Below are positions 1 through 36,174 of a DNA stretch of 36,174 nucleotides, piece after piece. The notes beneath the pieces were generated by a model that saw only the letters and a program-made list of their open reading frames with translations, did no database searches and was not told the DNA's origin. A program made the position numbers and the translations under genes. The DNA is from an uncultured Alphaproteobacteria bacterium (GTDB taxonomy: Bacteria > Pseudomonadota > Alphaproteobacteria > Micropepsales > Micropepsaceae): positions 1-36,174 of the forward strand of contig CAIYRG010000367.1 in assembly GCA_903928515.1 (NCBI GenBank). Direction: 5' to 3'. Each line of letters opens with the position of its first letter. Positions within the stretch are counted from its first letter, which is position 1.

Positions 1-152
1 CAGTCTTTTGCATCGTTAATGTCAGGGCCGATTACGCCGAGCGCGCAGGCAAGCTGGCGACCGTCGCGTTCGGTGTGGAATGCGCCCTGTGTCAGGGTGC
101 CGGTTTCAAACGCCTGCTTGTAGCGGGTTGCGTAGTCTTGGGCTGCGGTCAT
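1..152 (-). CDS. Hypothetical phage protein, partial at the window edge (MTAAQDYATRYKQAFETGTLTQGAFHTERDGRQLACALGVIGPDINDAKD...)
   Basis: Open minus-strand frame from the ATG at 152; ATGA overlap with the stop of the 149-418 gene. Confidence 0.6.
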   Translation of the reverse strand, partial: MTAAQDYATRYKQAFETGTLTQGAFHTERDGRQLACALGVIGPDINDAKD

Positions 153-418
153 GATTGCTCCTGTTCCCATTCGTTATGCATGGCGATCATGGCCATCAGT
201 AGCGGGCGCATTCGCCAATTGACGTCGTTGCGGATCGTATTCACCAGCGACAATTCCCAAGACTTGCTGGCAAATGCGCGTTCTGACAGCATTGTTGGGT
301 ACATGGTTTTCAGGTGGTTCACGGCCTCGCGCCCGATGTTGCGCGCCATTTCATCGAACAAGCGCCGGGCTTTCTGCTCTTGGGTTTCGTGGCCCACTAT
401 GGCTACCGCTGTTGTCAT
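149..418 (-). CDS. Hypothetical phage protein
   Basis: ORF track; stop overlaps the next start as ATGA, part of a tightly packed minus-strand operon. Confidence 0.65.
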   Translation of the reverse strand: MTTAVAIVGHETQEQKARRLFDEMARNIGREAVNHLKTMYPTMLSERAFASKSWELSLVNTIRNDVNWRMRPLLMAMIAMHNEWEQEQS

Positions 419-426
419 TTCTTGGG

Positions 427-618
427 TTACTCCTCAAACGGCAAATGCAGATGCGCGATGATCACGCGGCGAAGTTGGGCCAGCGCGGAACCCCATATCG
501 CCCGCGCGTGGTCAGGCTCACCGGTCTTGGCGAGCGTGACGGCTGTAACCACGGTGCTGGCCATGTCTTTCGCCCAGGCCTCTAGGTCGGCGCGGGTTTG
601 GAATTGTGGGTCGGTCAT
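427..618 (-). CDS. Hypothetical phage protein
   Basis: ORF track; overlaps the upstream gene by 4 nt. Confidence 0.6.
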   Translation of the reverse strand: MTDPQFQTRADLEAWAKDMASTVVTAVTLAKTGEPDHARAIWGSALAQLRRVIIAHLHLPFEE

Positions 619-1040
619 GATGACGCCGTAAATTCATCAAGATCGGCGTTGTCGAAATCGGCAATCGTGCCATCTGCGCCAATGGTCATGATGATGTAGT
701 CGCCATATCCATTTTCATTGGGCGACATGATGGACGGCACATATCCGTCTTTCACGCATACCTCTTTGCCATCAGCATCGGTCAGCGCATAACGGCCTTC
801 ATCGCAGACCTTGTAATGCACATCAGCAAGCGTGTTGGTGGGCCAATCGACAATCCGGCCTGTGTCCAGATCAATCGCCGGTTCCCAGCTTTCACCATTG
901 CGGCAGGGGATCATCGTGCCGTTCGTGTCTTCAATGCCGTTGACATTGGCGTCCTCCCAATATCGGACTTTAGCCGATACCTTGAGAAATTTGACTGTAA
1001 CCGTTTCGGTGTGCTGAATTTCAATCATTACCATTGCCAT
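615..1040 (-). CDS. Hypothetical protein with an EF-hand-like DANVNGIED loop; an internal Met start is possible
   Basis: ORF with gene-like composition; WEDANVNGIEDTNG stretch. Confidence 0.6.
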   Translation of the reverse strand: MAMVMIEIQHTETVTVKFLKVSAKVRYWEDANVNGIEDTNGTMIPCRNGESWEPAIDLDTGRIVDWPTNTLADVHYKVCDEGRYALTDADGKEVCVKDGYVPSIMSPNENGYGDYIIMTIGADGTIADFDNADLDEFTASS

Positions 1041-1188
1041 CCTCCTTCTGTGGCACCGGCAGCGACACGCGCACGCCGTCCTTGTCGATCACAACCGCCG
1101 TGCTGACGGGGATGACTAGCGCGGCGAATATCGCCATCATTTGGGCGTGGGCGCGTAGGGCGTTCAGGCTGGGGGTGGGATCGGTCAC
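1021..1188 (-). CDS. Small hypothetical protein (VTDPTPSLNALRAHAQMMAIFAALVIPVSTAVVIDKDGVRVSLPVPQKEDGNGND)
   Basis: GTG start overlaps the previous stop (GTGA); my own translation, in a different frame from the listed 1028-1279 ORF. Confidence 0.5.
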   Translation of the reverse strand: MTDPTPSLNALRAHAQMMAIFAALVIPVSTAVVIDKDGVRVSLPVPQKEDGNGND

Positions 1189-1577
1189 CCCACGCACTCC
1201 CCACCTTGGGCGCGCTTCTTCCGGTCATGCGCTGCCCAAAATTCACGCATCCGCTGCTGTTCCGCCATGCGTTCATCATAGCGAGCAGTGGTAATGTTCA
1301 TGCGATTGGCAACGGTCGGATGCGCCTCAATCAGCCACGGCCAATCATCCCATTCCATATCGGTCAGGCTCATCCAATCTTCGCCATCGTAAACACCATG
1401 CAGCTTGTTCAGTTCGACCTCGGCATGGCGGCAATCGTGGTGCCAAGTACCTGACCAAAAATCGCCACCGACTACGCCAGCGATCACAAGTGCGGGCTTG
1501 CCAGCTTCTATCGTTTTGGCGCAGCTATCGCATGGCCGGGCTTTGCGGATGCTTTTGACTTCGCGCTCGCTATACAT
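1185..1577 (-). CDS. Small zinc-finger-like phage protein (CDSCAKTI...WHHDCRHAE)
   Basis: CxxC...WHxxC spacing; start chosen at MYSEREV, preceded by a purine-rich RBS. Confidence 0.6.
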   Translation of the reverse strand: MYSEREVKSIRKARPCDSCAKTIEAGKPALVIAGVVGGDFWSGTWHHDCRHAEVELNKLHGVYDGEDWMSLTDMEWDDWPWLIEAHPTVANRMNITTARYDERMAEQQRMREFWAAHDRKKRAQGGECVG

Positions 1578-1579
1578 GC

Positions 1580-1780
1580 TCACCCCACGCACTCCCCAAC
1601 CTGAGCGCGCCAGCCATTCGCGGCGGCGGTGGCTTCGATCTCCGCAAGCGTCATCACTGTCGCGCGGGTCATGCGCTTCCCGTAGGTGGTGATGATGTAA
1701 AATTGCGCGTGGAAGGTGTCGCCATTGATCGCAGGCGCGGGCGGGGTGTGGGCGGGGGCGGTTTGGTGTTCTTTGTTCAC
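1580..1780 (-). CDS. Hypothetical phage protein
   Basis: ORF track; operon context. Confidence 0.5.
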   Translation of the reverse strand: MNKEHQTAPAHTPPAPAINGDTFHAQFYIITTYGKRMTRATVMTLAEIEATAAANGWRAQVGECVG

Positions 1781-1917
1781 CCGTAAAAACCTTTACACAG
1801 GGCTCAATTGCGCGCGTCCCTGCGGTGTCCGGCGCGTCGGAAAACTGGTGCCCGGCATCTTTCACCCCGCCGGGCTGGGGCTTCCACATGACTGGTCCGT
1901 GTCCGGTATGAGCGATG

Positions 1918-2571
1918 TCAAAAAGGAATGTCGTCGTCTATGGCGGGCGGCTGCAATGCTTCACGGCGCAACCGCAGCGCGTCATCAATCGCCTGGTACA
2001 ATTCGGGATAAGCCGCTTGCAGTTCGGTGATCCTGGGCAACCGGCCCGCGATAAAGGCATCAAGTTTGGCAATGTCAGGTGCGCGCCCGATTGTCGCAAC
2101 GGTGTGCGCGGCGAATTTCTCGGCTTCGGCTTTTTGTGCGTCAGGGTCGGGCTGGGCAATCTGGCGCACTTCGGCATTGATCGTACCAACACGCATCAAC
2201 GCGCGCTTGCCCTTGGTCTGGCTGACTGCGATTTCAATCGGGTTGTCGATATGGCTGACGGCACGGATGCGAATGCCACCGACTTTTACGCCTCCCCATG
2301 TCACGTTGGGGTCAGTGTAGAGCGTCACAGAGCGCCCGATGAATTGCTGGCTGTCATTGATGCCCCAAAGCTGGGTAAGTGCCCGCGTCATCGTCTTGCA
2401 GGGCTTCCACGGTTTGTTGTCATCGCCATCGAAGAAGATCGCGACGGGCTGTTCTTTGGCCGACTGATTAACGTGGACATCGCGGATATGGATTGTGCGA
2501 TCGCCGCCCACGAGGTCGTCAGCATTTAGCTGGTCGGACTTCGGTTGGATCACTTTGGAAAGGTCGGCCAT
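1918..2571 (-). CDS. Conserved-looking phage protein co-transcribed with the exonuclease; possible recombination or ssDNA-binding partner
   Basis: Start at MADLSKV overlaps the exonuclease stop (TAATG). Confidence 0.7.
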   Translation of the reverse strand: MADLSKVIQPKSDQLNADDLVGGDRTIHIRDVHVNQSAKEQPVAIFFDGDDNKPWKPCKTMTRALTQLWGINDSQQFIGRSVTLYTDPNVTWGGVKVGGIRIRAVSHIDNPIEIAVSQTKGKRALMRVGTINAEVRQIAQPDPDAQKAEAEKFAAHTVATIGRAPDIAKLDAFIAGRLPRITELQAAYPELYQAIDDALRLRREALQPPAIDDDIPF

Positions 2572-3266
2572 TATACAAGCTCCTGCACTTCCCGGCGCTC
2601 TGTCGGGATCAAATCGGGGTTGGTTTCCAGCGCTTCGAGATAAGCGCCGTGCAATTTCATCAAGCGCGCCTCTGCATCGCCGCACACTTCGATGATGGCG
2701 TTTTGGATCACATCGTCAGGCCAGACTTGCATCGGGATCATCGGCAACCCACCCGAGTAGCTAATCAAGTCAACGCGGGTTAGATTGGCAACCAGCATTC
2801 CGGTCTGGCACTGCAACAGAAAATCGGTCGGCGTGGTGCTGCCCATGTGCCATTCCACGATGGTCTGAATTTGGTATTTCTGCCGGCGCGATTTGGCTTC
2901 GATTGCTGCCGTGCGATCCTCGATCAAACCGTCTGGCGAATATCCGAGAGTAAAGCCCCATTCGTCATTGGTGATAAAGCCGATCTGCTCGACCTGGCTG
3001 AAATGCTTGGCGTAGAGGTTGCGCGCCTCGACTTCATCTTCGTGGCCGCGCAACATATCGTCACTGTAAAAATGCGGCTCGACATAGCATGTGACACGTT
3101 GGGCCAGCAATTCCCACAAGTGTTGCCGGGCCTTTTCATCAGCGGCGGCTTTGAGCGTTTTGGGTGTCATGATAAGGCGCATTTCTGACGCGGTAATCAG
3201 CCCAATGCGCAAGTCTGCCCACTCCTGCGAGCCTTGCAAAACATCGTGATACCGAACAGCCATCAC
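2571..3266 (-). CDS. YqaJ-like (lambda-type) viral exonuclease
   Basis: QGSQEWADLRIGLITASE, GHEDEVEARNLYA, GYSPDGLIED and IEAKS core motifs of the YqaJ/lambda exonuclease family. Confidence 0.85.
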   Translation of the reverse strand: MMAVRYHDVLQGSQEWADLRIGLITASEMRLIMTPKTLKAAADEKARQHLWELLAQRVTCYVEPHFYSDDMLRGHEDEVEARNLYAKHFSQVEQIGFITNDEWGFTLGYSPDGLIEDRTAAIEAKSRRQKYQIQTIVEWHMGSTTPTDFLLQCQTGMLVANLTRVDLISYSGGLPMIPMQVWPDDVIQNAIIEVCGDAEARLMKLHGAYLEALETNPDLIPTERREVQELV

Positions 3267-3406
3267 TTGCCCTCCCGCGCCAACCAGCGCCGATAAGCCT
3301 CAGGATTAACCCGGCTATGCGGAAAGCGCCGATCGTAACGCGCCATCGGTTGCAGCGGTGTCAGGTCGATTGTCGGGCGGGCGGTGCGGTGGAATGTGGG
3401 GGTCAT
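3263..3406 (-). CDS. Small hypothetical protein
   Basis: ATGA overlaps on both sides. Confidence 0.45.
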   Translation of the reverse strand: MTPTFHRTARPTIDLTPLQPMARYDRRFPHSRVNPEAYRRWLAREGK

Positions 3407-3516
3407 CACGGCGTCACTCCTGCGATAAAATAAATGAGCCCGCACATCAGCGCGAACGCCAGACCGGTGGGCCATTCTTCGGTGATGGCGAGGCGGATCA
3501 GGTGGCGGCGGGTCAT
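3406..3516 (-). CDS. 36-aa single-TM protein (MTRRHLIRLAITEEWPTGLAFALMCGLIYFIAGVTP)
   Basis: My own translation; stop overlaps the next start (ATGA); not in the ORF track because of length. Confidence 0.45.
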   Translation of the reverse strand: MTRRHLIRLAITEEWPTGLAFALMCGLIYFIAGVTP

Positions 3517-3517
3517 G

Positions 3518-3841
3518 TCAGTTCGCCAGCGTCAAAACGGCAACATCAACCTCGGCATAGCATTCCGGCGCAGACGCAAACCGCTGGCCCGGTGCCGTGA
3601 TGTCTGCAACCAGGTGGCCGCTGATCTGCAAGTCATCGTTTTCGATGCGCTCGATCAGGGTTTCGGCATAAGTGTGCGAGCCGGGCCCATCGAAACGGAT
3701 AGTGAAATTGTGGCGCGCGCCTTTGAACGTCGCGCTTGCCCAGTCGGTTTCGCTGTGGCTGCAGATGCGACCGCGTGGGTAGCAGGCGTCGAACATGGCT
3801 TGTGCGATCTGGACGCCTGCGGGGATGGTTTGGGTGGTCAT
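3518..3841 (-). CDS. Hypothetical phage protein
   Basis: ORF track, ATGA overlap with the upstream gene. Confidence 0.6.
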   Translation of the reverse strand: MTTQTIPAGVQIAQAMFDACYPRGRICSHSETDWASATFKGARHNFTIRFDGPGSHTYAETLIERIENDDLQISGHLVADITAPGQRFASAPECYAEVDVAVLTLAN

Positions 3842-4140
3842 GCTGCAATCCTCAAGGCGGCATCATACCGAGCCTGCACCGCCATAAACGCGGGACGCCG
3901 GGTCAAGATGCTGATAATCTGAAACCGTTTGTCCCGGCGCCGCGTCGTAACCGACATGCGCGGGCCATCGTAGGTTGCGATCAAGCCATAGTGCGCGGCA
4001 TAGACCGGCGCGGGGCGGGTGTAATTGACCGGCAGACGAATGAGCCGGTGCGCGATCTTTTCGGCGCGCGCTTCGATCTGCGCATAGGCGGTGTGCCATG
4101 CGGTGATTGCGGCCAGAAGTTCGTTCGGGGTGGTGGTCAT
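3838..4140 (-). CDS. Hypothetical phage protein
   Basis: ORF track, ATGA overlap. Confidence 0.6.
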   Translation of the reverse strand: MTTTPNELLAAITAWHTAYAQIEARAEKIAHRLIRLPVNYTRPAPVYAAHYGLIATYDGPRMSVTTRRRDKRFQIISILTRRPAFMAVQARYDAALRIAA

Positions 4141-4337
4141 GCTGCCACCTGCTGGGTTTCGAGAATCACGAGGCGCGCGTTGATCGCGTCGGCCAACCGG
4201 CGAAGGGTGGCTTCATCCGCAAAGATCGTCAGGCCATCAATGTTGACCACGTTGGTGCCGCAATATGGCGTCCGAAGCGCCTTGCAGAATATTTTGGTGT
4301 CGGCATCGGTGTGGATGTTGCAGGTTATGGTGGTCAT
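4137..4337 (-). CDS. Hypothetical phage protein, first gene of the leftward operon
   Basis: Start at MTTITCNIHTDADT; ATGA overlap downstream. Confidence 0.6.
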   Translation of the reverse strand: MTTITCNIHTDADTKIFCKALRTPYCGTNVVNIDGLTIFADEATLRRLADAINARLVILETQQVAA

Positions 4338-4467
4338 CGTCTCGACTCCAAGGCTCGTTTGCCGTTGCACCCTGATTACGAAACCCGAAATAACTTTGCA
4401 AGCGGAAATTTCGGAAATTGAAATTTTCTGTTGCAATCGGCTTTCGGATAACGTAGCAAACTGAGCC
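4338..4467 (+). promoter_or_regulatory. Divergent control region with an AT-rich operator candidate
   Basis: Only divergent gap between leftward and rightward operons; three GAAATT half-sites (4405, 4414, 4420) bracketed by TTGCAA (4396-4401 and 4431-4436). Confidence 0.6.
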
Positions 4468-4662
4468 ATGATGACACCAAGACAAATCATCGACGCGCTT
4501 GGGGGTACCGGCAAGGTAGCTGATGCGCTTGACCTCACACCATCGACCGTTTCGACGTGGAAAACTGCGGGGAATATTCCGAAATGGCGAATGGATGGAA
4601 TCCGCAAACTGGCCCGCAAGGCTGGCGTCGATGTTGATCACATTGAATCCGCACAACCATAG
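4468..4662 (+). CDS. Cro/YdaS-like helix-turn-helix regulator
   Basis: IIDALGGTGKVADALDLTPSTVSTWKTAGNIPKWRMDGI resembles the YdaS/Cro HTH pattern. Confidence 0.8.
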   Translation: MMTPRQIIDALGGTGKVADALDLTPSTVSTWKTAGNIPKWRMDGIRKLARKAGVDVDHIESAQP

Positions 4663-4672
4663 GGGGAAACCA

Positions 4673-4933
4673 ATGACGACACCGACCACTGGCCACAACA
4701 GCGGCGACGAATCCGACAGACTGCGCCTCCTGATCGAGCGTGTGGAAAGATTGGAAGAGGAAAAGAAGGGCATCGCCGACGATATCCGCGACACTTACGC
4801 CGAGGCCAAAGCAACAGGCTACGACGCAAAAATCATGCGCGTGATCGTCCGCCTGCGCAAAATGAAACCCGACGACCGGCGCGAGATGGACGCCATTCTC
4901 GAAACGTACAAATTCGCGCTGGATATGGATTGA
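4673..4933 (+). CDS. DUF2312/GapR-like DNA-binding protein
   Basis: LLIERVERLEEEKKGIADDIRDTYAEAKATGYDAKIMRVIVRLRKM resembles the alphaproteobacterial DUF2312/GapR family. Confidence 0.88.
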   Translation: MTTPTTGHNSGDESDRLRLLIERVERLEEEKKGIADDIRDTYAEAKATGYDAKIMRVIVRLRKMKPDDRREMDAILETYKFALDMD

Positions 4934-4956
4934 CCGGCGCCAGGGGAGGAAAACCA

Positions 4957-5304
4957 ATGACACCTGAATTTGTAATCGCCGTTGAATCGGTCGCGCTCGT
5001 TGCTGCTGGTGGGTTCGTCGGCTGGGTCATGCGAAAGGCGGAAAACACCGAAGCCTTTCGCGACGATTTCGCCAAGCTGGAAAAGCTGGCCGACAATCGC
5101 CTGACCGAGCTCAATGTCGCGATCGAAGCCAATGCCGCCAAGGATGAGCAGATCACAAGCCTGATCACACAACGCAACGGCTATTACACGCGCGTCAAGG
5201 CGATGCGGACCGCGCTGGATAAGCACGAGGCAGCCGAACGCAAACGCCAGGCGCAACGTGTCGCGGCGTCGGCTGCGGCTGCGGCAAAGCGTCGGGCGAA
5301 GTGA
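4957..5304 (+). CDS. Membrane-anchored coiled-coil protein
   Basis: N-terminal TM (VESVALVAAGGFVGWVM) followed by charged helical region and Lys/Ala-rich tail. Confidence 0.6.
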   Translation: MTPEFVIAVESVALVAAGGFVGWVMRKAENTEAFRDDFAKLEKLADNRLTELNVAIEANAAKDEQITSLITQRNGYYTRVKAMRTALDKHEAAERKRQAQRVAASAAAAAKRRAK

Positions 5305-5399
5305 CCACCATCCTAATCGGCGCAGTCTCAGGCATCATCGGTCTGTGCGTGTTCGGCCCGGCGATTCGGGCGATGATTGAGTTTAGGGGGCGGCTGTGA
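5301..5399 (+). CDS. 32-aa single-TM protein (VTTILIGAVSGIIGLCVFGPAIRAMIEFRGRL)
   Basis: GTGA overlap with previous stop; my own translation. Confidence 0.45.
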   Translation: MTTILIGAVSGIIGLCVFGPAIRAMIEFRGRL

Positions 5400-6086
5400 G
5401 GGTTGAAACGATTGGCCGCGCAACGCTTTATCTGGGGGATTGCAGGGACGTGCTGCCGATGCTGGGGGGGGGTGGACGCTGTGGTTACTGATCCGCCGTA
5501 TGGGATTGGTGAAAGCGCTGGCAAAGCTAAGACGCGCACCAGTGGCCTGACCAGCAAGGTGCGCAATGCCCAAATCTATCGGCAGAACTATGGCGACGAT
5601 AGCTGGGACGATAAGCCGATTGATGATGACCTGATTGCCGCCGTCCGCGCTGCAGGCAAATGGCAAATCATCTTTGGCGGCAACTACTATACGCTACCGC
5701 CGACCAAGTGCTGGCTCGTTTGGGACAAGCTGAACGGAGAAACAGATTTTGCCGATTGCGAACTGGCATGGACCAATCTGCAGAAGGCTGTTCGCCGCAT
5801 CACATACCTGTGGAATGGCTGTATGAGGGCAAACGGTGAAACCAGAGACGGCCACCCGACGCAGAAGCCTATTGGCGTCATGAAGTGGTGCATCGGCCAT
5901 TTGCCAGATACTGCGGCAACCATCCTCGACCCCTTCATGGGCAGTGGCACCACTGGCGTTGCAGCCGTGCAAATGGGGCGAAACTTCATCGGCGTGGAAA
6001 GGGAAGAGCGTTATTTTGACATCGCCTGCCGCCGCATCGAACAAGCTCAGCGACAAGGCGACTTGTTCATCGCAGCCACAGCCTAA
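5396..6086 (+). CDS. DNA adenine/cytosine-N4 methyltransferase, interrupted by a +1 frameshift at a G9 tract (5464-5472)
   Basis: DPPYGIGE and DPFMGSGTTGVAAVQMGRNFIGVE motifs; the N-terminus VRVETIGRATLYLGDCRDVLPML lies in a different frame and joins at the poly-G. Confidence 0.85.
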
Positions 6087-6100
6087 CACCTAACCAAATC

Positions 6101-6163
6101 CACCCGCGCTTTTGCCCCCGGCGCGGGTGTCAGGGGCGCCGATCTGGCCAAGGTTGGCGCCCC
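6101..6163 (+). repeat. Two tandem strong inverted repeats (hairpins)
   Basis: CACCCGCGC(6101-6109)/GCGCGGGTG(6121-6129) and GGGGCGCC(6133-6140)/GGCGCCCC(6156-6163), both perfect. Confidence 0.75.
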
Positions 6164-6190
6164 GCATTGGGGGATATACGGGGAACGAAA

Positions 6191-6673
6191 ATGGCGTGGA
6201 ACACCTGCTGCAACTTCACCAATGCATCACTCAGAGCGTCGGATTACAACCACTTCACAGCCATGCGCAAAGGCAGCATGCGGCTTCACAAGGCCATCAT
6301 GGATGCCCAGGCTTTGCGTTTTCCACCAGCACCGCGCGTGGTTCTGGTTGTTGAAATTCGATGGATGCCGCCGAAGTCTGATAAGCCGATCACGCTCGAT
6401 GATGTCAAGGCAGCGGTGGCGCGGTATTACAATGTCGGTGTCTCGGATTTACGCGCGGGGAATCGCAACAAAACTGCGGTTAGAGCGCGGGCTGTGGCGA
6501 TGACGGTCATACATAGACGTGGGAATTCGTATGCTGCGATCGCGCCATGGTTCGGGTTCGCCGATCATACGACTGTGCGGCATCATATCTTGCGGCTGGT
6601 TGGGCGGCTCGGTGCTGATGAGGCTGAGCTGATTGAGCGTTTGGCGCCGGAGATAGAACATGAAACCGCTTGA
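6191..6673 (+). CDS. DnaA domain IV-like DNA-binding protein without the AAA+ domain
   Basis: ITLDDVKAAVARYYNVGVSDLRAGNRNKTAVRARAVAMTVIHRRGNSYAAIAPWFGFADHTTVRHHI matches the Bac_DnaA_C signature. Confidence 0.85.
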   Translation: MAWNTCCNFTNASLRASDYNHFTAMRKGSMRLHKAIMDAQALRFPPAPRVVLVVEIRWMPPKSDKPITLDDVKAAVARYYNVGVSDLRAGNRNKTAVRARAVAMTVIHRRGNSYAAIAPWFGFADHTTVRHHILRLVGRLGADEAELIERLAPEIEHETA

Positions 6674-6836
6674 AATCTTGGCCATCCGCCACCGTCGCGA
6701 GCAATGGCGCCGGGACCGAAATGCAGCCATCCGCGCGACTATACACGCGAAAATGCCGCGCGCTTGGGTCATGCTGGAGTATGGCGCGAGTGCTACGGCT
6801 TATGCGCAGATTGCCGGGCAGTATCATGCGGCATGA
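6660..6836 (+). CDS. Small hypothetical protein (MKPLEILAIRHRREQWRRDRNAAIRATIHAKMPRAWVMLEYGASATAYAQIAGQYHAA)
   Basis: My own translation; its stop overlaps the start of the 6833 gene (ATGA). Confidence 0.4.
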   Translation: MKPLEILAIRHRREQWRRDRNAAIRATIHAKMPRAWVMLEYGASATAYAQIAGQYHAA

Positions 6837-7024
6837 CCAATTCCCGCCAACCCCGCCACCAAGCCCCAAAGCGCACGAAACAGGCCATGCGCATGTCCGC
6901 GTTTCAGATTGTGCAGATGGGTGTGCTTGATCGGCTGAACGCGGCGTCGATTGCCAAGTCGAGCGGTATGGCGGTTGGGGATGTGGAGCGGATGATTGCT
7001 GAGCGGCGGGAGAGGGAGGGGTGA
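6833..7024 (+). CDS. Small hypothetical protein with a possible HTH (LDRLNAASIAKSSGMAVGDVERMI)
   Basis: ATGA overlap upstream and GTGA overlap downstream. Confidence 0.5.
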   Translation: MTNSRQPRHQAPKRTKQAMRMSAFQIVQMGVLDRLNAASIAKSSGMAVGDVERMIAERREREG

Positions 7025-7410
7025 GAAAACCAGTCCCCCTTGAAATCGACATACAGTCCGCGTTCAAAAAGCGCCTGTATTACACCGCCCCGCGCATCAA
7101 AGTCGTGGCTATCCCCAACGCCGGCCGCCGCACACCATGGGAAACCCGCCAGGCGAAAAAGGAAGGTCTGGCAACCGGCTTTCCCGATCTACTGTGTCTC
7201 TGGCCCGGAGCTGGTGTGGCGATGATCGAATTTAAGCGCCCCGGTGGCCGCACAAGCGATAATCAACGCGAGTGGCACCAACGCCTTGCCGACATGGAGC
7301 ATCGCGTCTGTGTGGCCTACAGCGTCAATCAGGCTATCGATTTTCTGCGGTCGTGTGGGGCGCCGATTATGGAGCAGGCTTGCGTGAAAGCGCTGCCAAG
7401 CGCATTGTAA
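7021..7410 (+). CDS. VRR-NUC domain nuclease
   Basis: IPNAGRRTPWETRQAKKEGLATGFPDLLCLWPGAGVAMIEFKRPGGRTSDNQREW matches the GFPDL...IEFK VRR-NUC signature. Confidence 0.88.
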   Translation: MRKPVPLEIDIQSAFKKRLYYTAPRIKVVAIPNAGRRTPWETRQAKKEGLATGFPDLLCLWPGAGVAMIEFKRPGGRTSDNQREWHQRLADMEHRVCVAYSVNQAIDFLRSCGAPIMEQACVKALPSAL

Positions 7411-7475
7411 AAGACCCGGGGAGCATGGCGAGTGCTCTACCCGGATCTGACATCTAACCAAGTGGGGACTGGCCG

Positions 7476-8159
7476 ATGTACGCTGACGACTTTACAATGA
7501 CCGACACGGACGCGCAAGCCTATGCGCGCGATCTTGCCACAGACACGCCAGCGCGGCGATGGTGGCATTTGCCCTACAATGACCCGCTGATCGCCACGGC
7601 GCTTAAAACCGACACCACAGAGCCGCACGCCTGGTATGCGCTCTGGCCGTTCCGCTATCTCATGCACGTTGTTGACGGTGAACCAGTGCGCCACCTGATC
7701 CTGGGCGCCCATCCAGCCCCGCGCGTGATCGACGGCATCGATCCCGATTGGCTGGCCATCAAGGAAGTGATAGCGTGGGAACCCCGCACGAACAAAGTAT
7801 GGCTCCCGGAAACAGCTTGGGCGATGGGCGAATGGCGGGATTCTCGATTGGTAGGCGAATTGTCAGATAGCTGCAACACCGTGTTTTCGGACCCTCGCGC
7901 GTTTTTCACCGCATGGGCTGGGGAACGGGCGCGGTGGATTGCTATGCGCGAGGCGTGTGCTGTGCATGATACGCGGGAGCCTTGCTTGATGCCTGGCTCG
8001 CTGATCGTGGGGGACATCGGGCGCATTGCGTGGCCAATCTATTCAATGCCCGCCCGGTTCAAAACCATCGGCATCAACCCGCGCGACGTCAACCGCGCCA
8101 TTTTCAATTTCGTGCACCTGCCTCAGGCGGTGGGGAGTAGCGATGGCCAGCGTGGATGA
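7476..8159 (+). CDS. Hypothetical protein upstream of the RepA-like ATPase
   Basis: Long ORF with gene-like composition overlapping the ATPase start. Confidence 0.65.
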   Translation: MYADDFTMTDTDAQAYARDLATDTPARRWWHLPYNDPLIATALKTDTTEPHAWYALWPFRYLMHVVDGEPVRHLILGAHPAPRVIDGIDPDWLAIKEVIAWEPRTNKVWLPETAWAMGEWRDSRLVGELSDSCNTVFSDPRAFFTAWAGERARWIAMREACAVHDTREPCLMPGSLIVGDIGRIAWPIYSMPARFKTIGINPRDVNRAIFNFVHLPQAVGSSDGQRG

Positions 8160-9261
8160 CAATATCGTTGATATATTCGAGCCCTACGCGCCTTATGAAG
8201 GCGAGGGCCCGCCATCGACCTTCCCACTTCTCAGCATAGCCGAAATCGAAGCACTGCCGCCCCCACGGTGGCTTGTGCATGAGGCTATTGCCGAAGATGG
8301 CATATCGATCATCTATGGTGATCCTGGCGCTGGAAAGTCGTTTGTGGCGCTTGATATGTCGATCAGGATCGCGCTGGGCATCGACTGGTTCGGCCGCAAG
8401 ACACAAAAAACCGGCGTCCTCTATATCGCCGGCGAAGGCTCACGCGGCGTCGGCAAACGTCTGACCGGCTGGCGCATCAAGCACGGCCTCGACAAGATCG
8501 ATGCGCCGTTCATGCTGCTGCCAATGGCCGTGCAATTCCTCGAAGCCGATGACGTCAACAAGCTGCTGCGCACTATTGATGAAGCGATGATCCGCGCGGC
8601 CTATGACATTGGCTTGATCGTCATCGACACAGTTTCCAGATCGATCGCCGGGCAGGATGAGAACGGGCAGGAAACCATGTCGGCGTTTGTCAAAGCCTGC
8701 GACAAAGTACGCAGTCACTGCGGCGGCGCGATCATCGGAATTCACCACAGTGGCAAAGACAAAGAGCGTGGGATGCGCGGCTCAACCGTGTTGCTAGGCG
8801 CCTGTGACGCCGCGATCCGCCTCTCTAAATCCGAGCGCACTGTTACCCTGGAATTCGAAAAACAGAAGGATGCGGAGGAAGCGCGCCCGGTTTTTATAAA
8901 CCTCGAGCCGGTGTTTTGGGACGTCGGCAATTTTGGTGCATCGGAGGAAATATCAACCCTTGTTCCTGTGCTTGCAGAGCGTTCGGCAGAGGGTGCGGAC
9001 GTGCTTTCGATGATGCAGATCAGGGAGGCGTTCGCCGCGCTGGCTGATGCATGGGCGGCTGGAAAACCACTCTCGAACAAGCCTCAGACGCGCTCCGATG
9101 GCAGGTATGCGCCGCTTATTTTCAGCATAAAATTGGGGGGCAGTGCAGACGTTTGGAAGGAGGCAATCACGCAATGGCTGGCGAATGATGCGCTTGAATA
9201 TGAGATGTACGACAAGAAAACCAAGCGGTTCGGAATTCGCGTTTTGAATCCGATTTTATGA
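8143..9261 (+). CDS. RepA-like AAA ATPase / hexameric helicase (AAA_25)
   Basis: Walker A GDPGAGKS; GVLYIAGEG; LIVIDTVSRS Walker B; GIHHSGKDKERGMRGSTVL. Confidence 0.88.
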   Translation: MASVDDNIVDIFEPYAPYEGEGPPSTFPLLSIAEIEALPPPRWLVHEAIAEDGISIIYGDPGAGKSFVALDMSIRIALGIDWFGRKTQKTGVLYIAGEGSRGVGKRLTGWRIKHGLDKIDAPFMLLPMAVQFLEADDVNKLLRTIDEAMIRAAYDIGLIVIDTVSRSIAGQDENGQETMSAFVKACDKVRSHCGGAIIGIHHSGKDKERGMRGSTVLLGACDAAIRLSKSERTVTLEFEKQKDAEEARPVFINLEPVFWDVGNFGASEEISTLVPVLAERSAEGADVLSMMQIREAFAALADAWAAGKPLSNKPQTRSDGRYAPLIFSIKLGGSADVWKEAITQWLANDALEYEMYDKKTKRFGIRVLNPIL

Positions 9262-9285
9262 CCATCAATCCCCCTTAAACTCCTT

Positions 9286-9428
9286 GGCGGAAGTCTAGCG
9301 GCAGTCTTTCGATTTGGCGGGGGTTGTATATCTAAGTCATTGAAATTGCTTGCGGCGGAAGTCCGAGAGAGTAGCGGAAGTCGTATATCTAAGTCGTTGA
9401 AATTATTAGCGGGGGTTTGGCGGAAGTC
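9286..9428 (+). repeat. Iteron-like direct repeats (GCGGAAGTC and GTATATCTAAGTCRTTGAAATT)
   Basis: GCGGAAGTC at 9287, 9355, 9374 and 9420 (variant GCGGCAGTC at 9298); 22-mer at 9326-9347 and 9383-9404 with one mismatch. Confidence 0.75.
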
Positions 9429-9433
9429 TACCC

Positions 9434-9484
9434 CTCTCTCTACGAGAGAGTTGCGCACGGGGCGCAAACTCTCCTCCGAGAGAG
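9434..9484 (+). repeat. Overlapping, mutually exclusive hairpins
   Basis: CTCTCTC-TAC-GAGAGAG (9434-9450); GAGAGTTGCGC-ACGGG-GCGCAA(A)CTCTC (9446-9473); CTCTC-CTCC-GAGAG (9469-9482). Confidence 0.65.
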
Positions 9485-9567
9485 CAGGGCGGACAAGGGC
9501 CCATTGCACAACCCGCAACACCATGGTATTTACCCGTCAGACAGTTTCCAGCCCACGAGGTAAGACG

Positions 9568-9729
9568 ATGCTCAAGCCCACCAGCTACACCCCGAAGTCG
9601 AGCACCCCGATGCAGTCCACCAGTGTCGGCAGTGGCTCGCGTCCGACGACCAGCAAGATTGCGCTGCAATCGACCGCGCCGACTGAGCCGCACACGCTGG
9701 GCCGCGCGCCGAGCGGTTGGCTGAAATAA
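9568..9729 (+). CDS. Small Ser/Thr/Pro-rich protein
   Basis: ATG preceded by an AGGTAAG RBS-like sequence; ends just before the small terminase gene. Confidence 0.5.
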   Translation: MLKPTSYTPKSSTPMQSTSVGSGSRPTTSKIALQSTAPTEPHTLGRAPSGWLK

Positions 9730-9753
9730 CGCAAAAATAGCAGGCCGGTAGCA

Positions 9754-10041
9754 ATGGCGGGCAAAGGGTCGCCCAAAGGGGTCAGACAGGGTGGTCGCCA
9801 AAAGGGGACACCCAACAAGACAACCCTAGCCCGCCAAGCTGAGATAGCCGCGCAAGGGCTCACGCCGCTGGATTACATGCTGAGTGTCCTTCGCGACACC
9901 AACGAAAACCCAACCCGGCGCGATGACATGGCCAAGGCCGCAGCACCCTACGTCCACCCCAAACTGGCCACCACGACGCACAAGGGCGATGAGTCGGCCC
10001 CGCTGGTGCACGAGATCAGGCGCACGGTGATCAAGCCTTGA
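9754..10041 (+). CDS. Candidate small terminase subunit
   Basis: GRQKGTPNKTTLARQAEI start typical of phage small terminase/DUF5681-like proteins; immediately upstream of the large terminase. Confidence 0.65.
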   Translation: MAGKGSPKGVRQGGRQKGTPNKTTLARQAEIAAQGLTPLDYMLSVLRDTNENPTRRDDMAKAAAPYVHPKLATTTHKGDESAPLVHEIRRTVIKP

Positions 10042-11354
10042 CCGTCCTGACCATCCCGACAGCGGCGGTGTTCGAGCCCTTGCTGCACACATCGCGCTAC
10101 AAGGGCGCGCGTGGCGGGCGCGGCTCTGGCAAGTCGCATTTCTTCGCAGGGCTGGGTGTCGAGAGTTGCTTGATGCGGCCAGGCACACGCGGGCTGTGTG
10201 TGCGTGAAATCCAGAAGAGCTTGCGCGAATCTGCCAAGCGTCTGATCGAGGACAAAATCACAGAGTTTGGCATCACAGATCAATTCGGGCTGTTGGCCAA
10301 TGAGACGCGCACACCGGGCGGCGGCATGATCAGCTACGTCGGCATGCAGGATCACACCGCCGAAAGCATCATGAGCTTTGAGGGACTGGATTGGGTGTGG
10401 GTCGAGCAAGCCGAGACATTGAGCGCGCGATCGCTTGAAATCCTGCGCCCGACCATCCGTAAGCCCGACAGCGAGCTGTGGTTTAGTTGGAACCGACGCC
10501 GCAAGACCGACCCTGTGGACATGCTGCTGAGCGGCGACAACCTGCCTGCCGGTGCCGTGGTGGTTGAAGCGAATTGGCGCGACAATCCATGGCTGCCCAA
10601 GACGCTGATCGATGAGCGCGAGTATGATCAGGTCAACAACCCCGACACCTATGGGCATGTGTGGGAGGGCGAATATATCGGTGTCGCGAAGGGCGCATAC
10701 TATGCCAGCCAGCTCGGCGCGGCGAAGCGTGAGGGGCGCATCGGTCGCGTGCCAGCCGACCCGTTGCAGGCTATCCGCGTCTATTGCGATCTTGGCGGAG
10801 AATCGCGCACTGCCGATGCCTTCACGATGTGGGTTGTGCAGTTCGTCGGCCGCGAAGTGCGCGTGCTGGATTATTACGAAGCGCAGGGCCAGCCAGCCGC
10901 GTTTCACTTCGCGTGGTTGCGTGAGCGCGGTTATGATCGGGCGTACATATACCTGCCGCACGATGGCACACAACAGCATGGGCCGAACGCGACGACGTGG
11001 GAGAGCGCATTCAAGGCGGCGGGCTGGTCTAAGGTCGATGTCATCACCAACATGGGTGCTGGTGCGGCGCGGCAGAGGATCGAGGCCGCGCGCAGGTTGT
11101 TCCCGGCGATCTGGTTCAACGAGGACACAACACAGGCCGGGCGTGACGCGCTGGGCTGGTATCACGAAAAGAAGGACGATAAGCGCGATGTTGGCCTGGG
11201 CCCGGAGCATGACTGGGCATCGCACGGCGCAGACGCCTTCGGGTTGATGTGCGTGGCTTACGAGGCACCCAAGATCAAGCGCGAGGGCGAGTATAAGCGG
11301 GAGGTTTACACGGTGGGCTCGGATGAGCCGGCAACCGCGTGGTTGGGGAGATGA
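10038..11354 (+). CDS. Phage terminase large subunit (PBSX-type)
   Basis: YKGARGGRGSGKSHFFA Walker A; FEGLDWVWVEQAETLS; nuclease-type RVYCDLGGESRTADAFTMWVVQ and HDWASHGADAFGLM. Confidence 0.92.
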   Translation: MTVLTIPTAAVFEPLLHTSRYKGARGGRGSGKSHFFAGLGVESCLMRPGTRGLCVREIQKSLRESAKRLIEDKITEFGITDQFGLLANETRTPGGGMISYVGMQDHTAESIMSFEGLDWVWVEQAETLSARSLEILRPTIRKPDSELWFSWNRRRKTDPVDMLLSGDNLPAGAVVVEANWRDNPWLPKTLIDEREYDQVNNPDTYGHVWEGEYIGVAKGAYYASQLGAAKREGRIGRVPADPLQAIRVYCDLGGESRTADAFTMWVVQFVGREVRVLDYYEAQGQPAAFHFAWLRERGYDRAYIYLPHDGTQQHGPNATTWESAFKAAGWSKVDVITNMGAGAARQRIEAARRLFPAIWFNEDTTQAGRDALGWYHEKKDDKRDVGLGPEHDWASHGADAFGLMCVAYEAPKIKREGEYKREVYTVGSDEPATAWLGR

Positions 11355-11452
11355 TCCGCTGGCTTCTCAGCATGTGGGCACCCCGCTGCATCTACCCCAC
11401 CTGTCGCGGCGTGGACTGCCTCACCACCTGCGATCGGGACAGCGCGCCGTGA
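11351..11452 (+). CDS. Small Cys-rich peptide (MIRWLLSMWAPRCIYPTCRGVDCLTTCDRDSAP)
   Basis: ATGA and GTGA overlaps with both neighbours; my own translation. Confidence 0.4.
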   Translation: MIRWLLSMWAPRCIYPTCRGVDCLTTCDRDSAP

Positions 11453-11658
11453 CCACGTTCTCCGAGTTCGAGTATTACTCCGTCCTCCACGACGCCAACG
11501 TCGCGCGCGTATCGATCATCGACCCGCACGGCGCGGAGTTCTTCATGATTGTCGAACGCGACGAGAAAGGCTATCGTGACCGCCGCAATGATGCGATTGA
11601 TGCGTGTGTCGAAGCCATTGAAGCGGGGTGCGCGCCTGGGGAAGTGAGATTGCGATGA
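11449..11658 (+). CDS. Hypothetical protein
   Basis: GTG start with GTGA overlap; VTTFSEFEYYSVLHDANVARVSIIDPHGAEFFMIVERDEKGYRDRRNDAIDACVEAIEAG. Confidence 0.55.
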   Translation: MTTFSEFEYYSVLHDANVARVSIIDPHGAEFFMIVERDEKGYRDRRNDAIDACVEAIEAGCAPGEVRLR

Positions 11659-11768
11659 CACCTGCGCGCGTTATAGGCTGGTCCATCGCGGCGCTGCTGG
11701 GCTCACTTGCTGCCTTCGCGGTGATCACCGTCACCATGCTCGCCTGCGCGTTCGTGCGCCTGATCTGA
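11655..11768 (+). CDS. Small membrane protein (MTPARVIGWSIAALLGSLAAFAVITVTMLACAFVRLI)
   Basis: Single TM; ATGA overlaps on both sides; my own translation. Confidence 0.5.
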   Translation: MTPARVIGWSIAALLGSLAAFAVITVTMLACAFVRLI

Positions 11769-14011
11769 TGGCTTGGGACGCATCACAACCCCGGCCCAAT
11801 GGCAAGATCAGCCTGCCGCCCACCGATGCAGGCATGAACAAAGTCGCGCCCACCACGATCAGCCCCGCCGACGACAAAGGCAAGATGCTCGGCGACACCG
11901 ACGAAGCTATCGACGACGAAAAGCTGCTGGAGCGCATCCGCAAGCGCATGCAGTTGTGCGTCAAGCGCGAGAGTGGCAACCGCAAAGCCGCGCTCGAAGA
12001 TCGCAAGTTCAAGGCCGGCGACCAGTGGCCTGCCGACGTGGCAGCACAGCGCAACACCGACAAGCGGCCCTGCATCACGATCGACGTGACTGGCACGCTG
12101 GTGCGCCAGATCACCAACCCGATGCGCGAGAACCGGCCAGGCATTCGCTTTTCGCCCAACGGCAGTAAGGCGAGCAAGGAGGCGGCGAAGGTGCTGGCCA
12201 GCATCGTGCGCAAGATCGAACACGATTGCGCCGCTGACATCGCCTATGACACCGCCGCCGATGACGCGGTGACCAGCGGGTTCGGCTATTGGCGCTACCT
12301 CACCGAATGGGAGGCGCCGGACAGCATGTTTCAGACGATCGTGGTCAAGCGGGTGCGCAACCCCTTCACGATCTACCTCGACCCATACCACCAAGAGCCA
12401 GACGGATCGGATTCGCGCTTTGCGTTCGTGACAGAAATGGTGCCGCGCGAGGATTTTGAGGAAGAATATCCCGACGCGATGCCAGTTCCGTTCATGGAGG
12501 GTGGCGCGGGCGAAAACCTCAAGGACTGGTCGGGCAAGGACTCGGTGCGGGTTGCCGAATACTTCGAGATCAAGACCGAAAAGCGTACGTTGATCCGCCT
12601 CGACAATGGCCATGTCGGGTGGAAGGACGAACTCAACGACATGATGGCGGCGAAGGTGAAAGCCACACCATCGATGGTTGTCGAAGAGCGCGAGTCCGAA
12701 TGCCCGACAGTCAAATACTACAAGGCGACCGGTGTTGAAGTGCTTGAGCGGTCGGATTGGCTCGGCAAGTGGATTCCCATCGTCAAAGTCATCGGCAACG
12801 AGATCGACATCGAGGGCGACGTGAAGTTGTCCGGCGTGATCCGCGCCGCCAAAGACCCGCAGCGCATGCTCAACTATTGGGAGACGAAGAACACCGAAGC
12901 GGTTGCGCTCGCTCCCATTTCGCCCTGGCTGGTCGAAGAGGGCCAGATCGAGGGCCACGAACGCCAGTGGAAAAACGCGAACACGAAACCCATGCCGTAC
13001 CTGTCCTACAAGGCGACGTCGGTATCGGGCAAACCCGCGCCACCACCACAGCGCCAGCCGTTCGCAGGCGTGCCCGCTGGCATCCAGCAGGGCATGGAGA
13101 ACAGCCGCCAGCATATCCAGATGGCGTCGGGCGTGATGCTCGGCAGACTCGATCCTGCCCAGCAAACGAAGGTGAACGACGAGAGCGGCGTTGCCATGCG
13201 CGAGTCTCGGCGCACCAGCGACATTGGCGCCTTCCACTTCGCGGACAACTTCGACCGATCGCTGCGCCACGGCGGAAGGATCATGCTCGACTTGATCCCG
13301 AAGGTGTTTGACGAAAAGCGGATGTATGCGATCGAGCGCGAAGACGGCGAGCACGAAATGGTGCAGTTTGACCCGCACGCACCTGTCGCACACGCCGAAG
13401 TGGTCAAGAGCCAAGGCGAGCCACCGGTTCAGACGGTCAACCTCAGCTTGGGTGCGTATTCGGTCACCGTTACGACCGGCCCGAACTACGCCACCAAGCG
13501 CATCGAGGCTGCGGCGAGCATGATGCAGTTCGCCAAGAACCTGCCGCATTCGGCAGCGCTGATCGCCGACCTGATCGCGAAATATCAGGATTGGGATGGC
13601 GCCGAAGAAATGGCAACGCGCCTGGCCAAAGCTGTGCCCGCCCAGTTCCTGACTGCCGATCAGAAGGACATCCCGCCGCAGGTGCAGGCGATGATTCAAA
13701 ACCTCGAAGCGAACGTGAAACAGCTTCAGGGCCAGTTGCAGCAGGCCATGCACGCGCTCAACGAAAAGGGCGAAGACCGGAACATCGCGAAAGACAAGAT
13801 CGAAAAGGATTTCATGGTCAAGCTGCTCGGCGTCATTCAGAAGTCCGAAGACGCCGGGGCAAAGCTGGAATTGGAAAAGGTGCAGACGCTCATCGACCTT
13901 GTGCACAAGGTGGAGGGCCGCGCAGACGAACACCACAACACCGAACAAGCGCGTGTCGATGCGCAGGCTGAACGGCAGGATAAGCCCGAAAAGCCAAAGC
14001 CCAAGCAGTGA
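11768..14011 (+). CDS. P22-like portal protein
   Basis: WDASQPRPNGKISL...KRPCITIDVTGTLVRQITNPMRENRPGIRFSP...VRNPFTIYLDP...EYFEIKTEK and C-terminal coiled coil, P22 gp1-type. Confidence 0.9.
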   Translation: MAWDASQPRPNGKISLPPTDAGMNKVAPTTISPADDKGKMLGDTDEAIDDEKLLERIRKRMQLCVKRESGNRKAALEDRKFKAGDQWPADVAAQRNTDKRPCITIDVTGTLVRQITNPMRENRPGIRFSPNGSKASKEAAKVLASIVRKIEHDCAADIAYDTAADDAVTSGFGYWRYLTEWEAPDSMFQTIVVKRVRNPFTIYLDPYHQEPDGSDSRFAFVTEMVPREDFEEEYPDAMPVPFMEGGAGENLKDWSGKDSVRVAEYFEIKTEKRTLIRLDNGHVGWKDELNDMMAAKVKATPSMVVEERESECPTVKYYKATGVEVLERSDWLGKWIPIVKVIGNEIDIEGDVKLSGVIRAAKDPQRMLNYWETKNTEAVALAPISPWLVEEGQIEGHERQWKNANTKPMPYLSYKATSVSGKPAPPPQRQPFAGVPAGIQQGMENSRQHIQMASGVMLGRLDPAQQTKVNDESGVAMRESRRTSDIGAFHFADNFDRSLRHGGRIMLDLIPKVFDEKRMYAIEREDGEHEMVQFDPHAPVAHAEVVKSQGEPPVQTVNLSLGAYSVTVTTGPNYATKRIEAAASMMQFAKNLPHSAALIADLIAKYQDWDGAEEMATRLAKAVPAQFLTADQKDIPPQVQAMIQNLEANVKQLQGQLQQAMHALNEKGEDRNIAKDKIEKDFMVKLLGVIQKSEDAGAKLELEKVQTLIDLVHKVEGRADEHHNTEQARVDAQAERQDKPEKPKPKQ

Positions 14012-14176
14012 TATTGCGCCCGCTTGAAAATCGGATTATACACCAGATCACCGCTTCGTGCGGGATGGCTCACCGGAGGCCGCGATACAGTCGCAATCCG
14101 GGTGTTGGTCAGATGACCACAACCTCACCGGAAGGAAGCCGGGTCAGCACCGAGTGCAACCTCAAAGGAACTCAGC
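14012..14176 (+). promoter_or_regulatory. Structured leader upstream of the scaffold/coat genes
   Basis: Hairpin 14101-14124 (GGT..TGGTC-AGAT-GACCA..ACC); CTCACCGGA(A)GG at 14069 and 14124; unusually long intergenic gap. Confidence 0.4.
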
Positions 14177-15115
14177 ATGCCTGATGTGACAGCCATTGCC
14201 ATGTCCGACGCCCAGCCGAAAGCAGGCCCTGCTTTGTCGGCTACTTCTGACGCGCCAGTGATAGACATCACTCAGAACACCGCCGCCGATGCGCAAGCCG
14301 CAGCGGACGCACAAGCAGCCAAGGACGCCGAACAGGCCGCAGCAGACGCGGGCGGCGACGATGACCAAGGCGGCGATGATGGCGATCCCTCTGTCAAAAC
14401 CCGCAACGACAAGCGCGTGCCGGTGGGCGAAGTCACCAAGGCCCGCGCGAAGGCTCGCGATGCAGAGGCCCGCGCCGCCGCCGCAGAAACCGAACGCGCC
14501 GCGCTCGCCAAGTCGCTGGAAGCGCTGACCACCAAGAAGCCCGAAGCGCCAGCCGACAAGCCGCAGCGCGCGAACTTCTATGATCCCGCAACCTTTGACG
14601 CCGCGCTTGACGCATGGACAGATGCGCAAATCGAGAAGGCGCGCGTCGATGCGGTGCAGACGGACAGGCATGAGCGCCAGCAACAGGCCGCTCGGCAGCA
14701 GCAGGAGCGCCTGGCCGACAACTACCGCACGAGCGTTGAAACCTTCAAGGCCGAGCACGCCGACTTTGACGAGGTTTTCACCGAGACACTGCCGATCAGC
14801 CCCAACATGGCTATGGCCATCGCGGAATCGGACAAGGCCGCAGAGCTGTCCTACTGGCTGGGCAAGAACTCCGACGAATGCGCGCGCATTCACGCGCTGA
14901 CCCCGGTCAGGCAGATTTATGAACTCGGGCGGATCGAGTCCCGGCTTGGTGCGGCACCTGCTGCGCCAGCCTTAAAGCCCAAACCCGCGCCAATCCGGCC
15001 GCTGGGCCAACGCTCGGGCGAATCCGGCAAAAACCTGTCCGAGATGTCAACCGACGAATACGCCGCCCACCGACAAGCCCAACTCAATGCGGAGCGGCGC
15101 GCTTCGCTGCAATGA
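14177..15115 (+). CDS. Scaffold-like protein
   Basis: Ala/Asp/Gln-rich charged helical protein between portal and coat. Confidence 0.75.
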   Translation: MPDVTAIAMSDAQPKAGPALSATSDAPVIDITQNTAADAQAAADAQAAKDAEQAAADAGGDDDQGGDDGDPSVKTRNDKRVPVGEVTKARAKARDAEARAAAAETERAALAKSLEALTTKKPEAPADKPQRANFYDPATFDAALDAWTDAQIEKARVDAVQTDRHERQQQAARQQQERLADNYRTSVETFKAEHADFDEVFTETLPISPNMAMAIAESDKAAELSYWLGKNSDECARIHALTPVRQIYELGRIESRLGAAPAAPALKPKPAPIRPLGQRSGESGKNLSEMSTDEYAAHRQAQLNAERRASLQ

Positions 15116-15129
15116 CGTAAAGGAAAATT

Positions 15130-16320
15130 ATGTCCACCAACGCCCTGCTGTCGCCGTCGCTCATCACCAAGGAAACCCTTGTGATGCTCGAAAACAACCT
15201 TGTCGCCGCTGGCAAGGTCAATCGCCAGTTTGAAAACCAGTTCGTCAAGATCGGCAGTTCGCTAACCGTTCGCAAGCCGAACCGGTTTACGGTGACGTCA
15301 GGGCCTGGGCTTTCGATCCAGAATATCACCGAACCTTCGACCTCGATCACGGTCAGCAACCAGAAGCACGTCGATTTCCAGTTTTCGTCGCAAGATTTGA
15401 CGCTGACGATCGAGGAATTCAGCGAGCGTTATTGCAAGCCAGCCGCTGCCGAACTGGCCAACCAGCTCGACTTTGACATCCTGACCAACACGTTCAGCTT
15501 TTCCAACCTTGTCGGCACGCCTGGCACCGTGCCCGCGTCGTTCGGTGCGCTCGCCGCTGTTGGTCAGCGCATGGACGAACTTGGCGCACCGCAGGATGGC
15601 CGCACGCTGATCCTGAACCCGGCCGCATATTGGTCGATGGCAACCGCGCTGATCACGCTCTACGTCAAATCGGTCGCGGAGCCGGCGCTCAAGGGCTTTC
15701 TCGCCAACATCGCCAACTTCATGATCTTCATGGACCAGAACGTGCAGCAGCACACCAACGGCAACTATGCCGGTGCTGGCGTGGTCAATGGTGCGGGCCA
15801 GACCGGTTCGAGCATCGTCACCAACGGCTGGACCGCCAGCAAGACCAACCTGCTTGTACCGGGCGACGTGATCACGATTGCCGGTGTCTATCAGGTCAGC
15901 AGCAAGTCGCCGCGCCAGTCCACCGGCGCGCTCAAGAACTTCACCATCACGTCGGCGGTGTCGTCCGATGCAAGCGGCAATGCGACGATCGGCATTTTCC
16001 CCGCGATCACCACCACCGGCGCCTACCAGAACGCCACAGCCGCGCCAGCCAACCTTGCGGCTGTCACGGTCATTTCGGGCAATGCCAACACCGCCTATTT
16101 CAACAACATCGGGTTTTGCAAGGACGCGATCGGGCTGGTTACGGTGCCGCTTGAATTGCCCGAAGGTGTCGATTTCCGGGCGCGCGAGATGTACAAGGGC
16201 ATTTCGATGCGCATCATTCGCGCTTATGACATCAACAATGACGTCTTCCCGGCGCGTATCGATATTTTGTACGGAACGACCCAGTTCTACGATGATCTCG
16301 CGGTTAGGTTGACGAACTGA
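15130..16320 (+). CDS. P22-like coat protein (major capsid protein)
   Basis: LLSPSLITKETLVMLENNLVAAGKVNRQFENQFVKIGSSLTVRKPNRF, P22 gp5-type; C-terminal DINNDVFPARIDILYGT. Confidence 0.9.
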   Translation: MSTNALLSPSLITKETLVMLENNLVAAGKVNRQFENQFVKIGSSLTVRKPNRFTVTSGPGLSIQNITEPSTSITVSNQKHVDFQFSSQDLTLTIEEFSERYCKPAAAELANQLDFDILTNTFSFSNLVGTPGTVPASFGALAAVGQRMDELGAPQDGRTLILNPAAYWSMATALITLYVKSVAEPALKGFLANIANFMIFMDQNVQQHTNGNYAGAGVVNGAGQTGSSIVTNGWTASKTNLLVPGDVITIAGVYQVSSKSPRQSTGALKNFTITSAVSSDASGNATIGIFPAITTTGAYQNATAAPANLAAVTVISGNANTAYFNNIGFCKDAIGLVTVPLELPEGVDFRAREMYKGISMRIIRAYDINNDVFPARIDILYGTTQFYDDLAVRLTN

Positions 16321-16556
16321 TGTCTGTCCACGACGCCTTGGGCCGCAAGAAAATGCCGCAGGGGTGGAAATCGCCCCTCAAGCAAAAGCTCTATCGCGTC
16401 GTGGTCGAGGCGCGCGGCGAGAAAGAGCCTTTGGCTGTCACGCCAGGGGTGACGGAAGACGTCGCGCAGGAGTTCGCCGCAGCCATGCGCGCGATGATCA
16501 TCAAAGGCCTCGAAAAGAATTGGTCAAATCCGACCGTCGTTCTCTGTCACACATAA
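16320..16556 (+). CDS. Hypothetical head-region protein
   Basis: TGATG overlap with the coat gene; good ORF. Confidence 0.6.
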   Translation: MSVHDALGRKKMPQGWKSPLKQKLYRVVVEARGEKEPLAVTPGVTEDVAQEFAAAMRAMIIKGLEKNWSNPTVVLCHT

Positions 16557-16568
16557 GGAGCCCCAACC

Positions 16569-17621
16569 ATGGGCATTGTCACTGCCACCGTTAACCCGAA
16601 TGTGCCGACCACTAGCCAGATCACCAACGGCGATCCGGGCGGCGAGGTTGTCTTTCCCACCGCAACCACGCCCGGCGCGTTCTTCGGCGGCACTCCGATC
16701 GTTCAGCCCGCCTCGCAGGGCAGTTTGCGCGGCGTGGCGGGCACGATTACCGTTCAGGCGGTGACGGTCACAGCAACCTCTGTGGCTCCGAACACGACCG
16801 CCGAACAGACATTCACGGTTACAGCGGCAATCGGCGCATTTGTCATCGCGCAGAAACCCACGGTGGACGCCGGTATCTCCATCGTCGGCGCGCGCGTGAC
16901 CACGACCAACACTGTCGGCCTGACCTATGCCAACGACACGGCAGCAACGATCACTCCGACCGCAACACAGACCTACACTTTCGAGGTTATCCCGGCTGCA
17001 ATGACGATCAGCGCCACGTTGTCGCCATCGGCAGTGGGCCCCAATGTGTTTGCCGAACAGCTTTTCACGGTGAACGGCGTCCCGGCAGGCTCGGCGGTTG
17101 CAGTCAACAAACCGACCGCTCAGGCGGGGCTCGGCATTCTCGATGCGCGTGTGGTTTCGGCGGGCCTTGTCGGCATCACGTTCGGCAACTTCACCGCCGC
17201 GACGATCACGCCCACGGCATCGGAAAGCTATTTGTTCTTTGCCTCGGCCGAAGTGGATATTGCGCCCGTGTTCAAGGCGCTGACCGCTGCTTTGACCCCG
17301 GTTTCGGTTGCGGCCAACACCAGCGCCGAGCAGACTTTCACGGTTCCCGGCTTGCTGGCCAACAGCCAGGTATTCGTCAACAAACCGAGCGCCACGGCGG
17401 GGCTCGGCATTGGCGGCGCGCGTGTCTCTGCGGCGAACACGCTGGCGATCAATTTCGTCAACAACACCGCCGCAGCGATCATTCCGCCAGCCGAAACCTA
17501 TACCGTCGGCTTTTTCCCCGGCGCCGCCCCGGCTGCTGGCTCCACAACCTCCTACAATTCGCAGATGGCCGGCTCGGATCACGCGGCGCTGGTTGCTCTT
17601 GGCTTGGTGGCCGCTCCATAG
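16569..17621 (+). CDS. Candidate head decoration protein made of three degenerate tandem repeats
   Basis: Three copies of AxNTxAEQTFTV...KPxAxAGxGIxxARV...ATITPTA. Confidence 0.75.
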   Translation: MGIVTATVNPNVPTTSQITNGDPGGEVVFPTATTPGAFFGGTPIVQPASQGSLRGVAGTITVQAVTVTATSVAPNTTAEQTFTVTAAIGAFVIAQKPTVDAGISIVGARVTTTNTVGLTYANDTAATITPTATQTYTFEVIPAAMTISATLSPSAVGPNVFAEQLFTVNGVPAGSAVAVNKPTAQAGLGILDARVVSAGLVGITFGNFTAATITPTASESYLFFASAEVDIAPVFKALTAALTPVSVAANTSAEQTFTVPGLLANSQVFVNKPSATAGLGIGGARVSAANTLAINFVNNTAAAIIPPAETYTVGFFPGAAPAAGSTTSYNSQMAGSDHAALVALGLVAAP

Positions 17622-17634
17622 TATGCAGTGAGGC

Positions 17635-18333
17635 ATGATCCGCTTCTGCACCCCATGCCTCGACCACAAAGTCGCCATCGAATACCTGATGAGCGCCTTG
17701 CATACCGAGAGACTGTTACTCGCCCGGTCCGTTGCCCACGAATGGTGCAACAGGCCGGGCGATCCTTTTGTGGCCAAGGCGCGCTCCACCATGGTTGCGG
17801 AGTTTCTGGCCAGCAAGGGCACAGACCTGTTTTTCCTTGACGACGATCTCGGATGGCCCGCCGAAAAGGTGCTGGAATTTATCGACCGCGATGAGCCTGT
17901 TTTGGCTGGGGTCTATCCGCAGAAGCTTGATGAGATCAGCTTTCCATGCTCGGTTGAAATGGGCGAGGATGGCGGCTTGATCGAGCGCGACGGGCTGGTC
18001 AAAGCTGTGCTGGTGCCGACAGGATTTCTGCGCATCAAGCGGTGGGTGCTGGAAAAGCTGTGGGACGAAGCGCCGCCCTATCGCGAGACCGACGCCAGCG
18101 GCAAGGTGCACGAATGCCGCGCGGTGTTCAACTCCGGGCCCGCAGCCGATGGGCAATGGTGGGGCGAGGATTTTGCCTTCTCGAACAGTTGCCAGATTGC
18201 TGGTATAGATATGTGGATAGACCCTGCTATCCCGTTCTATCATCGCGGGGCCAAGCGGTATGGTGCGCAGATGTCTCATTCGCTGGATGTGTTTCGGGAC
18301 AAGGCGCGAAAGATGAAGGATAAAGCAGCATGA
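17635..18333 (+). CDS. GT-A-type glycosyltransferase-like protein
   Basis: LYRERLLLARSVAHEW-like N-terminal half, DLFFLDDDLGWPAEKVLEFI (DDD motif), AVLVPTGFLRIKRWVLEKL, WWGEDFAFSNSCQIAGI. Confidence 0.7.
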   Translation: MIRFCTPCLDHKVAIEYLMSALHTERLLLARSVAHEWCNRPGDPFVAKARSTMVAEFLASKGTDLFFLDDDLGWPAEKVLEFIDRDEPVLAGVYPQKLDEISFPCSVEMGEDGGLIERDGLVKAVLVPTGFLRIKRWVLEKLWDEAPPYRETDASGKVHECRAVFNSGPAADGQWWGEDFAFSNSCQIAGIDMWIDPAIPFYHRGAKRYGAQMSHSLDVFRDKARKMKDKAA

Positions 18334-18755
18334 CCGAACACCAGGAATACCCGCTGACGATGGCGCACCCGGCCTTCAAGGCGTCGCAGTCTCTCCCCGT
18401 TCCCGGCACAGAGAAGCGCAACGCGCAAGGCCATCCGATCCCCGGCACCTGCGACTACCAAGGCACGCCCGAACGCCTGCCACCGGTCACTGTAGCCAAC
18501 GAGCAGGAGCGCGAATATTACGAGGCACAGGGCTATCGCGCTGCCGGTCATTCCGATCCCGGCGCCTATGCTGCCGCGCACTCGTCGGCGCCGCCTGCCA
18601 GTTATGTGCCGCAACGCTACCCGATGTGGGTCGAAGGCGTGCTATGCCACAACGAGGAAGACGAAGCGGCGGCGCTCGGGCTGGTCGATGACGACGCCGC
18701 GCCGGTCAGGAACAAAGGCGGGCGTCCGCGCAAGATCGTCGCAGAAGCGGCATGA
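18330..18755 (+). CDS. Hypothetical protein with a C-terminal AT-hook-like motif
   Basis: VRNKGGRPRKIV; ATGA overlaps on both sides. Confidence 0.6.
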   Translation: MTEHQEYPLTMAHPAFKASQSLPVPGTEKRNAQGHPIPGTCDYQGTPERLPPVTVANEQEREYYEAQGYRAAGHSDPGAYAAAHSSAPPASYVPQRYPMWVEGVLCHNEEDEAAALGLVDDDAAPVRNKGGRPRKIVAEAA

Positions 18756-19501
18756 CCACCGCTCTCGACATCATCACCGGGGCCTATGGGCTCTTGGGCA
18801 TCTATGGTGTCGGGAGCGCCATTGCCAGCCAGGATGCCCAGCTCGGGCTGTCTGTGCTGAACGACATGCTCGATAGCTGGTCGAACGAAAGCCTCACCAC
18901 CTTCGCCACGCTGGAACAAAGCTTCACGCTGGTGCCGGGCGTGCAAAGCTACACGATCGGAGTGGGCGGCACGCTCAACATGACCCGGCCCATTCGCATC
19001 CTCGAAGGGCCGGGCACCGCCTATGTGCAGGACACAAACGGCAACAACTACCCGGTGGAAGTGGTGCCGCGCGACAAGTGGAATATGTACTCGAACAGGT
19101 CGATGCTGATCACGTCCGACTTTCCGACGATCCTGTTCTATGACAACCAATACCCGCTCGGCATAATCAACGTGGCGCCGTTCCCGACCATTGCCTACAC
19201 GATGTTCTTCGACAGCTATTTGCAGCTTGCCGATCTGTCATCGCTAAACACCGCGATCAGCCTGCCACCCGGCTATGCGAAGGCGCTCAAAACCAATCTG
19301 GCGGGGGAACTTCACCCGTACTTCGCCGACAGCCAGCTTTCACCCGTGGTCATTGCGCAGGCGTTCGAGAGCAAGGGTAATATCAAGCGGTCGAATATGC
19401 GCGACGTCACGGCGGTGTTTGACGACGCGATCGTCAGCCGGGCGAACGTCAGCTACAATCCGTACACCGACAGCGTGGGCAGCTCTGTCGGCTCGCGATG
19501 A
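18752..19501 (+). CDS. P22 gp4-like tail accessory factor
   Basis: ALDIITGAYGLLGIYGVGSAIASQDAQLGLSVLNDMLDSWSNESLTTFA. Confidence 0.85.
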   Translation: MTTALDIITGAYGLLGIYGVGSAIASQDAQLGLSVLNDMLDSWSNESLTTFATLEQSFTLVPGVQSYTIGVGGTLNMTRPIRILEGPGTAYVQDTNGNNYPVEVVPRDKWNMYSNRSMLITSDFPTILFYDNQYPLGIINVAPFPTIAYTMFFDSYLQLADLSSLNTAISLPPGYAKALKTNLAGELHPYFADSQLSPVVIAQAFESKGNIKRSNMRDVTAVFDDAIVSRANVSYNPYTDSVGSSVGSR

Positions 19502-20928
19502 AACCGACCGAAACCCCTTTCCTCGGCATCGCCTACAGCTTGCGCTCGCAATCTCTTGCCGACCAACGCCTGATCAACCTCTACCCCGAAATCGTGGAAG
19601 GCAAGTCGGGTTCTGCGGCTGTGGGAGCGTTCTACGGGTGCCCTGGGCTCGATCTGGTGACAACAGTCGGCAGCGGTCCGATACGCGGCATGCTGGCACA
19701 GGAAGGCAATCTCTACGTTGTTTCGGGAAACGAGGCTGTCAGCCTGAACACGTCCTATAGCGCCACCAATCTTGGCACGTTGGCGACCGGTTCCGGGCCG
19801 GTCAGCATGATCAACAACACGACACAGCAAGCCATTTTCGACGGCGTGGGCGGATATTGCTATTCGGGCGGGACTTTCGCGCCCATCGCTCTGCCGTTCT
19901 CGAATCCGGGTGTCGCGGGCTACATGGACGGTTTCGGGCTGGTCAACGAGGTCGGAACCTTCAACCTCTGGCAGTCAAACCTGAATGACCTGACGACATG
20001 GGACGCGCTCAACTTCACTACAGAGGATGGGACTGCCGATAATGTCGTCAGCCTGATCGAATTCCACAACCAGTTTGCGCTGCTGAAAGAGGGTCACTTC
20101 TGCTTTTTCATCAACGCCGGGCTCAATGGTTTTGTGTTCCAACGGCTGGCGGGCGTCTATGGCGAAGTCGGATGCTCTGCTCCCTACAGCCTGTGCGAAA
20201 TCGATGAAACAATGCTCTGGCTGGGGCAGAGTTCGCACGGCGGGAATACCGTCTATGCGATGAAGGGCTATCAGGAAGATCGAATTTCGACGCACGCGAT
20301 TGAATTCGCCATGGACGGCTATGCGACGGTTTCCGATGCGATCGCGTTCACCTATTCGCAAGAGGGGCACAAGTTCTATGTGCTGACCTTCCCGACCGCT
20401 GGTGCAACGTGGGTGCTCGATCTGACCGCGACAAAGCGCATGGGCGTCCCGGCCTGGCATGAGCGGGCTTCGTTCGCAGCGGGCGAATTCGGGCGATATG
20501 CCGCCAACTGCTTTGCCTATTTCAACGGGGCTCTGCTTGTCGGGGATTACGCGAGCGGCAACATCTACAGCCTCGATCTTGGCAGCTTCACCGACAACGG
20601 CGCGCAACGGAAATGGCTGCGGTCATGGCGCGCGACGAACAAAAATATGTATGACGCCTTGCGCTTCAACTTCCTCGAAATGGCCTACCAGAGCGGCACC
20701 AACGTGCCGGACGGAACCAATCCTCAGGTCGTTTTGCGCTACTCTGACGACAGTTTCAAATGGTCTGCGGATCTGATCGGGGCGGCGGGCAAGACGGGCG
20801 AATACGCCAACACACTGCGATGGAACAGGCTCGGGATGACGCGGCGCGGGATGAACTTCGACCGCGTTTTTGAACTGTCATCGACTGACCCCTACATGGT
20901 TGCGCTGTTCGGGGCGGTGGTCGGATGA
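19498..20928 (+). CDS. P22 gp10-like packaged DNA stabilisation protein
   Basis: SLADQRLINLYPEIVEGKSGSAAVGAFYGCPGLDL; beta-propeller-like repeats; follows gp4-like gene. Confidence 0.85.
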   Translation: MKPTETPFLGIAYSLRSQSLADQRLINLYPEIVEGKSGSAAVGAFYGCPGLDLVTTVGSGPIRGMLAQEGNLYVVSGNEAVSLNTSYSATNLGTLATGSGPVSMINNTTQQAIFDGVGGYCYSGGTFAPIALPFSNPGVAGYMDGFGLVNEVGTFNLWQSNLNDLTTWDALNFTTEDGTADNVVSLIEFHNQFALLKEGHFCFFINAGLNGFVFQRLAGVYGEVGCSAPYSLCEIDETMLWLGQSSHGGNTVYAMKGYQEDRISTHAIEFAMDGYATVSDAIAFTYSQEGHKFYVLTFPTAGATWVLDLTATKRMGVPAWHERASFAAGEFGRYAANCFAYFNGALLVGDYASGNIYSLDLGSFTDNGAQRKWLRSWRATNKNMYDALRFNFLEMAYQSGTNVPDGTNPQVVLRYSDDSFKWSADLIGAAGKTGEYANTLRWNRLGMTRRGMNFDRVFELSSTDPYMVALFGAVVG

Positions 20929-21650
20929 GTTCGACCGGCACCTCCACAGGTATGCCAAGCCTCACCGCGCCGATTGCCGCGCCCAATACAGGCATTATAG
21001 AGCGCGTCTGGTATCTGTTCCTGCAACAGGTCTGGACACGCACAGGCGGGGTTACAGGCGGCATTTTGGGTGTGCAGTCGGGCAGTTTGATGGACTATTG
21101 CGGAGACTCTGCCCCTGACGGCTATCTGGCGTGCGACGGTTCGGCGGTCAGTCGCTCCACCTATTCTCAGTTGTTCGGCGCGATCGGCACGACATGGGGC
21201 GCGGGCGACGGCTCTACCACGTTCAACGTGCCTGACTTTCGCGGCAAGTTTCTGTTCGGTGCAGACGGTACGCACACGGTCGGGAGCAGCGGCGGCACTT
21301 CAACGGCGACACTGGCAACGGTCAATCTTCCCGCGCACAATCACCCTGTCATCGATCCGGGTCACAACCACGGCGTCACCGACCCGCAGCACAACCACGC
21401 GATAACCGATCCGGGCCACAGCCACACGGCGCTGGCAGCGGCGAGCACGAACACTGCCGGTATTCTGGCGGGGTCGGGGGTCGCGGGCAACACCGGCACC
21501 AGCATCACCGGAATTACGGTCAACAACGCTTCAACCGGGGTTTCGGTCAATACCGGGACGACTGGCATCACGACCGGGAACACCGGATCGGGCACCGCTT
21601 TTCCCATCATCCCGCCCTATGCGGTCGTTTTGAAGTGCATCAAGACATGA
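20925..21650 (+). CDS. Phage tail collar-domain fibre
   Basis: GYLACDGSAVSRSTYSQLFGAIGTTWGAGDGSTTFNVPDFRGKFLFGAD (tail collar domain) plus a His-rich HNH...HSH stretch. Confidence 0.88.
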   Translation: MSSTGTSTGMPSLTAPIAAPNTGIIERVWYLFLQQVWTRTGGVTGGILGVQSGSLMDYCGDSAPDGYLACDGSAVSRSTYSQLFGAIGTTWGAGDGSTTFNVPDFRGKFLFGADGTHTVGSSGGTSTATLATVNLPAHNHPVIDPGHNHGVTDPQHNHAITDPGHSHTALAAASTNTAGILAGSGVAGNTGTSITGITVNNASTGVSVNTGTTGITTGNTGSGTAFPIIPPYAVVLKCIKT

Positions 21651-22192
21651 AGCCCTTTGTCATCTTTTCGCTCCCTCGATCGCGCTCAGCATGGCTGTCG
21701 ATGTTCCTGAGTTATCGGGGCTTGGTGGTTGGGCACGACATCGGCGCGGACGGCTTGAGTGTCGCGCAATTCATGGACCGCGTATGGCCCGGAACGTGCG
21801 AGACTGGCGCGGCGTTTGCGTGGCCGGTGATCCGCGATTTTCTACCGGGCGCAAAGTTCGTCACCGTGCGCAGGGACAGGGCTGAGGTTTGCGCGAGCCT
21901 GGCGCGCTTTGGCCTGACCGGGTACGAAGATGAAATGCGAATGAGAGACGCGCATATGGACGTCATAGAGCACCTGCCCGGCACGATCCGGTTTGAATAC
22001 AGCGACCTGTCGAACGGCCAGAAATGCGCCCAATTGTTCACGCATTGCCTCGAAGTGCCGTTTGACCTGAAATGGTGGTGTCGGTTGGACGCGCTCAATA
22101 TTCAGGTCGATATGGCCAAGCAGGTGCAAAAACTCATCGACAACCGCGACCAGATCGAAAGGCTTAAATCTGATGCTCGTGGTTGCCTCTGA
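21647..22192 (+). CDS. Sulfotransferase-like P-loop protein
   Basis: FVIFSLPRSRSAWLSMFLS (5'-PSB loop-like) and KFVTVRRDRAEVCASLARFGL (3'-PB-like) motifs. Confidence 0.7.
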   Translation: MKPFVIFSLPRSRSAWLSMFLSYRGLVVGHDIGADGLSVAQFMDRVWPGTCETGAAFAWPVIRDFLPGAKFVTVRRDRAEVCASLARFGLTGYEDEMRMRDAHMDVIEHLPGTIRFEYSDLSNGQKCAQLFTHCLEVPFDLKWWCRLDALNIQVDMAKQVQKLIDNRDQIERLKSDARGCL

Positions 22193-22640
22193 GCCGTGGT
22201 CAAGTGAATGGTGGGCCGAAGCGCGGCCATTGGCTGAGGCGCATTTCAGTGAGACAGACGGCGACGACATCGAGCCGCGCCGCAAGTTCAAGCTGTCCGA
22301 ACGCCTTATGGCCTTGATGTACGAGGCCGGGGCTATGCGCCTGATCACCGCGCGCCGCGACGGCGTGATGATCGGTTATCACACATGGCAGATTTCCGAA
22401 GATGTCGAGAGCGAGGGGCTTTTGGTCGCGTTCATGGGCGGCTGGTATTGCGCGCCGGACAATGCCCGCGCGGCTGTCGCGCTGTTTGATGAATCGGTGG
22501 CGGTGCTGAAATCGATGGGTGTGCAGTGCATTTTTCCGCACCACAGGACCAAGGGGCGCGGCGCAAATATTGGCAAGTTTTTTTTGCGTCGTGGTGCTAT
22601 ACCGATACAGACGACGTATTCTTTGTGGATAGGCGACTGA
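22173..22640 (+). CDS. GNAT-like acetyltransferase
   Basis: RLITARRDGVMIGYHTWQI...ARAAVALFDESVAVLKSMGVQCIF...GKFFLRRGAIPIQTTYSLWI, GNAT-like layout. Confidence 0.6.
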   Translation: MLVVASEPWSSEWWAEARPLAEAHFSETDGDDIEPRRKFKLSERLMALMYEAGAMRLITARRDGVMIGYHTWQISEDVESEGLLVAFMGGWYCAPDNARAAVALFDESVAVLKSMGVQCIFPHHRTKGRGANIGKFFLRRGAIPIQTTYSLWIGD

Positions 22641-22641
22641 T

Positions 22642-23397
22642 ATGGCCAGCGTGACTCTCGGCGTGATTGGACTTGGCTCTGCGGCAATCGGCGCGGTTGG
22701 CGCTTCGAGCGCGGCCAATGCGCAAGAGGCGGCAGCAAACAACGCAACCGCCGTTCAGGAGCAAATGTATAACCAGACGGTTGCGCGCGAACAGCCGTAT
22801 GTGGCGGCTGGCGGCAATGCTCTGACAGCATTGATGCAGGGCGAAGGGTTGGCGACCGGTCAGAGCGATCCGAACGTCGCGAACGGGTCTTTGTCGGCAC
22901 CGTTCAACCCCGCGAACCTTGCGCAGACTCCGGGGTATCAGTTTGCGTTGCAGCAAGGCGAGCAGGGCGTTGCAGATCAGGCGAGCGCTACCGGTGGCGT
23001 GGGCGGCGGCAACACGCTCAAGGCGCTGACACAGTATGGCCAGGGCCTCGCCAGCACCACCTATCAGCAGCAGTTCAACGACTACCTTACGCAGCAGCAG
23101 CAGCAGTTCGGCAACCTTCAGACGCTGGCTGGATCGGGCCAGAATGCCGCTGCCAATCTCGGTGCGCTCGGGGCGCAGACTGGGCAGAATATCGGCAATA
23201 ACATCATTGGCGCGGGCAATGCGTCGGCGGCGGGCACTGTTGGTGCGACCAACGCGATTACCGGGGGCATCAACAACCTGTCGAGCAACTATCTGCTGAG
23301 TTCGTTGCTTGGCGGCGGTGGAAGCGGCTTGTTTAGCGGGGGCGGCGGGACCAGCGTATTCAACGGCGGCGGTGCCGTTGGCGGGGCCTCGGCATAA
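22642..23397 (+). CDS. Ejection/DNA transfer protein (P22 gp7-like position)
   Basis: Ala/Gly/Gln-rich; SAANAQEAAANNATAVQEQMYNQTVAREQPYVAAGGNALTALMQ, PGYQFALQQGEQG. Confidence 0.75.
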   Translation: MASVTLGVIGLGSAAIGAVGASSAANAQEAAANNATAVQEQMYNQTVAREQPYVAAGGNALTALMQGEGLATGQSDPNVANGSLSAPFNPANLAQTPGYQFALQQGEQGVADQASATGGVGGGNTLKALTQYGQGLASTTYQQQFNDYLTQQQQQFGNLQTLAGSGQNAAANLGALGAQTGQNIGNNIIGAGNASAAGTVGATNAITGGINNLSSNYLLSSLLGGGGSGLFSGGGGTSVFNGGGAVGGASA

Positions 23398-24803
23398 TGC
23401 CGGTCGATGCCTCCATCCCGCTCGCGATCAACCCGCAGCCGCAAAACCAACTTGCGGAGGTCTATGGCACTGCGCTCAAAATCAAGCAGATGCAGATCGA
23501 CCAGCAGGAGCAGCAATATCAGGTGCAGCAGCGCAACGCATTGCGCTCGATCCTGACTGAGCCCGATGCGGTTGATCCAGGCACTGGGCGGATCAGCAAG
23601 AACGCTTTGTCGAAAGTGCTGCGGGTCGATCCTGCAACTGGCGAAAAACTGCTTTCGACCAACGCGCAAATTGATGAGCGTCTGGCGCAGGCCGATCACA
23701 CGAAGAGCGAAACCTATGTCACCAAGCAGAAGCTCCTTTCGGAAGGCGCGGGTGCGTCGGTGGTGGCTTATGACGAGGCTCTGAAAGAGGGAAAGAGCCC
23801 CGACGCCGCAAGGCTGGTGGCGCAGCAGGTCTATACTGAACAACTCGAAAGCCTTGGCAAGTCTGGCATGTTCAGTGTGGACGAGATTGATAAATTGCCG
23901 GGCGATTTCGACCCGATTCGCACCCGTTCGTCTGCTTTGACGCTTGAGCAGGCGATCAAACAGCGCGAAACCGAAAGCCGCGAAAAGCAGACGGAGGCCG
24001 CTCTTGGCGAGCGCACGCGGCATGACAGGGTAACAGAAAAACGGGCTCAGGAAAGCGCCGACACCAAGGGCGAGCAAATCCTGACCGACCCGAAAACCAA
24101 CACGCAATACATTTTCAACCCGACCGCCCCGGCCGGGCAGAAGTTCACCACGCTTGATGGCAAGCCCTATATCCCGCAAGGTGCGCAGAAGATCGCGGGT
24201 GGCACGCCGCGCTCTGCCGCTGCCATGGCGACGCAAAAATACATGGAAGAGCATCCGGGCGCGACGGCTGAGGAGCTGGTCAAGTTCAACTCTGACCTTG
24301 CGTCCGGCCGGGCAGCGGGAACCTATACCGGCAAGCGCGGCGCACAGCTTGAGCAGGGCGTGAAGGCGATTGATGGCCTGATCGATCAGGCCAAGGCGGT
24401 CTATGCGAAACTGCCGCGCGGCCGGTTCATGCCTTACAACAAAATGCAGCAAGCGTTTGAGAGGGGCACCGCCGATCCCGACCAAGCTGAGGCGTTCGTC
24501 GCGACGGAGGCTGTCGTCAACCAGTGGGCCCGGAATATCAGCCCGACCGGGCAACTCACCGTCAGCGCGGTCAAGCGCGGCGAAGAAATGCTGTCGTCTG
24601 CAACAAGCCATGAAGCCTATGAGCGCGTGCTTGACCGGATGGCCAAGGAAAGCGTTGTTGAGCGCGCCAGCTTGCCGCAGAAGGGCGAGAGTGAGGGCAA
24701 ACACCCGCCGCTAAGCATGCTCAGCCGCGACAAAATCACCACCTTCAAGAACGGCCAGAGGTGGACAATCGGACCCGATGGCAACGCTCGGCAGGTGCAA
24801 TAA
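23397..24803 (+). CDS. Ejection protein (P22 gp20-like position)
   Basis: Long helical Gln-rich protein between the gp7-like and gp16-like genes; TAATG overlap with the next gene. Confidence 0.7.
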   Translation: MPVDASIPLAINPQPQNQLAEVYGTALKIKQMQIDQQEQQYQVQQRNALRSILTEPDAVDPGTGRISKNALSKVLRVDPATGEKLLSTNAQIDERLAQADHTKSETYVTKQKLLSEGAGASVVAYDEALKEGKSPDAARLVAQQVYTEQLESLGKSGMFSVDEIDKLPGDFDPIRTRSSALTLEQAIKQRETESREKQTEAALGERTRHDRVTEKRAQESADTKGEQILTDPKTNTQYIFNPTAPAGQKFTTLDGKPYIPQGAQKIAGGTPRSAAAMATQKYMEEHPGATAEELVKFNSDLASGRAAGTYTGKRGAQLEQGVKAIDGLIDQAKAVYAKLPRGRFMPYNKMQQAFERGTADPDQAEAFVATEAVVNQWARNISPTGQLTVSAVKRGEEMLSSATSHEAYERVLDRMAKESVVERASLPQKGESEGKHPPLSMLSRDKITTFKNGQRWTIGPDGNARQVQ

Positions 24804-26962
24804 TGGGGTGGGAAGTCGCATCGGAGGCGCCAGCGCCGAAAGTGGACACGCATCAAGACTTCCATGCCTTGATGGACAGCACATTTGGCAAAGGCAAATG
24901 GCACCAGAAGGGCGGGTATCGCACGCCGGAACGCGAGAACGAATTGCGCGCGGAAGGCGCCGGCACAGTCAAGCCGGGCAAGACGTCCGACCACAGCAAG
25001 GGCACGCCCGAAAACCCCGGCGCCTATGACATCGTGGTAGACGGCCTCAATCCCCGGCAGGTGGCGCGCAGGCTGCAAGAGACCGGCGCGGACTTCGTGC
25101 ACTTCTATCCCGAAGGCCAGCGCGCGACACAGGGCGCGCATTTGCACGTTTCTGTTCCCACCGGAGCCGCGTCAGGCGCAAAACCGCATGCGGGTGGCGA
25201 TGAGTGGCAGGTTGCGTCTGAGGCACCTATCAACAAGCCACAGGGCAAACCACAGGCAAAACCACCTGAAAAGCGCTCCACCCTTGGTCAGATCGCCGAC
25301 ACGTTCATGGACGTGCCGCGCGAGGCCGTGCACGCAACGCGTGAAGCGCAGGCGGAGTTCAACAAAGAATGGAAAAAACCGGTCGATACCAGGCCCAGCA
25401 ACCTCGGGCTGGGCTATCTGTACAAGGGGCTAGAGCTGGCCCTTGATGACCTGGGCATATTCGGCGCGCCGCTGACGGGTGCGTTGACATCGATCGTCGG
25501 GCGCCCGGTCGAGACAGCAACCGGTGGGCGCGTCTCAAAGCGGATTGTCGGCAATGTCGCGGCGCTGGCCTTGCCGTTTGCTGGTGAGGCGAAGGGCGCG
25601 GTTGAACTGAACGCTGTCACCAAGGAAACCGGGCTCGGGGCAAACGCGGCGCGCAGGTTGATCGAGACGCGGCGCGCGCCCGCACCCGCTGTCGTTGCGC
25701 CTAAAGCAGGCGTGCCCGCTGTGGCCCACAAGCCCGGCTATGCAGAAACCGCTGCGGCTGTCGGACCTGTCAACGCGGCTAAAGCGCTCGCCCAGCCGGT
25801 TGATGCCGCACACGCCGCGCGCGTGGCACGTCTCGAAAAGGATGACATTTTCGTCACGCCCGGCATGCGGCTGGGCGGCAAGGCGAAGATCATCGAAGAC
25901 GCATCGACGTCGAACCCGACGCGCGGTCATGCCGTGGTTGAGGCGCGCAACCGCTCGATTGAAAGCATGAACACCGCGCTTTACAACAAGGCGCTGGCCC
26001 CGATCGGCGGCAAGATGCCCGATGGCATCCCGGTCGGGCGCGAAGGCGTCAAAGCGGTCGGGGCGAAGTTGAGTGCGGCCTATAATGCGATCCTGCCAAA
26101 AGTGGTGGTGACGATCGATGACGAAGCTTTGAATGGCCTCGCGTCTCTCGAAAAGGCGTCGGACAAGTTGGGAGCGCCACAGGCGGCACAATTCCGCGCG
26201 ATCGTCAATCAGGACGTGCTGCACCATTTGCCGATTGGCGAAACCTCGAATGGCGAAAAGTTCAAGGCCGTCGAGAGCGATCTGTTGCGCCAGTCGCGCG
26301 CGTTCAAGGGCTCGCAAGACCCCAACCAGCGCGCCATGGGCCACATGCTTGACGACGTGCTTGACGTGGTGACAGACGCTGCAGAGCGTCACTCGCCATC
26401 CGGGGTTCGTGACCAACTCAAGAAGGTCAACACCGGGTACGCCATTTTTACGCGCATTCAGGATGCCGCAACACGCCGCATTGCGACACAGCCCGGCGTC
26501 AATCCCGGCACAATCACGCCCGGCGATCTGGTCGCGGCGGTGCGCAAGGGTGACCGCACCGTGCGTAAAGGCGCCTTCGCGCGCGGCGATGCGCTGTTGC
26601 AGGGTTTTGCCGAAGATGCCGAAGCCGTGCTGCCCAGCAAGGTTTCAGACAGCGGAACGGCAACGCGGCTGAACGTCACCCGGCCGGGCATGATTGGCGC
26701 GGCGGTTGGCGGATCGATGGGCGGTGTCCCCGGTGCGGCGGCGGGCGCTGTTGCGGGCATCGCGGATCAGGGGTTGAGCGCGGGAACCAATGCACTCGCC
26801 CGCCACTTGTTGATGCGCACGGTCAACAACAGCGCCACCGTGCCGGGCAAGGGCAACTACCTCTTGCAGGCATCCCGGCGCCTTCAAGCCAACGACTACG
26901 GCCGCACCGCCGCGCAACTCGGCGCGGTGTCTGGCGCGAACAACCAGGCGAACGGGCAATGA
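24803..26962 (+). CDS. Large ejection protein with an N-terminal M15-like peptidase domain
   Basis: SDHSKGTPENPGAYDIVV...QGAHLHVSVP (HxxG..A.D/HxHV M15-type); long helical region; glycine-rich hydrophobic segment GAAVGGSMGGVPGAAAGAVAGI. Confidence 0.7.
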   Translation: MGWEVASEAPAPKVDTHQDFHALMDSTFGKGKWHQKGGYRTPERENELRAEGAGTVKPGKTSDHSKGTPENPGAYDIVVDGLNPRQVARRLQETGADFVHFYPEGQRATQGAHLHVSVPTGAASGAKPHAGGDEWQVASEAPINKPQGKPQAKPPEKRSTLGQIADTFMDVPREAVHATREAQAEFNKEWKKPVDTRPSNLGLGYLYKGLELALDDLGIFGAPLTGALTSIVGRPVETATGGRVSKRIVGNVAALALPFAGEAKGAVELNAVTKETGLGANAARRLIETRRAPAPAVVAPKAGVPAVAHKPGYAETAAAVGPVNAAKALAQPVDAAHAARVARLEKDDIFVTPGMRLGGKAKIIEDASTSNPTRGHAVVEARNRSIESMNTALYNKALAPIGGKMPDGIPVGREGVKAVGAKLSAAYNAILPKVVVTIDDEALNGLASLEKASDKLGAPQAAQFRAIVNQDVLHHLPIGETSNGEKFKAVESDLLRQSRAFKGSQDPNQRAMGHMLDDVLDVVTDAAERHSPSGVRDQLKKVNTGYAIFTRIQDAATRRIATQPGVNPGTITPGDLVAAVRKGDRTVRKGAFARGDALLQGFAEDAEAVLPSKVSDSGTATRLNVTRPGMIGAAVGGSMGGVPGAAAGAVAGIADQGLSAGTNALARHLLMRTVNNSATVPGKGNYLLQASRRLQANDYGRTAAQLGAVSGANNQANGQ

Positions 26963-28278
26963 GGGTGCTTTGCATCGATGGAGAGTTCTCCGGGCTCGAT
27001 TTCTGCCTGCGATGCATTGCGGACGGTCACGACGTGCGGCTATTCCGCCCGACACCCCGCCCGATCGGCGTCGGCTTCAAGGGGCTCAAAATCGTTGACG
27101 ATTGGCGCACATCGATGGCCTGGGCGAAAGAGGGCTTGATCCTGACCACCGGCAACGCGAAATGGCTGGCGGAGCTGGACCGCTACCGGGATTTGGGCTT
27201 CAAGATATTCTCGCCCACCGTCGCCAGCGCAAACCTCGAAATCAACCGTGAAGCCGGTATGAAGGCGATGCAGTCGATCGGGATCGACCTACCGCACTAT
27301 CAGACGTTCCCGACCCTTGAGGCTGCTGAGGCGTTCGCGCGCAAGTCCGACCAGCCCTATGTGTTCAAGCCGATGGGCTCGGAAGAGGACAAGGCGCTCA
27401 CCTATGTCAGCAACAGCCCCGCCGATATGTGCGGGTGGATTCGGCGCCAGATCGATCGCGGCATGCGGCTGAAGGCGCCGTGCATGCTGCAAGAGAAAAT
27501 CGACATGGTTTCAGAGTTCGGCGTGTCGGGATGGTTTGGGCCTGAGGGCTTCCTGCCGAACAAGTGGCAGATCGCCTTCGAGCACAAGCCTTTGATGAAT
27601 GGCAACATCGGCCCCGCGACCGGCGAAATGGGCACTGTCTGTCAGTATGTCGAGACAGACCCCATTGCCGAAGCAATGCTGCTACCTATGGCCCCGATCC
27701 TGCAAGCGCTGGGCCATCGCGGAGACTTTGCCATCGGCGCCGGCGTCGATAGCAAGGGCAAGGTTTGGCCGTTCGAGTTCACGGCGCGGCTAGGCTGGCC
27801 CGCGTTCTATATCCAGATCGCCAGCCACAAGGGCGATGTTGCGCAGTGGATGCGCGACCTTCTCGACGGCGAGGACACGCTTGAAGTTGACTACCGGCCA
27901 TCGATCGGCGTTTGCATGTGCCAACCACCTTTCCCGCAATGGAACGGCAAGGCTGAGAACGTCGAAGGCAATCCGATCTGCGGTATGGATGACGTGTGGG
28001 ACCAGTGCCACCCGGTCATGATGATGCAAGGCAAGGGCCCATGCATGGACGGCGAGAAGGTTGTCGATCAGCCGTGCCACCAGACGGCGGGCGAGTTGGT
28101 GACCGTCGTGACAGGGCTGGGGGCGACGGTATCGAAGGCGCGCAAATCGTGCTATGGGGCGGTCAAGCAAATCACTTTCAGTGACCGCATGTATCGCACC
28201 GACATTGGCGAAGGTCTGGAAAAGACACTGCCTATGTTGCATAAGTGGTCGATCGCAACCGAAATGGATTACGAATGA
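26959..28278 (+). CDS. PurD/GARS-like ATP-grasp protein
   Basis: MRVLCIDGEFSGLDFCLRCIADGHDVRLFRP; MKAMQSIGIDLPHYQTFPTLEAAEAFAR...YVFKPMG; CMLQEKIDMVSEFGVSGWF; WPFEFTARLGWPAF. Confidence 0.75.
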   Translation: MRVLCIDGEFSGLDFCLRCIADGHDVRLFRPTPRPIGVGFKGLKIVDDWRTSMAWAKEGLILTTGNAKWLAELDRYRDLGFKIFSPTVASANLEINREAGMKAMQSIGIDLPHYQTFPTLEAAEAFARKSDQPYVFKPMGSEEDKALTYVSNSPADMCGWIRRQIDRGMRLKAPCMLQEKIDMVSEFGVSGWFGPEGFLPNKWQIAFEHKPLMNGNIGPATGEMGTVCQYVETDPIAEAMLLPMAPILQALGHRGDFAIGAGVDSKGKVWPFEFTARLGWPAFYIQIASHKGDVAQWMRDLLDGEDTLEVDYRPSIGVCMCQPPFPQWNGKAENVEGNPICGMDDVWDQCHPVMMMQGKGPCMDGEKVVDQPCHQTAGELVTVVTGLGATVSKARKSCYGAVKQITFSDRMYRTDIGEGLEKTLPMLHKWSIATEMDYE

Positions 28279-30194
28279 CAGTCACCCCGGTCCTTTCGCC
28301 AACCGCGATCTTTCACCAGGACACCGCTGCGGGTGAGCCTGCATCGGGCTACAAGCTGTTCACATACGCGGCCGGAACGACCACCAAGCAATCGACTTAC
28401 ACCGATTCGACGGGCGGGACGCAAAACACCAACCCGGTGGTCCTCGACACCAACGGCAACGCCAATCTCTGGCTTGACCCTGCCCTGAAATACAAGTTCG
28501 AGTTCGCGCTGCCGACCGACACCGACCCGCCGACTGCGCCAATCTGGACTGTTGACAACATTACCCCGCAAAGTGTGGTGTCGTCGTTCATGGCCGGGCT
28601 GTTGACGTCGGTGAGTTCGACCGCCCTTTTGGAAGCGGTCACTTACACCCCGTCCGGCTCTTCGACGCCCATCCCGTTGCAGACATTCTTCGGGGAAACC
28701 GTGAACCTGGCTGATTTCACCGGAGCGGACCCAACGGGCGCAACGGACAGTTCGGGGGCTCTGGCGCTCGCACAAGCCGCGCTCGGCTCGCAGGGCGGCG
28801 TCATCCGGGTTCGCGGCTGGTACTATTTTGCGAGTGCGGTCACCCTAAATAATGGCGTCGTGCTGGTGGGGTCCGCCATTTCGGTCGGACAGCGGACCAA
28901 CGCCGATTACAGCACTAGCACGATTTCTTCTGCGCTGATCTTTGCGGGCTCCAATCCGATCACGATGAGCACGATGTCGGGCGTTGAAAACTGCCTTATT
29001 ATCGAAAAGAATATCTCGCCGCTGGGCACATATCCACTGCCCTTTGCCAACGCGACGGTCGCGGGCAATGCGGTTGCGGCGTTCTCGGGTAATGCGTTTG
29101 TCCCGGCGTCTGGTGTGACGATCAACGATATTCGACTGAAGAATGTTCTCATTCTCGGGTTTGGCTATGCGTTCAATGGACTGTCGGCGACAGGGCTCAA
29201 CCGTCCGTGGTTCGAGCGGGTTTATATGGACTGCACCAACGGAATTCACGTCGTCAACGTGTTCGAGGTCGGGCGGGCCTTGCAGTGCGAGTGTTGGGAG
29301 TTCACTACCACCAACCAGTCATTTACGACCGACGCGCTGATTACCCGCACCGGCACCGCGTATTTCGCGGGGGCCAACGCAACTTGGTTCGATTACGAAG
29401 ATTGCTTTGAGTTCGGCTGGCAGATCGGCTTTGAAGTCGATGCGGTGCAAGCGGTGCGGCACATCAATTGCGGCGTCGATGGGCCTGCGACCAGCCAGCC
29501 AGGCTCCGGGTGCATCGGCTGGCTTTATACCGGGTCGATCAATATCATCGAGAATATCTGCCCGATCATAGCCGCGCAGGCCAACACCGGGATTGAGGTC
29601 AACACCAGCGCGCAAAACACTGTGTTCGACTTCAAGCTGATCGGCGGGCAGTTCATCGGCAACATCAGCGCGAACGGCTACATCAATCTTGTCACAGCGG
29701 GCTCTTGGTCGGTCTCTAATGCATTCTTTTCGGACAACGACGCGGTCGGTCATATCAAGGTCGCGACGGGCGTTGGACCTGGCACGATCGACCAGTGCAC
29801 ATTTGCCAACCTGGGCGCGACACAGCCTGTTTTCGGCGCCGGTGCGGCGAACGTCTCCTATTCGCAAAACAAGCTGGCAGGCACGTATTCGGTCACCCCG
29901 CCATGGTCGCAGGCGTGGTCAAATGTTACCGGTTCCCGGTCTGCCGGGACGGCTTACCCCAACAACACCGCGCAAGAAATAACTGTCATGATTTCCGTAT
30001 CTTCAAACGAGTCCGGTGCCGATTATCAAGGAACTCTTGTAGTCGGTGGTGTTACCATCGCCAACGACTTTATCGGCGGCCAGTACACAGGGCATAGAAC
30101 TATAGTGTTGTCTTTCCCTGTCGCGGTTGGAAAAACCTATCAGATTAATTTGGGAACGGGGGGGGCGGTGACCAACTGGGCTGAATTCCGATGA
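28275..30194 (+). CDS. Tailspike A (pectin-lyase-like beta-helix)
   Basis: N-terminus PVLSPTAIFHQDTAAGEPASGYKLFTYAAGTTTKQSTYTDSTGGTQNTNPVVLDTNGNANLWL typical of podoviral spikes; LADFTGADPTGATDSSGALALAQAAL beta-helix start. Confidence 0.85.
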   Translation: MTVTPVLSPTAIFHQDTAAGEPASGYKLFTYAAGTTTKQSTYTDSTGGTQNTNPVVLDTNGNANLWLDPALKYKFEFALPTDTDPPTAPIWTVDNITPQSVVSSFMAGLLTSVSSTALLEAVTYTPSGSSTPIPLQTFFGETVNLADFTGADPTGATDSSGALALAQAALGSQGGVIRVRGWYYFASAVTLNNGVVLVGSAISVGQRTNADYSTSTISSALIFAGSNPITMSTMSGVENCLIIEKNISPLGTYPLPFANATVAGNAVAAFSGNAFVPASGVTINDIRLKNVLILGFGYAFNGLSATGLNRPWFERVYMDCTNGIHVVNVFEVGRALQCECWEFTTTNQSFTTDALITRTGTAYFAGANATWFDYEDCFEFGWQIGFEVDAVQAVRHINCGVDGPATSQPGSGCIGWLYTGSINIIENICPIIAAQANTGIEVNTSAQNTVFDFKLIGGQFIGNISANGYINLVTAGSWSVSNAFFSDNDAVGHIKVATGVGPGTIDQCTFANLGATQPVFGAGAANVSYSQNKLAGTYSVTPPWSQAWSNVTGSRSAGTAYPNNTAQEITVMISVSSNESGADYQGTLVVGGVTIANDFIGGQYTGHRTIVLSFPVAVGKTYQINLGTGGAVTNWAEFR

Positions 30195-30451
30195 GCGACC
30201 CCACCAACTCAGACCTGCATAGGGATTTTGGCAGAATGGAAGGCGAACTCGTTTCGATGAAGGGCGAGATCACCGAAATAAAAATCATTCTCAGTGAAAT
30301 CCGCGCCCGCCTTGGTTCCATGGAGACAAAGCAAGCTGTTGATCACAAGTCCAACGGGAATAGCTGGAAAATGGTATGGGCTTGCGTCGGGGCCGGCTGG
30401 ACTTTGTTCGTGATGGTCGGGGCTGCGGCTCTCAACCACTATTGGAAGTGA
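30191..30451 (+). CDS. XhlA-like coiled-coil plus C-terminal TM protein, copy 1
   Basis: DLHRDFGRMEGELVSMKGEITEIK...VFVMVGAAALNHYWK pattern; paralog at 33252. Confidence 0.7.
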   Translation: MSDPTNSDLHRDFGRMEGELVSMKGEITEIKIILSEIRARLGSMETKQAVDHKSNGNSWKMVWACVGAGWTLFVMVGAAALNHYWK

Positions 30452-30462
30452 AGGATCGAACG

Positions 30463-30813
30463 ATGAAGCGTTTTGCACTCACAATCTTTGCACTCGCAAT
30501 CTCTATGCTGCTCGCGCCCGCCGTGGCTTTGGCGCAGAACGTGCCGTCTTACACGTCGGGACAGGTGGTCAATGGCCGGGGCTTTTCAGCCATGGCGTTG
30601 ACCTGCACAGTCGCGCCCAGCTCGGGGACGTTCTCGATCAGCCCTGACAACAACAACGATTTTATCGCGCAAACCGGCACCCTCAACAACTCTTCGGGGA
30701 TAACCACGACGGCCAACATCACACAGGCAGGGACTTATTTCATCTTGATTTTCCAGCAATATTTCGTCGCGAATTTCACGAACGGAACGTGCTTTCTGGT
30801 TGGGGTGCAGTGA
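30463..30813 (+). CDS. Small secreted-type protein with a Sec signal peptide
   Basis: MKRFALTIFALAISMLLAPAVALAQN: n-, h- and AxA regions. Confidence 0.7.
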   Translation: MKRFALTIFALAISMLLAPAVALAQNVPSYTSGQVVNGRGFSAMALTCTVAPSSGTFSISPDNNNDFIAQTGTLNNSSGITTTANITQAGTYFILIFQQYFVANFTNGTCFLVGVQ

Positions 30814-30815
30814 CC

Positions 30816-33206
30816 ATGCGTATTTTCCGCCGCTTCTTTTTGGCCCTTGCCGCGCTGACCCTCGGGCAGGGCGTGGCGCATGCACAGTCTCAGGGCGTCG
30901 GTGACGCGGCCTATCAGATCGCGACCAATGCGATTGCCAAAACCGGGGATGCGTCGAATACGACGATCACGCCGACCGGCAAGACTACGCCAATCAAAGC
31001 AGCAGACCTTGCGGCCGAGACTATCAATCCGATCCAAATCTACGCCACGGCCTACCCATGCATCTGGGACGGCTCGACCTCGCACGACGTCGGCCCATGC
31101 ATCAACTCGGCTATTGCAGCAGCGGCGGCGCTTGGCGGAGCAAATGTCATTATCCCGGCAAATCCGCCTAGCGGCAAATACTACTTCGCCACCAATATCG
31201 TCAATACGACCAGCGGCGTCAATTTGGTCGGGCAAGGGCTCGGCATTCCCCGCGATAACGCGGGCGGAGGCGGCTCTGCGGCATTTCAGGCGATCACGAC
31301 CCTGGCATACAACGGTTCTGCCGAAGCTGGCCCGGCGGTGTCGTTTTATCCGGGTGGCGTGCAGACGCTCCATGCTTCCGGGATCGACGGCGTTCTGATT
31401 GACTGCCAATCGCTTGTGGACACCTGCGTGCAGGTCACGCAGGATAGCTTCTCTAAGTTTTATTTCGCGCAAGCCGAAGCGCGGAAAACCGGCGTTCTGT
31501 TCAATACCAATAATGTGGATGGGCTTGGCAACCAGCACAGCGATATTTCGATCTGGGCGCGCAATATAAATCCGTTGTATAGTGCATCAGGAATCGTTCT
31601 AGACGCGGGAGCCGGATCGTCGTTCAACACCAGCTACAACCGCATCCATACGCTGAACGTGGCCTATGGCGCGGGCGATGGCATCGTGTTCGGCAACGAC
31701 GATACAAACATTGTCGATCAGATTTATTCGTATCACTACGGCACGGCCACTACCGGTTCGCCAGTGGTTTGTGCAAATGGGTCAGGATACACGCCCCCGT
31801 CTGGCGTTCCAACCAACGGGCACTGTTTTGACAATGACATCAATTTGTCGGGCGCGCCGATCTGGATACAAGGGGCCACCCAAGGCGCGACCTTTGTGGC
31901 GACGGGTGGCAACACCGGGACGATGGCAATTGCTCCCGTGTCGCTGGTGACGACTGCCGCAATGGATTATTCGTCCAACACCCTCACATTTGCATCGGTG
32001 TCGGGCGTTAGTGTGGGTCAAGCAGCATCTTGCGGCGGCGTGACGGGAGGGATATATCCCAATTCGTATGTCACCGCTGTAACCGGCACCACAGTATTGC
32101 TTAGCCGTCCTGGCATTCATGGCGGTGGAATCAACGGTGTTGCATCGGGCGCCACTTGCACTTTTTCCCTCGGCGCGAATAGCCTCACCGCGACGGGCGC
32201 ATACACTATCACGGCTGCGAGCAGCACAACCGTGAACATTACCGCACCTGCGGGCGGTGACTCACAGTCTGGAGTGTCTATTTCAGGTGGTGTGATCAAG
32301 GCGCAAGATTTCGTTTTGCCCGTTTCTGGCACGCCGGTTGCTGGTGATAGCTGGACACTCACTTTCCCGCAGCCCGCGCTCTATAACCGCGTAGTGCATA
32401 TAGACCGATCTAACAATATATCGGACCCTTTTTTTGAGCCCGGCGCGCAGGGGTGGGGGACGTATGGCTATGGCCAGTCGCCAGCTTATTCGGGCACTTC
32501 AACACAATGCCTATCGTATTACAGTCTGGAGGGCTCAGCGCTGCCTTCTGCGGGTTGCATCGGGCGCGGCAGTCTTTTCATAGGGTCGACAGGAACAAAC
32601 GCGGGCGTCTACAGCGCACTCATTGAGGGGTCTGGAAACTTCATTCTAGCGCCGTCGTTTTATGGTGCGGTAATCGCAGGGCAGAACAACACTGTGCGGG
32701 GCAACTACAGCGGCATTTTTGCCGGGTATCAAACCACCGACCGCCAGCATTATGCGGTGCAGGCATTCGCGGCGGGCGACTTTACGACTGTTGGCGATGC
32801 GCAGATTGAGACGTTTGTGCTGCGCGGATCGGGCGCAACAGCCACCGCTTTCCGGCTAACCGGCGATCAGTTGACCGCAGGCGCCTACAATTGCGTCAAC
32901 ATCCCGAACAACACCGCAGCGCAGGTGTCGGTGCATATCATGGCCTATGACCACACCACGGTCACGAAAAACGAGGCATGGGGGACGTGGGACGGCTTGC
33001 TAACGCGCGGCGCTAGTGCCGCTGCAACCGCACTGACAATGGTCACGACACCGACGCCGCAGACCAATGGCACGGTTACAGGTTCGACCATCGCGGCAAC
33101 GGCGGATACGACCAATGGTTGCCTGAATATCTCGTTCACACCGCCGACCAGCAACACCGATACATGGAACGTGGTGGCGCGGGTGGAAACGGTTGAAGTC
33201 CAGTGA
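30816..33206 (+). CDS. Tailspike B-like beta-helix protein with an N-terminal Sec signal peptide
   Basis: MRIFRRFFLALAALTLGQGVAHAQS signal-like; SHDVGPCINSAIAAAAALGGANVIIPANPPSGKYYF beta-helix start. Confidence 0.8.
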   Translation: MRIFRRFFLALAALTLGQGVAHAQSQGVGDAAYQIATNAIAKTGDASNTTITPTGKTTPIKAADLAAETINPIQIYATAYPCIWDGSTSHDVGPCINSAIAAAAALGGANVIIPANPPSGKYYFATNIVNTTSGVNLVGQGLGIPRDNAGGGGSAAFQAITTLAYNGSAEAGPAVSFYPGGVQTLHASGIDGVLIDCQSLVDTCVQVTQDSFSKFYFAQAEARKTGVLFNTNNVDGLGNQHSDISIWARNINPLYSASGIVLDAGAGSSFNTSYNRIHTLNVAYGAGDGIVFGNDDTNIVDQIYSYHYGTATTGSPVVCANGSGYTPPSGVPTNGHCFDNDINLSGAPIWIQGATQGATFVATGGNTGTMAIAPVSLVTTAAMDYSSNTLTFASVSGVSVGQAASCGGVTGGIYPNSYVTAVTGTTVLLSRPGIHGGGINGVASGATCTFSLGANSLTATGAYTITAASSTTVNITAPAGGDSQSGVSISGGVIKAQDFVLPVSGTPVAGDSWTLTFPQPALYNRVVHIDRSNNISDPFFEPGAQGWGTYGYGQSPAYSGTSTQCLSYYSLEGSALPSAGCIGRGSLFIGSTGTNAGVYSALIEGSGNFILAPSFYGAVIAGQNNTVRGNYSGIFAGYQTTDRQHYAVQAFAAGDFTTVGDAQIETFVLRGSGATATAFRLTGDQLTAGAYNCVNIPNNTAAQVSVHIMAYDHTTVTKNEAWGTWDGLLTRGASAAATALTMVTTPTPQTNGTVTGSTIAATADTTNGCLNISFTPPTSNTDTWNVVARVETVEVQ

Positions 33207-33251
33207 CCCCAATCCGGCCAGCCGCGCCAACACCAGAACCAGGACCAGCCT

Positions 33252-33503
33252 ATGACTGAATCCATCACCAGAACTGATTTGCACAGGGACATCGGACGCA
33301 TGGAAGGGCGCCTTGACGGTATGGACGAGCGACTGGGCAAGATTGAAAAAATTGTCGAACGCATTGACAGCCGCATGGCCAATCTCGAAACGAATGACAA
33401 CAAACGGATTGGCGCATGGGGCGTGCTCGAACTGGTTGGTGCGACTGTCGTTATGCTGATCGGTGGAATCGGCGGGACGATTATCGCGCATTTTTGGAAG
33501 TGA
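33252..33503 (+). CDS. XhlA-like coiled-coil plus C-terminal TM protein, copy 2
   Basis: DLHRDIGRMEGRLDGMDERLGKIEKIVERI...GGIGGTIIAHFWK; paralog of the 30191 gene. Confidence 0.75.
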   Translation: MTESITRTDLHRDIGRMEGRLDGMDERLGKIEKIVERIDSRMANLETNDNKRIGAWGVLELVGATVVMLIGGIGGTIIAHFWK

Positions 33504-33508
33504 GGCAT

Positions 33509-34126
33509 ATGGACATCACCAACGCACAAAAAGCCCTGAACGCCAAGGGCGCCAGCCTCACGGTTGATGGCTCATTGGGACCGCATTCCATGGTTGCGCT
33601 ACTTGCGGCGACACGCGGCAACCCCGGATATTCCGACGACTTCCTGTTGTCGATCGCTGTTCCTCTTGTGGCCGCATTGCCGGTGGCTGACATCTCGACG
33701 ACATTGCGGCTTCGGCATTTTCTGGCGCAGTCGGCTTGCGAGACATTTGCATTTCGGCGCCTCATCGAAAGCGATGGCGGCGATCCGCATTATTTCGATC
33801 GCTATGAGGGCAGCAAGATACTGGGCAATACCCAACCGGGCGATGGTGCGCGGTTTCCCGGTCGCGGGCTCTTGGACACAACTGGCCGCTGGAATTATAC
33901 GCTACTCGCCAAGGTTTCCGGGCTCGATTGCGTCAACCACCCCGAGATACTGGCAGAGCCTGCCAATGCCTGTACCGCTGCGGTCAGTTTCTGGGCATAT
34001 CGCAAGGTCAATGTCTTGGCCGATGCCAACGATATCGTCGGCGTCACCAAGGCTGTTAATGGCGGTGTCAACGGGTTGGCTGATCGCGAGACGTATTTCG
34101 CGCGGTTGGAGGCTTTGGCGGCGTGA
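33509..34126 (+). CDS. GH19-like endolysin (chitinase-fold lysozyme)
   Basis: LRHFLAQSACETFAFRRLIE; GDGARFPGRGLLDTTGRWNYT; VTKAVNGGVNGLADRETYF. Confidence 0.85.
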   Translation: MDITNAQKALNAKGASLTVDGSLGPHSMVALLAATRGNPGYSDDFLLSIAVPLVAALPVADISTTLRLRHFLAQSACETFAFRRLIESDGGDPHYFDRYEGSKILGNTQPGDGARFPGRGLLDTTGRWNYTLLAKVSGLDCVNHPEILAEPANACTAAVSFWAYRKVNVLADANDIVGVTKAVNGGVNGLADRETYFARLEALAA

Positions 34127-34228
34127 TCAGGCGCAGACTTTGCTGATTGCAAAAGCCGTGGTATATCGCGGCACAGACAACGAAGGGAGGTGATCCGTGA
34201 TCTACACCTATCCAGGATGGAGGCGCGC

Positions 34229-34501
34229 ATGGGCCTGAAAATGTCCGAACAGCTCATCGCCTATATCGCGACCCTGATCGTGCTGTTGCTGGTCATGCTC
34301 ATGGCGTTCGCGTTCGGGGCATACAGCGAGCGCGTTATCACCAATCTGACGGCGTTCGGGCTCGGCACTGCTGTTGGTGGCTTGATCGGGCTGCTGCAGG
34401 TGCCGTCGCATACGCCGCCGTCTGTGACTGCCACAACGGACGGGACTGGCACCGCGTCGGTAACGTCGGCGCCGCAAGTGGTGGACGGTGCGGTGCAATG
34501 A
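34229..34501 (+). CDS. Holin candidate with two TM segments
   Basis: AYIATLIVLLLVMLMAFAFGAY and LTAFGLGTAVGGLIGLLQV; between endolysin and spanin genes. Confidence 0.6.
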   Translation: MGLKMSEQLIAYIATLIVLLLVMLMAFAFGAYSERVITNLTAFGLGTAVGGLIGLLQVPSHTPPSVTATTDGTGTASVTSAPQVVDGAVQ

Positions 34502-34848
34502 CCATCCTCGCCCGAATCCGCAACGCATGGTCCGCATTTTGGGCCGACGCAGAAACCATCGAACATCGTTTCACAACCGGCGCAGAAGCTGACCTTCTGC
34601 AAATCCATGCGCGGGTGACGTTTGCCTTGCGTTATCTGAAGGATCTACCAATGGCACTTTCTGACGACATCGCGGCGATTGGCGCTGCGATCACGAACGC
34701 GCTCAATGCCAAACAGGCCGAAGTCGCGCCACTGCAACAGCAAGTCACTGACCTGACTGCGCAGAACGCGGCTTTGACTGACCAGATCAACCAGGCGTCG
34801 GCGCAGTTGCAGGCTCTGACTGCCAACCTCACACAGCCGACAGCGTAA
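34498..34848 (+). CDS. Coiled-coil protein of the lysis cassette; alternative start at 34651
   Basis: ATGA overlap upstream; MALSDDIAAIGAAITNALNAKQAEVAPLQQQVTDLTAQNAALTDQINQ. Confidence 0.55.
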   Translation: MTILARIRNAWSAFWADAETIEHRFTTGAEADLLQIHARVTFALRYLKDLPMALSDDIAAIGAAITNALNAKQAEVAPLQQQVTDLTAQNAALTDQINQASAQLQALTANLTQPTA

Positions 34849-34859
34849 GGGGATCGGGG

Positions 34860-35390
34860 ATGCCGTTCGTTCTCTCACTGGCGGCATCCCTCCTCGGCTG
34901 GGGGCGCACGGTCTTCGCATGGCTCGCAAAGCTGCCGTGGTACGTTCTGGCGCTCGCTGCGTGCGTTGGCGTGATCCTGTGGCAACATGGTGCGGAAACG
35001 CGCAAGGATGCCCGCATAGCCTCCCTGAGCGCTACACTGGACCAAGTGAAGGTTGCTCAGGCTCAGGCTCAGGTTGCAGCTCAGGTGGCGCATGATGCAC
35101 AGGAAGCGGCTTATCGGGCCAAAGCGCAGACAGGACAACAGGACCATGACCAAAAGCTTGCTGCGGCTCAGTCCGCTGTTGATGATCTGCGCGACAGGTT
35201 GCGCGCCCAAACCATTGCTAGTCGCGCCCTTGCAGCCTCTCCCGGCGCCCAAGGTGGCAATCCCGACATTCCTGCAACAGTGCCCGCCGATAGCCAGCTT
35301 TCTCTCTCAGAAGCTGACGTGCGGGCCTGTGCCAGTGCAACAGCCTATGCCGTAGGCGCGCATGATTGGGCGTTGGAGTTGGGGAAGTGA
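34860..35390 (+). CDS. Rz-like inner-membrane spanin
   Basis: N-terminal TM (LPWYVLALAACVGVILWQHG) followed by long coiled coil; lysis cassette position. Confidence 0.75.
   Translation: MPFVLSLAASLLGWGRTVFAWLAKLPWYVLALAACVGVILWQHGAETRKDARIASLSATLDQVKVAQAQAQVAAQVAHDAQEAAYRAKAQTGQQDHDQKLAAAQSAVDDLRDRLRAQTIASRALAASPGAQGGNPDIPATVPADSQLSLSEADVRACASATAYAVGAHDWALELGK
35146..35355 (+). CDS. Rz1-like outer-membrane lipoprotein spanin, embedded in Rz in another frame
   Basis: MTKSLLRLSPLLMICATGCAPKPLLVAPLQPLPAPKVAIP: signal, lipobox ATGC and Pro-rich mature part. Confidence 0.8.
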   Translation: MTKSLLRLSPLLMICATGCAPKPLLVAPLQPLPAPKVAIPTFLQQCPPIASFLSQKLTCGPVPVQQPMP

Positions 35391-35391
35391 T

Positions 35392-35485
35392 GCTGCGGCG
35401 GCTCTAGGTCGCCATGCATGGAATCGAACCATGTGTGCCCGGTCTCCGGTCGCGTATCCATCCGCCCCATGACTACCGCCGCAGC
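35392..35485 (-). ncRNA. tRNA-like structured element
   Basis: Minus strand: T-arm CATGG-TTCGATT-CCATG directly abutting a 10-bp stem GGTAGTCATG/CATGGCGACC (one mismatch, one GU) and an outer perfect stem GCTGCGGCGG/CCGCCGCAGC. Confidence 0.55.
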
Positions 35486-35516
35486 CCATCCCGTATACCC
35501 GATCGCGCGGTGGGGA

Positions 35517-35702
35517 TCAATGGGCCGGGCGCGCAGTGCATGTCCAAGACGTGCTGTGATAAACTTCGACATCAAATGCTTTGCCGCAATGGTCGCATTC
35601 ATGTTCGGTCAAATCTTCGTCGTAGAAGAATCCGCCGTCATGCGTTTGCTTGCGTTGGCAATAGGGGCATTCCGGCGCGTCAGTATTGAATGTGTATGCC
35701 AT
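35517..35702 (-). CDS. Small zinc-ribbon protein (CPYCQRK...CDHCGKAF)
   Basis: Two CxxC knuckles; MAYTFNTDAPECPYCQRKQTHDGGFFYDEDLTEHECDHCGKAFDVEVY. Confidence 0.75.
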   Translation of the reverse strand: MAYTFNTDAPECPYCQRKQTHDGGFFYDEDLTEHECDHCGKAFDVEVYHSTSWTCTARPAH

Positions 35703-35756
35703 CACCCCTCCCCCTTCGTCAAATGGTCGCCGTGCTCGATAGCGGCAGCCAAGCTA

Positions 35757-35774
35757 CATAGCCTGCACGCTATG
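35757..35774 (+). repeat. Perfect inverted repeat CATAGC-CTGCAC-GCTATG
   Basis: 6-bp arms, 6-nt spacer, upstream of the zinc-ribbon gene. Confidence 0.55.
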
Positions 35775-35795
35775 GGTGATTTGCAATCGCAGTCT

Positions 35796-36174
35796 TCACG
35801 CCCTTCCGCTCGCAACCAAGCCACCACCCGGGGTGGATTCCTTGCCAGCCGTTTCATACACGGCGAAGGCACCGAGGTTCACCGGGCCAATCGTGCCCTG
35901 ATAGCGCAGGCCAGCCGCGACCTGGTTCAACCAGCGAGTCCCGTCGACGCCGGTGGAGAGGTTGTTACAGCCGCCGGAGGCCACCAGGCAGGGCTGAGCC
36001 TGCAAAGCCGTGCTACCCGTCGAGTTGGAGTAGGAGTTGCCCATGGACGGGGCATACTGCACACCGAAGTCGAAGCCGAAGAACTGCGGCGACAGGTAGA
36101 CGATCTTGCTGTTGGAGTATTCCGCGCCGGCCTGCGACAACCACGCGAACGGGATGGCAACACCAGCTTGAACC
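35796..36174 (-). pseudogene. Partial bacterial outer-membrane porin; open through the right window edge and ending early after LGAFAVYETAGKESTPGGGLVASGRA
   Basis: SKIVYLSPQFFGFDFGVQYAPSMGNSYSNSTG...GTRWLNQVAAGLRYQGTIGPVNLGAFAVYETAGKE, porin-like beta-barrel strands; stop at 35796 seems premature. Confidence 0.65.

Follow-up and report, generated by a model that had tools for sequence, protein, structure and literature searches.

What is the compact, tRNA-like structure that lies between a lysis gene and a small zinc-ribbon gene near the end of an alphaproteobacterial prophage? The window analyzed here is 36,174 nt long and is the whole of contig C367 from a 524-contig metagenome-assembled genome; the contig may be misbinned (genome contamination 5.4%). 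It carries a P22-type podovirus with a P22 portal (Pfam, E 2e-161), a terminase, an endolysin and an Rz-like spanin. The element occupies positions 35392–35485 of the minus strand, near the right end of this prophage; the lysis genes are on the other strand. To its left is the gene for the Rz-like inner-membrane spanin (34860–35390, plus strand; PHROG 2466/312, E 5e-5 and 2e-4), in which an Rz1-like lipoprotein frame is nested (MTKSLLRLSPLLMICATGC..., 35146–35355, plus strand; taken from the ORF list, with a lipobox-like LLMICATGC read by eye). To its right, the gene for a 61-aa zinc-ribbon protein (35517–35702, minus strand; phage family phrog_17221, E 1e-4) lies upstream, its stop codon being 31 nt from the element.

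The original prediction gave the sequence and coordinates of the element correctly, and the T-arm, the outer 10-bp stem and the CCGG-AGA-CCGG hairpin lie where it put them. Folded alone, the 71-nt core (35474–35404, minus strand, as for all parts below) adopts a tRNA cloverleaf as minimum free energy and centroid structure alike. From 5′ to 3′ it consists of an acceptor with 6 of 7 pairs, 2 nt, a D-arm of 3 bp with GG in its 8-nt loop, 2 nt, a stunted arm of 4 bp with a 3-nt loop, a 5-nt variable loop and a canonical T-arm of 5 bp that continues directly into the 3′ strand of the acceptor. The acceptor strands are AGTCATG (positions 1–7; 35468–35474) and CATGGCG (positions 66–72; 35410–35416), with an A-G mismatch at 1-72 and a U-G pair at 3-70 that, as claimed, is valid on the minus strand only. 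In this place the original prediction had a 10-bp helix, GGTAGTCATG/CATGGCGACC. This helix contains the A-G mismatch, and since its two outer G-C pairs and the outer stem compete for the same GG, the part compatible with the outer stem is 6 continuous base pairs plus the mismatch.

The T-arm, CATGG-TTCGATT-CCATG (35417–35433), is the sole strict T-arm on either strand of the window and is preceded by the variable loop GCACA (35434–35438). The middle arm CCGG-AGA-CCGG (35439–35449) has no 7-nt anticodon loop, no U33 and no anticodon, which agrees with the earlier statement that no normal anticodon arm can be drawn. That statement overlooked the D-arm-like hairpin GCG-GATGGATA-CGC (35452–35465, GG in the loop), which completes the element as a full cloverleaf. 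Where the discriminator and CCA belong the sequence reads ACCT (35406–35409; UCCA in tRNA-Cys). Around the cloverleaf, GCTGCGGCGG (35476–35485) and CCGCCGCAGC (35392–35401) pair perfectly over 10 bp, placing it inside a leader/trailer stem.

The cloverleaf is real. In 4000 Markov shuffles of the whole window, strict T-arms turned up at a rate of 0.11 per window, which makes a T-arm on its own nothing unusual; one shuffle had a T-arm inside a 10-bp Watson-Crick stem, and none combined a T-arm with a cloverleaf. Applied to 1.67 Mb of retrieved real DNA, the cloverleaf descriptor matched at 361 sites; these were essentially all genuine tRNAs, and about one was plainly a false match. The shuffle and descriptor odds are optimistic because the descriptor was composed after the element had been seen. 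Folding energy is ordinary, with 46 of 6014 windows equally stable after GC correction (top 1%) and folding z-scores of -0.5 for the core and -2.9 for the whole element. The outer stem taken alone is weak evidence, because perfect inverted repeats of 10 bp (spacer up to 100) occur 7 times in the window, and we treat it as suggestive.

These inverted repeats and the top 1% stability bear on the possibility that the element is an intergenic hairpin unrelated to tRNA, a transcription stop or inverted repeat that looks like a tRNA by chance. Convergent genes such as the two that flank it often terminate in hairpins. The hairpin is not followed by the T-run of an intrinsic terminator, however, and neither the joint cloverleaf odds (0 of 4000) nor the specific resemblance to tRNA-Cys described below is expected of a chance structure, which we consider improbable.

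Two checks proposed with the original prediction, ARAGORN and Rfam, leave the element uncalled. ARAGORN reports no tRNA or tmRNA on it, Rfam gave no match at the gathering score and none at E<=10 over 301 nt, and the element is not among the 39 matches of the tRNA model RF00005 in its own genome. We then compared it with the 36 distinct tRNAs of the host. The best is tRNA-Cys(GCA), with a score of 65, and all others score 48.5 or less. With the T-arm fixed, a score of 65 against any host tRNA was reached by 6 sequences in a set of 2000 shuffles and by 23 in a set of 2000 random cloverleaves (p ~0.003–0.012 after correction). For the 5′ half by itself the resemblance to tRNA-Cys lacks significance, as 33 of 300 shuffles reach its best score; the isotype is therefore probable rather than proven. 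A covariance model made from the single element was run on 482 genomes, namely 96 of the same order, which all belong to one family, and 386 of the class. Besides the element itself, its only true tRNA matches were tRNA-Cys genes in three genomes (G018, G150 and G315; 27–43 bits; isotypes set by ARAGORN). A Leu-type reading, in which the middle hairpin is a long variable arm, was rejected: 5 nt lie between hairpin and T-arm, and the tRNA-Leu score is far lower. Elsewhere in the same genome, contig C106 carries a tRNA gene (L121:818-921; RF00005, 51.7 bits) that exceeds the proper length by ~30 nt, with an insert within its anticodon arm, and that ARAGORN interprets as tRNA-SeC carrying a 31-nt intron.

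The closest known system is the genome's own tRNA-Cys(GCA), of alphaproteobacterial type (contig C470, L150:467-540). The two share the order and, except for the middle arm, the lengths of the arms, the D-arm GCGGA.TGG..ACGC (GCG-GAGTGGTGA-CGC in tRNA-Cys), the variable loop GCAC and the T-loop. They differ at about one third of positions. The middle arm is 4 bp + 3 nt in the element and 5 bp + 7 nt in tRNA-Cys; the alignment leaves the element without the anticodon loop (~6 nt), one D-loop residue and CCA, position 8 is G instead of U, position 73 is A instead of U, and 1-72 is unpaired. Counted pair by pair, with pair counts that agree, 9 of 30 stem positions in the acceptor, D- and T-arms have changed, while 14 of 15 pairs are retained and three (6-67, 50-64 and 51-63) show double compensation. 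Random placing of 9 substitutions retains pairing this well with P ~5e-4, a figure inflated because the element was selected for structure. Descent from a tRNA appears likely and tRNA-Cys is the probable isotype of the ancestor. The original prediction that this is not a standard tRNA, and is either a mimic or a degenerate tRNA, is borne out: the tRNA topology is complete, the anticodon is gone and tRNA-Cys is nearest.

Charging with cysteine requires U73 and the GCA anticodon, the identity elements of CysRS. Because both are lost, an RNA made from the element should neither decode nor be charged by CysRS. We favor, with a probability of about 0.5, the reading that the element is a degenerate phage-borne tRNA gene, most likely tRNA-Cys, that diverged while functional and was later killed by deletion. 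For a time, selection for base pairing would have acted on the gene as it diverged, its stems being kept by compensatory changes relative to tRNA-Cys; some 6 nt of the anticodon loop would then have been lost together with U8, the D-loop residue, the 1-72 pair, U73 and CCA, an order of events that we infer. Decay is favored because core residues (U8, D-loop) are lost and no relative was found, and comparable decayed tRNAs are present in the fetched viral contigs. Against it, the intact stems and perfect outer stem are more orderly than a long-dead pseudogene would show.

The search for relatives covered the element's own genome, 95 family and 385 class genomes, phages, plasmids and viral contigs, and none of these contained a conserved relative. 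We found no DNA homolog in the own genome, relatives, phages or plasmids, and no second copy or intermediate form; covariation of the stems is seen against tRNA-Cys only. Nor do relatives of the zinc-ribbon protein, the spanin, the endolysin, a 116-aa late protein or the portal come with the element; those of the portal, with identities of up to 86%, sit on short contigs that lack the lysis end. A strict pattern of D-arm plus T-arm had 0 matches in the viral contigs. Three candidates were rejected. Two matches of the element model lie inside coding sequence, one at an endolysin C-terminus (L158) and one antisense of fabF (L230, from genome G436), and the hairpin CATGGAATCGAACCATG is a repeated gene context, unrelated to the element, at methyltransferase starts in many viral contigs. 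This 17-mer resembles a T-arm when read from the other strand, and the start codon that it overlaps belongs to a phage DNA-methyltransferase-like gene (e.g., L019, L025, L026, L076 and L087).

The same intact stems and enclosing stem favor another explanation, namely a repurposed tRNA mimic: a tRNA-Cys-like RNA lacking the anticodon would be retained by the phage, either to bind the host's tRNA-handling enzymes or to guard and process the zinc-ribbon transcript at its 3′ end. Its partners might be RNase P, the CCA-adding enzyme, T-loop modifying enzymes, EF-Tu or tRNA-targeting defence. Every decoding feature is gone and yet all stems are intact, a perfect 10-bp clamp surrounds the cloverleaf (a T-arm with such a stem being the 1-in-4000 case above), the U-G pair is supported on the minus strand alone, and viral contigs that have no other tRNA can carry a lone tRNA-like element lacking an anticodon, as does L222, where the middle arm is 4-bp/3-nt. 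The compensatory changes fit decay and a retained tRNA body alike, and they may be older than the deletion. With no conserved relative in the genomes and contigs searched, with U8 and the D-loop residue, both needed for the tRNA core, lost, and with no promoter- or terminator-like site found near the element, we hold a retained mimic to be possible but on the unlikely side. In its broadest form, this explanation would make the element a temperate-phage tRNA-Cys mimic without an anticodon, clamped by its own leader/trailer stem and selected to interact with host tRNA enzymes or with tRNA-targeting defence, or to act in 3′-end processing of a small phage mRNA; the lone viral-contig elements would be of the same kind. 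We consider this form unlikely.

The only plausible transcript of the element would be leftward read-through from the zinc-ribbon gene. Were it transcribed from the right in this way, the RNA would fold to a tRNA-shaped body held in the leader/trailer stem, and under the decay reading it might serve at most as a structured 3′ end or as a substrate of RNase P or other enzymes that recognize the stacked T-arm and acceptor. The earlier suggestion of a structured 3′ end for the zinc-ribbon transcript fits in strand and position, but gains no positive support, given that no promoter- or terminator-like site was seen.

The location near a prophage end raises a further origin, a remnant of an attachment site, in which an element inserted into tRNA-Cys, either at present or in an earlier host, would have left the tRNA-Cys fragment at its far end. 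Alphaproteobacterial phages use tRNA-Cys(GCA) as attB (PMC6536676), and low-scoring second copies of tRNA-Cys that flank islands are known elsewhere (PMC9897764). Such remnants are likewise tRNA-like, low-scoring and near the end of a mobile element, and one published case is tRNA-Cys-GCA; they keep, however, a near-identical 3′ half of the intact neighboring gene, whereas here both halves are present inside the phage, diverged and compensated, with no long identical core. The prophage border also lies elsewhere. A host porin fragment at the contig end (35796–36173, minus strand; Porin_4, homologs L232/L233) marks it: porin homologs are ~500 aa long and extend ~165 aa beyond where the porin of the window stops, which puts the phage/host border near 35796–35857, 310–370 bp to the right of the element. 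The cut porin may mean that the prophage integrated in the porin gene, or that the contig is chimeric. Because the host tRNA-Cys is intact elsewhere, with chromosomal flanks, and the border is 310–370 bp away, the element is not an active attachment site, contrary to one of the options first proposed, and we regard the remnant explanation as improbable too. Since published remnants include tRNA-Cys and alphaproteobacterial phages do use this gene, it is conceivable that the element arose by this route in the distant past.

A long basal stem that closes a tRNA-like module also recalls bacterial Y RNAs, in which a long end stem is likewise combined with a tRNA-like module (PMC8394870), and a phage YrlA-like RNA would join a Ro/Rsr-binding stem to a tRNA-like domain. 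The arms of YrlA follow a circularly permuted tRNA order (PMC11472068), the T-arm preceding the acceptor hairpin and D-arm. The element keeps the tRNA order, and the Y RNA reading is refuted by this lack of permutation, leaving it a very slight chance. No TROVE domain was matched among the part of the window proteins that was scanned with Pfam. The tRNA-like domain of tmRNA resembles the element in combining acceptor and T-arm without an anticodon arm; the element differs in having a middle hairpin, in its length of just ~94 nt and in the absence of an ARAGORN tmRNA call.

Anticodon-less tRNA bodies are invisible to the tRNA finder used because it reports only tRNAs with a recognizable anticodon arm. 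Searching for the T-arm itself brought out several such elements in viral contigs. Those kept by selection, if any, would be phage tRNA mimics of a new group; otherwise the elements would record how phages lose captured tRNA genes. Titles and abstracts of the open literature on tRNA mimicry, truncated tRNAs and phage tRNA-like elements, whose coverage is incomplete, held no description of anticodon-less phage tRNA elements. Among the viral contigs, L222:4491-4561 (plus strand) is a lone cloverleaf whose middle arm has 4 bp + 3 nt, and L223:4335-4277 (minus strand) has an acceptor, one long hairpin and a T-arm; neither has an ARAGORN call or another tRNA on the fetched stretch. A repeated unit occurs in large phages (L032:4060; L117:702 and 1004, on one 114-kb contig; L102:958, minus strand) and consists of a GGTTTC..GAAACC hairpin, CTGTTCTGGTGA, ~6 nt, a T-arm and ATACAGG, with no anticodon arm or ARAGORN call. 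Contigs L002 and L050 have a related-looking TCTGGTGA plus T-arm within CCACAG/CTGTGG. Phage elements of acceptor plus T-arm whose anticodon arm is short or missing are found at L045:7036, L067:5116 and L094:1289 (all minus strand) and at L047:5182 (plus strand), and the one in L094 is a nearly bare acceptor/T-arm minihelix.
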